The notes under the pieces: generated by a model
Database searches by the model: none
The model's input: the letters and a program-made list of their open reading frames with translations, nothing else
Told to the model about the DNA's origin: nothing
Made by a program: the position numbers and the translations under genes
Assembly (NCBI GenBank): GCA_028687645.1
Contig: JAQTZQ010000001.1
Span: 1 to 64,000 of the forward strand
Reading direction: 5' to 3'
DNA from: Rhodocyclaceae bacterium
GTDB lineage: Bacteria > Pseudomonadota > Gammaproteobacteria > Burkholderiales > Rhodocyclaceae
Length of the DNA stretch: 64,000 nucleotides
In this document: positions 1-64,000 of the stretch, in pieces
Layout: each line of letters starts with the position of its first letter
Position numbering within the stretch: position 1 is the stretch's first letter

Positions 1-46
1 TAGTTGGCATTTAAACCGGATCTGGTTATACTGCTGCCTCTCAAGT

Positions 47-122
47 GGGTCGGTAGCTCAGTCGGTAGAGCAGCGGACTTTTAATCCGTTGGTCCCGAGT
101 TCGAATCTCGGCCGACCCACCA
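47..122 (+). tRNA. tRNA-Lys (anticodon UUU), integration target of the island
   Basis: 76-nt cloverleaf GGGTCGGTAGCTCAG...GACTTTTAATCC...GGTCCCGAGTTCGAATCTCGGCCGACCCACCA; 7-bp acceptor stem, anticodon loop CTTTTAA, encoded CCA. Confidence 0.97.
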
Positions 123-124
123 AG
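76..124 (+). repeat. attL core (3' part of tRNA-Lys)
   Basis: GACTTTTAATCCGTTGGTCCCGAGTTCGAATCTCGGCCGACCCACCAAG identical to 52119-52167. Confidence 0.95.
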
Positions 125-138
125 GAATACAAGCACTT

Positions 139-170
139 AGCCCAGTTCAAAAGACTGGGCTTTTTGCTTT
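139..170 (+). terminator. Rho-independent terminator after tRNA-Lys, supplied by the island
   Basis: agcccagt-tcaaaag-actgggct followed by ttttgctttt. Confidence 0.8.
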
Positions 171-178
171 TATACTTT

Positions 179-198
179 CATGTAAGCACTTTGTAAGA
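179..198 (+). repeat. Candidate arm-type recombinase site, left end
   Basis: catgtaagcactttgtaaga, 19/20 identical to 51969-51988. Confidence 0.55.
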
Positions 199-275
199 GA
201 ATTTTGTCGATGTGATGCAATGTCGATCCACCTCTGGGATGCCCTTGGGGCAAGGGATTGTGGTTTTTCGCCTAG

Positions 276-1439
276 TTACACCTTGCCGATTTTGAGCCCT
301 GGTAGTGCCTTCTCGATCTGTTCCGCCACCCACACCGCTAGTCCATCAATAGTCATGCCAGGACTCATCAACATGTCCTCCTCAAAATCGAGGCTGGCCG
401 AAAAGTACGGATCATTGCTGGCCTCCCAATGCGCCTCTGCCAGCCCCTCCTGAAGTTGCTTGAACAGAGGTAACGGCAAAGACGTTTCGTGCTGAACCAG
501 CATTTCCAGCTCCAGCCCTTCATTCCAAGCTGACTGGCGCAAAGTGATTGATGTTTCACCAGGAACCGTTTCCCCAAATAGTGAGCGATCAGGTGTCATG
601 GTCAGTCCGGCTTGGTCATATCGAAGCTTGTGACGTTGATCGAGTACCACTTGCCAGTTGAAGTCTCGCAACACTTCTTCGCGAAGTTGCTCCTCAATGC
701 CGGCTTTAAGCATGTTCCAGGCAATCAGCCTGAGTTCCGGCGAATCCTTGACGGCCATCGACACACGCTCAAAATGCCAAATCGTCAAATCTATCGTGCT
801 CATCGACTCGCCGACCAGCGGTGCGATCTTGCCGAACGTTTCGACAATGACTTTTTCGGTGATGCGTTTGCCGACGATGCGCTTACCAAAGTTGATGACC
901 CAAATGTCAGGCTTGATCGAGTCGACGCCACAGCGTATTTGCAGCCAATGAAAAACAGCAATTCCCAATCCCTTTACGCGATCCTTGAAGTCAGCTTCAA
1001 AACTTGCCGCTTTAGCCCAAGCACGTAAGGATGGTTGGTCAGAGATACCAATCGACTCGAAAAATTCGAGTAACCGGCGCATCAACTCAATACGTGTCCA
1101 GTGTCGGTTCGACCACAAGAAAAGGGAAGCTGCTTCATTGCCATCACGGTCGTCAGGAAGCCTCGCCAGGATGGCTTTTAACTGGTGATGGTCATTGATG
1201 CGGTGTTGATTTTGTACCTGCAACTGAAAGAAATTCAGTGCATTCACCACCACTGGCTCCTGAATATGGAAGTTCAAAACAGTGTGCATGACATCCTCGA
1301 CGTAATCAGTTTCTCTCTGTGCCGGTTGAATGAAGGGCAAGCCTGCTACTGCGGTTGCCAGCTTGGTGAATTCTTCAGGCGTCAGATCGTTCTTTTTGGT
1401 CTTCATTTTTCGTACTCCAGAATGGAAAACGGCCAGCAC
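276..1439 (-). CDS. Hypothetical protein with HhH-GPD (DNA glycosylase-like) signature
   Basis: Segment VKGLGIAVFHWLQIRCGVDSIKPDIWVINFGKRIVG resembles the HhH-GPD hairpin followed by the D-x-x-V region; last gene of the 4149->276 minus-strand cluster. Confidence 0.45.
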   Translation of the reverse strand: MLAVFHSGVRKMKTKKNDLTPEEFTKLATAVAGLPFIQPAQRETDYVEDVMHTVLNFHIQEPVVVNALNFFQLQVQNQHRINDHHQLKAILARLPDDRDGNEAASLFLWSNRHWTRIELMRRLLEFFESIGISDQPSLRAWAKAASFEADFKDRVKGLGIAVFHWLQIRCGVDSIKPDIWVINFGKRIVGKRITEKVIVETFGKIAPLVGESMSTIDLTIWHFERVSMAVKDSPELRLIAWNMLKAGIEEQLREEVLRDFNWQVVLDQRHKLRYDQAGLTMTPDRSLFGETVPGETSITLRQSAWNEGLELEMLVQHETSLPLPLFKQLQEGLAEAHWEASNDPYFSASLDFEEDMLMSPGMTIDGLAVWVAEQIEKALPGLKIGKV

Positions 1440-1472
1440 GATGGCTGGCCGGTGTTTCGTTGATTGATGTAT

Positions 1473-2147
1473 TCAGTCGGTTTCAGGTTCTAGTTCTAGT
1501 TCAAGATCAAGTCCAAGCTCTAAATCAGCTTCATTGATGTTCGGTGTCAGCAGTAAGGCATCCTCGAAATACACTTTGCAGTCACCATTGGCGGTTTCGT
1601 ATCGGTGCAGTCCTCGACGACTGGGATTGACGGTCAACGTGGCATTCCAAGGCAACATCGGTAGTGGCGGTAGTGCAGGATCGAGAATCAAGAAGCGATC
1701 AAGACTGGCACTGCCTTCCTTGCCGCCAATACCAACGATTAATACCCAGTGGTCAAAAGTAGTGTTGGTCAAACCGGCAATACACAAACCATCGGCTTGC
1801 AACGTGGCTGCTGCTTCATTGACCGGTCTTTTATCAAGCACTTTGCAGCACACTTCTTTTTTGAACGGCTTGAACACGGTTTTGAGTTCGTCAGGCAATG
1901 CGCCGCTGAAGTAATACGGTGAACAGTGCTTCCAGAACCTTGCCAGTGACTTTTTCTTGGTTTTGCTGATTGGTGGTTTTTCCAAGTCATCACGATCAAC
2001 TAAGTTCAGGATCATCAAAGCCATCAAGGCGGCATGGATGCCACAAGCCCCATCTATGTCGCTCTGGTGCAAATGTAGTGGTGTTGTACCCACCATTGGC
2101 CCATCCATGCTGGCCGTCAGTAGCGGATGCCATCGGTAAATATTCAT
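1473..2147 (-). CDS. C39/papain-like cysteine peptidase-fold protein
   Basis: Ordered Cys/His/Asp motifs: DGACGIHAALMAL, FDHWVLIVGIGG, FLILDPA. Confidence 0.5.
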   Translation of the reverse strand: MNIYRWHPLLTASMDGPMVGTTPLHLHQSDIDGACGIHAALMALMILNLVDRDDLEKPPISKTKKKSLARFWKHCSPYYFSGALPDELKTVFKPFKKEVCCKVLDKRPVNEAAATLQADGLCIAGLTNTTFDHWVLIVGIGGKEGSASLDRFLILDPALPPLPMLPWNATLTVNPSRRGLHRYETANGDCKVYFEDALLLTPNINEADLELGLDLELELEPETD

Positions 2148-2225
2148 TCAATTCCTCCAGGCAATAGAAGGCCTCGGCACTGCCAAACTGAAACAGCACC
2201 AAGACCAATTGAGCAAATGGGATGA

Positions 2226-2723
2226 TCAGGAAAACTTTAGGCGCTTGCCCTTTTCCAGATGAGCACCGGGAATGATTTCACCGTCGAGCATGGCTGACCG
2301 CAACTCTGCCTTCTTGATGCTGATAACGGTTTCCTCTTCCTTGTAGTCGTCAGGAATGGCATCCTCGTCATCAATAATGGTTCGTGGCGGGTTGTCGCAA
2401 ACTTTCACCACAAACTCTGCTGAAGACAATTCATTGGTGCCGGTGCGAATCAATTGCACCAACAAATAGTCACGAAGCCAATCAGCACGGCTTTCCAAAA
2501 CTTTACGACGAGCACTCATCCGCTTTTCGGCTGCACGAACCATGTCAGCCTCTGCATCAAACTGCAATACCATCGCCGCGACGTTCCATGCTTTCTCGGA
2601 AAACTCGCCGCTGTGCGCATCAAGGATTTCCTCGATTATTTCGTTGGGCATCTCGGATTCATTCACCAGCACTTGAGCCAGTTCGAGAAATTCATCCGCC
2701 AATTTATAAAGTGACTTTTGCAT
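2226..2723 (-). CDS. Siphovirus Gp157-like protein
   Basis: LYKLADEFLEL...ADWLRDYLLVQL...VKVCDNPPRTIIDDEDAIPDDY...IPGAHLEKGKRL matches the Gp157 layout. Confidence 0.8.
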   Translation of the reverse strand: MQKSLYKLADEFLELAQVLVNESEMPNEIIEEILDAHSGEFSEKAWNVAAMVLQFDAEADMVRAAEKRMSARRKVLESRADWLRDYLLVQLIRTGTNELSSAEFVVKVCDNPPRTIIDDEDAIPDDYKEEETVISIKKAELRSAMLDGEIIPGAHLEKGKRLKFS

Positions 2724-3859
2724 TATTTTTTCTCCTTGCCATTGGCAAACGATTTCTCGGCGTCAGACCATGATTCAAGCCGTTTCAGCAATGAAGCGCA
2801 TTGCTTGCCTGTTAGCTGATCGAACTGAGTGACAGTGCCTTCCGTGGTTTTGTACAACCAGGCCAACACGCGCTTTTCAGTGAACCCGTGTTGAGCAATG
2901 CGCTGGCGCAGTGATGCCAGTTCTTGAAGGCTGATGATTTCGGTGCTTGATGGCGTTGCAGGTGTTGCATCGGTTGCATTCGATGCAGAGGTTGCATTGT
3001 TTGCGCCGACTGCGGCCTTTGCAGGCGACTTACGCAACGCTTGTTTTTGCTTCGCTGGCATTTCCAACTTTGGTTCATCTTCATCAAGGATTGCCCGATC
3101 CTCAATGTCCTGCGTGAAAACTTCACTCAATCCCGCCAGTCTTAATGTCGCGTCGATATGTGCCGATTTCTCAACCATTTTCAAACTTTTGTTCAAATCG
3201 CCGTAGTCCTGGCTGAGACTACGAGCACCAACACCTTCAGCAACGATTCGGCCTTGTGCATCCCTAAGTTCGCAACGCATCAGGATCGTCGTGATGACAG
3301 TTTGTGAAATCACTGCCTTCTCGTAATCAGGTAGCGATGGAAAATGTACAGTCATGCCCAACATGCCGGTGATTCGTTCTGCTCCCGATTTGTACAGCAC
3401 TTGTTTTGACCAGTGATACGGGTCGGTGCACTCCTTAATTCGCCCTTGCTTCGCAAACTGGCAACGTTCTTTACTGACGACATGAATTCGACCGAAGTCG
3501 ACGCCGTCGACCAATGCTGTTCGCAGCCACTCCATTAACAAATGCCGGTTTTGTTTTCTTCTTTCCAAGCCTGCGCTGAAGTGATCGGCGGGAAGATCCA
3601 GTGGGGAAACGGTAATGGCGGTGTGTGGAGCAGCTACCGGCATTGGCTGTTCGATGAGCACTGGCAGCTTGTCGATAGCGATTGGCTGATCGTGATCATC
3701 AGCGACTCTGCGAATGACTCGACGGCCATTACGAAGGCTTTGCTGTGTTGCTGCTGCGAGTTCGTGGTTCTCGCGCATTTTGTCGGCGATGGAGGCCATT
3801 AGTATTCCTCCGGCAACAGTAAAGTTGTCGCTGATCGGTCTGCTTCCGTGATGATCCAT
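2723..3859 (-). CDS. Phage-type DNA recombination protein (single-strand annealing protein-like)
   Basis: Directly upstream of Gp157 in the same orientation; LNKSLKMVEKSAHIDATLRLAGLSEVFTQDIED motif typical of mobile-element recombination proteins. Confidence 0.45.
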   Translation of the reverse strand: MDHHGSRPISDNFTVAGGILMASIADKMRENHELAAATQQSLRNGRRVIRRVADDHDQPIAIDKLPVLIEQPMPVAAPHTAITVSPLDLPADHFSAGLERRKQNRHLLMEWLRTALVDGVDFGRIHVVSKERCQFAKQGRIKECTDPYHWSKQVLYKSGAERITGMLGMTVHFPSLPDYEKAVISQTVITTILMRCELRDAQGRIVAEGVGARSLSQDYGDLNKSLKMVEKSAHIDATLRLAGLSEVFTQDIEDRAILDEDEPKLEMPAKQKQALRKSPAKAAVGANNATSASNATDATPATPSSTEIISLQELASLRQRIAQHGFTEKRVLAWLYKTTEGTVTQFDQLTGKQCASLLKRLESWSDAEKSFANGKEKK

Positions 3860-4149
3860 AGCCGCTGTCCGGCACCAATTTCATAGTTGGAAAGCAAGCG
3901 GTAGCCATAACGCAATGCAGCTGCGTTGGTTTGCACGTCTTCTGGATCAAGATTGCCCCAGTCTCCTTGCCAATGTCGCGCAATCAACTCGAAGGGGGAT
4001 AATTCCAGTTCCTGAAGTAAGGCTACTGCGCCGGGTGTGGCATACGTTTTACCGAGTGGGAAAAGTGTGTTTTCCGGTCGGCGATTGATAAAGCTGGGAT
4101 GGCAAATGGCAGCCATGGTAGTTTCTCCTCGTGCTGAGACTCTCATCAC
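3799..4149 (-). CDS. Small mobile-element-associated conserved protein
   Basis: WQGDWGNLDPEDVQTNAAALRYGYRLLSNYEIGAGQRLWIITEADRSATTLLLPEEY pattern common on plasmids and islands; likely start internal to the listed ORF (MAAICHPSF). Confidence 0.6.
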   Translation of the reverse strand: MMRVSARGETTMAAICHPSFINRRPENTLFPLGKTYATPGAVALLQELELSPFELIARHWQGDWGNLDPEDVQTNAAALRYGYRLLSNYEIGAGQRLWIITEADRSATTLLLPEEY

Positions 4150-4151
4150 AC

Positions 4152-4194
4152 GGTTCGCACGAACAAGTCGCCAAACTGAAAATTCGTGCGAACC
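4152..4194. promoter_or_regulatory. 12-bp perfect inverted repeat upstream of the recombination operon
   Basis: ggttcgcacgaa-(19 nt)-ttcgtgcgaacc. Confidence 0.6.
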
Positions 4195-4478
4195 ACCAGC
4201 ACATGCTGTTCCTTACCGACTAGCGGCAATCAATCGAAACCAAAACTCGGAAAAATAGGCGTAGCAAACCAACCGACGTGTTTGTGCCCGAACTGATGAA
4301 AGTTCGTATTTGAACGGCGGTTACTGGTTTGATTCGATGGAGTGCCGACAGGTCGGCAAAGAGGGTGGGGAAGCCGGGAATTGGCTACCCAGTGACAGCA
4401 ATGTGTGTATTTAGCTTAGCTCGAAACGCTAAGTTCTGTCAACTATTCGTTTGTATTCAATCTGTTATATGATTTTCA

Positions 4479-5387
4479 TTAGTACTGGGCACTGCACCAG
4501 ATAAACGACTGCACATCAATCATGTCGCGTGGTGGCATGTTGGCGCTTATCAGTTCGCAACGAATGAACTCAAATAGGCCAAGGACGCTGTTATAGGTTC
4601 GCCAGTTTGGTTCAGTTAGATAGTTGATTTCCCAGCAGCAAAGAGCTGCTGCCTTCTGTGTGACTTCTGGCTTGATGAATATTTTCTGCTCTGGGAAGCG
4701 AATATAGCCAAAAAATGTTGCAAGCGGCCATTTGGAAATACCCATTTGCTCAAGAGCCTGAGCAAACTTTAGGAAGCGGCATTCTTCGTCTTCGCTGCCG
4801 TAAAGAATATCGGCAAGGGCAGTTGCAAATAGCGTTTGATTCTGCGGATGCTTCAGTGCGTCATTGAATTTGATTTTCTCGAAGCTGGCGAGCAAATTCG
4901 TTTTTGCCTCTACACGTCGGGCACGTTCGCAGACCTCACTGTGTTTCCCATCAGCGATCAGGCGCTTCAATTCCGGCTCATCGAGTAACTGACAACAAAG
5001 CTGGTGAGCCGCTACCTTGTAGTCGCGTTCTTCGGAATGAAAACGTTTCCCCTCAAAGCCACCCGGAAATGCTGTCAGAAACTTCTGAATCGCCTCCGGA
5101 AGGGATAGGAAATTTGATTCGCTATGCTGGCTGGTAGCAGTTAAGTTATCCAGCAACGGATGCTTTGCAGTTTCAGCATCGACGATCTCCAGCCTCACAA
5201 ATGTAGGGGATAGCTGTTTGTTACCAGCCATCACAAAAAAGACATTAATGCGCTCAGGTGTTACAGACAACACCTTTCCGATGCCCCAATCCTTCTTGTT
5301 TGGGTGATAAACCCGGTCACCAGGGCATAGAGCCATTTTGTTCTCCGTTGTGGCAGAAATAATACGAAATAAACGTTTATCCGCCAT
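4479..5387 (-). CDS. DUF3553-domain hypothetical protein
   Basis: N-terminal ALCPGDRVYHPNKKDWGIGKVLSVTPERINVFFVMAGNKQL matches the DUF3553 pattern. Confidence 0.6.
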   Translation of the reverse strand: MADKRLFRIISATTENKMALCPGDRVYHPNKKDWGIGKVLSVTPERINVFFVMAGNKQLSPTFVRLEIVDAETAKHPLLDNLTATSQHSESNFLSLPEAIQKFLTAFPGGFEGKRFHSEERDYKVAAHQLCCQLLDEPELKRLIADGKHSEVCERARRVEAKTNLLASFEKIKFNDALKHPQNQTLFATALADILYGSEDEECRFLKFAQALEQMGISKWPLATFFGYIRFPEQKIFIKPEVTQKAAALCCWEINYLTEPNWRTYNSVLGLFEFIRCELISANMPPRDMIDVQSFIWCSAQY

Positions 5388-5601
5388 GCAATTGTAATCA
5401 GAATTGCATCGGAATTGCGCTCAGGCGAAGGAAGTCATCTGAAAACCGTTGTCGATACGGCTATTTGGCTTCTGGCGCTGAGTCTGCTCAAGACACCGAT
5501 TTCAGCGAAAATTGTTTCAGGTTACACAATCAAATATCTCATCTGCATTGCCACGAGAGCTGCATGGCAGTACATTGGCAGTCTTGCCCCAAGGTGCTGC
5601 C

Positions 5602-5796
5602 ATGTCTCGTCAAAAAAACGAAACCCTGACCATACGGACCACTGCCGAAATTAAGGATTTATTGCGGCAAGCAGCAGAGCTTGAACATCGTTCGCTGGCG
5701 TCGATGATCGAGGTGCTAATTCGTGATTACGCAAAACAGGCTAACCTACAAGCGGCACCGGTTAAAGCAGGCGACCAAGGGGAAATAATCGCATGA
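5602..5796 (+). CDS. Ribbon-helix-helix (CopG/Arc-like) regulator
   Basis: MSRQKNETLTIRTTAEIKDLLRQAAELEHRSLASMIEVLIRDYAKQ; overlaps the helicase start. Confidence 0.7.
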   Translation: MSRQKNETLTIRTTAEIKDLLRQAAELEHRSLASMIEVLIRDYAKQANLQAAPVKAGDQGEIIA

Positions 5797-8700
5797 GGTT
5801 GCTGAAAAACTCAGGTGCAGATCGTGTGATTGACCTGCTACTACCCAAACTCGACCACGAGTGTCAGTTTGATGTCGTCACGCCAGGCTTCTCCCTGTTT
5901 GCTTTCGCCAACATGCAGGGCAAGTTGAATGACCTAAAAAAGTCACACTTGGTACTGCCTGCTATGGAAAGCGACCTTGGCTTTTTAGGTGGCGAAGCAG
6001 ATCGTGCTGCGCGCAATAAGCTTGAAGCTCGCTGGCTTGCAAAGCGTTGTGCCAACTGGATTCGGGAAAAAGCGGAGATACGCCTAGCGCATGGAGGCGT
6101 TCCTCAAGGTGTTGCTGTCATTCGTAATGAAGTTGGTAATGCTCAGCAAGTCGTCATGGGCTCTTTTGCTTTGACGACTGATGGTTTGGGTATTACACCG
6201 GGTAATCCGTTGAACTTGATTCAAGCTTCCGACACCGAAGATGAAGCTGCGATGCTGAGTCAGTGGTTCGACATGCAATGGAATAGCCTGCCGCCAAATG
6301 CAGCATCCAAGGTAGCCTTTCTTGATGCGCTTGATGGCCTGTCTGCCAATTGCGACCCTTTCTCAATTTATACGCTGATGCTGCACCACCTGTTTCGGGA
6401 TGCTGGCGACGAGATGGACGAAGAGCGCATCGTCAAATCAGCAACCGGCATACGCAATACGCTGGTCTGGAAAAAACTCTACAAATTTCAGCGTGATGGT
6501 GTAGTTGGTGCCATCGACAAGCTCAGCCGTTTTGGTGGCTGCATAATTGCCGATAGCGTCGGCCTGGGTAAAACGTTTGAAGCCTTGGCGGTCATCAAGT
6601 ACCACGAGCTTCGCAATGATCGTGTATTGGTGCTCTGTCCTAAGCGTTTGCGTGACAACTGGACCCTCTACAAATCCAACGACAAGCGCAATGTGCTGGC
6701 CGCCGACCGATTGAATTACGATGTGCTGAACCATACCGACCTATCACGTGACGCTGGCACTTCAGGTGATATTGATCTCAACCACGTCAATTGGGGCAAC
6801 TACGATCTGGTGGTGATCGACGAGTCACACAACTTCCGCAATAAGGCCACGCATAAAGGCCGGGAGTCGCGTTACGACCGTTTGATGCGGCGAATCATCA
6901 AGGAAGGCGTTAAAACTCGCGTCCTGATGTTATCGGCAACGCCCGTTAATAACCGTTTGGCCGATTTGCGTAACCAGATTGCTTTTGCCACGGAAGGTGA
7001 CGACACCGCGCTGGTTGAGCATGGCATTGCCAGCATCGAGGGCACGACTCGTAAGGCGCAGGCGCAGTTCAATCGCTGGTTGAGTCTCGACGATACGGAA
7101 AAAACGCCGACCAAGCTGATAGAAATGCTCGGCTTTGACTATTTCAGTTTGCTCGACCACCTAACCATTGCCCGCTCGCGCAAACACATACAGAAATATT
7201 ACGGCATTGCTGAAACAGGACGTTTCCCGGATCGCTTGCCGCCTATCAATATCAAACCCGATGTGGATAAGTCTGGTGAGTTTCGCTCGATACGCGACAT
7301 TAATCTGGAAATTCGCCGTTTGAATTTGGCCTCTTATGCGCCGCTTCGTTATGTCCTGCCACACAAGCAAGCCGCCTACGATGCCAAGTACAGTACGCAG
7401 GTGCGTGGCGGTGAAGGCTTCTTCCGCCAGGTTGACCGTGAAGAAAGCTTGATTCACTTGCTGCGGGTCAATGTACTGAAGCGTATGGAAAGCGCCGTAT
7501 CGTCGTTCACGCTCACTGTCCATCGTCAGCTAAAGGATGTTGAAACCACATTGGCGCGAATCGAAGCCCATGATTCGGAATTCGAGGAATTGGACATTGC
7601 CGATGTCGATATCGACGATTCAGCGTTTGAAAGCTTGCTGGTCGGTCGCAAGGTCAAAGTGCTGCTTGGTGACGTTGATCTGATTCGCTGGAAGCAGGAT
7701 CTGATTGAGGATCGTAATCGACTCGCTGCCCTTTACGCTGCGGCTAAGCAAGTCAATGCTGCTCGTGACGCCAAGCTGATTGCACTGCGCGAAGTTATCG
7801 CCCACAAATGCCAACAGCCAAGCAATCCGGGGAACCGCAAAATCATAATTTTCACGGCCTTTGCGGACACTGCGAAATACCTATATGAGCAGCTTTCCGG
7901 GTGGGCCAAGGCCGAGTTGGGCATTGAGAGTGCACTGGTGACCGGCAGTGGCGGCAACCAAACCAGTTTGCCCGGCTTACGCAAAGATCTGGCGTCGATT
8001 TTGACCTCCTTCTCACCTCGCTCCAAGGAACGCCCAGCAGAACTCGCACAAGAAGGCGAACTCGACTTGCTGATTGCCACCGATTGCATTTCTGAAGGTC
8101 AGAATTTGCAGGATTGCGACTGGCTGGTGAACTACGACATTCACTGGAACCCGGTACGCATCATTCAGCGTTTTGGCCGTATCGACCGTATCGGTTCACC
8201 AAATCAGTGCATTCAATTGGTTAACTTCTGGCCCAACATGGAGTTGGACGAGTACATCAAGCTGGAACAGCGGGTCAGCGGCCGCATGGTGTTGCTCGAT
8301 ATATCTGCTACCGGCGAAGAAAATTTGATCGAACAGCAGTCCGGCAACCCAATGAACGACCTCGAATATCGTCGAAAGCAGCTACTGAAGCTACAAGACA
8401 CTGTTATCGACCTCGAAGACCTGTCATCAGGCGTTTCCATCACTGATTTAACGCTGACCGATTTTCGCATCGACTTGGCGCAATACCTGAAAGCACATCC
8501 CGGCAAGCTCGAATCCTTGCCGCTGGGTGCCTGTGCAGTGACAACCACGATGGATGCCGACATTACCCCCGGTGTGATTTTCTGTTTGCGAGCAGAAGGT
8601 GAGGCCGCGCAGAAAGTCGCCGAAGCAGGTTATCCGTTGGCTCCGCACTACTTGGTGCATGTCGGCGAAGATGGGGCGGTTCAACTGCCTTACACCCAAG

Positions 8701-8987
8701 CCAAGCGCCTGATGGACTGGCTTAAACGGGTCAGTTTGGGAAGAGGCTTGCCGGATAGCGCAGCCATTGACCGATTCGACCAGCGGACGGGTTGCGGTGA
8801 AGACATGCAGCAGGTTCAAAAGCAGCTCGCAGCAGCCGTCGCGTCTATTGTCGGAAAAAGTGAAGAACGCGCCGTTGCCAGCCTATTTTCAACGGGTGGC
8901 ACCCATGCTATGAAGGGCGAATTTGCGGGCAGTAACGATTTTGAAGTAGTCGCCTACATGGTTATCTTGCCGGATGTAGGGGCGTGA
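5793..8987 (+). CDS. SNF2-like helicase with N-terminal degenerate PLD-like region
   Basis: IIADSVGLGKTFEAL, VVIDESHNFRNK, LMLSATPVNN, ATDCISEGQNLQDCDWLVNYDIHWNPVRIIQRFGRIDRIG; N-term VVMGSFALTTDGLG is PLD-like. Confidence 0.85.
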   Translation: MRLLKNSGADRVIDLLLPKLDHECQFDVVTPGFSLFAFANMQGKLNDLKKSHLVLPAMESDLGFLGGEADRAARNKLEARWLAKRCANWIREKAEIRLAHGGVPQGVAVIRNEVGNAQQVVMGSFALTTDGLGITPGNPLNLIQASDTEDEAAMLSQWFDMQWNSLPPNAASKVAFLDALDGLSANCDPFSIYTLMLHHLFRDAGDEMDEERIVKSATGIRNTLVWKKLYKFQRDGVVGAIDKLSRFGGCIIADSVGLGKTFEALAVIKYHELRNDRVLVLCPKRLRDNWTLYKSNDKRNVLAADRLNYDVLNHTDLSRDAGTSGDIDLNHVNWGNYDLVVIDESHNFRNKATHKGRESRYDRLMRRIIKEGVKTRVLMLSATPVNNRLADLRNQIAFATEGDDTALVEHGIASIEGTTRKAQAQFNRWLSLDDTEKTPTKLIEMLGFDYFSLLDHLTIARSRKHIQKYYGIAETGRFPDRLPPINIKPDVDKSGEFRSIRDINLEIRRLNLASYAPLRYVLPHKQAAYDAKYSTQVRGGEGFFRQVDREESLIHLLRVNVLKRMESAVSSFTLTVHRQLKDVETTLARIEAHDSEFEELDIADVDIDDSAFESLLVGRKVKVLLGDVDLIRWKQDLIEDRNRLAALYAAAKQVNAARDAKLIALREVIAHKCQQPSNPGNRKIIIFTAFADTAKYLYEQLSGWAKAELGIESALVTGSGGNQTSLPGLRKDLASILTSFSPRSKERPAELAQEGELDLLIATDCISEGQNLQDCDWLVNYDIHWNPVRIIQRFGRIDRIGSPNQCIQLVNFWPNMELDEYIKLEQRVSGRMVLLDISATGEENLIEQQSGNPMNDLEYRRKQLLKLQDTVIDLEDLSSGVSITDLTLTDFRIDLAQYLKAHPGKLESLPLGACAVTTTMDADITPGVIFCLRAEGEAAQKVAEAGYPLAPHYLVHVGEDGAVQLPYTQAKRLMDWLKRVSLGRGLPDSAAIDRFDQRTGCGEDMQQVQKQLAAAVASIVGKSEERAVASLFSTGGTHAMKGEFAGSNDFEVVAYMVILPDVGA

Positions 8988-9769
8988 GTGCTCCGCTCGA
9001 TGCGTCTCGTATCGTGGCTGCGCTCGATTTACCGAGCAATGCCACGGTCAACCAGCGCGTACCCAAGAAAATGCTGGTCGAAAATGGCGCTCAAACAGCC
9101 AGCGACAAGCGTTACATCAACGATGGCATTGAGGAAATTCAATGGCTGGCTGCATTAAAGCCAGGCACCGTGGGAATTCCAGCCTATCAGGATGCTGTGC
9201 GTGATTACCTTGAAATTGCCGTTATCAGCATCAAGGTGCGCCCCGACGCCAAGGCTGAGCGGATCGCTGAACTGGTGCATCGTGCTATCCCCTATCCGGT
9301 GTTCCTAATCCTACAAGCTGCCGATAACGTCAGTATCTCCCTGGTGCACAAACGCTGGGCGCAAAACGAAGCTGGCAAAATGGTGCTGGATGGTGATCTC
9401 CTTGGCATCACATTGTTGTCAGCTAGCCAAATCGAAGCGGAACAGCAATTTGTTCAGGCACTGTCGTTGAGCAAACAGCCACGCAGCTCATTGCATGATT
9501 TGTATCAAGGTTGGCTGGATACCATGCTGGCGTTGGAAACCGCCTACCTCACCGGCAGCTTCGTGCCTTCCCTGAGTCGTGAGCAGGTCGTTGAACGGCA
9601 CCAGACCATGCTCGGCATCAAACGCTTGCAAGCTGAAATCGTCAAGCTTCGTGCTGCTGCCGTAAAAGATAAGCAATTGGCTCGACAGGTAGAGCTGAAT
9701 ATTGAAATCAAACGCCTCGAAAAAAGCGAAGCTTCCGCTTTGGCCTTATTGTGTCTGGAGAAAACGTGA
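8984..9769 (+). CDS. DUF4391 family protein
   Basis: ALDLPSNATVNQRVPKKMLVENG...YRDAVRDYLEIAVISI-type organisation between SNF2 helicase and Mod; overlaps both neighbours. Confidence 0.7.
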   Translation: MSAPLDASRIVAALDLPSNATVNQRVPKKMLVENGAQTASDKRYINDGIEEIQWLAALKPGTVGIPAYQDAVRDYLEIAVISIKVRPDAKAERIAELVHRAIPYPVFLILQAADNVSISLVHKRWAQNEAGKMVLDGDLLGITLLSASQIEAEQQFVQALSLSKQPRSSLHDLYQGWLDTMLALETAYLTGSFVPSLSREQVVERHQTMLGIKRLQAEIVKLRAAAVKDKQLARQVELNIEIKRLEKSEASALALLCLEKT

Positions 9770-11718
9770 AAATATCAACCATCCTCGATCACATCGACAG
9801 TGGACATATGGCGTTGCCTGAATTCCAACGCGGCTATGTCTGGAACAGTGACCAAGTTCGCGGTTTATTCGACTCGCTCTATCGTCGGCATCCGGTAGGG
9901 GGCTTACTTGTTTGGGCAACCGAAGCCAAAACTGCGGCGCACCGAGGTGATGGCCCCCTAGTGGCGGGTATCGTCAAGTTATTGCTGGATGGTCAGCAGC
10001 GTATGACCTCACTCTATGGCGTAGTGCGTGGCAAGCCGCCGAAATTCTTCGATGGCAACGCTAAAGCGTTTACTGGCCTGCATTTTCACCTTGAAACAGA
10101 AGTTTTTGCCTTCTATCAACCCCTCAAAATGCAGGGTGACCCATTGTGGATCGATGTGAGTGCCTTGATGAAGGCGGGTACTGCTGGATTGGGAGGCTTC
10201 GTGACACTCCTTGCTGCACAACCAGCCTTGGCGACCAAAACTGGCGACTACGTAGGTCGTTTGAGCCGTCTATTGGGCATGACGGATATCGAGTTACACA
10301 TTGAAGAAGTGACCGGCGCTGACAAATCCCTGGATGTTGTGGTCGACATCTTTAATCGGGTAAATAGTGGTGGAACCAAGCTTTCCAAAGGTGATTTGGC
10401 TCTAGCAAAGATTTGCGCCGACTGGCCTCAAGCGCGGGATCAAATGAAAGGCAAGCTCAAAATATGGGCACATGCCGATTATCACTTCAACCTCGACTGG
10501 TTATTACGTTCACTCAATACCGTGCTGACGGGTGAAGCCAAGTTCAGCCACTTGGATGACAAAACCGCCGACGACATTCAAGAGGGTTTAAAGCGAGCCA
10601 CCAAAGCCATTGATACCAGCCTCAATCTAATCGGCGGGCGGCTGGGGCTCGATCACGACCAAGTGCTATTCGGTCGTTTTGCTATTCCGGTCATGGTGCG
10701 TTTTCTTGACCAGAACAAGGGGCAGCTTGATGAAAAGCAGCGCGACAAACTGCTGTTCTGGTTCGCTCAAGCGGGTATGTGGGGCCGTTTCTCCGGATCA
10801 ACCGAATCAATCATCGACCAGGACTTGGCTGTTCTCGAAGGGCCGGATGGCGGTTTGGAAAAACTGTTGGAGCAGCTTCGACTTTGGCATGGTGGCCTAC
10901 GCATTGAACCAGGACACTTCACCGGCTGGAGCCTGGGAGCACGTTTTTACCCAGTCCTTTATATGCTGACGCGCATGGGTAGTGCAAAGGATTGGGGAAC
11001 CGGCATCGAACTCAAGGCCAACTTACTCGGCAAAATGAGCAAGTTGGAAGTGCATCACATCTTCCCGAAGGCGCAACTCTACAAACTCAAACATAATCGT
11101 GCAGAGGTCAATGCACTGGCGAATTTCTGCTTTCAGACCAAACAAACCAATCTGGAAATCAGCGACCGTTTGCCAGAAGAGTATTTCCCAAGCTTTGAAT
11201 CTCGACATCCCGGTGCGCTGGCTTCGCAATGGATTCCCATGGATGAGCAGCTATGGAAAATGAAAAATTACCGGGAGTTTCTGGAGGCACGAAAAGAGCT
11301 ATTGGCCGCCGAAGGCAACATGCGAATGGCAGAGCTGTTGCATGGTGACACGAAGTGGCTTGAAGGACCGAGTACTAAACCAGCACCTGCATTGATTGTC
11401 GTTGGTGGCATTACCAGTGAAGCAGAGGAAGATGAACTGGCAACACTTAATGATTGGGTCGAAGCACAAGGCTTGCCGCGTGGCATCATCGGCTTTGATT
11501 TCGCCGACCCGGCAACCGGAGAGCAGCAAGCTATCTTTGATCTGGCATGGCCGAACGGGATTCAGGAGGAACTGACGGCACCTGTAGCCGTCCTTCTCAA
11601 CGAAACCGTTGAAACCATTTCACTGGCAAGTGGTGCAGGTTATCGCTGCTTCACCGCAGCCTCAGCTTTCCAAGAATATATCCAGCGGGAAATACTCTCG
11701 CTTGAATTACAAGATTGA
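9751..11718 (+). CDS. DUF262/GmrSD-like protein
   Basis: ILDHIDSGHMALPEFQRGYVWNSDQVRGLFDSLYRRHPVGGLLVW...LLLDGQQRMTSLYGVV; C-terminal half has HHIFPKAQL (HNH-like). Confidence 0.85.
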   Translation: MSGENVKISTILDHIDSGHMALPEFQRGYVWNSDQVRGLFDSLYRRHPVGGLLVWATEAKTAAHRGDGPLVAGIVKLLLDGQQRMTSLYGVVRGKPPKFFDGNAKAFTGLHFHLETEVFAFYQPLKMQGDPLWIDVSALMKAGTAGLGGFVTLLAAQPALATKTGDYVGRLSRLLGMTDIELHIEEVTGADKSLDVVVDIFNRVNSGGTKLSKGDLALAKICADWPQARDQMKGKLKIWAHADYHFNLDWLLRSLNTVLTGEAKFSHLDDKTADDIQEGLKRATKAIDTSLNLIGGRLGLDHDQVLFGRFAIPVMVRFLDQNKGQLDEKQRDKLLFWFAQAGMWGRFSGSTESIIDQDLAVLEGPDGGLEKLLEQLRLWHGGLRIEPGHFTGWSLGARFYPVLYMLTRMGSAKDWGTGIELKANLLGKMSKLEVHHIFPKAQLYKLKHNRAEVNALANFCFQTKQTNLEISDRLPEEYFPSFESRHPGALASQWIPMDEQLWKMKNYREFLEARKELLAAEGNMRMAELLHGDTKWLEGPSTKPAPALIVVGGITSEAEEDELATLNDWVEAQGLPRGIIGFDFADPATGEQQAIFDLAWPNGIQEELTAPVAVLLNETVETISLASGAGYRCFTAASAFQEYIQREILSLELQD

Positions 11719-11736
11719 TTTGACCGATTGAACGCC

Positions 11737-13728
11737 ATGCAAAAAATAGAAGCTATCAGCCCGGAAGCCCAATCCGCCGACATCGTGGCTGGCAACATTG
11801 CTCAGCTCAAAGCTTTGTTCCCGGAACTGGTTAGCGAAGGGGCTGGGGGTATTACTACGGTCAACGTCGATATATTGAAAGAATTGGTTGGCGACAAGAC
11901 CGTTACCGATGTCGATGAAAAGTACGGACTCAATTGGCATGGCAAGCGGAAAGCCCGGCAATTGGCTCTGACGCCAAGCACCGGCACCTTGCGTCCCTGC
12001 CCGGAGGAGAGCGTCGATTGGGAAGCGACTCAGAACCTGATGATCGAGGGCGACAACCTAGAAGTGCTGAAGCTGCTGCAGAAGAGTTACGGCAACAATG
12101 GAGGACAGGTCAAACTGATCTACATTGACCCGCCTTACAACACCGGCAAAGACTTTGTTTATCCTGATAATTTTCAGGACAACATCAAAAACTATTTGGA
12201 ATTGACTGGGCAGGTTGAGGGTGGAGCAAAGATAACGACCAATACAGAAGCGAGCGGTCGATTCCATACCGATTGGTTGAACATGATGTATCCGCGCTTG
12301 CGTTTAGCGAAGTCGCTATTGCATCCGCAGGGAGCCATCATGGTTTCGTGTGATGATAATGAATTGCCGCGACTGATTTTGTTGTTGGATGAGGTTTTTG
12401 GCGAGGAAAATTTTGTCGGACAAATCGTATGGCAACGCTCTAAAAAAGGTGATGCGAAGCTAATCGCCACCACTCATGAATACATTGTTTGTTACGTTAA
12501 AGACAAGGGAGCCGTACTGGAGCAGGGCGTCTGGCGTCGCCCTAAAGAAGGGGCTGATGAAGTATTGGCAAAATACCAAGAGTTAAAAACCTCTTTGTCA
12601 GGCAACCACGAGGCGATAAGAACAGCGATGATGGACTGGTACAGAAGCTTGCCAGAGGGTGATCCCAAGAAATCGCACAAGCATTACAACTGGTCAGATG
12701 ATCGTGGCTTGTACTTTGCGGCTGACTTTGCTGGCCCTGATGATGGCCGCGAATCACGCCCTCGCCATGACATTTTCCACCCCGTTACAAATCAGCCGTG
12801 TAAAAAGCCGTCCACTGGCTGGCGGTGGGACGAAGAAAAAACCAATTGGGCTTTGGCGCAAACTCCACCTCGCATTCATTTTGGGCCGGATGAGACAACC
12901 ATTCCCACTCGCAAAAGCTATCTTTTTGAAATCGACAGAGAACCCTACTCGTCCGTTTTTTACCGAGATGGTCGATCTGCAACTTTGGAAGTTGAAGATT
13001 TAGTGGGTAAAGGGTGGTTCCAGTTCCCTAAGAACACAGATGTCCTCTCAGAACTGATTGAACTAATCACTAAACCTGATGACATTATTCTGGATTTCTT
13101 TGCCGGGTCTGGCAGCACGGGACATGCTGTTATGAAAGTAAATTCAGCCCATCAAACTAAGAGACGCTTCATCCTCGTTCAACTTCCGGAGCCAACTGGT
13201 AAGGAGCCGTACAAGAGCATTTGCGACATCACCAAGCAGCGGCTACGTAAAGCTGGCGACAAGATTGCAACTTCTGCTGGTTTAATGAAGCCTGATTTAG
13301 GCTTTCGCGTTTTCAAGCTCGAAACGTCCAATATCCGCGCCTGGAACCCCAAGACCAACGACCTCAAAACATCGCTGTTCGACCACCTCGATCATCTCGA
13401 AGCTGACCGCACTAGCGACGACATCCTGTACGAAATCTTGCTCAAGCTTGGTTTGGACCTCTGTATTCCCATTGAGAAGCGCGAAATCGCGGGCAAGCAG
13501 GTCAATAGTGTTGGCGTGGGTGTGCTGATGGCCTGTCTTAATGAAAGCATAAAGATGGTAGAGGTGGAAGCTCTGGCGCTGGGCATGGTCGCCTGGCGTG
13601 AGGAACAGGGAACGGTCGGTGACACCACGACGGTATTCCGAGATAGCGCCTTCGAGAACGATGTTGCCAAGAGCAACCTGGCAGCTATCCTCGAACAGCA
13701 TGGTATCAAGCAAGTGCGGAGCTTGTAA
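11737..13728 (+). CDS. Type III-like adenine-N6 DNA methyltransferase (Mod)
   Basis: LIYIDPPYNTGKDF (motif IV) before DFFAGSGSTGHAV (motif I), beta-class order. Confidence 0.92.
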   Translation: MQKIEAISPEAQSADIVAGNIAQLKALFPELVSEGAGGITTVNVDILKELVGDKTVTDVDEKYGLNWHGKRKARQLALTPSTGTLRPCPEESVDWEATQNLMIEGDNLEVLKLLQKSYGNNGGQVKLIYIDPPYNTGKDFVYPDNFQDNIKNYLELTGQVEGGAKITTNTEASGRFHTDWLNMMYPRLRLAKSLLHPQGAIMVSCDDNELPRLILLLDEVFGEENFVGQIVWQRSKKGDAKLIATTHEYIVCYVKDKGAVLEQGVWRRPKEGADEVLAKYQELKTSLSGNHEAIRTAMMDWYRSLPEGDPKKSHKHYNWSDDRGLYFAADFAGPDDGRESRPRHDIFHPVTNQPCKKPSTGWRWDEEKTNWALAQTPPRIHFGPDETTIPTRKSYLFEIDREPYSSVFYRDGRSATLEVEDLVGKGWFQFPKNTDVLSELIELITKPDDIILDFFAGSGSTGHAVMKVNSAHQTKRRFILVQLPEPTGKEPYKSICDITKQRLRKAGDKIATSAGLMKPDLGFRVFKLETSNIRAWNPKTNDLKTSLFDHLDHLEADRTSDDILYEILLKLGLDLCIPIEKREIAGKQVNSVGVGVLMACLNESIKMVEVEALALGMVAWREEQGTVGDTTTVFRDSAFENDVAKSNLAAILEQHGIKQVRSL

Positions 13729-13730
13729 GC

Positions 13731-15467
13731 ATGGAAAACGAAAGCCTCCTTGAACTGCTGGAACGATTACGCAGCCGTAGCCATGAAGGGATTGCTGTTG
13801 AGTTCAAGTCCAACCTGAATGATCCGGCAGAAATCGGCCAGTACATTTCGGCACTTGCCAATTCAGCGGCTTTGGAAGGGGAAAGTCGTGCCTGGGTGGT
13901 CTGGGGGGTTGTGGATGTCACGCATGAGGTCATCGGTACGAGCTTTGACCCATTTGCCGCCAAGGTGGAGGGCAACCAGAGCTTGATTATGTGGTTGCAG
14001 CGGATGACGACGCCGAAGGCTGATTTCAGCTTTCATCAGGCGGAGCATTCTGTGGGTAGCGTTGTGATGCTGGAAATCCATCCGGCTCGTACTGCACCGG
14101 TTGCCTTTCAGAATATCCGCTACATCCGTATCGACAGCCACAAGACCAAGCTGGGCGAACATTCCGACAAGGAGGCCCGGCTTTGGGAAGTGCTCGGCCA
14201 GAAGGCAGACTGGTCGGGTGAATTAGTGGCTGGTGCAAGTCTTGATGACCTTGCGCCGGAAGCGATTGAGATGGCTCGCAAGCGGTTCATCGAATATCTG
14301 GTGAAGAGCGAGCGTGATGCTGAGCGTCATGAGCAGATTCGTCACGAAGCAGCGGGCTGGGATGTTCCGACTTTGCTGAACAAGGCGAAGCTGACAAAGC
14401 AGGGACGAGTGACGCGCTCGGCCTTGCTGTTACTGGGCAAGGATGAGTCCGCTCATTTCCTGGCTCCGGCTGATACCAAGATTAGTTGGGTCTTGCGCGA
14501 TGCGAACAATACGACGAAAAGCAGCCAGCATTTCAGTCTGCCGCTACTGCTATCGACCGATAAGGTGTTTTCCTACATTCGCAACGTCACTATCGAGCAC
14601 ATGCCCGATGGCACTTTGTTCCCGACGGCGATCCAGCAATACGACCCTTGGGTGATTCGTGAGGCGCTGCATAACTGCATTGCTCACCAGGACTACCAGC
14701 TTGGAGGCAAAATCAATCTTGTGGAGCATCCTGACCGCCTCGTTTTCTCGAACCTCGGCCAGTTTATCCCGCCAAGCGTTGAGTGGATGCTTGAGCATCA
14801 GTCGCCGCCCGAGCACTACCGTAACCAGTGGCTGATTGACGGGATGATCCGCTTGCGGATGATTGACCAGGTGGGCAGCGGTATTCGCCGGATGTTCCAG
14901 ACCCAGCGCGACCGTTTCTTCCCTTTGCCGGATTACCGTATCGACGAAAACGAACTGGGTAAGCCACGTGTGGAGGTAACGTTGCCCGGTCAAATCCTTG
15001 ACCCGAAATACACCCTAGTATTGATGAAGCGGGATGATCTTGACCTTCGTCAGGTGCTGCTGCTGGACAGTGTTCAGAAGCGGCGCGTCATCTCACAAGA
15101 GGCAGTCAAGGAACTGAAGGGGCTGAAGCTGATCGAGGGGCGTTCGCCGAACTTCTTTGTTTCCTCCAAAGTGGCGGAATGGACTAATCAAAAGGCACAC
15201 TACATTCTTACTCGGGGTTTGGATGACAAGTACTACCAGCAGCTTGTTTTGCAGTATTTGGGCGAATACAAACGCGCCTTACGCAGAGATCTGGATGGAT
15301 TCCTGACAACCAAGTTGCCGGATGTGCTGGATGCCGCTCAGAAACAGCACAAGATAAAGAACCTCCTACAGGCCATGCGTCGGCAAGGGCTGATACATCC
15401 TGAGGGGCCTCGCTCGTCTGCTGTCTGGAAACTCGGAGCCGAGCCTGTCTTGGATAAGGCTAACTAG
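13731..15467 (+). CDS. AlbA_2/Schlafen-like ATP-binding protein (RecG-like HTH family)
   Basis: EGIAVEFKSNLNDPAEIGQYISALANSAALEG...WVVWGV; EALHNCIAHQDYQLGGKINLVEHPDRLVFSN HATPase-like segment. Confidence 0.8.
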   Translation: MENESLLELLERLRSRSHEGIAVEFKSNLNDPAEIGQYISALANSAALEGESRAWVVWGVVDVTHEVIGTSFDPFAAKVEGNQSLIMWLQRMTTPKADFSFHQAEHSVGSVVMLEIHPARTAPVAFQNIRYIRIDSHKTKLGEHSDKEARLWEVLGQKADWSGELVAGASLDDLAPEAIEMARKRFIEYLVKSERDAERHEQIRHEAAGWDVPTLLNKAKLTKQGRVTRSALLLLGKDESAHFLAPADTKISWVLRDANNTTKSSQHFSLPLLLSTDKVFSYIRNVTIEHMPDGTLFPTAIQQYDPWVIREALHNCIAHQDYQLGGKINLVEHPDRLVFSNLGQFIPPSVEWMLEHQSPPEHYRNQWLIDGMIRLRMIDQVGSGIRRMFQTQRDRFFPLPDYRIDENELGKPRVEVTLPGQILDPKYTLVLMKRDDLDLRQVLLLDSVQKRRVISQEAVKELKGLKLIEGRSPNFFVSSKVAEWTNQKAHYILTRGLDDKYYQQLVLQYLGEYKRALRRDLDGFLTTKLPDVLDAAQKQHKIKNLLQAMRRQGLIHPEGPRSSAVWKLGAEPVLDKAN

Positions 15468-15570
15468 GCCTTGGTTTTAGCCAAGAGTTTAGACAAGAAT
15501 TTTCGTAACCAATTGATTTATATGTTGTCTAGGATTGGCTTCAGAAGTTGAGATTAGACAAGGACGCTGC

Positions 15571-18500
15571 ATGAAACTGCATTTTGAATCTGATTTGCCC
15601 TACCAAATCGAAGCCATCGAGGCCGTCTGTGACCTATTCCGGGGCCAGGAAGTATGTCGCTCCGTTTTTACGGTTACGGCTCAAGCCTTGGGTAGCTCTG
15701 ACACTCAGCAAAGTTTTGAAGGCAAGCAATTCACCGAAAGCGGCGGTATCGGCAATGCCCTGCACCTGATCGTCGACGAGGAATTGAACGAGAACCTGCA
15801 ACAGGTTCAGCTTCGCAATGGCCTTCCGCCTTCTTTGCCGTTGGAATCCAAGCAGCCACTCGATTTCACGGTGGAGATGGAAACTGGCACGGGTAAGACC
15901 TACGTCTACCTGCGGAGTGTGTTCGAGTTGAACCAGCGGTATGGCTTCACCAAGTTCGTGGTAGTTGTGCCGTCAGTGGCGATCAAGGAAGGCGTGAACA
16001 AGACGCTACAGATCACCCGCGAGCATTTCGAGGGGCTATACCCCAGCGCAAAGGGCTACGAGTTCTTTCAGTACGACTCCGAAAAGCTCGGTCAGGTCCG
16101 CAACTTTGCAACCAGCCCGAATATTCAGATCATGGTCATCACTGTCGGGGCGATCAACAAGTTTGGCGACGAAGCGGCTGCACAAGCGGAAGAGTCCGAC
16201 GAGAGTAAGCGCCGCGAGAAGTCCAAGAACAAGATGTACCGGGCCAGCGAGAAAACGGGCGGTGAGCGCCCCATTGACCTTATCCGGCAGACCAGCCCGA
16301 TCCTGATTGTGGATGAGCCGCAAAGCGTTGATGGAGGTATCGACGGCAAGGGCAAGAAGGCGCTGGCACACATGTCGCCGCTTTGCACCCTGCGTTATTC
16401 CGCGACGCACGTGGAAAAGCACAACATGGTGTACCGCCTGGACGCCGTGGATGCTTACGAACAGCGATTGGTGAAGCAGATCGAGGTGGCAGCGGCCACC
16501 GTACAGGGCGGCAATAACAAGCCCTACGTCAAACTGCTGGCGGTCAACAACAAGCGCGGTGTGATTTCGGCCAGCATCGAAGTTGACCGTGAAAACGCGG
16601 CGGGTGTGGTGCGTCGGGACACGATTACGGTTCAGGATGGCTTCGATCTGGAGCAGGAAACTAGACGAGCCTTGTATGCTGATATTCGCATCGGTGAAAT
16701 TCGTGCCGGGAGCGGCAAGAAGAGTAGCGACCAGTTCCTGGAGCTGAAGGTGCCTGGCAATGAGGTGTTTCTGCGTGTAGGCGAGGCTTACGGCGATGTC
16801 GATGCCAACGCCGTGCATCGGGAGATGATTCGTCGCACCATCAAGGAACATCTGGATAAGGAAAAGCGCCTGCGGCCTCTTGGCGTGAAGGTGCTGAGCC
16901 TGTTCTTCATCGACGAGGTGGCAAAGTATCGGCAATACGACGAGCAGGGCAATCAGGTAAAGGGCGAATACGCCACGATCTTCGAGGAAGAATACAAGCG
17001 GTGGGCACGTCACCCCGATTACCAGAGCCTGTTTGGCGAAATCGACCTGGCGATGGCTGCCGATGAGGTGCACAACGGCTATTTCTCAATCGACAAGAAG
17101 AAGGTCGGCGGTAAAACCGTTGAAGTGCTCAAGGACACGAGCGGCACGACGGCTGCCGACGACGATACCTACAACCTCATCATGCGCGACAAGGAAAAGC
17201 TGCTGGGTTTCGAGTCGCCGCTGAAGTTCATCTTCTCGCACTCTGCCCTGAAGGAAGGCTGGGACAACCCGAACGTCTTCCAGATTTGCAATTTCTCGAC
17301 CCGTGAGACCGAGCGTTGGCGTCGGCAAACGATTGGCCGTGGCCTACGTCTTTGCGTCAATCAGAAGGGTGAGCGGCTGCGAGGGTTCGAGATCAACACG
17401 CTGACGGTGATCGCCACCGAAAGCTATGAGCAGTTTGCTGAGAACCTGCAGAAGGATATCGAGAAGGACACAGGGATTCAGTTCGGCGTGGTGCATGACC
17501 ACGAATTTGCCGCGATTCCCGTGACATCGGAGAGTGGAGAGGTTTCGCCCTTTGGTTTCGAGGCTTCCAAAACCTTGTGGGGCCACCTTCAGGCACAGGG
17601 TTACATCAGTGACAAGGGTAAGGTTCAGGATTCGCTGAAAACGGCGTTGAAAACTGGTGATATGCAACTGCCTGCCGAGTTCGAGTCGCAGCGCCATCAG
17701 ATCGTGGCGGTGCTTAAGAAGCTTTCCGGCAAGCTGGAGATCAAAAACGCCGACGACCGCAAACCGATTTCGGTCAGAAAATCGGTCCTACTCAGCCCCG
17801 ACTTCAAGGCCCTGTGGGATCGCATCAAGCACAAGACCACGTATCGCGTTCAATTCGACAACGAAAAGCTGATCGAACGCTGCATCCAGGCGCTGGATGA
17901 TGCCCCGCCAGTTTCCAAGACACGCTTGCAGTGGAAAAAGGCGGGGATGACAATTGGCAAGGCAGGCGTCGATGCCTCGTTGCTGTCAGTGTCGGAACCT
18001 ATCGCTTTGTATGAGGCCGATATTGAATTGCCCGATGTGCTGACGGAATTGCAGGACAGAACCCAACTGACCCGCAAGACGATTGCCCGCATCCTGACCG
18101 AGAGCACCCGGCTGAACGATTTCAAGCGCAATCCCCAGCAGTTCATCGAATTGGCCTCGGACGCGATTAACCGTTGCAAGCGCCTAGCCCTAGTCGATGG
18201 CATCAAATATCAGCGCCTCGGCGACGAGCACTACTACGCGCAGGAGCTATTCGAGTCGGAAGAAGTGTCCGGTTATTTGCAAAATATGGTGCTCAATACC
18301 GAGAGGTCGGTTTACGAGCATGTTGTTTATGACTCGGCAATCGAGCGTGATTTTGCAGAATCCCTGGAGAAGAACGAGGCAGTAAAGGTGTACGCCAAGC
18401 TGCCAGGCTGGTTCAAGGTGCCGACCCCGCTAGGAACATACAACCCCGATTGGGCTGTGTTGGTGACACTAGACGGGCAGGAACGCCTTTACTTTGTCGT

Positions 18501-18657
18501 TGAAACCAAAGGCAGTCTTTTTGACGACGAGCTTCGGGATCGTGAAGGTGGCAAGATCAAGTGTGGGGCAGCCCACTTCACCGCTCTGGCGAGCGAGGCT
18601 GATGCTGCGCGGTATGTTGTTGCCCGCTCTATTGAGGATGTTTTTGCAAAGATATGA
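15571..18657 (+). CDS. Type III restriction endonuclease Res-like subunit
   Basis: FTVEMETGTGKTYVYLRSVFEL, ILIVDEPQSV, SATH, QTIGRGLRLCVN helicase motifs; C-terminal YNPDWAVLV...YFVVETKG nuclease motif. Confidence 0.9.
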   Translation: MKLHFESDLPYQIEAIEAVCDLFRGQEVCRSVFTVTAQALGSSDTQQSFEGKQFTESGGIGNALHLIVDEELNENLQQVQLRNGLPPSLPLESKQPLDFTVEMETGTGKTYVYLRSVFELNQRYGFTKFVVVVPSVAIKEGVNKTLQITREHFEGLYPSAKGYEFFQYDSEKLGQVRNFATSPNIQIMVITVGAINKFGDEAAAQAEESDESKRREKSKNKMYRASEKTGGERPIDLIRQTSPILIVDEPQSVDGGIDGKGKKALAHMSPLCTLRYSATHVEKHNMVYRLDAVDAYEQRLVKQIEVAAATVQGGNNKPYVKLLAVNNKRGVISASIEVDRENAAGVVRRDTITVQDGFDLEQETRRALYADIRIGEIRAGSGKKSSDQFLELKVPGNEVFLRVGEAYGDVDANAVHREMIRRTIKEHLDKEKRLRPLGVKVLSLFFIDEVAKYRQYDEQGNQVKGEYATIFEEEYKRWARHPDYQSLFGEIDLAMAADEVHNGYFSIDKKKVGGKTVEVLKDTSGTTAADDDTYNLIMRDKEKLLGFESPLKFIFSHSALKEGWDNPNVFQICNFSTRETERWRRQTIGRGLRLCVNQKGERLRGFEINTLTVIATESYEQFAENLQKDIEKDTGIQFGVVHDHEFAAIPVTSESGEVSPFGFEASKTLWGHLQAQGYISDKGKVQDSLKTALKTGDMQLPAEFESQRHQIVAVLKKLSGKLEIKNADDRKPISVRKSVLLSPDFKALWDRIKHKTTYRVQFDNEKLIERCIQALDDAPPVSKTRLQWKKAGMTIGKAGVDASLLSVSEPIALYEADIELPDVLTELQDRTQLTRKTIARILTESTRLNDFKRNPQQFIELASDAINRCKRLALVDGIKYQRLGDEHYYAQELFESEEVSGYLQNMVLNTERSVYEHVVYDSAIERDFAESLEKNEAVKVYAKLPGWFKVPTPLGTYNPDWAVLVTLDGQERLYFVVETKGSLFDDELRDREGGKIKCGAAHFTALASEADAARYVVARSIEDVFAKI

Positions 18658-18706
18658 GCTATCGGGCTACGGTTTTCTTTCAAACATTCGAGAAGTCACA
18701 GCACTC

Positions 18707-19210
18707 ATGAACTCCATTATCAGGACCCTGTTTTTTCTCTCAGCGATTGCTCCAGCTGTGGTGCTGTCCGCAGCCGCGCAGTTTTACAAGCAAGGTGGAT
18801 CGACAGAGATTTACGGGTGGATAGCTGCGGGGGCATTGGCTTGCATATTCCCCTTCTTGGTTATTCGAGCCGCAGCAGTTCAGACCGAGGTGCTTGCCTT
18901 CAGCGCGAAGAAAATCGACTCTCAGGATTGGCTGCTGGTCGTTTTTGTCGTTTCGTACTTCATTCCGTTGATAGCCAAACTGGAAGACCTTCAGACGCTC
19001 GCCTGGATTTCTGTGGTTGCGGCAGTGCTCTTGGCAACGCTAGAGGCAATCCCATGCCATCCGATGCTACATGTCCTTCGCTACAGGTTCTACAAAGTTG
19101 AAGGTGACAACGGCATGGTTTATACATTGATTTCGCGACGAAGGTTACTCACAGCGGCTGACATCAAGTCGGTTCGTCAATTAAGTCCGCAACTTCTTCT
19201 GGAGGGATGA
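18707..19210 (+). CDS. kwaA: Four-TM protein, KwaA-like (Kiwa)
   Basis: About four hydrophobic helices, then HPMLHVLRYRFYKVEGDNGMVYTLISRR; overlaps the DUF4868-like gene. Confidence 0.6.
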   Translation: MNSIIRTLFFLSAIAPAVVLSAAAQFYKQGGSTEIYGWIAAGALACIFPFLVIRAAAVQTEVLAFSAKKIDSQDWLLVVFVVSYFIPLIAKLEDLQTLAWISVVAAVLLATLEAIPCHPMLHVLRYRFYKVEGDNGMVYTLISRRRLLTAADIKSVRQLSPQLLLEG

Positions 19211-20082
19211 TGTTCACACTTTTTGCCTACACTCGGGACCCTGGAAATCGAATCGTCAGGTTTGCAGTTAACAACGATGTTCAGGCGTCGATGAGCGCGT
19301 ACTTGGCTGGACAGGTCGAAGCGTTTGGCACTGACTGCGAAGAGGTGCCGTTCGATGGGAACTACAAACCTGAGCAGGGCGAAATGCTCGTCATTGAAGG
19401 GTTCGAGGACTTGGATAGCTTGGCGAAAGTCGTTGAAGCACCCTTGGATGTACCGGTTGCTGATCCGACAAGCCTAGATTTCGACCAGATCAGAGCTCTG
19501 TTCTTCGGCCAGAAGGAAGGGGACGGCACTTGGGTGGTGTATTTGCAGAGCTTTGATCGACGCCGGGTAATCTCCTCCGCTGGTTTTTCGATCTTTCACT
19601 CGAAGGACACGTACAAGCGTATCGAGGGTTCTGGACTGACGCTAGACAACAAGCTTGCGGCGAGGTTGCGCGGCACCAAGCTGTCTTTCTTCAGCTTCTT
19701 TCACATTCGACAGATCTTTGACATGTCGAACTACTATCAGGAAGCGACTGACAACGACATTAAGCAGTTTGCGGAACTAAAGGAATTACATGTTGAGAAC
19801 GTTGACGAACTGATGGCTGCCAGCGATTCCTGGGTTCGACGCAAGGTCTGGCTGGTGATGCAGAGCAGTATCCTAGGTAAAGTGCCGCCCAACGACATCA
19901 AGGCTATCGCCGCTGAATTCAGTATCCCCATTGAATACGTGACTCTGGATGGTAGCGAAAGGATTAAGGTCCCTAGCGACAGAAAATCACTGAAGACGTT
20001 GCTGCGATTCCTGGACGAGGATTACTACAAGTCTCCCTTATCGAAGACGAATTTCCTCACAAATTCAAAGCGAGCGGTCTGA
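19207..20082 (+). CDS. kwaB: KwaB-like DUF4868 protein (Kiwa)
   Basis: LSFFSFFHIRQIFDMSNYYQEAT...LLRFLDEDYYKSPLSKTNFLTNSKRAV C-terminal signature; paired with upstream TM protein. Confidence 0.65.
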   Translation: MMFTLFAYTRDPGNRIVRFAVNNDVQASMSAYLAGQVEAFGTDCEEVPFDGNYKPEQGEMLVIEGFEDLDSLAKVVEAPLDVPVADPTSLDFDQIRALFFGQKEGDGTWVVYLQSFDRRRVISSAGFSIFHSKDTYKRIEGSGLTLDNKLAARLRGTKLSFFSFFHIRQIFDMSNYYQEATDNDIKQFAELKELHVENVDELMAASDSWVRRKVWLVMQSSILGKVPPNDIKAIAAEFSIPIEYVTLDGSERIKVPSDRKSLKTLLRFLDEDYYKSPLSKTNFLTNSKRAV

Positions 20083-20140
20083 CTACGAAATGTCGGTATG
20101 TTGCGAATTGCCAAATCGTTGAGGATGCCTTAGTTAAAAT

Positions 20141-20983
20141 ATGAGCTACCAAGCCACAGCTTTCAAAGTGATGATTGCTTCACCGGTGGATGTGCCTGCG
20201 GAGCGTAAGGTCATCCGAGAGATGATTACCGAGTGGAACAACGTTAACGCGGACTTGCGCCGTACCGTTTTGCTTGCGGTAGGCTGGGAAACACACTCAG
20301 CACCGGAAATGGGTGAGCGCGCTCAGGCGATCATCAACAAACGCATTCTGGCTGATTGCGACCTTTTGGTAGGCGTCTTCTGGACCCGACTTGGCACTGC
20401 GACCGGCGACTACGCGAGCGGAACTGTCGAAGAAATTGAGGAACACCTTCGGGCAGGAAAGCCGGCCATGTTGTACTTCTCGAATCAGCCAGTCGAGCAG
20501 GGCAGCGTGGATCAGGCGCAGTACCAACGGTTGCTTGAATTTCGCTCATCGTGCCAATCTCGTGGTCTTCTTGAGTTCTACTCTGACTTGAGTGAATTCA
20601 GAGAAAAACTCTACCGGCAACTGCAAATCACGTTGAATAGCCATGAGTATTTCTCAACGGCGGCGATTCACGAAGCTCTGCCTCTAGCCGCCACTCTTCC
20701 TGCGTCTGCCCCCCTTTCTAAAGAAGCCGCAGTGCTGCTGACTGAGGCGGCTGCGGCTGATGGTCAGATCATCTACTTGCACATGCTTAATGGAACGTTG
20801 GTGCAAGTTGGGCAGGAGAATTATGCAGGCGACGGCGATGCTCGGTCACTGGCTCGATGGGAAGGGGCTGTCGATGAGCTAGAGCACCTTGGGTTCATTG
20901 CCGCTCAGGGCAACAAACGAGAAGTTTTTAAAGTCACCAGTGATGGTTTTGATGCAGCGGATCAAATTGCTGATTCAGCATGA
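20141..20983 (+). CDS. DUF4062 protein with C-terminal winged-helix-like region
   Basis: FKVMIASPVDVPAERKVIREMITEWN...LLAVGWETHSAPEMGERAQAIINKRILADCDLLVGVFWTRLGT. Confidence 0.8.
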   Translation: MSYQATAFKVMIASPVDVPAERKVIREMITEWNNVNADLRRTVLLAVGWETHSAPEMGERAQAIINKRILADCDLLVGVFWTRLGTATGDYASGTVEEIEEHLRAGKPAMLYFSNQPVEQGSVDQAQYQRLLEFRSSCQSRGLLEFYSDLSEFREKLYRQLQITLNSHEYFSTAAIHEALPLAATLPASAPLSKEAAVLLTEAAAADGQIIYLHMLNGTLVQVGQENYAGDGDARSLARWEGAVDELEHLGFIAAQGNKREVFKVTSDGFDAADQIADSA

Positions 20984-20987
20984 ACAG

Positions 20988-21128
20988 ATGACACGATCCG
21001 AATTGACCGCCGCACTGTCCCAGCGTTTCCCTCAACTTGTGCAAAAAGATGCCGAAATGGCTGTTAGCGAACTGCTTTTCACTATCAGTAGTGCATTAGT
21101 TGAGCAAGTTGCCGAAGCTGGTTTCTGA
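20988..21128 (+). pseudogene. Truncated ihfB-like gene (46 codons)
   Basis: MTRSELTAALSQRFPQLVQKDAEMAVSELLFTISSALVEQ parallels the intact gene at 40581 and stops before the DNA-binding arm. Confidence 0.85.
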
Positions 21129-21129
21129 A

Positions 21130-21260
21130 ATGGCAATAGCCGATTGCCAACTCTTCCTGCCATTAATTGATGCGCCAAAGCTGTTTATCTCGCTGGGTGC
21201 AGCCAAAGTATCGGTTGGATTTCCGTCACCAGCGGCTGACTACGAAGACAGGCGGATATT
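21130..21260 (+). pseudogene. Truncated umuD-like gene relic
   Basis: KLFISLGAAKVSVGFPSPAADYEDRRI matches the UmuD N-terminal cleavage region (GFPSPAADY); the similarity ends abruptly. Confidence 0.75.
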
Positions 21261-21292
21261 GGCACCAGCTAACAGCAAAAAATCCGCGATCT

Positions 21293-22354
21293 CTATGCTA
21301 CGGTCGGCCCTGGAAGGTAATAATTCCCCATGCGATCAAGAGCCTTGGTTGCGCTCTCAAACCTTTCATCGATATGGCGACAGGTAGAGTCGATTGCCAG
21401 GTGTTCGATCCTAAGTTGTTCCGCACGATCGCGAGCCTGTTGCTTTTCTTTTCTGTCTGAAGAGCCTAGAAGCCAACGTCCCAGCGTAAACAACCCAAAA
21501 CCGAAAATTCCATCAAGTATTACCGAACCGATTCCATCAATGACAGCGTCACCTATCATGTCGGTAGCCAAATCGCCAAGCAAATCACCGCCAGCAATTG
21601 CACCAGCAGATAACGCTACCGATGTCGCAGCTTCTGAAACCGTGCGAGAGCCTTTTGCCACCCAAAATATATTTAGCGCCAGTGGTATCAGTGGAAGACC
21701 CAAGCCAAGCAAACCAAAATCATCGCTGCTGACAGCGTCCGAAAGTTGAGACTCAAGCTGCGCATCTGAAAGGTCTGAGACGCTCAACCCAGCGACGGTT
21801 CCTTGGTGCGACACGAGTTCCGATGTTGCAAGGACGTCGTATTCAGGATAGCGGTCCAGTGCAGATTCCACATACGCCACGTAATTTGTGGCCTTGAGTT
21901 GTACCAAATCCGCTACTGAACCATCAGCGTTTAAAATCTGCATATCCCAACCGGGCTGCGTAGCGCTTTCGGCAAGTTCCGCCTGTTGTCCAGGGTCGAG
22001 GTGAAATTCACCAACCCATTCGCCGTTGTTTAAACGGTCGCGGACAGATACTTCAAACAGCTTTCCTTTCCATGGCTGCAAAAGACCTTCTAAATGCTCA
22101 CCAGAATAATTGCCGACGTCTTCAATATTCAAATTGGGGAACGCTAACCGAAACGACTCTTGCAGTTCTGGTGTCAGACCTGATGGATCGAAACCGGCAT
22201 CAATATGCAGCCCCATGACAGCGGCGCTGCAGGCTGCGGCTTCGGCGAAGGTTGTGTTGCGCCCCTCCTGGAATCGTTTGACCAGGGTGTTGAAAGCTCG
22301 ACGTCCCGTGTGTTCTCGGGTCTTGTACTCAGCGTACAGATCGTCTAGTGTCAC
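21293..22354 (-). CDS. Uncharacterised protein: nuclease-like N-terminal region plus hydrophobic C-terminal helices
   Basis: LFEVSVRDRLN...GWDMQILNADGSVADLVQLKATNYVAYVESALDRYPEYDVLATSEL; then LGLGLPLIPLALNIFWVA and glycine-rich TM-like stretches. Confidence 0.6.
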   Translation of the reverse strand: MTLDDLYAEYKTREHTGRRAFNTLVKRFQEGRNTTFAEAAACSAAVMGLHIDAGFDPSGLTPELQESFRLAFPNLNIEDVGNYSGEHLEGLLQPWKGKLFEVSVRDRLNNGEWVGEFHLDPGQQAELAESATQPGWDMQILNADGSVADLVQLKATNYVAYVESALDRYPEYDVLATSELVSHQGTVAGLSVSDLSDAQLESQLSDAVSSDDFGLLGLGLPLIPLALNIFWVAKGSRTVSEAATSVALSAGAIAGGDLLGDLATDMIGDAVIDGIGSVILDGIFGFGLFTLGRWLLGSSDRKEKQQARDRAEQLRIEHLAIDSTCRHIDERFESATKALDRMGNYYLPGPTVA

Positions 22355-23313
22355 AGAACCCCCCCTTTTCCGTAGGCAAGGGCTCCTATAACGGCAAAGC
22401 CGGCAACAACGAGCGCCCCAACAATTAACCGAGATTTCTTGGCAAACTCAATTTGCTGGATTTGGTTTCGCTCAGATTCAACCTTCAGCGCTGCAAAAGC
22501 TGCATCTCCTGCAAGCTGACGCTCGGAAAGCTCATTGTAGGATGATTTCAAAAATCTCTTGTGCGCGTCCATATGGGTAGAAATTTTTTCTTCCAACTTG
22601 GCAATCGAATCATGGAAAGCATTCTGGGCGCTGGCAAGAAACTTGGCCTGCTCACCGACCATAGACTGTAACGCCAAGTGATTTTCCTTACTGGACGCTG
22701 TGATCGAGTGATCCTGTTGTTCGGAAAATTGCTTCTGTAGAACTCGCGTTTCCGACGAAAACGATTCGATTTGGTCTTTGGTGGCATCGATCAACGCCAC
22801 TATCTCTGAACGAAAGCCATCTCGTTGCCCGGCGGCCTCTGACTGGAAGCCCACAATCGCGCCAGTTTGTTGGGCAGCAAATCGATCAAGAAGAATCGTT
22901 ATTTCTGTCGAAAAGGCGGCAGTGTTGTTCTCGATAGTGCCAATCAGACCCTCGGCCTCTCCACGAAAGTCATTGTGTGCCCGTGAAAGGTTGTTCGTGG
23001 ATGTTTGAAGTGCGTCACCTGCTGAATTAATTGCATCATCTGCTTCTTGCGCAACCGACCTGACTCTCTGTACAAGAGTATCAATTTCATCAAGCACCGC
23101 CACCGCAACTTCTGCACGCGTGCGAATATCGGCCACGATCTCATCGCGCCGCCGGTTGATATCGCTTGTTACTGCGTCAACTTTCTCATGGTACTGGCCG
23201 ATGCGGTGCTTCTGCTCTTGAAGTTCTTGATGCATGCCGACAAGTACAACACCAGTCTTTTCGAGGTGCTTGTCGATTTTCTTTGTAATGTCATCGAACT
23301 GCGAGGCGCTCAC
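22351..23313 (-). CDS. Long coiled-coil protein with C-terminal TM anchor
   Basis: Heptad-like E/D/Q/A-rich sequence then KKSRLIVGALVVAGFAVIGALAYG; 4-bp overlap with next gene. Confidence 0.75.
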   Translation of the reverse strand: MSASQFDDITKKIDKHLEKTGVVLVGMHQELQEQKHRIGQYHEKVDAVTSDINRRRDEIVADIRTRAEVAVAVLDEIDTLVQRVRSVAQEADDAINSAGDALQTSTNNLSRAHNDFRGEAEGLIGTIENNTAAFSTEITILLDRFAAQQTGAIVGFQSEAAGQRDGFRSEIVALIDATKDQIESFSSETRVLQKQFSEQQDHSITASSKENHLALQSMVGEQAKFLASAQNAFHDSIAKLEEKISTHMDAHKRFLKSSYNELSERQLAGDAAFAALKVESERNQIQQIEFAKKSRLIVGALVVAGFAVIGALAYGKGGVL

Positions 23314-23381
23314 AGGTTATTCCTCAATATTCATTATGAATGCTTCGTCAAGCCTACCATTTTTTATAATGGAGTCGGTTG

Positions 23382-23999
23382 TTACTCGAGATCATAATCT
23401 GAAGCCGCTTCAGGCAACTCGTCGAAGCCCTGCTCAATCTCCTCAAACACTTCCCCCATATCAGGCTCAGGGATTCCCATGGCTTGCCGGAGCGCTGCTG
23501 CTGAGTGAGGCAATATTCGGATTCTGCGACGATCGCGGTCTGAACTGAACAGCACGACTGAGCGATTGCCGACCACAGTTCTCAAGCGTCGATTGACCGC
23601 ACCGACAAACGACCGCTTTAGATCATTCATATCGCGGTAAGGGCGCTCGTCACCCACCAGTTCATCAATCCCAACCCGTTCAGCAACAGCAAACAGGCGC
23701 AAGGTCTGCTGGCTCTTGTCAGCCAGGTTGCTAAGCATTTCACTCGCTTGATCAGCGGAAATACCAATCACCCTTTTCGCTGGTGCTGCATAACTAGGTT
23801 CGCCGTCATAAGACGCTAACGGTATTTCGTCGAGGGGGCCGACTTCTACAGCGTCGTGCCGCGACACAATCGGCACGCTGTTTTCGGTGCCCATCAGTAG
23901 TGTTAGCAGCTCTTGCTGGGTAGTGGGGGAAAGTCGCTGAAAGTCGCCCTGAGAGATCACCAAGTCCATATCGTCTCCTGAGTTAGTTACATGATGCAC
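23382..23999 (-). CDS. Hypothetical protein
   Basis: ORF with low-overlap context, divergent from ssb; likely start internal ([10 protein letters not shown]). Confidence 0.55.
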
Positions 24000-24099
24000 C
24001 GAACTTTATCACATGATATTGGTTGCATTGGACAATAAGTTGCGTAATATTCGTATCGTGCACAAACACTCATCCACAATACCCGTTAAGGAGAGCATC

Positions 24100-24564
24100 A
24101 TGTCATCGCTCAACCGAGTTGCTTTGATAGGCAATCTTGGCGCAGACCCAGAAACCAGAGCGTTCAGCGATGGAGCCATGGTTTGCAACATCAACATTGC
24201 CACTTCTGAGACTTGGAAGGATCGCGTTACCGGCGAACAGAAGGAAGCCACCGAGTGGCATCGCGTAGTGCTCTATCGCCGACTAGCGGAAATTGCTGAC
24301 CAGTACCTGCGCAAGGGTGCTCAAATCTACGTTGAGGGAAAACTGCGCACCAAGAAATGGACGGACAAGACGGGGGTCGAGCGATACATCACGCAGATTG
24401 AAGCAGACGAACTCAAAATGCTCGGCAAACCGAATCAAGCAACGACTAACCCGTGGCAGCAGTCGTCGGGGTCAGGTGCCGCTAATAAGACCGTAAGCAC
24501 AAAACCACCCGGTCGAAATGAACCGGGCATGGACTCATTTGAGGATGATGGCATTCCGTTTTAA
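24100..24564 (+). CDS. ssb: Single-stranded DNA-binding protein
   Basis: [20 protein letters not shown]...[37 protein letters not shown]-terminal tip [10 protein letters not shown]. Confidence 0.95.
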
Positions 24565-24743
24565 CCCTCATCAACTGTGCTCTGGCAATACCGGCCACGG
24601 GGAAATCCTTGTATCCGGCGATCAGGAGATGACCGCCTGGGGCGTGGTGCGATGGATCATCCATCAGGTATGACAAAAACGTGTTCACCTCATGGGCTGG
24701 GCGTTATCATGATGACACTCACTACCTGAACATACTTAACACA

Positions 24744-25076
24744 ATGCCAACCACACCCCATTCACGTTTTCGGGTATTGCTGAAGTGGGCTTTAAGTATT
24801 GCGGGTATCGGAATTTTGCTCTACGTCGGCTACTTCTATTACTCGCTGGCAACGGGGGGAGATCGCATGACTGAAGTCTGCCGCCAAATGAAACCCGGCA
24901 TGCCCGTCGACCAACTCATCGCCCTTGCCAGTGAGCATGGCCTTGGGCCCAGCATGCCGAAACCGGATACAAAACTCACCTACTTTGCAGAACTGCGGAG
25001 TTTTGGACGTCATGCCTGCCGGGTTGAGCTTGAAAACGGCGTTGTGAAAAGCGCGACCTACAACTACGCTGATTGA
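24744..25076 (+). CDS. Small membrane-anchored hypothetical protein
   Basis: N-terminal TM (LLKWALSIAGIGILLYVGYFYYSL). Confidence 0.5.
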   Translation: MPTTPHSRFRVLLKWALSIAGIGILLYVGYFYYSLATGGDRMTEVCRQMKPGMPVDQLIALASEHGLGPSMPKPDTKLTYFAELRSFGRHACRVELENGVVKSATYNYAD

Positions 25077-25510
25077 TGCTGCTATCACCTTCCATGTCAT
25101 CCCTTTCCAAATATTTCGCTGAATATCGGCGCCTGTGGAAGCTGGCCACGCTTGCGATTGGTTTGGGTTTATTGATCGTCGGTTCGTTCGTATACACAGC
25201 CCCTGACTGGGATATTCCGATCTCTATCATCATGGCAGGATTTACTTATCTGACCGCAGGATGGTCGATGCACGTCATGGTTGAACGTCGTTGGCGTGAC
25301 TGGCCCCTGATGCTGTTTCTGACCTGGTGGTGCGTTGATGGCTGTTATGCGCTGTATTGGTGGTTGGTTGATCCGGAGGCGCTGGCGCTGATGCGGGACG
25401 TCAATTGGCCTGCTTCACTTTTACTTTACTGGGCATGCGGTCTGGTGTGGTTCTGGAACGGAACACTTCGGGAATTCCTGAGCACGATCAAGACTGCATT
25501 GCGCCAATGA
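25073..25510 (+). CDS. Small multi-TM hypothetical protein
   Basis: Several hydrophobic segments; overlaps the upstream ORF. Confidence 0.55.
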   Translation: MMLLSPSMSSLSKYFAEYRRLWKLATLAIGLGLLIVGSFVYTAPDWDIPISIIMAGFTYLTAGWSMHVMVERRWRDWPLMLFLTWWCVDGCYALYWWLVDPEALALMRDVNWPASLLLYWACGLVWFWNGTLREFLSTIKTALRQ

Positions 25511-25545
25511 CCATTGCCCAAACATCTATTAGAAAAGCCTTCATC

Positions 25546-25878
25546 ATGAACTCCGTATTCAAGGTAATCACCCTACCCCAAACCGTGGCCACCCTTAGCA
25601 TTGCTGCCAGCCTGCTGGTCTGCGTAAGCGTCAGTGCTGAACCTATTAAATGGGTGCCAGTAACGACCGGGACCCCGTCTGCTCCTATGCCTGGAGGCTA
25701 CAACCAAGGCCATCAAGGTGCATCTGGCGCGAAATACCAATACGATCTGAATAATCCAGGTGACCGAATTCGCTACGAGGTCGACCCAGCTGCGCAGCTA
25801 CGTGACCAAATTGCGGTCGACCCGCGCCGGGACATCGACAAGTCTATTGGCCAACAAGGCGGCGGCTACTATAGGTGA
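25546..25878 (+). CDS. Small exported hypothetical protein
   Basis: Signal-peptide-like start MNSVFKVITLPQTVATLSIAASLLVCVSVSAEP. Confidence 0.5.
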   Translation: MNSVFKVITLPQTVATLSIAASLLVCVSVSAEPIKWVPVTTGTPSAPMPGGYNQGHQGASGAKYQYDLNNPGDRIRYEVDPAAQLRDQIAVDPRRDIDKSIGQQGGGYYR

Positions 25879-25953
25879 AGTAAGCACTCGGAATTAAATA
25901 GACGCCCCTTCAACTGATCTTTATTTTCAAACGATACAAAAATAGGAGAGAAA

Positions 25954-27042
25954 TTGCCGTTTACGCCATTCCACATGGGCGCTGCGCTCATTGTTAAACC
26001 TGCTCTGACCCGAAACTTCAGCGTGATTACTTTCGGCATTGCACAGGTTGCAATGGATATTGAGCCGGGTATTGGCATGTTTACTGGCGCGGAAGTTCTT
26101 CACGGCCCCACACACACCATTCTGGGTGCGCTGGTCATTGCTTACCTCGTAATGCTTATCGCACCAAGTATTTGCAGCTACTTGCAAATGAAATGGAACA
26201 AAGAAGTCATTCACTATAATTTGCTTTGGTTAGTGCAATCTGAAGCCGTAACAAAGACCGCAGTGATTATTGGTGCATTCTTTGGCACCTTGAGTCATGT
26301 TGCCCTCGATAGCCTGATGCACCACGATATTCAGCCCTTGCTTCCATTTTCGCAGGGGAACCCGTTGATGGGCTTGATCACGCACGACGAGGTGTATCAG
26401 TTGTGTGGGGCGGCAGGCGTTTTGGGCGCGATCGCATGGGTTGCCATTAAATTCTTTCGTCGCTCCCCACAAGATGCCGGTGTCAGCGTAGCGCCTGAAC
26501 CGATGGGAGTTGATACACACAAAGGGACCTTTGTGCTTTGGGTTAAAGAATTGCGCTTTACTTGGTTCTGGATGTTCGTTTTAACGGTCATGCCCAGTGT
26601 TCTATACGGCTCATCAATCTTTTCAAGGACGGTTTTGATGGCCGCTGTTGTTATAGGCATTCCATCTGTTGCCATTGCTCGCTTGATTGCCAAGGGCACA
26701 AAAAATGGTTTGAGGCGATTGGCGGTTATGCTGCTGATGCCATTGATGGCACTGACCTACGTCTCCCAGGTTGATCAGCAAATTCCGGAAAACGCTACCC
26801 CGATCACGATAGCCCTTGAGTCCTTTCGGTTGGAAACGGGGAACTACCCAGACACACTGGAAACGCTCATTCCAAAGCACTTGGCGAAGATGCCAGTGTT
26901 AAGGTTTTCAATTGAACAACCGCACGTAACCTACAGAGTCACGAACGGAAAACCATACTTGTCACTCCCTTCAGCAATGGGTGACATGTTTGCAATATTT
27001 GAGTACAACTTTGAAACCAAAGTCTGGATACAGTATTTCTGA
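25954..27042 (+). CDS. YdjM-like membrane metal-dependent hydrolase family protein with pseudopilin-like C-terminus
   Basis: MPFTPFHMGAAL...MDIEPG...HGPTHTILGA...LSHVALDSLMHHDIQPL; C-term ITIALESFRLETGNYPDTLETLIPKHL. Confidence 0.6.
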   Translation: MPFTPFHMGAALIVKPALTRNFSVITFGIAQVAMDIEPGIGMFTGAEVLHGPTHTILGALVIAYLVMLIAPSICSYLQMKWNKEVIHYNLLWLVQSEAVTKTAVIIGAFFGTLSHVALDSLMHHDIQPLLPFSQGNPLMGLITHDEVYQLCGAAGVLGAIAWVAIKFFRRSPQDAGVSVAPEPMGVDTHKGTFVLWVKELRFTWFWMFVLTVMPSVLYGSSIFSRTVLMAAVVIGIPSVAIARLIAKGTKNGLRRLAVMLLMPLMALTYVSQVDQQIPENATPITIALESFRLETGNYPDTLETLIPKHLAKMPVLRFSIEQPHVTYRVTNGKPYLSLPSAMGDMFAIFEYNFETKVWIQYF

Positions 27043-27089
27043 ATATTTTTTGTGGCGTAAGTTTTTGCCCCGCGCGGGGGGAGGTGGTT

Positions 27090-27302
27090 TCACGCAAACA
27101 AATCAGGCTGTGGTTGCCGCAAACTATCTCGACTAACGGTGAGCCGAACGTTGATGCCCTTTTTACCAATGGCCTCAACAATCATGCACCCACGAACTGC
27201 TTCAGCAATCACGATGACGTTACGTGTCAGCGCCTTCGTCCTGCCGACGTAGGTAGCCATGTTGCCAGGGGTGGGTGTCCAAGATGTCATTTCGTGAATC
27301 AT
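27090..27302 (-). CDS. Small protein ending in a putative beta-clamp-binding motif
   Basis: 70 aa ending VRLTVSRDSLRQPQPDLFA; intergenic on both sides. Confidence 0.5.
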   Translation of the reverse strand: MIHEMTSWTPTPGNMATYVGRTKALTRNVIVIAEAVRGCMIVEAIGKKGINVRLTVSRDSLRQPQPDLFA

Positions 27303-27499
27303 AGCCCTTTGAGTTGCCTTTGTATCCGTGCGGACTAAAACCCAGCTTCTGGGCTGATTCAGAGCAGTTCAACACGGCATCCGCTATGTTCAGCAACAAA
27401 ATACAAGTCACCGAACATCTGCTGTTTTCCAAGCAGAAGCCCGCCAGCAATCACGCTAATCAGGCAAAATGTCTATTTGCCGAAATTCATCTGGAATTT

Positions 27500-28018
27500 A
27501 TGAATCGTCTGCTGTCAGCCATTGCCTTTGCCGCCCATAAACACCGTGACCAAAGACGCAAGGACCTCGTTGCATCCCCATACATCAACCACCTCATCGG
27601 GCTGGCCAATGTATTGGCCAACGAAGCCGGCATCGAAGATGAACGTATTCTGATTGCTGCCATCCTGCACGACACAATCGAAGATACCGAGACCACCGAG
27701 CAAGAACTCATCCGTGATTTCGGTAAAGAAGTCGCAGATATCGTTATGGAAGTGTCTGACGACAAGTCGTTGTCAAAAGCGGAACGCAAGCAACTTCAAA
27801 TTGAACATGCTGCCACCATCAGTCGGCGCGCCAAGGTCGTCAAACTGGCCGACAAAATCTGCAACCTGCGCGATATCGCCAATAATCCACCGGCAGACTG
27901 GACCCTTGAACGCAAACAGGGATACTTCGACTGGGCTAAGTCTGTGGTCGATGCCTTGCGTGGCACTCATCCGGCGCTCGAACATCTATTTGACGAAGCC
28001 TACAAACTTCGCCCCTGA
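27500..28018 (+). CDS. HD-domain (p)ppGpp hydrolase-like protein (MESH1/SpoT-HD type)
   Basis: AFAAHKHRDQRRKDLVASPYINHLIGLANVLANEAGIEDERILIAAILHDTIEDTETTEQEL...KAERKQLQIEHAATISRRAKVVKLADKICNLRDI. Confidence 0.88.
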   Translation: MNRLLSAIAFAAHKHRDQRRKDLVASPYINHLIGLANVLANEAGIEDERILIAAILHDTIEDTETTEQELIRDFGKEVADIVMEVSDDKSLSKAERKQLQIEHAATISRRAKVVKLADKICNLRDIANNPPADWTLERKQGYFDWAKSVVDALRGTHPALEHLFDEAYKLRP

Positions 28019-28022
28019 CTCG

Positions 28023-29684
28023 ATGCCCACGTTTCTCGACGTCCAATTCAAAGATAAAGACCAAGCGAAAGCACTCGGTGCCCGTTGGGATGGCACGGCC
28101 AAAAAATGGTATGTCCCTGATGGCAAGGAATTGGCCCCTTTCAATGCCTGGTTGCCGGTAGCACTGCGTGGCACCGCACCCGCACCAGTTGCCAATACGG
28201 CACTAACGCCATCCGATGGGTTTGGAAACGATGTTGCTCTAGCCAAGAAGGGTATGACCCTCTCGGAATTGCTGGCCGGTGTCTCCTTAGCGGTGGCTCA
28301 AGCTTTCAAATCGGGTGTCTGGACCATGGTCGAAGTCGTAGAAGCTCGAACCAAGAATGGTCATGTCTACCTTGAACTATCCGAGCGCACCCTAGAAGGC
28401 AGTGTTCTGGCTACGGCACGAGCAACCCTCTGGGCGACCACGGCCAACAAAATCCTGCCCGAATTCGAGCGGGCAACCGGTGCCACCATTGCCCCGGGCA
28501 TCAAATTATTGGTGCGTGCTAAACCCGTCTTCAAGGCGCAATACGGATTCAGCATTGAAATTGATGCCATCGACCCCGAATACACCTTGGGTGACCTTGA
28601 GGCTCGTAAACGGGAAATCCGTACGCGCCTGCAACAAGAAGGCATCTACGACGCCAACAAAAAACTAACGTCCCCATGGAATTTCAATGCAGTACTCGTC
28701 GTCGCTCCACAAGGCGCTGCCGGCCTGGGTGATTTCCAGGCGGAGGCAACTCGCCTCGAACGATTCGGTATCTGCCGCTTTGTTTATGCCACCAGCCGAT
28801 TCCAAGGGGAGGGCGCTGCCAACGAAATCAAAGCGGCTCTCCAGTCTGCGCTTGAGCAATGGCGTGATTCCGGCATGCCGTCACCTGACGCGATAGTCAT
28901 CATCCGTGGTGGTGGTGCGGTCAATGACCTAGCCTGGTTAAACGACTACGAACTCGCCAAGGTCATCTGCACGATGAAAGTTCCCGTACTGACTGGCATC
29001 GGTCACGAGCGCGACAACACTATCCTCGATGAAGTGTCGAACATTCGCTTCGATACCCCGAGCAAGGTGGCCGCTGGAATTGAGAAAATCATCAAAAAAC
29101 GGGTAGAGGAGGCCAAAGCCAGCTTTGCGCTGCTGACCAACTTTGCAACGCGAGCAGTCAATAACGCCAACGGTCGTCTCGATAGGGATTTCACCGCTAT
29201 CCAGGCCGGGGCGGTACGTCAGCTGGCAACCACCAAGCAGCACACCCAAGCGATGATGAGTGAGGTGCGTCATGAAACGCATCAACAATTATCCGAAGCC
29301 AAACGCGCAGTGCCCGCCTTGTTCTCGGAAATCCGGGTAGAAGCGAGCAATGTTGTCAAAACGGCAAGAACGCTGACAACCAATCGGCTGGATGCAATAC
29401 GAGACCGAGCGACCGTTGATTTACTGCGCAGTCGGGAATCGCTAAGGCAAGAATTCGCTGACTTGGTGACATCCGCCCGCCGCGCAATCGCCGACGCAAA
29501 ACAAACATCACAAGCCCTGGTCTTAGAAATTACCGGCCAAGGGCCACAGAAAACCTTGGGGCGCGGGTTTGCCATCGTGCGCGATGAACAAGGACAGCCA
29601 ATAACCTCAGCTACCGGCGCGAAGCCTGGGGTAGGGATGGAAATTGAATTCAGGGATGGCCGTCTGGCTGCCCAAGCAAAATAG
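28023..29684 (+). CDS. xseA: Exonuclease VII large subunit with N-terminal DUF5710-like domain
   Basis: MPTFLDVQFKDKDQAKALGARWDGTAKKWYVPDG then XseA core PDAIVIIRGGGAVNDLAWLNDYELAKVICTMKVPVLTGIGHERDNTILDEV. Confidence 0.9.
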   Translation: MPTFLDVQFKDKDQAKALGARWDGTAKKWYVPDGKELAPFNAWLPVALRGTAPAPVANTALTPSDGFGNDVALAKKGMTLSELLAGVSLAVAQAFKSGVWTMVEVVEARTKNGHVYLELSERTLEGSVLATARATLWATTANKILPEFERATGATIAPGIKLLVRAKPVFKAQYGFSIEIDAIDPEYTLGDLEARKREIRTRLQQEGIYDANKKLTSPWNFNAVLVVAPQGAAGLGDFQAEATRLERFGICRFVYATSRFQGEGAANEIKAALQSALEQWRDSGMPSPDAIVIIRGGGAVNDLAWLNDYELAKVICTMKVPVLTGIGHERDNTILDEVSNIRFDTPSKVAAGIEKIIKKRVEEAKASFALLTNFATRAVNNANGRLDRDFTAIQAGAVRQLATTKQHTQAMMSEVRHETHQQLSEAKRAVPALFSEIRVEASNVVKTARTLTTNRLDAIRDRATVDLLRSRESLRQEFADLVTSARRAIADAKQTSQALVLEITGQGPQKTLGRGFAIVRDEQGQPITSATGAKPGVGMEIEFRDGRLAAQAK

Positions 29685-29695
29685 GAAAAACGGAA

Positions 29696-29989
29696 ATGGC
29701 TGAAAACACCTTCAAACAAGCCTATGGCGTTCTGCAAAAACACGCCGAAGCACTCCGCACGCAGCAAGAACCGAACATTGATGACCTACTGACCATCGTT
29801 ACCGAGTCGGTCGATGCCTACAAAGTCTGCAAAGAGCGTATTGACGCCGTCGAAAAGGCATTGGAGCAGGCCCTGAGTGGTGCAGGGGTAAGCCATTCTG
29901 AAGGCTATTATTCAGAGGACAGTCATGGCGAACCGCCACCAGATGTGGGTTCGTCTACCCACCCAGCATTTATAGATATTCCGTTTTAG
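29696..29989 (+). CDS. xseB: Exonuclease VII small subunit-like protein with SSB-like C-terminal tip
   Basis: FKQAYGVLQKHAEALRTQQEPNIDDLLTIVTESVDAYKVCKERIDAVEKALEQAL; terminates ...PAFIDIPF. Confidence 0.8.
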   Translation: MAENTFKQAYGVLQKHAEALRTQQEPNIDDLLTIVTESVDAYKVCKERIDAVEKALEQALSGAGVSHSEGYYSEDSHGEPPPDVGSSTHPAFIDIPF

Positions 29990-30265
29990 CAATCACCGAC
30001 AAGACATACGCACAAATCAGGATAAGTAGCCCGAATGAGACATGATTTGAAGGTTTCCTTTACAGACAAAGATGCCAGAGGCAAGAAATAAGAGCTGAGT
30101 GCCCTCTCGGCAGTAAGCTGGGTCCTTGCTGGCCATCCTACGAAATGTCAGCAATAAGTTAAATGGCTGTCCATTCGAATGGGGTGGCGCAGCACGCCTA
30201 TGCGGTTTGACTGAGTTGCATTCAAGATATATTCGTTGCACTCGATTTAAGACCGCTGCCTGCGA

Positions 30266-30302
30266 GGTAATATTAATTACCATCCGGGTAATATTAAACA
30301 CC
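30266..30302 (+). promoter_or_regulatory. Tandem upstream activator-like sites (2 x 16 bp, 21-bp spacing)
   Basis: ggtaatattaattacc (30266-30281) and ggtaatattaaacacc (30287-30302); first 11 bp identical. Confidence 0.65.
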
Positions 30303-30365
30303 ACCCGCAATCTACCGATGCTGCGGGAAAATAATATCCTATTGATTTTATTGTAATTATTGTTA

Positions 30366-30381
30366 TGGCACGCCAATTGCT
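30366..30381 (+). promoter_or_regulatory. Sigma-54 (-24/-12) promoter
   Basis: TGGCACGCCAATTGCT matches the consensus TGGCACG-N4-TTGCW with correct GG-N10-GC spacing. Confidence 0.85.
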
Positions 30382-30418
30382 TAAGATGGTTAACTAAACT
30401 ATTCCGTAAGAGGATGCC

Positions 30419-31480
30419 ATGCTGAAGACCAACGATCTTGAACTGCTGAACCAGCGCGTGCAATTTGAAAAAAACGTTGTCGTACAACCGATTGATGCCC
30501 CGGTACAAGTCGAGTTGGCAAGAGATGGCAAAACCGCAAAGTTTTTCCACCGCAACACCGAGCTGCTGGCCAGTGTCGAACGACCGCTCATGCACCAGCT
30601 CGGCTCACGGCTGTGGATTACACAGGATTTCGCTGCCATCAACCAACGATGGAAAAGCACGCCGGCACAACAACTAGAACAGGAACTTGCATCCGTGTTT
30701 CAGCGGCATGACCTGGTAGTGCGCCACTATCGAGATGTAAGGGGCGTGAACAGGGTTTACGGCTTTGTCACTCCGGCCTTTGTTGATGTTAATCCGCTCG
30801 ACTTTCGCCAGCGCTTCATTGAGCAAATTCGGCTGAACACCGCGATTTCACCTAAGTGTGGCAGCCTGACCCGCGATAAAAACGGAGATCTGATGGAATG
30901 GTTCGATTTTCAATCACCTGGCTACCAAACCGAGTTTCGCTATGGCCTGCACTACGCCCGCAATAGTGGATATGATGCCTACAAGGTACATTGGGGCCGC
31001 GAGGTCATCATCTGCACCAACGGCCTTAAGCGCTGGGAAAGCAGTGTTTCGCGCTGGAAACACACCCGCGAACTAGCCGTGATGGATTTCATTGAAGAGA
31101 CCGTCAGGGAAGGCATTGCAAACCAGCAATGGCTGGAAGAACGCATCCATAACGCCCAAGACACCCAGTTGGCAGAAGATATCTTCCGCGAACTAATGGC
31201 GCGTTTGTCTCTGGCTGCGGCCACCAAAGAGCGCTTGCACAGCCGGGTTGAGGTTGAGGCAGAAGTGGTGGGTCGCAACGAATGGGCGCTGTCGCAGGCG
31301 ATGACCTGGCTTGGCACCCACGACCGTCACATGTCCTTCTGGATCAAGCAGCAGTTAACTGACTTGGGCACCGAACTGCTGGAAAACTCGCTGAAGAAGG
31401 TGCTTGAGGTTGATGTCAAGCCGCGTGGTGATGGGCGTTATGGAATCGTTCTGCCGCAGGCACGGAATTTATCGGCCTGA
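30419..31480 (+). CDS. DUF932-like protein
   Basis: RLWITQDFAAINQRW...FRYGLHYARNSGYDAYKVHWGREVIICTNGLKRWESSVSRWKHT. Confidence 0.6.
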   Translation: MLKTNDLELLNQRVQFEKNVVVQPIDAPVQVELARDGKTAKFFHRNTELLASVERPLMHQLGSRLWITQDFAAINQRWKSTPAQQLEQELASVFQRHDLVVRHYRDVRGVNRVYGFVTPAFVDVNPLDFRQRFIEQIRLNTAISPKCGSLTRDKNGDLMEWFDFQSPGYQTEFRYGLHYARNSGYDAYKVHWGREVIICTNGLKRWESSVSRWKHTRELAVMDFIEETVREGIANQQWLEERIHNAQDTQLAEDIFRELMARLSLAAATKERLHSRVEVEAEVVGRNEWALSQAMTWLGTHDRHMSFWIKQQLTDLGTELLENSLKKVLEVDVKPRGDGRYGIVLPQARNLSA

Positions 31481-31548
31481 AGTGTGCGCATACAGGTTTT
31501 TATAACTCAAATAATAAATTTGCTATCGGAATCTAAAGAAAGTTTTAA

Positions 31549-33684
31549 ATGTCAAATAAAAATAAAATTTTTAAAATTAAAAATGCCATTAATCATGTCA
31601 CGAATGATAAGACAAAGATTTATGGTTTCATTAATACCATTTTTGCGTTTGGGTTTTCATACCTGCTCGCTGTACTTCTTTACTACGTGCTTAATAGCTA
31701 TAGAGATTACGGGAGTATTGAGGCGGAAGAAGTATTTAAGCGTTTTAACGATTTAGACTGGTACTTAATATTAGCGTATTTTGCTGTTAGCATATTAATT
31801 TCCCTGTTTATAGAGTTATTCGCTTATCGTCCATTTATGCGACCGATACGTCGTGCCATAGCAAAAAAAAATGGGGATCACTTTAAATATGGGATGACTT
31901 ATATCTATGATGGTGACCAATGTAGGTTTTCCAGTTCCGATACATTTGGTTGGGGTGGCGGAAAAACAGACTTGGAATATATTAATTACATTTCAATGAT
32001 CTTGATCGGGTTTCCATTTTTAATTCTGATTCCCATTGAACATAAGATTCAGTATTTAAGGAGTCGTCAATATTTTACAAAAATCTTCTTCTTTTTGGCC
32101 GTGCAACTAAGACTAGCCATCTTTCCAAAAAATGCTGATCTCCTCATGTTTAAAGCGTGTGAGAAAATGATACTCGTGCAAGAATCCGACATTAATTACG
32201 GTAAATCGCGTTACTACTTGGCGCTGATGACTGAGAAGATCGGACGCAATCGATTTAACGCACAAGTTGATCAGGATATGTTGACTCGAACGCAGGAACT
32301 TTTGATAGAGGCCATCGATCTTGGTGTAGAGAATGCAGAGTTTCAGTTGGGAATGTTTTACCTGCAATATGCCAGCACACTTGCAGATCGGTCAGTTAAT
32401 GGCAACAAAGAGGGAGTAAGACTACTTCAGAATGTCATTTCGAAGCCGTCGAGCAACCTGGGAACTTGTAACATGTGCCGAATCGCAATTGCCAAATCAC
32501 TTTCTGACTCTGAAGATGCAGATGAACTGGAGTACGCAATAAAAATACTAGATGACTTTGATATTGGTAACAAAGAAACAGCCAAATTAGAGCGTAGTGG
32601 TTTATTTGTCAGAGACTGTTTGAAAGACAGAAGAGAAAAAAATGACGCTGCGTTTATTAAAGAGGCATTTAGGCTGACAATGATTAACCCGATGAAACAT
32701 GATTCCATACCACTTGACAAGAGAATGATTAATGCGGATTACACCTCGTTAAATGACATAAAAACAAAATTGAATCTAAAACTTGCAAATGCACGCGAGA
32801 TTGAATTGATCAAAACTCTCGAAGCCGAAAAAAGGAAGGCCACAGAAAACCTGATGGCGATGTTCTCCCATAAATTCAGGGGGCCGGTTGACAGCATTAT
32901 TTTCAACACTCAACACAAACACGATGAGCGCATTTATCTGGATGCCGCGCGAACCATGACCGGCTTGTTGGAAGTGTTCAGCATCGTTTCCACCGAACCC
33001 GAAAATTTGGCTGAGGCGATGCGAAACGACCTTGGGGGCAGTGGTTCGCCGGAAAAAACCATTCTGCGCTCCTTGAAGTTGGCTTTGATGCAGTTGCTCT
33101 CCCAGCGAAACATAAAGCGCATGTCGCGGCATTATTGGCGCCATGCCCGTCGCGGCGGCCTGGTGCCGGAGAATGTCAGTTTCAAGGACTGGGCGACCCA
33201 GTCAGAAACGACCGTGTTGGAGAAAGAAATTCAGGAAAAGCTGGAAATGGCGGTGAGCGCCCTTTCCATCGAAAACGGCGCGGTGGAGCTGTTGGCCTGG
33301 CTGCAGAGCAACCTCTTCGCAACCACGATTGAAGTCGCCGACGATAGCCAAATCCGATTTGCTGAGTATGGGCGTAAAGAGGCCTTGCTGATCACCATCA
33401 TGACTGAAGTGCTGGTCAATGCCATCAAACACACGGATGTCACATCTAGCCAGCCATTGAGCATAAGCTGGAAAGAAGAAGATCAAGCACTGGTGTTTGA
33501 ATGTACCAACCCGAGTAGCCGGGAATCGCGCAGTGGTGTAAGCCGTGGCAGTGGCAAAGGCCATCTGTTTTTGAAGACACTGCTGGATAAAATGCAGGGT
33601 GAATTCAAACCTGATGTGTATAGAGATTTATCTTCGGTTCATATAACCATGCCGTATGATTTGCTTAAAGGAGCTGCAAAGTGA
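31549..33684 (+). CDS. Membrane histidine kinase-like protein with helical-repeat linker
   Basis: Two N-terminal TM helices; H-box-like MFSHKFRGPVDSIIFN; N-box MTEVLVNAIKHT; G-box SGKGHLFLKTLLDKMQG. Confidence 0.8.
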   Translation: MSNKNKIFKIKNAINHVTNDKTKIYGFINTIFAFGFSYLLAVLLYYVLNSYRDYGSIEAEEVFKRFNDLDWYLILAYFAVSILISLFIELFAYRPFMRPIRRAIAKKNGDHFKYGMTYIYDGDQCRFSSSDTFGWGGGKTDLEYINYISMILIGFPFLILIPIEHKIQYLRSRQYFTKIFFFLAVQLRLAIFPKNADLLMFKACEKMILVQESDINYGKSRYYLALMTEKIGRNRFNAQVDQDMLTRTQELLIEAIDLGVENAEFQLGMFYLQYASTLADRSVNGNKEGVRLLQNVISKPSSNLGTCNMCRIAIAKSLSDSEDADELEYAIKILDDFDIGNKETAKLERSGLFVRDCLKDRREKNDAAFIKEAFRLTMINPMKHDSIPLDKRMINADYTSLNDIKTKLNLKLANAREIELIKTLEAEKRKATENLMAMFSHKFRGPVDSIIFNTQHKHDERIYLDAARTMTGLLEVFSIVSTEPENLAEAMRNDLGGSGSPEKTILRSLKLALMQLLSQRNIKRMSRHYWRHARRGGLVPENVSFKDWATQSETTVLEKEIQEKLEMAVSALSIENGAVELLAWLQSNLFATTIEVADDSQIRFAEYGRKEALLITIMTEVLVNAIKHTDVTSSQPLSISWKEEDQALVFECTNPSSRESRSGVSRGSGKGHLFLKTLLDKMQGEFKPDVYRDLSSVHITMPYDLLKGAAK

Positions 33685-35054
33685 GTGCATTTTTATGGGT
33701 AGAGGATTTTGAAGGCGGGCAATATCGCGAGTTTGCCTTCAAGTTGTTTGGCGAAGCATTAGGTATTCCAGCCCATGACTTTTCAGATACAGAAACGGGT
33801 TTGAAGCAGCTATTGAAGAAAAACGATATTTATCTGGCGACTAATTTTGCTGATGGGCTCCGATTTATCAACGATGAATCGGAGCGTAAAAGAATTGATT
33901 ATGTGGTTCTGGATATTGATTTGGCACTCATGGGGCCAGACATCTCAGATGATGAACCGCTTATCCGACCCGTGCTGGAGAGCTGGTACAACTACAAGCC
34001 AGCCGATGCCAACGAGGAAGAATCATTCAATCGAGCTTGTGATGAACTGAAACGCGTCGCCGGTTATCATTTATATGTTGATCTGGTTGTAAATCTACGC
34101 TTTCCGCGTGACCGCATATTGTTTTGTTCAAATCATGGCGGCTACCTCAAGGCCATTCAGGATAGTTTCAACGGGGCAAAAATCAAGCCGCCAGCAGTGC
34201 TCACCAAATCCGATCCTGCCTTGAGCCATGAAGTAAGTGCTTTTTACGCTGATGAATATAGCCATGTTCGGCGCATCATCCTTGCTATTTGCGATGAACT
34301 GTCAGATGCGCTTCGATTCAAACAAGCCGAATTTACTATGGCAAAAGTTTTCAAAAATTCCGAGGACACGCTTAAAGCAACCGATGGCGCGTATTTTCTC
34401 GGTGTTTTGCCCCATCTTTTGCCGGCTTATCTCAATGACGATACTGAAATTCGATTGGTATATCGGCAGCTTGTCCGCGCCTTGACGCAAGAGTTTGTTG
34501 ATAAGGTGGATTACGAAGGCATGCCGAAAAACAAGAAGCCATTTGTCAGAGTGCTCCATACCATAAGAAACTGGACAAGCCACGACAGCAGGGCACTAAA
34601 TAATCTGGACGCCAGTGATGTGGCATATATATTTTACCTTTTCATTCAGACGGGATTTTCGATCAAGACGACAGTCATCGAATCTGTATTGGGTGATCTT
34701 TTGAACATTATCGGGCGTCACGGAGAAATAGATCACGAACTTCTCAACAGAGCAATCATCAATTCGATTGAAGATGTTTCACAACGAGGTGATGCTTTGT
34801 CAGATGAGGCAAAGAGCATTTTCTATCAAGAAAGAACGCCCTTTGGACTGAAAGTAAATTTACTTTCCCAAAATTCCTGTTTGTTCCCGGGTGAGCAAAA
34901 AAAATTCATTTATCAAATATTTTGGCACAACATTGTGACTCTGAATGACACAAATAGCTTGTCACCCCAATCGACCTTCTTCAGCAATGACGGCGCTTAC
35001 GCCGCTATAAAACAGTTGTCGCATAGAATCTTCAATAAGTCTTTTGTGGTGTGA
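33681..35054 (+). CDS. Receiver-like domain protein with unknown C-terminal domain
   Basis: FLWVEDFEGG (acidic pair), IDYVVLDIDLAL (phospho-Asp), ILFCSNHGG, PAVLTKSD; 4-bp overlap with kinase. Confidence 0.7.
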   Translation: MSAFLWVEDFEGGQYREFAFKLFGEALGIPAHDFSDTETGLKQLLKKNDIYLATNFADGLRFINDESERKRIDYVVLDIDLALMGPDISDDEPLIRPVLESWYNYKPADANEEESFNRACDELKRVAGYHLYVDLVVNLRFPRDRILFCSNHGGYLKAIQDSFNGAKIKPPAVLTKSDPALSHEVSAFYADEYSHVRRIILAICDELSDALRFKQAEFTMAKVFKNSEDTLKATDGAYFLGVLPHLLPAYLNDDTEIRLVYRQLVRALTQEFVDKVDYEGMPKNKKPFVRVLHTIRNWTSHDSRALNNLDASDVAYIFYLFIQTGFSIKTTVIESVLGDLLNIIGRHGEIDHELLNRAIINSIEDVSQRGDALSDEAKSIFYQERTPFGLKVNLLSQNSCLFPGEQKKFIYQIFWHNIVTLNDTNSLSPQSTFFSNDGAYAAIKQLSHRIFNKSFVV

Positions 35055-35096
35055 CCCGCCCGTCCCATTAGCCGCCATTTGATATTGCGACCATTC

Positions 35097-36626
35097 ATGC
35101 CGCCGTCAGAATCTACGCCGATTGTAATTTCGGGTGCTATCACTCACCTCCTATGCTGGATCGGTAGCCTCGACCTGAAATCCGCCAAAGCCTCTGAGGT
35201 CAACGGCCCAATCACGGCCACTGTCCGCGCGTTGGAATCTTCGCTAGCCAAGGTGGTTCTGCTTAGCAATTTCCCGGCTGCTGACAATACGCTATTCATG
35301 GATTGGCTGCGCCAGTACACGGCGGCAGAGATTGAGTTGGGCTGGGATCAGCCCGGTATGAGTCCTGTGGACTATCGCGCCATTCATGCCGCTGAGAAGG
35401 CGGTTCTGGTGCGTTATGCGCCTTTGGGCAAGCGTTCAGCCATTTTGCTCAGCCCAGGCACCCCGCAAATGCAGTCGGTCTGGTTGTTATTGGCCAAGAC
35501 CTATTACCCTGCCTTGGTGTTGCTGGCTTCGTCGATTCAGCAGGGTGTCGAGCAAGTCGATTTTCCGTTTCAGATTGCGGCGGAATTCACGCCGCTGTCC
35601 GATGCCAAGCTACACGAACTGGTCAGCGCACCGGAATCCGTCACCGAGTTTGACGACATTTTGACTTGTGCCGAAGGGGTGCAAACGCTCAAGCAGAAGG
35701 CGGCGCAATTAGCGCGGCGCGATCTGCCGGTGTTGTTGCTAGGTGAAACCGGTACCGGCAAGGAGCTGTTTGCCACTGCCATTCATCATGCCAGTACGCG
35801 GGACGGGCAGCCGATGATTGCCCTTAACTGTGGTGCCATCCCACCCGAACTGGTGGATGCGGAGTTGTTCGGCCATGAAAAGGGGGCCTTTACCGGTGCC
35901 ATACAGCGCAAGTCGGGTATTTTTGAGTCGGCTAATGGCGGCACGGTGTTTCTGGATGAGATTGGCGAGTTGCCTTTGCTTGCTCAGGTGCGCCTGCTGC
36001 GAGTGTTACAGGAAAAACGAATCCGGCGCGTGGGTGGGAGTGAGGAGGTCGCTATTGATGTGCGGATCATCGCCGCTACGCATCGTGACCTAGCCCAGCA
36101 GGTCGCCAGCGGGCAGTTCCGGGAAGACCTGTTTTATCGACTCTCCATTGGCGTACTGACACTACCGCCTCTGCGTGAACGTGCTGGTGACATCCTGTTT
36201 CTGGCCGAGCATCTGTTGCAGTCGATTGCGGCAGCAGAGGACTTGCCGGTCAAACGCCTTTCCAGCGAAGCCGCCTGTTTGATTCTGAACCACAGCTGGC
36301 CCGGCAATGTGCGAGAACTACAGAACACCCTGCTGCGGGCGACGCTCTGGCAACGCGGGGAGACTTTGACGGCGGATGACCTAGAACAGGCATTGCTGCG
36401 ACGACCGACCAGCTCGGATCGAGCCTCCGACACAATTCTTAACCGACCCTTTGGCGGCTCATTTCAGCTGGAAGCCCTGTTGGATGACGTAGAGCGCCAC
36501 TTTCTGTTGCGCGCAATGCAGCAAGCGAATGGGGTGAAGAAGGCGGCTTCGGATTTGCTCGGTTATCGCGATACGAATCAGACGCTGAACAAACGGCTGG
36601 CAAAGCATGGGCTCAGTATTGGGTGA
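35097..36626 (+). CDS. Sigma-54-dependent transcriptional activator with N-terminal CARF/RtcR-like sensor domain
   Basis: [31 protein letters not shown] (GAFTGA loop), Fis-like C-term; N-term [33 protein letters not shown] resembles RtcR. Confidence 0.88.
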
Positions 36627-36628
36627 TC

Positions 36629-36838
36629 AATTTAACTGTTGAACTCGGGTGGTTGGCTTACTACGGGAAGTTCTGTCGCTCGACGAGGTATCCAGTGTTC
36701 AGGCATTTCAACAAGACGTTGTTGGCTTGGGCAATGCGAGAGTACCGTCGGTTTAGACATCACAAGATAAGGCGTTTGTATCACCCGGGAATTTTCGATG
36801 CAATACCGGCAAATCGGGAGCGAAACTTACTTCGATGA
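36629..36838 (+). pseudogene. Group II intron reverse transcriptase C-terminal (maturase) fragment
   Basis: GWLAYYGKFCRSTRYPVFRHFNKTLLAWAMREYRRFRHHKIRR matches the maturase-specific domain; no upstream RT domain. Confidence 0.75.
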
Positions 36839-37067
36839 ATTTATGGGGAAGAAGGGAACATCCTTAGAGCCAGATTGGACAGAGAAATGGCCCTTCTAAA
36901 AGCGAATGGGGCTTATTGCTGTCAGATAAAATAGACCACAGCAATAAATGTGAACAGCGGCTTGGGTGAGCCCCTGAAAGGTCACTTTTGGTCAATTGGA
37001 TGGTGAGCAGAGGCTCCTATCAACAAATGACCCAACTGTCGCCCTCCTGATAAGAAAGAACAATAAC

Positions 37068-39161
37068 GTGAACTACGATCCGAAACGTGCGCTGGAACTT
37101 CTCCAAATCGGATCTGGTCGTGATGACGCGATCTTCCGTGAAGGTCAAGAAGATGCTATACGTCATATCGTTGAAGGCAAGGGACGCTTGCTGGTTGTGC
37201 AGAAGACCGGTTGGGGGAAGAGCTTTGTATATTTCATCGCGACCAAGCTGCTTCGTGAAGCCGGAAAAGGCCCCTCCTTATTGATCTCTCCACTGTTGGC
37301 GTTAATGCGAAACCAAATTGTTGCAGCGGAGAGGATGGGGGTTCGCGCTGCAGCGATCAACTCCGACAACTTTAGCGATTGGGCAAATATTGAACGGAGT
37401 CTTATAGCGGGTGAGCTAGATATTCTTTTGATTTCACCCGAGAGGCTAGCAAATGAACGATTTAGTACGAAAGTGTTAGCTAGTGTCGCTGACCAGATTG
37501 CCATGTTGGTAATTGATGAAACACATTGCATTTCTGATTGGGGGCATGACTTCCGCCCTCACTACCGACTACTAGAACGCATCGTGAAAACCCTGCCACC
37601 TAATTTACGGCTTTTGGCAACCACTGCGACTGCCAACAATCGCGTGATGGAAGATCTCGTTGCCGTGTTAGGACCAAAGTTAGATGTTTCACGGGGCGAT
37701 TTGAATCGCACCTCCCTATCACTCCAAACCATTCGCTTACCGAGCCAGGCTGAGCGCCTTGCATGGTTGGCGGAGCAACTCTCCACCCTAGAGGGTCACG
37801 GCATCATTTACACGCTGACCGTGCGAGATGCACAGTTGGTCACAGCATGGCTGATGTTTCGTGGGTTCAATGTTAAAACCTACACAGGTGCCACTGCTGA
37901 AAATCGTGAGACTCTTGAGAACGAGTTATTAGACAACAAAGTCAAAGCTCTTGTGGCTACAGCGGCACTGGGGATGGGGTATGACAAACCCGATCTGGCA
38001 TTTGTAATCCATTACCAAAGGACAGGTTCTGTCGTTGAATACTATCAGCAGGTCGGTAGGGCTGGACGTGCGCTAGAGTCGGCGTATGGAGTACTTCTGA
38101 GTGGCGAAGAAGAAGTCAATATTGGGGACTGGTTTATCAATTCAGCATTCCCAACGCGACAAGAGGTCGCATACGTTCTTGAGGCGCTTGAGGAAGCCCC
38201 AGAAGGGCTTACCCTCAATGATCTCTTAATGCGAGTCAATCTAAGCATGGCTCGTATTGAAAAAACCATCGCATTGCTTTCACTAGAGTCGCCAGCACCA
38301 ATAGTCAATGACGGCAAATATTGGCAACTCACTGCAGCAAGATTGAGTGAGGATTTTTGGGCACGAGCGGAAAGACTCACAGCTCTGCGGCGTGTCGAGC
38401 AGCAGCAAATGCACGACTACGTCGATCTCCCTTATGGGGGGCATATGCGTTATCTAGTAAGTGCGCTTGACGGTGATACAAATGCCGTGACAACTCCTGT
38501 CCTTCCCCCTCTTTCGACTGTTGTAAACGCAGAGTTGGTTCAGGCAGCCATAAAGTTTCTTCAATCTGCAATTCATGCAATCCAGCCACGCAAACAATGG
38601 CCACAAGGGGGACTGCCTAAATATGGAATTAATGCGCAGTTGGGGCCAAGAAGCATTGCAAAAGAACACCAGGCTCAGCCGGGAAGGGCTCTCTGCGTTT
38701 GGGGTGATGCCGGCTGGGGTGGCAAGGTTAAGCGAGGAAAATATCACGATGGCAAATTCTCAGACGAACTGGTTATTGCATGCGTGGACATGATTAAGGG
38801 GTGGAGCCCTCAACCCAAGCCAGCATGGGTAACATGCGTACCTTCGCTGCGCCATCCTTTTCTCGTTCCTAATTTTGCGAAACGATTGGCTGAGGCATTG
38901 GAGTTACCTTTTTTTATGGTTATCGCAAAGACTGATGAAAGGCCTGAACAAAAGAAAATGGCAAACATTGTTCAGCAGGTGCGCAATATTGACGGTTCAC
39001 TCGAGCTAAATGGTCAACCTGTATCTCATGGACCGGTATTGTTAGTCGATGACATGGTTGATTCACGGTGGACGCTCACGGTATCGGCCTGGCTTTTGCG
39101 TAAAGGAGGTAGCGGAGACGTTTGGCCTTTGGCACTCTCGCAAACGGGGTACGACGCATGA
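37068..39161 (+). CDS. RecQ-family helicase fused to C-terminal ComF-like phosphoribosyltransferase domain
   Basis: [58 protein letters not shown]-term [22 protein letters not shown]...[16 protein letters not shown]. Confidence 0.88.
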
Positions 39162-40579
39162 CGTCACTATGCTCTCCAAATACAAAAGCAATCTTATTGC
39201 TCACTGCACCGCTGATAGTAGGGGGTAAATCATCAACACCAGAGCTACTTAAGCCGAGCGAATACAATAACCTCGCCTTTCATTTGCGCGAAATGAAGGC
39301 GCAACCAGCCGATCTCATATCTCCGGATGCGATTAATCTCATCCGTGCTTGCCAGACTGTAGTTGACGAAAACCGTCTGAAACAACTGTTGGCGCGTGGA
39401 TTCCTACTTAGCCAAGCTGTTGAGCGATGGCATGCCCGTGCGATATGGGTAGTTAGTCGTGCTGATGCGGATTACCCACAACGTTTAAAGACGCAACTGC
39501 GCGAAAAGTCACCCGCCTTGCTTTACGGTTGCGGTGACATCAGTCTTTTGGATTCTGGTGGACTTGCCATAGTTGGGTCGCGTCATGTGGATGATTCACT
39601 TGTTAACTACACGCTGGAAATAGGCAGACTTACCGCTCGTTCTGGTAAGGCATTGGTCTCAGGTGGAGCCAAGGGGATCGACCAGGCGGCCATGCGAGGG
39701 GCATTGAGTGCTGGCGGCAAAGTTCGGGGTGTTCTCGCGGATGGCCTAGAGAAAATGGCATTGGAACGCGAGTACCGCAATCCGTTGCTCAATGGTCAAC
39801 TGGTATTAATCTCGCCGTATGACCCTAATGCGGGATTTAACGTTGGTCACGCAATGGAGCGTAACAAATTTATATATGCATTGGCAGATGCATCCTTGGT
39901 TGTAAGTTCTGATGTTGGAAAGGGCGGAACTTGGACGGGGGCCGTTGAACAACTCAATAAACAGAAGTCAGTTCCTGTCTATGTTAGATCGACAGGGGAG
40001 CCGTCAGAGGGGCTTGAGGCACTCCTTAAGAAGGGTGCGATTTCTTGGCCTAACCCACAAGACGTGAATTCGTTCGAGGCAGTATTCGATGTGGTGATAC
40101 CAATCCCGGATGCATCCCCCCAGATTGCTCTATCTTTATTTTCGGACAATCAGCCTGCCAAACCTGCGGTTTCAACACAAGTGTTACTCGAACCTGTCCA
40201 GGTATCTCAAAAAGGGGGGGAGTTATTGGCAACAATTGCCGCGCTTCCTGATGAACGACTAACGACCGTATTAGCTGAGGAGCCGATAACTTTGAAGCAG
40301 GAGTGTGACGTCGAAATCGGCAATACGAATGATTTGTCAAAACAGACGTCGGCATCGGCAGAAATGCTATTCGCAGCAGTACGTGAGGCGATTCGGCAGA
40401 TATTGAGCAATCCGATGAATGACTCCGAAGTTGCCGCCACTTTAAATGTCACAACTACTCAAGCAAAGGAGTGGCTAAAACGCTTGGTCGATGAAGGTTA
40501 TTTGGAGAAACAAAAAAAACCAGTCGCCTACATTATCAAGAGAAAAGGGGCGTTAGATTTGTCTGATAAGTCAAATTAG
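39158..40579 (+). CDS. DprA/Smf-like protein with C-terminal winged helix
   Basis: [52 protein letters not shown] overlap with RecQ-PRTase. Confidence 0.85.
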
Positions 40580-40580
40580 C

Positions 40581-40877
40581 ATGACTCGATCTGAACTTGT
40601 AGCTTCTTTGGCGCAGCGTTTCCCTCAGCTTGTTCTAAAAGATGCCGAAATGGCCGTCACCGAGATACTTGGTGCAATTGCGGCAGCGTTAACGGCAGGA
40701 AATCGAGTTGAAATTCGTGGTTTCGGCTCTTTTGCCCTGAACTACCGGCCACCACGCACCGGCAGGAACCCGAAAACTGGGGAAAAAGTGGCTGTGCCAG
40801 GCAAATATGTGCCTCACTTCAAGGCAGGTAAGGAGCTGCGCGAATTGGTGATTGCAGCTTCAGTTAGCGTCAACTAG
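40581..40877 (+). CDS. ihfB: IHF beta-like DNA-bending protein
   Basis: [30 protein letters not shown]...[31 protein letters not shown]. Confidence 0.92.
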
Positions 40878-41050
40878 CAGCATCCAGTGCGACTTATATT
40901 GACCTGACCTAGCGGCATAGTTCTCCCGACTTAATAGTTATGGAGAGCATCATGAATCGTCGGCAATTTTTTCTGGCACTGGCGGCATAGTGATGGAGGC
41001 CGATGGGTGATTACTCAGTAGGGCAAGCAATTCGCTGGCATCTAGTCGGC

Positions 41051-41407
41051 CTAGCGTTTTTTGCGGGCAGGAAGCTGGGTTACCAAAATCGTGTCATTTG
41101 AAGCACACCCGCTACCATCATCACCTGTATCAGTTGCGAATTGGATTGCGTCTTGCAGTTCCCCACCGAAATTCGTTTTCGACACGAAAAAATAACCTAC
41201 TTTCCCTTGATAGATGGTCGCAGCAGAGTTGAGCCTTCCTCGTCCGTTGCCATCAGCGAGGTAGCGATCCAACCCCTCAAGCTGTCGAGCCTGGAGGTTG
41301 CTAATTGTTGGCTCAAGTTTGCTTATCGTCATATGAATTGAAAGTGATCCATCATCAAGCGATTCGGACACTACCTGAACGTTCGGCTTATTTTTTGCAA
41401 TCGACAT
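41051..41407 (-). CDS. Hypothetical protein
   Basis: Standalone 118-aa ORF with coding-like composition. Confidence 0.45.
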   Translation of the reverse strand: MSIAKNKPNVQVVSESLDDGSLSIHMTISKLEPTISNLQARQLEGLDRYLADGNGRGRLNSAATIYQGKVGYFFVSKTNFGGELQDAIQFATDTGDDGSGCASNDTILVTQLPARKKR

Positions 41408-41430
41408 GAAGTTTCTCCAATGTCCTTGGG

Positions 41431-41817
41431 TTAAGGCATATCGCTTGAGTAAACAAGCTGACGCTGATGTTTCAGAGCCAGCAACACTACATCAGTCTCC
41501 GAGTGGGCGTAGAGCGCGATATGCTGGCCGACAACGTACTCCCTAAGGTTCGGCAGCCCAGCTTGCTCCGCCAGTTGCAATACCGCCTCAAGTCTAAGCT
41601 GAGCCTGTATTGACGTTGCTGCCAGAAAACGGGCAGGCCGCCCACCAGCAGGTGACCACTGCAATACTGCAACCATTTCTCGCAGTTCAGCTTTCAGCTT
41701 GGTTAAACGTGCATCGGCGCTGTCAGCGTCCTGCTGAATAAAGAACTGGTGAGCAGCATCCAAATTGGCAATGAAGTTCGGCGCAGCCTCAACTTTGGCG
41801 TTTAACGGTAGTGCCAT
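41431..41817 (-). CDS. ParE/RelE-family toxin
   Basis: Small ORF 3' of a Phd/YefM antitoxin; RLEAVLQLAEQAGLPNLREYVVGQHIALYAHSETDVVLLALKHQRQLVY. Confidence 0.7.
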   Translation of the reverse strand: MALPLNAKVEAAPNFIANLDAAHQFFIQQDADSADARLTKLKAELREMVAVLQWSPAGGRPARFLAATSIQAQLRLEAVLQLAEQAGLPNLREYVVGQHIALYAHSETDVVLLALKHQRQLVYSSDMP

Positions 41818-41821
41818 AGCC

Positions 41822-42097
41822 TCAGGTCAAGGCTTTCATCAGATCAACATTCGATACACGCTTGCCTGCCAAGACTTCACGCAAACCAGTTTCGGCTTCT
41901 GTTAATAGCACCAAACTGGCATGTTCTTGCTCTAACGCGCGGTAGTAATCCAGTTTCTTGGCATCAACCAAAGCAACATAAGCAGAGCCGTTTTTGGTCA
42001 GCAGCTTCTCCGCACCATTCACCACATCATCAGCCAACTCGGTAAGGCGAGCACGTGCCTCGCTGATGGGCACGACATCCTGTGCGCTGTAACTCAT
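41822..42097 (-). CDS. Phd/YefM-family antitoxin
   Basis: DVVPISEARARLTELADDVVNGAEKLLTKNGSAYVALVDAKKLDYY. Confidence 0.85.
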   Translation of the reverse strand: MSYSAQDVVPISEARARLTELADDVVNGAEKLLTKNGSAYVALVDAKKLDYYRALEQEHASLVLLTEAETGLREVLAGKRVSNVDLMKALT

Positions 42098-42165
42098 TTC
42101 AAACCCCTTAATGAATACGTTAACGTTTACTCTAGCAGATTTGACGTACTAGCTACGCAGCTTAA

Positions 42166-43362
42166 CTAATCATTGGCACGATAGCGTTCATGATCTGCGA
42201 ACAATGCTTCGGGTGTTTTGATGGCAGTGGAGACAGCGGTCGAAGAAAAAACATAACACTCGAACTCATCTGGTAGGGCGAAATCGTCGGTTGCAGCCAA
42301 ATACCGCTCCAAATCCTGATGCGCGGCCAACTGCTTGGCGTTGGCAACAGGGATTTTCAAATCAATGCCTATCGCTTTAATGACCTTGCAGGCGTTCGCA
42401 AATGCGGCATGAGATTTCCTCTGGCTGGCGAACATCGTATGGCGGCGAGGATCGTGCCCATCAAAGTACCAAGCCAATAAATCCTTCTGCGCACTGCTCA
42501 GGCCAGTCAGTTCCTGGTCACCAGGCATTGACGTTGGAAATTTCTGGTTGAGGCCAAAATCGTCCTGGACCAAAGCCAGAATTTCGGCATTTATACTGTC
42601 ACTATCACTTTGCCAATTAGCTGGATTGACTTTGTCGTTGCGCGTCAGCCAGTGTTTGTTCAGTTCTACCTCGATAAACAGATATTCTTGGCACAACGTA
42701 AGGTAAAAGTCAGGGATTTCCTCGACATCGAGGGTATAGGGCACCCTGGACATCCAGAAGTGTGGGTCGTTGAGGGCAAAAAATCGCACACTGTGATCCT
42801 TGAGGTGCAACTCCCAGTGGCCGTTGCGCTGGCTGCCATGAAATTGCAGTTGATCACGATAAGCCGTCGTCCAAGAAACTTTCTGGTTATGTAGGAGCTC
42901 TGCACGGTCAGACAACGTACTGACGGCCAGACGAACTTCCTCGAGACTCTCCAGCGGTACGAATAAACCGGCAGTCGCGTTAAGGACCTTGCTACGTTCA
43001 ACGCTGAACAATTTGACCAAATCCAAGGGGCGATCCCAAAAAATCAGCCACTCCTGTAGCAAGCTCAACGCAAGCTGTGCAGCCATAGGCATGTCGTTGT
43101 GAGTCAAAAGCTCGCAACTGACGGTGCAATCTCCGGGATAGAGTTCGACTTGGTAGCCCTTGAAGCGTCCCGACGCGCCATAGACAACAGATATGGCAAA
43201 TTCGCTGCCGGTGATGTAGGAAAACGGCATGATTGGTGAAGGCACCGTCTTGCTGCGTAATTCGACACAGTCGCTGCTACCTGAGTAACCCGGCAAGGCT
43301 CGTAGCACCTTGCGCCGAAGGTCGGTTGTATCGGGATAAAAGTTAATAGTGAGTTTTCTCAT
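42166..43362 (-). CDS. Uncharacterised protein, paralogue of 44528-45553
   Basis: Shared spaced motifs: NATAGLFVPLESLEE, VRFFALNDP, LNKHWLTRNDKVNPANW. Confidence 0.65.
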   Translation of the reverse strand: MRKLTINFYPDTTDLRRKVLRALPGYSGSSDCVELRSKTVPSPIMPFSYITGSEFAISVVYGASGRFKGYQVELYPGDCTVSCELLTHNDMPMAAQLALSLLQEWLIFWDRPLDLVKLFSVERSKVLNATAGLFVPLESLEEVRLAVSTLSDRAELLHNQKVSWTTAYRDQLQFHGSQRNGHWELHLKDHSVRFFALNDPHFWMSRVPYTLDVEEIPDFYLTLCQEYLFIEVELNKHWLTRNDKVNPANWQSDSDSINAEILALVQDDFGLNQKFPTSMPGDQELTGLSSAQKDLLAWYFDGHDPRRHTMFASQRKSHAAFANACKVIKAIGIDLKIPVANAKQLAAHQDLERYLAATDDFALPDEFECYVFSSTAVSTAIKTPEALFADHERYRAND

Positions 43363-43490
43363 GATTTGCTCCGGGAAGTGATGTCAACGAATAGGCAGCG
43401 CGAACCAGCTCGCTGCTGTTATGTTGGCTTTACAGTATTTGGCGACAAAAAATAAGCCGCACAAAGTTGGTTTGAAATAAGGTGCGCAGA

Positions 43491-44228
43491 TCAGCAGAAC
43501 ATCGTTTGACTCATCCCTAATACCGGGCAATACAATTTTACGGAGGTGTCATCAACCGGAAGTGCGCTGTCCGAGTCAAATACGTGCGCCTTGATCCAGC
43601 ACCGAAACGAAAGCGTTTTGCCGGTGCCATCATCCCCATAGTAGGGAAACTCAATTGCGCTGAAATGATCGAGGTAGCGACCAGTGCATAGCGACCCGGC
43701 AGTCCTCATTCTATAAAGCGTAACCACTATGCCTAAATAATATGGGCCAACTTGCAACATTTGACGCACGTTTCCAAAATCGCCCTCAGAACTTCCTGGG
43801 CTACCTGAGAAACGGTAAAGGCCTTGACGATTAATCAACCTTATATCGACTGTTGTCCCGTCATCTAGTGCTTCGCCGCAGCGACATGGGTGGCTGTGAA
43901 AATCCCCCATATACTCCAACGTGGGCATGATTTGCATATGCACCGCTTGATGCAACACGTCGGACTGGCGGTAGCTTTCGCATGAGTTCGGCTGACGGTC
44001 TACGATTGTGTGTACGCTGGCATACGTCAGATCAAGTTGCACTGTCGAACTGTTGCCGTTGAGGCCAACCGTTTTCCGGCCAAAGAGAGAACCACAGGTC
44101 TCGACGGGGATATGGTTGCCGCTACTCAGGTTGCTCGGCAAGGGAACGATGTAAGACTCAAACGCCGACGCCAAAATATGAGCGAGTGCTAGATCGTGAA
44201 GATGAATATTAATCATGGTCAATCTCAA
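43491..44228 (-). CDS. JAB/MPN metalloprotease-like protein
   Basis: ETCGSLFGRK...LEYMGDFHSHPCRCGEALDDGTTVDIRLIN (JAMM-like E...HxHP...D). Confidence 0.65.
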   Translation of the reverse strand: MRLTMINIHLHDLALAHILASAFESYIVPLPSNLSSGNHIPVETCGSLFGRKTVGLNGNSSTVQLDLTYASVHTIVDRQPNSCESYRQSDVLHQAVHMQIMPTLEYMGDFHSHPCRCGEALDDGTTVDIRLINRQGLYRFSGSPGSSEGDFGNVRQMLQVGPYYLGIVVTLYRMRTAGSLCTGRYLDHFSAIEFPYYGDDGTGKTLSFRCWIKAHVFDSDSALPVDDTSVKLYCPVLGMSQTMFC

Positions 44229-44527
44229 TTGATAGCCAGGCCCTGGCTTGTAGTTGAGGGCCTGGTGAAGTTAATTGGTAAAGGCAATCCGATAGGCAGT
44301 GACGCGGAGTCGGCTCGGATTCCCATAACAAAGCGACGTATGCTGGTTCAGCAAGCAGGTTGCATCAGTCGAACATACAGGCTGGGCGCACATCAAAAAG
44401 CCCTAGTGATTTTTATGAACTGGGGCTTTTCCTCGGTTGCTGGCATCACTGGAGTTCAATAGTCGAGGTACGCCATCGGCTTCAGGTAAAACTTCAGCTT
44501 AGCCACCCTTGAAAGGGTGGCAAAAAA

Positions 44528-45553
44528 TCACAATTTCGGCTCAATGACTCGAGCCAGTTCGGGCAAGAATGTGACAGCAGCCTTCGGGCCGAAGTAATAG
44601 CGTTCCCACTGCAATGGAATATCGAAGTTGGTCGTGAAATTCAACATTTTCTTAATGCTTTTAGGTGGGAGAGACTCCTGATCCCAGAGTGCACCACATA
44701 GCCAGGATTGAACGGCATCGTAAGCTGAGGAATCCCATGCATTTGGGTTTTGATATTTATTTTGAATCAACCAATTCCGAGTTAGATTCGCCTCAAATTT
44801 TACAAAACGATCAGCATCGTATTTCATTTGTTCAGGGATGCAGACCCAGCGTATACCAGGAAAATTTGCGGACTCAATCAGGGCGTCCGGATCAGACATT
44901 GCATAGAAATTTACGCAAGATCCATCATGTTCAACGCAGAAAGATTTGATGGGATCCAGAGCTATTTTACGTTCTGGATCACGTCTCTTCATTGTCAAGA
45001 ATAGTTTGGCTTCAGCCAAAATTGCGTCCTCTTCAGAGCGACATTTAACAAAAAATGCAGCTGTTGCATCAATCAACTGCATTGCTTCTAAATCAAAATA
45101 TTCAATGTACTTTTCAGCCTTCAATTTTGCTGAGTTAAGAACGTCCTTCAAGACAAATTCAGCGACCTTTACTGACAGTTGAACATCGTTTTTAAGAAAA
45201 AGACTGTGGCCGACCGCAGCATCTGCTGGACTGAAGGAAATCCGAATCGCGTGAGCTTGCCAATAGCCATTTACCTCGCGTTCAATCAAAGCATGGTCGT
45301 ATGTCGCGCCGGTCGTTAATAGTGAGCCGCTACTGCGGCAACAGTGAACACGATCACCATCCCAGATGTTTGTATATTCATCATCGTATTCAGCCCGAAG
45401 CAATTCAGAACCACTTTCAGATAGGGCGTTACGAAAAGGGACATCAAAAGTAACATGTTGCATAATAATTTCCTTATTTTCCAGAACCTCTCCGTTATAA
45501 ACGGAGTCCGTTCCGCAGCGTTGTTTAAAATGCCTGAACATGTATTTGCTCAA
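44528..45553 (-). CDS. Uncharacterised protein, paralogue of 42166-43362
   Basis: DATAAFFVKCRSEEDA, VNFYAMSDP, LTRNWLIQNKYQNPNAW; likely start internal (MQHVTFDVPF). Confidence 0.6.
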   Translation of the reverse strand: MSKYMFRHFKQRCGTDSVYNGEVLENKEIIMQHVTFDVPFRNALSESGSELLRAEYDDEYTNIWDGDRVHCCRSSGSLLTTGATYDHALIEREVNGYWQAHAIRISFSPADAAVGHSLFLKNDVQLSVKVAEFVLKDVLNSAKLKAEKYIEYFDLEAMQLIDATAAFFVKCRSEEDAILAEAKLFLTMKRRDPERKIALDPIKSFCVEHDGSCVNFYAMSDPDALIESANFPGIRWVCIPEQMKYDADRFVKFEANLTRNWLIQNKYQNPNAWDSSAYDAVQSWLCGALWDQESLPPKSIKKMLNFTTNFDIPLQWERYYFGPKAAVTFLPELARVIEPKL

Positions 45554-45923
45554 GCACTAAGTGTTTACAGTTTTCGGTTGTGACTTTTACAGTCATGAAT
45601 GCGTTTTTTTATCAGTCATTTCAGAACTGATCGCATCCTTGCTGGACGATTAATGCAAGATGATCAGGCGTGTCGGAATAGCGTTTCTTTGTTATCTGTG
45701 CATCCATGGCGATGCAATGCGCAATTTATGTCGAGCACTTCTGCTCCATCTAAGACTGCCGATCAGCCTTTTTGAAGAGGATCACTGCTCTGGTAAAAAC
45801 TGCAAAATTGGCATCAAGCAAACAACAAACACTGCTTTATTTAGGGCCCACAGAGACTCTGGTTTTAACGTCGATAAAGGATGGCGCTGCCTTTTGAACA
45901 ACCACCATCCTGAGCATCTTTAA

Positions 45924-46100
45924 TTAATCAAACAGAGTCTTTGCTCCAGGAGGACGCCGCCCCTTAGCGTTCTTAAGACCAGGCGGCTTCGCACGCATTT
46001 TGATGCGCTTCACGGCATTTTCCCGGATAGCCTTGGCAATGGCTGGAGAAGCATCTGGAGGGGTGTGGCACAGCCACTGGGGTTTAGCATTCTTGCTCAT
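45924..46100 (-). CDS. Small basic protein (58 aa; not in supplied ORF track)
   Basis: MSKNAKPQWLCHTPPDASPAIAKAIRENAVKRIKMRAKPPGLKNAKGRRPPGAKTLFD; start overlaps the stop of the upstream ORF. Confidence 0.5.
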   Translation of the reverse strand: MSKNAKPQWLCHTPPDASPAIAKAIRENAVKRIKMRAKPPGLKNAKGRRPPGAKTLFD

Positions 46101-46426
46101 GGTTGCACCTTCGATTGATCTGTACGAACCGACGAATAGAGTTCAATAGTGAATCGACTGGTACTGCGCGGCACTTTCAGTTTGACCTTCTTGGCAAGAG
46201 GCTTGATGCCATCAGGGGTAAGCTCGAAGGTGATGCACTGAGTTGCAGGAAAGCTTTTGAAGCTTTTTACCGATTCCTTGTTACACGGTTTCAAACCAAA
46301 GCCCCCGAGTATTGGACGAACAGGCTCAGATACTTTGGCCGTTGATAGATCGCGAGTTATCAACTGGCAACGGGGCTTTACATTGATTGCGAGCGATTCT
46401 GCTTTGGTAATACAATTATTTGACAT
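46097..46426 (-). CDS. Hypothetical protein
   Basis: MSNNCITKAESLAINVKPRCQL...; overlaps start of the 58-aa ORF. Confidence 0.45.
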   Translation of the reverse strand: MSNNCITKAESLAINVKPRCQLITRDLSTAKVSEPVRPILGGFGLKPCNKESVKSFKSFPATQCITFELTPDGIKPLAKKVKLKVPRSTSRFTIELYSSVRTDQSKVQP

Positions 46427-46502
46427 GCTTATTCCTCGAAAAAACAATAATCATCAGCAAAAACTGACGGAGATTTCCGGGAATGCAGATGACTTGCTCA
46501 AG

Positions 46503-46750
46503 ATCAGCAACAATTGCTGATTGCCAGTAATAGTGCCGAGCAAGCGCCTGTCGTAACAACACGACTGCATTCTTTAGTCTCGGCCCGCTGAATCAAACCT
46601 ATGCATAGGCTCTCAGCTTGGCTTTCGAGTCAGGCCTACCGAAGCAGGCCACGGAGTTAAGGGTTATCGTTTGACCCCAACTCACATAACTAGATTGTAG
46701 ATGATGCAAAATATTTTGCAAGTGATTGAATACAAATATTTAATTTGTCA
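46503..46750. promoter_or_regulatory. Inverted-repeat-rich intergenic region
   Basis: atcagcaa-caa-ttgctgat; nested gccgag..gtcgt-aacaac-acgac..ctcggc; ggcct/aggcc; perfect 16-bp palindrome TGCAAAATATTTTGCA at 46705-46720. Confidence 0.6.
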
Positions 46751-46956
46751 CTTACCAAGGTATTGATTGGCGTTGAATGACATTGATTTTCGTCATCTCA
46801 TCCTTAGTCCGCCTTGCACGACCCTTTGCTGAACAGCGTTGATTTTCAGCTTCGCCTGTTTTTATTTTGCAAACAGGAGTCGTGCAGACCTTCGTTGCGC
46901 TTGTTGCAGTTGTTGCACGAATTTCAGCAGATCAGTGCAACAGGTTTAAGAAATCG

Positions 46957-48093
46957 TTAGCCCATCAGATTAGATATATCCGAGGTTGAATTGGAATCAG
47001 CATTGTCGATGTGGGCCATCATGGCATTGAATAAATCACGGTTGGAGCGGTACCTGATGCCATCACGAAGTAACTGACGAGCTTGCATAAAAGAATGGCT
47101 GATGTGGTGTTGTCCAATAGGGAGGGCTATGTCGATACCAGTGCTTTTCTTGATTTTATCTCGAATGCTTTTATACGCTCTTTGGTCATAAATGCTCGAA
47201 ATCGAAACACCCGCAGCGTGAGCAGCAATAACAGCTTTGTGCGCGTTAGTTAGTTTTGATTTTGACTTGATTGGTAGTAAATGCTTTCCGTTAATACCTG
47301 ACAACAAGGTTTTGATGCGTTGTTTCAAGAGAGTCTTAGCGTACTTGTTCCTCCACACCAACGGGTTGTTTAGTTTTAAATCCGAGCTTCTCGATGACTT
47401 GGCTTCTTTCAAATATTTGTTGCGTAAAGTAAGCTCAATTCGCACTAGCTGATTGCTGACAATCTCGATTTCTTTGCCGTATAAAACATCATATAGGCCG
47501 CCTTTGGCTTTAATTTCTCGGCCTTTCATGTACGTCTTAAAAGTCCGGCGCTTAGAGCTTTGACCAACGTACAATGTTTCATGATAGCGGTAGTGTGAAT
47601 AGTTTGGCCGATTAAATGCCCAATGTTTCTTGATTTGCTCTTGTAGGAATATTGCAGAGTCTTCACTTCTTGTATCACAGTGAACAGCATAATCAAGTCT
47701 GTACAAGATAAAATCGCCTTGTTCAACAGCATTAATCTCCTCCTGGCTAGGGGTAATTCCAATAGCCTTGCACACCCTTTGAAATGTCTGAGAACACAAG
47801 TAAAGCAAGTCAGCAGTGCCGATAACATTCTGTCCTGTTAGCCACTTGATATACGAGCCATCAATAGTCAACGTTGTGCCATCACTAGATGATCTAACAG
47901 TGAGGCTGGCATTCCCGATGCTGTTGAATACCTGATTGCTGGTCATCGTAGGTTTATCGTTGTCGTAGGGTAGTGGCTTTCCCTGTGGTTGATGTGAAAC
48001 CTTAAATTTTGCCTTCACATTATCGAATGTTGACGATGCAAAAACACCATTTATATACAAACCACTAAGACTTTTTTTCTGTTTATTATTCAT
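46957..48093 (-). CDS. Filamentous-phage-type replication protein (G2P/Phage X-like)
   Basis: SLTVRSSSDGTTLTIDGSYIKWLTGQNVIGTADLLYL...LYRLDYAVHCD...YVGQSSKRRTFKTYMKGREI...RIELTLRNKYL. Confidence 0.7.
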   Translation of the reverse strand: MNNKQKKSLSGLYINGVFASSTFDNVKAKFKVSHQPQGKPLPYDNDKPTMTSNQVFNSIGNASLTVRSSSDGTTLTIDGSYIKWLTGQNVIGTADLLYLCSQTFQRVCKAIGITPSQEEINAVEQGDFILYRLDYAVHCDTRSEDSAIFLQEQIKKHWAFNRPNYSHYRYHETLYVGQSSKRRTFKTYMKGREIKAKGGLYDVLYGKEIEIVSNQLVRIELTLRNKYLKEAKSSRSSDLKLNNPLVWRNKYAKTLLKQRIKTLLSGINGKHLLPIKSKSKLTNAHKAVIAAHAAGVSISSIYDQRAYKSIRDKIKKSTGIDIALPIGQHHISHSFMQARQLLRDGIRYRSNRDLFNAMMAHIDNADSNSTSDISNLMG

Positions 48094-48328
48094 TGTTGAC
48101 CATTAAATTGTTGATTAACAAATAATTGTAGTAACGGTAAGTATTACAGTATTAACATGGTTGCGATTCCTGTTTGCTTTAATCGCATCGTGGTGCCTTG
48201 AATTATATGGCACCTAGATTTCAATGGGGATTGTTGCATGGCCGATAAAAATCAATGCTCTTTCTAACGCAGCATTTATGCGATTTTTTACGTCATAATC
48301 ACAGATCTCTTCATCAGGACGATTCGCC

Positions 48329-48640
48329 ATGGATATTTCTGCAATTGCCACCGCTGACCTCAAGGCCCTACTTGAACGTATTCCGGCGGAACTCAAGCGC
48401 CGGGAAAATGAGGACAAGGCGAAAGCCCGTAAAGAAATTGAGGCAATCGCAGCAGCACATGGCTTCTCGCTTGATGATCTGCTTGGTGGAGTGTCCGAGC
48501 CCAAGGTGAAAAAGGCTGTGGCCGTGAAGTATCGTCACCTGGAAAATGGCGACCTCGCGTGGACTGGTCGTGGTCGTCAGCCCAAGTGGGTGGCTGACTA
48601 TCTCGCGTCAGGTGGCACACTCGAACATCTGATGGTTTAA
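48329..48640 (+). CDS. H-NS family nucleoid protein
   Basis: C-terminal VKYRHLENGDLAWTGRGRQPKWVADYLASGGTLEHLMV. Confidence 0.92.
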   Translation: MDISAIATADLKALLERIPAELKRRENEDKAKARKEIEAIAAAHGFSLDDLLGGVSEPKVKKAVAVKYRHLENGDLAWTGRGRQPKWVADYLASGGTLEHLMV

Positions 48641-48889
48641 CCCGGCCGGAAGGGGCTGCCTTGACGCGCTGAGCGGTTTTGGCGGAGGTAAGCTCGCATT
48701 GTGCTGTCCGCCGTTACTAAGCGGTGATGAGACGGGGCAGGGCTTGCCTGCGGTCGTGCGTTTATTGTTGCAGTCGTTTCGCTGGTTGCATGTTTTGCAA
48801 GAGTGGCATCGAAGGTGTGCAACAGAATCGCTGGCGTCACAAATTGACGGCGGGACTTACACCCGCAGGATCGCGCCCATATTGGACGC

Positions 48890-48920
48890 ACAAATAAAAA
48901 AGCCCTGATATATTCAGGGC
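48890..48920 (-). terminator. Rho-independent terminator for the minus-strand gene at 48932-49888
   Basis: agccctga-atata-tcagggct followed (minus strand) by TTTTTTATTT. Confidence 0.75.
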
Positions 48921-48931
48921 TTGATATTTTG

Positions 48932-49888
48932 TCAGGCTGGGCTCCAGTCGTCCTGCGGTTCATCCACAGGGTCGGGACATGCAGAGAACTTCAGTTGGCG
49001 GTCAATGAAATTGTGATCCGGCAGGATGTGAGGTGTCGGAACAATTATCTCCGCTGCATGACGCCAGACGGTCTGCCGAGTAACACCTAGTAATTTACCG
49101 GCTTCATCGTAACCCATAACCATGACGTGCCTGGCAAGCCACGCCAGTCGGTGTTTCAGTTCTTTATGAATAAATGACTCCGTCGTCAGCTTGGTGCTAC
49201 CATCAATGTCCCAAATTGTAGACATCTGAAGATTGCCAATTGCAAGCCCACTGAGCCACTGACGGTTGAGGGAGTTAACCGAGAATGAGGTGACTGCGCC
49301 GGCATAAGGTTCCGCGTGCTTCAACAACAAGTACTCATCCGCAAGCTCAGTGCATCCGATTGCATCCGGTGCTAGATCGCTTTGAAGGAAGACGATGAAG
49401 CAAATTTCCTTTTCGCGTGCATGTGTCTGAAGCTTAATAAAACTCTCGACCTGGCACGGTTGGAAAGTCGAACGAATCTGCTGCTGCATAGTGCATACGG
49501 TTTTCTTGCTCGGCTTTCCCGTCTTCAAAGTGACATACAACAAGCCTTCCGGACTGAAAACATCGAACTGATTTTTGCCCAAAAGCACTACACGAGGTAG
49601 CTCGCCTTCATCGCTCGCATAGTTGTTGCGATATAGGGCGTTGGCTTGTTCATGTTGGTTTTTACTTACCGACAGGAACGAAACTAGGTGCTGCGATTTT
49701 TCAAACTCAAGCGTATACGCTGAGCAGCCACCAACCACCGCCTGTTCAAGTGCGCGACGGATGTAAATCAATGGAAGATTGCTAGGCACCTGAACGATGT
49801 GAAGCCCAGGAACAGCAGGGGTTACCGCCTCAGACATGCCCGTCAGTTGATTGTTTTTCTCTTCCAATTCATTAGTTTTGATTGCCAT
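48932..49888 (-). CDS. Hypothetical protein with C-terminal HTH
   Basis: AGKLLGVTRQTVWRHAAEIIVP; start ATG overlaps the upstream stop. Confidence 0.55.
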   Translation of the reverse strand: MAIKTNELEEKNNQLTGMSEAVTPAVPGLHIVQVPSNLPLIYIRRALEQAVVGGCSAYTLEFEKSQHLVSFLSVSKNQHEQANALYRNNYASDEGELPRVVLLGKNQFDVFSPEGLLYVTLKTGKPSKKTVCTMQQQIRSTFQPCQVESFIKLQTHAREKEICFIVFLQSDLAPDAIGCTELADEYLLLKHAEPYAGAVTSFSVNSLNRQWLSGLAIGNLQMSTIWDIDGSTKLTTESFIHKELKHRLAWLARHVMVMGYDEAGKLLGVTRQTVWRHAAEIIVPTPHILPDHNFIDRQLKFSACPDPVDEPQDDWSPA

Positions 49889-50382
49889 TATTTTTCCTCC
49901 CCGTTCAGAAGGCGAGCTACGTCTTTGGCAGGCCAAGCTAAGCGCCGGTTCGGTAGCTTCAGAGGGGAAATCCCGCAGTAATTTGAGTTGCGACAAAGGC
50001 CAGACCTGATCGTGTCGGCCTTAACATGAACCAGTTCGGCGAACTGCTCGGTGGTGAGGTGGCTGAATACCTCTAACCGGCGCAGCAATTTCTCCATGAG
50101 TCCAGCTTGCAAAGCGGATTCCTCTGCTGCCTGGTTGCTTGCTGCGTGTGTAGTTGAAGAGTGTGGAATCTGGTCCATTTGACCAGGATCGGTGCGGTGC
50201 TGCATAAAATGCTCCAGGCCCCCCAAGCCAAAGTTAACAGAATCGCAGCAAATGCAGCGTAACTTTTGAAGTGGTAGCAGTAATGGAGCAAGTTTCGACT
50301 CGAACACTACCTGACACAGTTGCAGGCAGGCCCAACAGAAATTGCTGTTGGCATACAGATACACTTCGTCGTATCTGTTCAA
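49888..50382 (-). CDS. Putative zinc-binding, excisionase/AlpA-like HTH protein
   Basis: CWACLQLC...CICCD Cys pairs; LTTEQFAELVHVKADTIRSGLCRNSNYCGISPLKLPNRRLAWPAKDVARLLNG. Confidence 0.5.
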   Translation of the reverse strand: MNRYDEVYLYANSNFCWACLQLCQVVFESKLAPLLLPLQKLRCICCDSVNFGLGGLEHFMQHRTDPGQMDQIPHSSTTHAASNQAAEESALQAGLMEKLLRRLEVFSHLTTEQFAELVHVKADTIRSGLCRNSNYCGISPLKLPNRRLAWPAKDVARLLNGEEK

Positions 50383-50576
50383 CTCGGCACTCAGACCTTG
50401 GGGGAAGGTTTAGCCAGAAGCTTCTTGAGCAAATAAAAAACTTTGAAAATTCTAACTTACAAATCAGTTGCATCAACATCGAGTCACGCTGATCTGATGT
50501 ATTGAATACTACACCCCTGAATTTGATTTGCAAGAACTATAACGAAATAAACCTTTGATTATAATAATAAGTTGTG

Positions 50577-51938
50577 TCAACTGGATGTGTTAACTGGCAA
50601 TTTGTTATATGGGTCTGTCGCCACAAATTTCACACCGGCTTGTTCCAGCACCCACGCTTCGATCTTGGTATGCCACATCCGCAGCAGGTCAAGGGGGCGC
50701 ACACGGTAATGTTTCTCTGCTGTCGCACTGGGTTTGTGCCCCATGATTTGGGCTACGATGCCTGTTGGCACCTCCACCCATTCGGCCAGCGTACCAAAAG
50801 AGCGACGCAAGCCATGAAGTGATAGAGAGGGTAATCCAGCGGCGGCTAGAGCCTTGTTATGAGCAATCCTCGGTTCCTGAAGCCTCCCTGATGCAGCCGT
50901 CAGGCTACTGAACACCCACGGATTAGGGGCATCTTTGCCATCAACTATCATTTTCCGGCGAGGCAAACTGCTCAACAACGATGCAACGTATGGGGTGAGT
51001 GGAATCGTCCGTTCCCCCTCCACTTTGTCTCGTATAGCGATTCCTCCCCACTGAAAATCAATGTCAGACCATTGCAGTCGTGCCATCTCTTCACGACGGG
51101 CACCGGTCAGTAGCAGTGCCTGTAAGTATGCAGAATGAACAGGGTTGAACAACTTCCGAACTTGCTCGAACCATAGTGGCAATTGTTCGCGTTGCAGGCA
51201 ATCATCTTTTGATGCTTTTTTTGGCAACTCATCCCGAACACTACGCGATGCACAAACATCGGCATTCACATGGTGCTTGTAGTCCTCGTGGTCGGCTGAC
51301 CAATTCATGAACGCACGTAACAACCGAAATCCTAATGCCGTATTTGTCGGGCGCTTGACCACTTCATCACGCATCCATTGCGAGACCATTGCCGAGTCGA
51401 TCTTGTTGAGCGGCAAACGGAGCAAGGCGTAAAGCGCACCTGGCTCCGTCTTGTCGCCCTGCCCCTTTTTTCTGCCACGCGATTTAGGCTTGCCACCGGG
51501 GTCAGAGAAGCGTAAGTGATCTCTGTAGTTACGCTCTCCCCACTTTGAGCGACGTGCCTCGAGGTAGATGTTCCAGGCTTCTATTGCCGGAGCCTCCGAC
51601 CTAATCGAGTCGACACGCTTTTTCTCCGTGGCGGCGACACGCTCTTTTTTCTCTTGGCGGGGGTCTAATCCTTGGTCGATTTGCTTTTGAAGTGTGCGCG
51701 CTTCTTCTCTCGCCTTGTCGATGCCCCATGCGCGTACATCCCCAATAGTTATCCGAACATTTTGGCCGGAGAGTAATTTGCCTTGGAAAACGAACGCCTT
51801 GGTTCCCTCTGGATTACGCTTACCAGGTGCTGTCGCACGAACAGCCAGACCGGGAGTGTCGGAATCCCACAGAAATGCTTGACCGTCTTCGGCAGTGAAG
51901 TTCCGGATGCGACCAGCGGTTAGATTGACACGAGCCAT
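50577..51938 (-). CDS. int: Tyrosine-type site-specific integrase
   Basis: Catalytic R (TGARREEMARL), HGLRR, MGHKPSATAEKHY; adjacent to attR. Confidence 0.95.
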   Translation of the reverse strand: MARVNLTAGRIRNFTAEDGQAFLWDSDTPGLAVRATAPGKRNPEGTKAFVFQGKLLSGQNVRITIGDVRAWGIDKAREEARTLQKQIDQGLDPRQEKKERVAATEKKRVDSIRSEAPAIEAWNIYLEARRSKWGERNYRDHLRFSDPGGKPKSRGRKKGQGDKTEPGALYALLRLPLNKIDSAMVSQWMRDEVVKRPTNTALGFRLLRAFMNWSADHEDYKHHVNADVCASRSVRDELPKKASKDDCLQREQLPLWFEQVRKLFNPVHSAYLQALLLTGARREEMARLQWSDIDFQWGGIAIRDKVEGERTIPLTPYVASLLSSLPRRKMIVDGKDAPNPWVFSSLTAASGRLQEPRIAHNKALAAAGLPSLSLHGLRRSFGTLAEWVEVPTGIVAQIMGHKPSATAEKHYRVRPLDLLRMWHTKIEAWVLEQAGVKFVATDPYNKLPVNTSS

Positions 51939-51968
51939 GCTTCACCTCAAACGGCTTACGCAGATTTC

Positions 51969-51988
51969 CATGTAAGAACTTTGTAAGA
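51969..51988 (+). repeat. Candidate arm-type recombinase site, right end
   Basis: catgtaagaactttgtaaga, 19/20 identical to 179-198. Confidence 0.55.
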
Positions 51989-52118
51989 CAAATCATAGGA
52001 TATACATCAATGTTGATCAAGAGTTGCGTAGCAGAATACAAAGTATTATTGTTGTTTTATATAGGTTTTTTAAAAATGAGTCGACGCGAAGCAATAGCGA
52101 TCAATGGCTTGATTTTCT

Positions 52119-52167
52119 GACTTTTAATCCGTTGGTCCCGAGTTCGAATCTCGGCCGACCCACCAAG
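52119..52167 (+). repeat. attR core (tRNA-Lys 3' fragment)
   Basis: 49/49 identity with 76-124; no tRNA 5' half is present here. Confidence 0.95.
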
Positions 52168-52178
52168 AAATTCATAAA

Positions 52179-52206
52179 ACGCCCAGCTCGCTGGGCGTTT
52201 TTGTTT
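52179..52206 (+). terminator. Original chromosomal tRNA-Lys terminator
   Basis: acgcccag-ctcg-ctgggcgt followed by ttttgttttt. Confidence 0.8.
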
Positions 52207-52238
52207 TTCTGGCGCAATAAAAAGCTTCAGTTGCCTTA

Positions 52239-52682
52239 TTAGCGGGCTTTGCGGCTGAATTTGTCAGCGAGTTGGCTGAGCTTCTCAACTCGTCGCTGCT
52301 CAGCCTTGGCGGCGGCTTCTGCGGCCTTGGTGGCTGCCTCGACAGCCTTCCGTTGATCCGCCTGCTTTTTGAAGCGCTCGCGCAATAATTCTGTGGCGTG
52401 CAACCGGTTTTCATCCGTCACTTCGTCGGCGGGAGTGGCATCGAGGTTGAGACGGACTTTGCCTTTTTCCATCTCTTTCAAATAGCGCGTGGAGACTGTA
52501 TGGCTGCGCATGGCGAGGCGCAGGGCCTTTTTTTCCAGTTCAGGCAGCAGGGCGATGACCTGTTTGTCGATGCCGATCGCCAAAGGGCTGTGGTTACGAA
52601 AAACTTCAAATTTTTCGTGCAATTCTTTCAGCAGGCCGCGAACGTCGATAGGCTTTTTAGGGGTAGATTCAGGATTAGTCAT
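52239..52682 (-). CDS. proQ: ProQ/FinO-domain RNA-binding protein
   Basis: FEVFRNHSPLAIGIDKQVIALLPELEKKALRLAMRSHTVSTRYLKEMEKGKVRLNLD. Confidence 0.85.
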   Translation of the reverse strand: MTNPESTPKKPIDVRGLLKELHEKFEVFRNHSPLAIGIDKQVIALLPELEKKALRLAMRSHTVSTRYLKEMEKGKVRLNLDATPADEVTDENRLHATELLRERFKKQADQRKAVEAATKAAEAAAKAEQRRVEKLSQLADKFSRKAR

Positions 52683-52753
52683 GTTTGAAAAATGGTCTTT
52701 TGAGGCGTGAAGCGTAGCACAAGGTTAGGCTTCGCTACCGCAAAGCCAGGGAT

Positions 52754-53629
52754 TTACAGGCCGCTTTTTTTGAACCAGGCTTGCATTTTCTTCCAACCAT
52801 CTTCCGCATCTTCCTTGCGGTAGCTGGGGCGGTAATCGGCGTGGAAGGCATGCGGGGCGTTGTCGTAAACACGAATTTCGGAAACTTTGGCGGCGGCGCT
52901 GCCCTGCTTGAGCGCTTTTTCCATCGCTTCCACGGATTCAAGCGGGATGCCGGTATCCAGGCCACCGTATAAGCCGAGGACGGGCGCCATCATGTTGCTG
53001 GTCAGTTCCATTGGGTGCTTGGGGGTAAATTCGTTGGCCACGCCCACCAGACGACCGTACCAGGCGACCGCCGCTTTCAACTGGGGATTGTGGGCGCTGT
53101 ACAGCCAGGAGATGCGGCCACCCCAGCAGAAACCGGTAATCGCCAGCCGATTGGTATCGGCCCCTTGCGCCGTTGCCCAGGCAACACATGCGTCAAGATC
53201 GGTCATGACTTGGGCGTCAGGCGTTTTGCTGGTGATATTGGCCATCAGCTCCGGGATGCTGGTGTATTTTTGTGGATCGCCCTGACGCGCGAACAACTCA
53301 GGGGCGATGGCGCAGTAACCGAGTTTGGCCAGGCGCCGGCAAACATCCTTGATGTATTCATGAACCCCAAAAATCTCGGAAACGACGAGCACCACGGGCA
53401 CCTTGGCATTGCCCCGCGGCGCGGCGCGGTAGGCCACCATTTGGCCATCTTTGACCGGCACCTTGATTTCACCGGCCAGCAAGCCGGCATCGTCAGTCTT
53501 GACCGCCGTTTGCGCCATGACCGGCTGAACAGCCAGGGCAAAACCAGCACCCAGGCTGGTGACCAGAAAGCTGCGGCGGTCGAAAGATTTGGATGAAACG
53601 AGGCTGTCGAACTCTGGGTTGAGGCTCAT
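52754..53629 (-). CDS. Dienelactone hydrolase family protein, exported (Tat-like leader)
   Basis: [67 protein letters not shown] leader. Confidence 0.9.
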
Positions 53630-53651
53630 GGGGTTTATCTCCTTTGTTGTT

Positions 53652-55103
53652 TTACATCAGAACGATGTCGTACTGCTCGGGGGAATAACTCGGTTCGGAC
53701 TGTAGGGATACCGATTTCTCAATGAAGTCTGAGAGCATCGCCAGCGACTGAGATTCCTCGTCTAAAAAGAGATCAACCACTGCCGGCCCGGCGAGAATGC
53801 GGTATTCGCGGGCGTTGAATTGACGGGCTTCGCGCAGCAGTTCGCGGAGGATTTCGTAAGCGACGGTGCGCGCAGTTTTGACCTCACCACGCCCACCGCA
53901 GGTTTGACAGGGCTGACAAAGCACATGCGCCAAGGACTCGCGCGTACGCTTGCGGGTCATTTCAACCAGGCCCAGCGCCGTAAAGCCGTTCACCGTTAAA
54001 CGCGTGTAATCACTGGCCAAGGCCTTGTTGAATTCATCGAGCACTGCCGTTTTGTGTTCTTCGTTTTCCATGTCGATGAAGTCGACAATGATGATACCGC
54101 CGAGGTTCCGCAAGCGGAGTTGGCGGGCAATGGTGACAGCGGCTTCAAGATTAGTTTTGAAAATAGTGTCGTCAAAATTGCGCACGCCGACGAAGCCGCC
54201 GGTATTCACATCCACCGTAGTCATCGCCTCGGTCTGGTCGATGATCAGATAACCGCCGGATTTGAGATCGACGCGGCGCGCCAGGGCTTTCTGGATTTCA
54301 TCCTCAACGCCATGCAGATCAAAGAGCGGGCGCTGGCCGGTGTAATGATCGAGCAAGGGCAAAACGGCAGGCGTGTATTCCTCGGCAAAGGCGGTGAGCT
54401 TTTGGAAGTTCTCGCGGGAGTCGACGGTAATTTTGCTGGTCTCAGGATTGACAAAGTCGCGCAACACGCGCTGCCCGAGTGACAATTCCTGATAAAGCAC
54501 GGTCGGCGGCCCGGAAACGCGCGCTTTGTCGCGAATATCACCCCAGGTTTTGCGCAGATAGGCGATGTCGGTGGCGAACTCCTGATCGCTGGCGTTCTCC
54601 GCCATGGTGCGGACAATGAATCCACCCGGCTCATCCGCCGGCACCAGGCTGGTGATTTTTTCACGCAAGACTTCGCGTTCAGCTTCAGCCTCAATGCGCT
54701 GCGAAATGCCGATATGCTTTTCCTGCGGCAGATAGACCAGCATGCGGCCGGCGATGGAAATTTGCGTTGATAAGCGCGCGCCCTTGGTGCCGATCGGGTC
54801 TTTGACCACTTGGACGACGATGCTTTGGCCGTCCGACAATATCTTTTCGATGGGCCTTTCAGTGGCCGTCTCACGCGGTTGCCAAATGTCCGCAACGTGC
54901 AAAAAGGCGGTGCGCTCAAGGCCGATTTCGACAAAGGCAGATTGCATGCCGGGCAGAATGCGACAAATGCGCCCGAGATAGACGTTGCCGACCAGCCCTC
55001 GGCTGGCGGTGCGCTCGATGTGGAGCTCCTGGACGACGCCTTGTTGCATGACGGCAACGCGCGTTTCCTGCGGGGTGAAATTGATCAGGATTTCTTCAGA
55101 CAT
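53652..55103 (-). CDS. rng: Ribonuclease G
   Basis: [63 protein letters not shown]. Confidence 0.95.
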
Positions 55104-55138
55104 AGTCTCTACAATGCGCGATTTTGCGGCATTCTACT

Positions 55139-56419
55139 ATGGTCAAAGCCCCCGAACTCCTCGCTCCCGCCGGTTCCCTTGAGATGATGCGCACCGCCTT
55201 CGATTTTGGCGCGGATGCGATTTACGCCGGCCAGCCGCGTTACAGCCTGCGCGTGCGCAATAATGCCTTTGGCACCATCGGCGCACTGAAGGAAGGCATC
55301 GACGAGGCGCACGCCCGGGGCAAGCAGTTTTTTGTCGTCAGCAACATTTTCCCGCACAACGCCAAGCTGACGACTTACCTGGCCGACATGGCGCCGGTCA
55401 TTGCCCTGAAGCCGGATGCGCTGATTATGTCCGACCCCGGTTTGATCGACATGGTGCGCGAGACTTGGCCGGAGCAAAACGTTCACCTTTCCGTTCAATC
55501 GAATACCGTCAACTGGGCTGCCGTGCGCTTCTGGAAGAAGTTAGGGCTTACTCGCATCATTTTGTCACGCGAATTGTCCCTCGATGAAGTGGCTGAAATT
55601 CGCCAGCAATGCCCGGATATCGAACTGGAAGTTTTTGTCCATGGCGCGTTGTGCATTGCCTATTCCGGGCGCTGCCTGCTCTCCGGTTACTTTAATCATC
55701 GTGACCCGAATCAGGGCAGTTGCACCAATTCATGCCGCTGGGATTACAAAGTCAGCACCTCGGATGGCGCTGCGCCAGATGGTTACGGTCAACCGCCAAA
55801 AGAGCAGGAAATTTTGCTCGAAGAAAAGATGCGCCCCGGCGAATTGATGCCGATCGAGGAAGACGAGCACGGCACTTACATCATGAACTCCAAGGATTTG
55901 CGCGCCATTGAGCACGTCAATCGGCTGGTTGAGATGGGCATTGATTCACTGAAAATCGAAGGCCGCACCAAAAGCCCGTATTACGTTGCGCGCACCACCC
56001 AATCCTACCGTCAGGCGATTGATGACGCGGTGGCCGGCAAGCCGCTTGATCCGGCCCTGTTGCGTGAACTTGAAGGTCTGGCCAATCGTGGTTACACCGA
56101 TGGTTTTTACCAGCGCCATCATGATGCCGACTATCAAAATTATCTGCGCGGCAATTCAGAGTCTGATCGAAGTCTGTATGTTGGCGACGCGGTGGCGTTC
56201 GACAGCACGCGTGGACTGATGGAAATTGAGGTCAAAAACAAGTTCTCACTCGGCGACCGCCTTGAATGCGTGCACCCTGTCGGCAACTTCATCATGCCGC
56301 TACAGCGCATGGAGAACAAAAAAGGCGAGGCGATCAGCGTTGCGCCGGGTAGCGGGCATCGCGTCTGGATTGATTTGCCCGAGCGGTACAGCCACTCGTT
56401 TGTTGCGCGTTTTGTATAA
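55139..56419 (+). CDS. U32 family peptidase (YegQ/TrhP-like)
   Basis: APELLAPAGSLEMMRTAFDFGADAIYAGQ; ELEVFVHGALCIAYSGRCLLSGYFNHRDPNQGSCTNSCRWDY. Confidence 0.95.
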   Translation: MVKAPELLAPAGSLEMMRTAFDFGADAIYAGQPRYSLRVRNNAFGTIGALKEGIDEAHARGKQFFVVSNIFPHNAKLTTYLADMAPVIALKPDALIMSDPGLIDMVRETWPEQNVHLSVQSNTVNWAAVRFWKKLGLTRIILSRELSLDEVAEIRQQCPDIELEVFVHGALCIAYSGRCLLSGYFNHRDPNQGSCTNSCRWDYKVSTSDGAAPDGYGQPPKEQEILLEEKMRPGELMPIEEDEHGTYIMNSKDLRAIEHVNRLVEMGIDSLKIEGRTKSPYYVARTTQSYRQAIDDAVAGKPLDPALLRELEGLANRGYTDGFYQRHHDADYQNYLRGNSESDRSLYVGDAVAFDSTRGLMEIEVKNKFSLGDRLECVHPVGNFIMPLQRMENKKGEAISVAPGSGHRVWIDLPERYSHSFVARFV

Positions 56420-56567
56420 AGCGATCTTGACCAACAGCGCTGTTCCGGCATTTTTTGGGCTGATTCTGGCGTTGACCGCAAGCATTGCCGCCAAGATGCT
56501 GTTTTATCGCTGGATCGAGCAACTCGCCCCGCGCTTGGAAATCCAGCTCATCCGGAAAGCCCTGTTG

Positions 56568-56861
56568 CTACAGACGCCCCTGCCAATACCGAGGTTCGCG
56601 ACTTTGGTGAGAAATGGCATATAAACGCGGCCCGGAATCCTCTTCGCGGTACACCAATGAGTAGGGGAAGCGCTGAAATGGATAAACGCGCAAGCCCTTA
56701 TTTGCCAAGGTACCGAGCTTTTGGTTTAGTTCCAGCAGCGCGACGACTCGCTCGAACTCGGTCACAAACGCGTTTGCAATGATGTTGCTCGCGTGTTCTG
56801 CATAGTACAGCGCAGCATCGGTCAACTCGATTTCCGCCTCGGGATGCAGCCAATAGCTCAT
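56568..56861 (-). CDS. ParE-family toxin
   Basis: YWLHPEAEIELTDAALYYAEHA...VYPFQRFPYSLVYREE. Confidence 0.85.
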   Translation of the reverse strand: MSYWLHPEAEIELTDAALYYAEHASNIIANAFVTEFERVVALLELNQKLGTLANKGLRVYPFQRFPYSLVYREEDSGPRLYAISHQSREPRYWQGRL

Positions 56862-57082
56862 GCAAGGCGTGCACGAACGCGAGCAACGGCTTCTTGCCCT
56901 GATACGAGGGCAACCTTGCCCGCCTGGACTTCAGCCTCTCGCCTAAGCGCTTCTGACACCCAGGCATCTTGAATCTTTGAACTAGGCTCAAAGCTTTCAA
57001 TCAACCGCTCAAGTAAATGAGCGCGTTCGGTGGGGCCTAAGTTCAAAATCTCAGCTTCAAGGTCATAAATATGAGCTGGCAT
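56858..57082 (-). CDS. Addiction-module antitoxin (TIGR02574-like)
   Basis: ILNLGPTERAHLLERLIESFEP...DAWVSEALRREAEVQAG; ATGA overlap with toxin. Confidence 0.85.
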   Translation of the reverse strand: MPAHIYDLEAEILNLGPTERAHLLERLIESFEPSSKIQDAWVSEALRREAEVQAGKVALVSGQEAVARVRARLA

Positions 57083-57305
57083 TTGAGCCTCCGGAATTTG
57101 TAAGATTAATTGGATGATACAACTACGAAAAGGGTCAAAGGGGTCCTATTGTTTCGCAACACAAACCCTGAACGGCGTCGGGATTCTTTACAGTCCGATG
57201 ACAACCCGCTGCCCATCATCAGATTTTAATATTCCTGCTCAATAACTTGGTGTTTGTGGCTGGATTTTTGCTTTAGTTAAAGTTCTGAAGAATTCAAAGC
57301 AAAAA

Positions 57306-57944
57306 ATGAAAAATACATTCCGCAAACTCGCCTTCGGTCTTGGGCTGGCTATCGCCACCATCACCGCCCACGCCGATCTCGTTACGCCGCTGGTTAGCCT
57401 GCAGGAAAACGTGATCAATGACGAGAATGGCAACTGGTTGATGAACCAGTATCACGTTACGAATAATTCGCTAATTAAAGAGCACGACATCTACGCCTTT
57501 GCTGTCACCAACCCGCTCGCTATGAATGCATGGACGAATAGAGAAGGCTGGAGCGCCACCACGATGTCGAAAGATGAGTGGAATGCCGGGACGTATTCAA
57601 GAAAGACTTTCTGCACTCCCGGATGCATGGTCATCCAAACAGGTAGTGCACCGACAGATACCGAGTCCAGCAATCTTTATTTAGGTAGCTTTGAGTCATT
57701 GTTTGGTACAGAAGAAATCTATGTAAATTTCTATTGGTCAGATGACGGCGACCCTATTCAACATGGCGATTCAGGCAAGGAGTTCTATTTTTCCGCTCCG
57801 CCAGCCTCGCAATACGCAGCTTTCGGCCTTTCCGGAGTTGTTTTCCAGAGCTTCAACAATGTCCCCGAACCAAGCTTACTGGCTCTATTTGGTTTGGCTG
57901 CACTAGCAAGTCTGGCCGTTACTCGCCGTCGACGCCTCAACTAA
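57306..57944 (+). CDS. PEP-CTERM sorting-domain protein
   Basis: Signal peptide and C-terminal VPEPSLLALFGLAALASLAVTRRRRLN. Confidence 0.92.
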   Translation: MKNTFRKLAFGLGLAIATITAHADLVTPLVSLQENVINDENGNWLMNQYHVTNNSLIKEHDIYAFAVTNPLAMNAWTNREGWSATTMSKDEWNAGTYSRKTFCTPGCMVIQTGSAPTDTESSNLYLGSFESLFGTEEIYVNFYWSDDGDPIQHGDSGKEFYFSAPPASQYAAFGLSGVVFQSFNNVPEPSLLALFGLAALASLAVTRRRRLN

Positions 57945-57963
57945 GCCTAGCAAGAATCCCGCA

Positions 57964-57995
57964 AAGGGCGTGGCCGAGGCCACGCCCTTTTTATT

Positions 57996-58000
<5 letters not shown>
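57964..58000 (+). terminator. Rho-independent terminator
   Basis: aagggcgtggcc-ga-ggccacgccctt followed by tttattttag. Confidence 0.8.
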
Positions 58001-59954
<1,954 letters not shown>

Positions 59955-60057
59955 GCTGTCTCCGTTTTATTTTTTGGCGGCGGCCATCAGCCACGCGCTT
60001 CACCGTTATTGTAATGGCGGCACGATTAGAATAATCGCCTCACCCGCGCGAGTTCCC

Positions 60058-60819
60058 ATGTCACTTCTCTGGTTTTTGAAAAATTTGTTGGGCAGCTTGC
60101 TCTTGCCGCCGGGGAATGGCTTGTTGCTGCTGGCTATCGCCGGGATTTTTCGCAAACGGCGCTGGGCTTTCTGGCTGGCGCTGGTCGCCGGCATCCTGCT
60201 CGGTGCGCAAAGCCTGCCGGTGGTTTCCAACGCGCTGATGAATACCCTCGAACGGCAGGCCGGGCCGGCGCTGAGCGAGGTGCAGGGCGCTGGCGCCATC
60301 GTCGTGCTCGGTAGCAGTCTTAATTTCGATGCCCCCGAATATGGCGGCGATACGGCCAATGAGCGTACGCTGGTTCGCCTGCGTTATGGCGCTGTTCTGG
60401 CCCAGCGACTCAAGCTCCCGGTATTGGTCAGCGGCGGCCAAGCGCCGCGTGGCAGCCGCACCGAAGCTGAGGTAATTAGTGAAATTCTGGAAAACGAATT
60501 GGGCGTCAAAGTCCGCTGGCGTGAGGACAAATCGACCAACACCGCTGAGAACGCGCGATTTTCAGCCGATATCCTGCGTGCGGCGGAGATCAAACGAGTC
60601 GTGCTGGTGACCCAGGCATTCCATATTCCGCGCGCGCGGCTCTTGTTTGAGCGAGCCGGCCTGGAGGTGATTCCAGCGCCGACCGGCTTTAAATCACTGC
60701 ACGATCCTTCTGCCATCCTGGCCGGATGGTTGCCCCAGGCATCGGCGCTGCAAAATTCCTACTATGCCCTGCACGAATGGCTGGGCATACTCTGGGCAAA
60801 CTTATCAAGCAGCGGCTAG
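60058..60819 (+). CDS. YdcF/ElyC-type DUF218 membrane protein
   Basis: GAIVVLGSSLNFDAPEYGG...PVLVSGGQAPRGSRTEAEVISEIL...VTQAFHIPRARLLFERAGLEVIPAPTGF. Confidence 0.88.
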   Translation: MSLLWFLKNLLGSLLLPPGNGLLLLAIAGIFRKRRWAFWLALVAGILLGAQSLPVVSNALMNTLERQAGPALSEVQGAGAIVVLGSSLNFDAPEYGGDTANERTLVRLRYGAVLAQRLKLPVLVSGGQAPRGSRTEAEVISEILENELGVKVRWREDKSTNTAENARFSADILRAAEIKRVVLVTQAFHIPRARLLFERAGLEVIPAPTGFKSLHDPSAILAGWLPQASALQNSYYALHEWLGILWANLSSSG

Positions 60820-61251
60820 ATCAATCCCGGCCAAACGTGAAAATGGCCGATTGCCGCTCACCGGCACTTTTTGCATGACGCTGACGGGGCGTCCGAGATA
60901 TGGGCGCAGGGTCAGGCTGAGTTGGGTAGGCGACATGCGCTGGTCAAAAACCAGATCGGCACCGCTGTCCAGCAGGCGAGTCGGGCCTTCGCGATCAAAG
61001 CGGGACATTTTGGTGCAGGTCAGCAGCGCACTGTGCGGCAACTTCCCACGCAGAAAAACCAGCGCAGCCAAGGTGTCTTCGGGAAGATCCGGGCCAACAA
61101 TGACGACGCGAAAATCATGGTCTTTGAGGTGAGTTCGGGCCTCTTCCAGACTTTCCGATTCAACCAGCAGGCATTCATCAATGCTCCACGACAGCGCCTC
61201 AAGCACCAGCGCACGACGCTCCGAGCTGGGGTCAACCACTAGAATGTTCAT
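60805..61251 (-). CDS. Receiver-domain-like protein
   Basis: MNILVVDPSSERRALVLEAL...RVVIVGPDLPEDTLAALVFLRG. Confidence 0.6.
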   Translation of the reverse strand: MNILVVDPSSERRALVLEALSWSIDECLLVESESLEEARTHLKDHDFRVVIVGPDLPEDTLAALVFLRGKLPHSALLTCTKMSRFDREGPTRLLDSGADLVFDQRMSPTQLSLTLRPYLGRPVSVMQKVPVSGNRPFSRLAGIDLAAA

Positions 61252-61342
61252 ACGCCCTCCCTTGTTGGTGGCAATTGTCGATCAGGGTGGTGAGTCTAGG
61301 CCCGGCAGCAAATCGACACCATTGGCATGAGTTCGGATACGT

Positions 61343-62170
61343 CTAAGTAGTTTTACGGATATCAGCCTTCAATGACTGCTTCGGATAAATGTCGTAGCGA
61401 CTGGATTTGCCTTCCAGCACATACCCCGGTTGCGGCCCGACAATGGCCGGCGCCTTGCGCGCACGCTTGACCACAACGCGATGGCTGGCCAGCATCAACG
61501 CGGCCGCCAGCAAGGCCGGCGCGTCATCGTCATCGCCGACCAGCGGACGAAACAGGCGCATTTCCTTTTTGACCAGCGCACTTTTGTCGCGGTGCGGAAA
61601 CATCGGGTCAAGGTAGATGACTTGCGGTGGCGGCTTTGTCCACGCCTTCATCCATCGGATAGCATCGCCGGACAGAAGCTTCATGCGCGCCGCAATTTTT
61701 GCCACTTCGTGATCAAGCTGGGCGCGCAGCAAGCCATCCTCCAGCAAAGCCGCAACGATGGGCTGGCGCTCAATCATCGTCACCTCACAACCCAACTCGG
61801 CCAGCACAAAGGCATCGCGCCCCAGGCCGGCGGTGGCGTCGAGCACGAATGGGCGAACACCAGGCTGCAGCCCCACCGCCTTGGCGATCATCTGCCCTGC
61901 CCCACCGCCAAACAGTCGGCGATGCGCCAACGCCCCGGAGACAAAATCGACCCGCACCGGGCCGGGCGCCTGCGGGCCCAAATCGCGAAGCTCCAGACCA
62001 TCGACACCCAAGGCCAGCGCAAAATCTGCCTCGCCGTGCTGCGGCAACTGCAAGCGCTGTGCCCAATGGGCAGCGGCGAGCGTAAATTCCGGGGCCAGGG
62101 TGTCAATGCGAATGCGGGCGGGTGTGGAGGTCATATGAGAAAATTTGGCAAACATCTCGAAAGCCAGCAT
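61343..62170 (-). CDS. rsmJ: 16S rRNA (guanine1516-N2)-methyltransferase RsmJ
   Basis: [65 protein letters not shown]. Confidence 0.93.
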
Positions 62171-62352
62171 TTTGCATCTGTTTTTTGATATCGCCAGCCA
62201 ACAGTTTCGGCCAACTAAAAAATCGGCCCAAATTTGCCGTTGACCGTGGAGGCAGCGCGCCTATCAGCAAACAGAACACGGTCGCGGAATCACAGCACAT
62301 TTTGCATACAGCAATCGCTTAAACTAATCGCTCAACGCTCAGGACACCTCCC

Positions 62353-62967
62353 ATGCTCGGTATTGCTGATTACCCATCGTTCGTCATCGCCATCATCATT
62401 TTTCTCGCCATTCCCGGCCCCGGCAATCTGACGCTCATCACGTCGACCGGCAAAGGCGGCATTCGCGGCGGCATGGCGGCGGCGCTCGGCGTTATCCTCG
62501 GCGACCAGGTGTTGATGTGGCTGGCGGTTGCCGGCGTCGCCGCGTTGCTGAGCACCACGCCTGGCGCCTTTTTTGCCGTGCAATGGCTGGGTGCCGCCTA
62601 CCTGGCCTGGCTCGGCGGCAAAATGCTGTTGGCCAAACCCGGCGCGGCGCCGGTGCTCAATATCAAGGCGGGCCACTACCTGCGTCAGGGCATGCTCATC
62701 ACCCTGCTCAACCCCAAAGCCATCGTTTTCTACATGGCCTTCTTTCCGCTCTTTGTCGATCCGGCGCAGCATCGCGGGCTGACCACTTTCGGCTTCATGG
62801 CGCTAACTATCGCCACGCTGACGTTTTTTTATTGCCTGACCGCCGTCTTGCTCACCCATTTTCTGGCTGAGAAACTGCGTGCCAACCCAAGCATTTCGCG
62901 CGGACTAGAAAAACTCGCTGGTTTGTTCCTGATTGGCTTCGGCATCAAACTTGCCGTCAGCCGTTAA
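62353..62967 (+). CDS. LysE/RhtB family transporter
   Basis: FLAIPGPGNLTLITSTGKGGIRGGMAAALGVILGD; multi-TM. Confidence 0.93.
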   Translation: MLGIADYPSFVIAIIIFLAIPGPGNLTLITSTGKGGIRGGMAAALGVILGDQVLMWLAVAGVAALLSTTPGAFFAVQWLGAAYLAWLGGKMLLAKPGAAPVLNIKAGHYLRQGMLITLLNPKAIVFYMAFFPLFVDPAQHRGLTTFGFMALTIATLTFFYCLTAVLLTHFLAEKLRANPSISRGLEKLAGLFLIGFGIKLAVSR

Positions 62968-63050
62968 AGCGCGCGAACCACAAGCAAACTACAGGTCGTT
63001 TCAAATTTCCTATAATGTACAAACTAGCTAGTTTGTACAGGAGAGCCATC

Positions 63051-63326
63051 ATGCGCACCGTCACCTCGGTTGAAGCCCAAAATCGCTTCGGCGAATTGAT
63101 TGATAACGCCCAGCGCGAACCCGTCACCATCACCCGCCGTGGGCGCGCCGTCGCCTTCGTTTTGTCGCCTGAAGATATGAAAGACCTGCTGGCGATCCGT
63201 CAGAAGCGGGAACGTATCGTTAGCGACTTCGAGGCCTTCTTCGCCAATGCCGATACCCAGATCAAGTCTGATGCGCTCGATCTTTCCGATGCTGACGTTC
63301 AGCGGCTGGTGAATGAGCTTCGTTGA
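63051..63326 (+). CDS. Phd/YefM-family antitoxin
   Basis: MRTVTSVEAQNRFGELIDNAQREPVTITRRGRAVAFVLSPEDM. Confidence 0.9.
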   Translation: MRTVTSVEAQNRFGELIDNAQREPVTITRRGRAVAFVLSPEDMKDLLAIRQKRERIVSDFEAFFANADTQIKSDALDLSDADVQRLVNELR

Positions 63327-63738
63327 ACGCGTCGTTTTCGACACCAGCACGCTGATCAGCGCCGTTCTGCGACCCTCATCGGTGCCGCGCCAGGCCTTCG
63401 TGAAGGCGCTGTCCCAAGCGGAACTGTGTGCATCACCGTCCACGCTGGCGGAACTTGAATCGGTGCTAGCGCGCAGCAAATTCGATCGCTATCTTGACCC
63501 TGCGCTTCGACTTGGGTTCTTTCAGCTGTACCGTCGTCACGTTCGCCTCTTTCCTGTCTCCGAGGCTGAAGAAGGTGCGCTCCCAGAGCCCTGCCGCGAC
63601 TCGCGTGACAACAAGTTTCTGGCACTTGCGCTGACTTGCTCGGCTGATTTCGTCGTGTCCAGCGACGAGGATTTACTGACGCTTAATCCTTACCGGCGCA
63701 TTCCGGTCATGCTGACAAGAGATTATCTTGAGCGCTGA
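63313..63738 (+). CDS. PIN-domain toxin (COG1569-like)
   Basis: VVFDTSTLISAVLRPSSVPRQAF...DNKFLALALTCSADFVVSSDEDLLTL. Confidence 0.9.
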   Translation: MSFVERVVFDTSTLISAVLRPSSVPRQAFVKALSQAELCASPSTLAELESVLARSKFDRYLDPALRLGFFQLYRRHVRLFPVSEAEEGALPEPCRDSRDNKFLALALTCSADFVVSSDEDLLTLNPYRRIPVMLTRDYLER

Positions 63739-63761
63739 CGATACCCATTCCCCGTCAGCCG

Positions 63762-64000
63762 TTAAAGCACCCGAAACCCCATCCGCTTGAGCAATTCGCC
63801 GGTTTCACAGACCGGCAAACCCATCACCCCGGTGTAGCTACCGGACAGATGTTCGACAAACATCCCGGCGCGGCCCTGAATGCCGTAGGCACCGGCCTTG
63901 TCCATCGGCTCGCCGCTCATCACATAGTGGCGGATTTCTTCTTCATCGAGCTGGCGAAAGCGCACTTCGCTGGTGGACAGCACAAATTCCGTGCGCCCTT
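63762..64000 (-). CDS. Maf-like nucleotide pyrophosphatase, C-terminal part (runs off window)
   Basis: [59 protein letters not shown]. Confidence 0.93.

Follow-up and report, generated by a model that had tools for sequence, protein, structure and literature searches.

The locus examined here raises the question of whether two overlapping genes of a Rhodocyclaceae bacterium, one encoding a coiled-coil protein and the other a nuclease-like protein, belong together, and if so what they might do for their carrier. We refer throughout to the whole 64,000-nucleotide stretch that was analysed (contig JAQTZQ010000001.1, positions 1 to 64,000) as the window.

The gene pair and its surroundings

Gene A (22351-23313, minus strand) encodes a 320-aa helical rod with a C-terminal membrane anchor, a putative tether, and gene B (21293-22354, minus strand) encodes a 353-aa protein in which a nuclease-like core is followed by hydrophobic C-terminal helices; both open reading frames begin with GTG. 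As described in the initial annotation, the stop of A and the start of B overlap by 4 bp (22351-22354, minus strand, from the reading frame coordinates and the sequence), and the two genes are likely translationally coupled through this overlap. A GAGG can be read directly 5′ of the GTG start of gene A, while promoter and terminator scans near the pair returned nothing above chance.

The pair adjoins a Kiwa pair on the opposite strand (KwaB, E 4e-98; KwaA, E 5e-44; PADLOC), and the other flanking genes encode a DUF4062 protein and, on the opposite strand, a type III restriction gene product. The match of the DUF4062 protein (20141-20983) to the PADLOC candidate PDC-S60 (E 3e-26) is confined to the protein's first 166 residues, against a model length of 906 positions. 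Gene B is single-copy in its own genome and was not seen in any of 60 related ones, a patchy distribution, and is therefore an accessory gene. Beside the pair lies an HU-like gene fragment (20988-21098) that shares 73% identity across 37 aa with an intact HU gene (40581-40877), which matches the previously suspected scar of truncated genes and is a sign of past rearrangement or insertion; we count the accompanying suggestion of a separately acquired cassette as supported. A phage-type integrase gene is found within the window at 50577-51938.

Two further genes of the window deserve mention. An orphan gene of 205 aa (23382-23999) lies 68 bp upstream of A on the same strand and has no Pfam, NCBIfam or PADLOC match; we considered it as a third component and rejected it, having found no relative in A-B loci, plasmids or the 60 related genomes. 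The protein encoded at 33681-35054, for which no Pfam family was found, begins much like the protein encoded at L044:4929-6275 (VSAFLWVEDFEGGQYREF..., compared by eye only). Both are encoded directly after a large gene, and the latter adjoins a relative of B.

The predicted nuclease core of B

Searches with gene B against Pfam, NCBIfam and PHROGs gave no convincing match, Pfam scans of 31 B cores assigned no family, and PDB sequence searches with B and with a B-core profile returned chance matches only. A match was obtained to PDC-M72B of PADLOC (E 3.8e-10, over B residues 86-210), the core of B belonging to this domain family of an untested candidate system, PDC-M72. The earlier statement that no known system could be recognised is thereby qualified: the core of B is covered by the PADLOC candidate, although the partner differs. 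As a search model, PDC-M72A behaves in the manner of ankyrin-like repeat proteins, in contrast to the coiled-coil, tail-anchored partner seen here. No PDC-M72A partner was found near the window pair, the matches to that model in this genome lying on other contigs, and since this partner is missing, the pair is not PDC-M72 as PADLOC defines it.

Further relatives of B were gathered with a profile search and by scanning one genome collection. Among phages, plasmids, E. coli and viral contigs, similar sequences were looked for without success, apart from one distant plasmid protein. The core spans residues 62-209 (21728-22171, minus strand), as judged from conserved residues in 31 homologues and an AlphaFold2 model, and contains E101 (22052-22054), D137 (21944-21946) and then Q152-L-K154-A (Q152, 21899-21901; K154, 21893-21895). 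In the alignment of 31 sequences, G90, G97, F100, E101, N109, L119, A128, W136, D137, K154 and A155 are invariant, and Q152 is at least 90% conserved, being S in the two Paenibacillus sequences. The putative nuclease residues E101, D137 and K154 are thus not variable among these homologues, a point on which the initial annotation had made its interpretation depend. In a wider set of 15 sequences the invariant residues are G90, K96, G97, D137, K154 and E179, with E101 replaced by D in one sequence and Q152 by S in two.

The AlphaFold2 model of B residues 51-212 has a pLDDT of 91.6 and a pTM of 0.88. It consists of a helix at 85-109 carrying E101, a strand at 124-127, a strand at 138-141 preceded by D137, a strand at 147-154 ending in QLK, a helix at 159-168 and a strand at 173-176. 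Both the order of these elements and the positions of the residues fit the alpha-beta-beta-beta-alpha-beta core of PD-(D/E)XK enzymes with D and (D/E/Q)xK, in line with the nuclease-like motif reported at the outset. Foldseek with the B core gave no match reaching E 0.001, the best PDB row being YaeQ (E 0.016, probability 0.84, not significant). Among the top 20 PDB rows, none of them significant, 17 are YaeQ, Ecl18kI, DdmD, PA endonuclease or DrdV, all of which we take to be members of the PD-(D/E)XK superfamily, and several of the viral matches, likewise below significance, are named nucleases. From the model and the conserved residues, we consider a PD-(D/E)XK fold for the core very probable. 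Mrr-like PD-(D/E)XK enzymes have a QxK active site, and B resembles them in its helix with E, followed by D and then QxK in the right strands, but it differs in having no sequence match to a Pfam nuclease family and in possessing hydrophobic C-terminal helices and a conserved partner.

The hydrophobic helices expected after the nuclease-like stretch were located by hydropathy at residues 215-233 and 266-296 (21467-21712, minus strand), a part of B where model confidence is low, and they probably provide additional membrane contact. Activity of B is not certain, because the usual acid of the ExK motif is Q here, and S in some relatives. It is conceivable on this account that the core is a dead nuclease fold that senses or binds nucleic acid, the C-terminal helices being an effector that disturbs the membrane; the presence of two hydrophobic segments in most short-B proteins would agree with such a role. 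We regard this as quite improbable, given that the invariant E101, D137 and K154 would be needless in a dead enzyme and that, across the 31 homologues, conservation is much lower in the C-terminal part than in the core.

Gene A and the arrangements of B across phyla

Our collection comprises 30 B loci. In 19 of them B is short and lacks a long N-terminal extension, and in the other 11 it carries a fused one. The co-conservation on which the case for a pair had been staked holds, with an A gene directly upstream of B on the same strand in 18 of the 18 short-B loci with enough upstream sequence; at the nineteenth (L035), near a contig edge, only a short open reading frame ending in a transmembrane segment is seen upstream. 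The two-gene form is found in five phyla (Pseudomonadota, Bacillota, Chloroflexota, Nitrospirota and Armatimonadota), several of its carriers being draft metagenome bins, while Dechloromonas and two Paenibacillus carriers are isolates. Between the two Paenibacillus species, both genes are under purifying selection (dN/dS 0.28 for A and 0.23 for B). With core residues strictly or almost strictly conserved in the 31 homologues, which come from several phyla, and with the pair itself recurring, the observation goes beyond chance, and we hold it virtually certain that A and B form a real co-conserved module.

Gene A of the window has the features of a coiled coil with a C-terminal membrane anchor, as first proposed: residues 1-290 contain no proline, and a single strong hydrophobic segment at 296-312 (22378-22428, minus strand; hydropathy), preceded by three Lys/Arg residues and followed by an 8-residue tail, would serve as a transmembrane tail anchor. 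Like the window protein, 10 of 18 A relatives have a single C-terminal transmembrane segment, preceded by Lys/Arg and followed by a tail of 3-8 residues; the other 8 are without any transmembrane segment, which counts against the membrane-tether reading set out below. Across relatives, A ranges from 78 to 433 aa in length, and the conserved part is a short N-terminal motif around V-L-x-G-(M/L)-H-x-(E/D), corresponding in the window to residues 8-40 (...VVLVGMHQEL...; 23194-23292, minus strand; alignment and motif model), which we propose as the docking site for B on the basis of sequence conservation. The initial annotation had cast A as a sensor-tether; with so variable a length and this lone motif, a docking and tether element fits better than a sensor.

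A motif model built without the window recovers the window A at E 7.6e-6 among 2236 open reading frames. When whole clusters were left out, the A genes of the omitted clusters were found at E 2.3e-4 to 1.7e-11, with no non-A frame under E 0.29 among the 2236, the only weak subgroup being L037, L038, L040 and L042, in which the best member reached 9.7e-4 and L040 was missed. By these leave-cluster-out models, the A proteins are one family. Gene A has no specific match to any PADLOC family and none to PDC-M72A, and a PDB sequence search with A gave chance-level matches only. We rejected an identification of A with ZorA or Mce proteins, the similarity being of the ordinary coiled-coil kind.

A third gene of about 316-320 aa lies immediately downstream of B, in the same orientation, at three loci (L037:8896-9846, L038:8956-9906 and L040:8966-9928) and may be a third component in that subgroup; the L037 copy (as L024) has weak zinc-ribbon matches.

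Other relatives of B occur in other arrangements. The 11 loci in which B carries a fused N-terminal extension have no A and form one clade (support 100/99). A type I restriction R subunit lies near three of these single-gene relatives (L041, L047 and L052), and the gene directly after B in L047 matches the PDC-M72A repeat model. A more distant relative (L017) has a DUF697-like membrane protein as its partner, with L019, L026 and L044 appearing similar by eye, and in other distant relatives a membrane segment related to PDC-M09A is either separate (L018) or fused (L002).

A proposed membrane-held nuclease and its possible role

The 137 proteins encoded by up to three genes to either side of B in the 30 loci matched 101 PADLOC families (E 1e-15), against 3 for 132 control proteins taken far from the loci on eleven of these contigs, with genes called alike by a simple open reading frame picker in both sets; these figures are not protein counts, because one protein may be matched by several families. 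In six loci (L031, L041, L047, L052, L053 and L057) we confirmed individual defence proteins near B, and in L029 gene A is adjoined by an N-terminal HsdR fragment, though a defence gene does not lie within three genes at every locus. Because the pair recurs in at least five phyla and some copies lie beside known defence genes, it is probably an uncharacterised immune system.

Our preferred reading, to which we assign a probability of about 50%, is that A and B work as a module of two genes, retaining a PD-(D/E)XK-type nuclease at the inner membrane, probably as protection against incoming phage or other foreign DNA. The C-terminal segment of A would sit in the membrane with the coiled coil reaching into the cytoplasm as a tail-anchored rod, the conserved N-terminal motif would dock onto B, and B would bring the nuclease core, its hydrophobic C-terminal helices adding membrane contact. 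Tethering would hold the nuclease clear of the chromosome and at the site where foreign DNA comes in, by a logic analogous to that of SNIPE. We infer that A binds B, that B is active as a nuclease, that the pair serves in defence and that cutting takes place where DNA enters; of the parts of this reading, membrane tethering appears highly probable and a defence role likely, while direct cutting of DNA at the entry point is put forward tentatively.

SNIPE (PD-lambda-1), a membrane-bound nuclease, is an experimentally tested precedent (PMC13190303). In its membrane-anchored form it cleaves phage DNA as this is injected, whereas a form lacking the membrane segment attacks host DNA and is toxic (PMC13190303). 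The likeness to the A-B pair lies in the proposed logic, by which an elongated, anchored protein fixes a nuclease to the inner membrane. SNIPE, however, combines DUF4041 and a GIY-YIG nuclease in a single protein, and the present pair has a separate tether and a PD-(D/E)XK-like nuclease. Neither A nor B has a Pfam match to DUF4041 or GIY-YIG, and by domain content the pair is not SNIPE and is unrelated to it in sequence. It would seem to be a membrane-tethered nuclease of the same kind, built of unrelated parts. Zorya and Kiwa are likewise membrane-linked defence systems, but the pair is a gene pair separate from the adjoining Kiwa and on the opposite strand from it. As for Zorya, the coiled-coil stretch of A scores E 0.003 or weaker against ZorA models, as any coiled coil does, and A has one transmembrane segment, unlike ZorA with its MotA/ExbB-like channel part and accompanying ZorB. 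A literature search, in which preprints and most subscription journals were out of scope, found no paper on the A-B pair or PDC-M72.

The same anatomy would also suit abortive infection, in which A holds B inactive at the membrane until a phage-caused change, be it in the membrane, in A or through a phage protein, frees or activates B to cut host DNA or RNA, killing or halting the infected cell. Membrane-held effectors are common in abortive systems, and AbiE genes occur in the neighbourhood; A, however, has no recognisable sensor domain, the docking-like motif alone being conserved, and we consider abortive infection unlikely. A further explanation concerns competition between mobile elements, the pair acting against co-entering plasmids, satellites or phages to the benefit of its carrier. 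At L036 the pair is flanked on one side by a Prim-Pol/DUF3987 module and on the other by a gene for a terminase small subunit, within an element that bears an integrase (named from sequence by eye); terminase small subunit genes are also present at L029 and L031, and the window has its own integrase gene. Other copies, in contrast, adjoin ordinary restriction or AbiE genes, and we judge this explanation improbable; it overlaps with a membrane-held nuclease for defence, because defence genes are common cargo of such elements. The terminase small subunit genes adjoin the pair singly (L029:9540-9968, L031:9327-9788 and L036:9484-10101), which suggests satellite-like or prophage-derived carrier elements.

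A broader and more speculative proposal is that the pair is a two-gene, unrelated counterpart of SNIPE, one of a modular class of nucleases tethered to the membrane, spread over at least five phyla, that tell foreign DNA by its site of entry. With tether and nuclease in separate genes, tethers of different length or type could therefore be exchanged around one nuclease core, such as a tail-anchored rod, a soluble coiled coil, a fused extension or a DUF697-like membrane partner. If this is true, holding a nuclease at the membrane as a means of self/foreign discrimination would have arisen independently of SNIPE and would be more general than one family, the nuclease would be predicted to be toxic once its tether is removed, and an untested PADLOC candidate domain would gain a function, with a widespread partner of that domain named.
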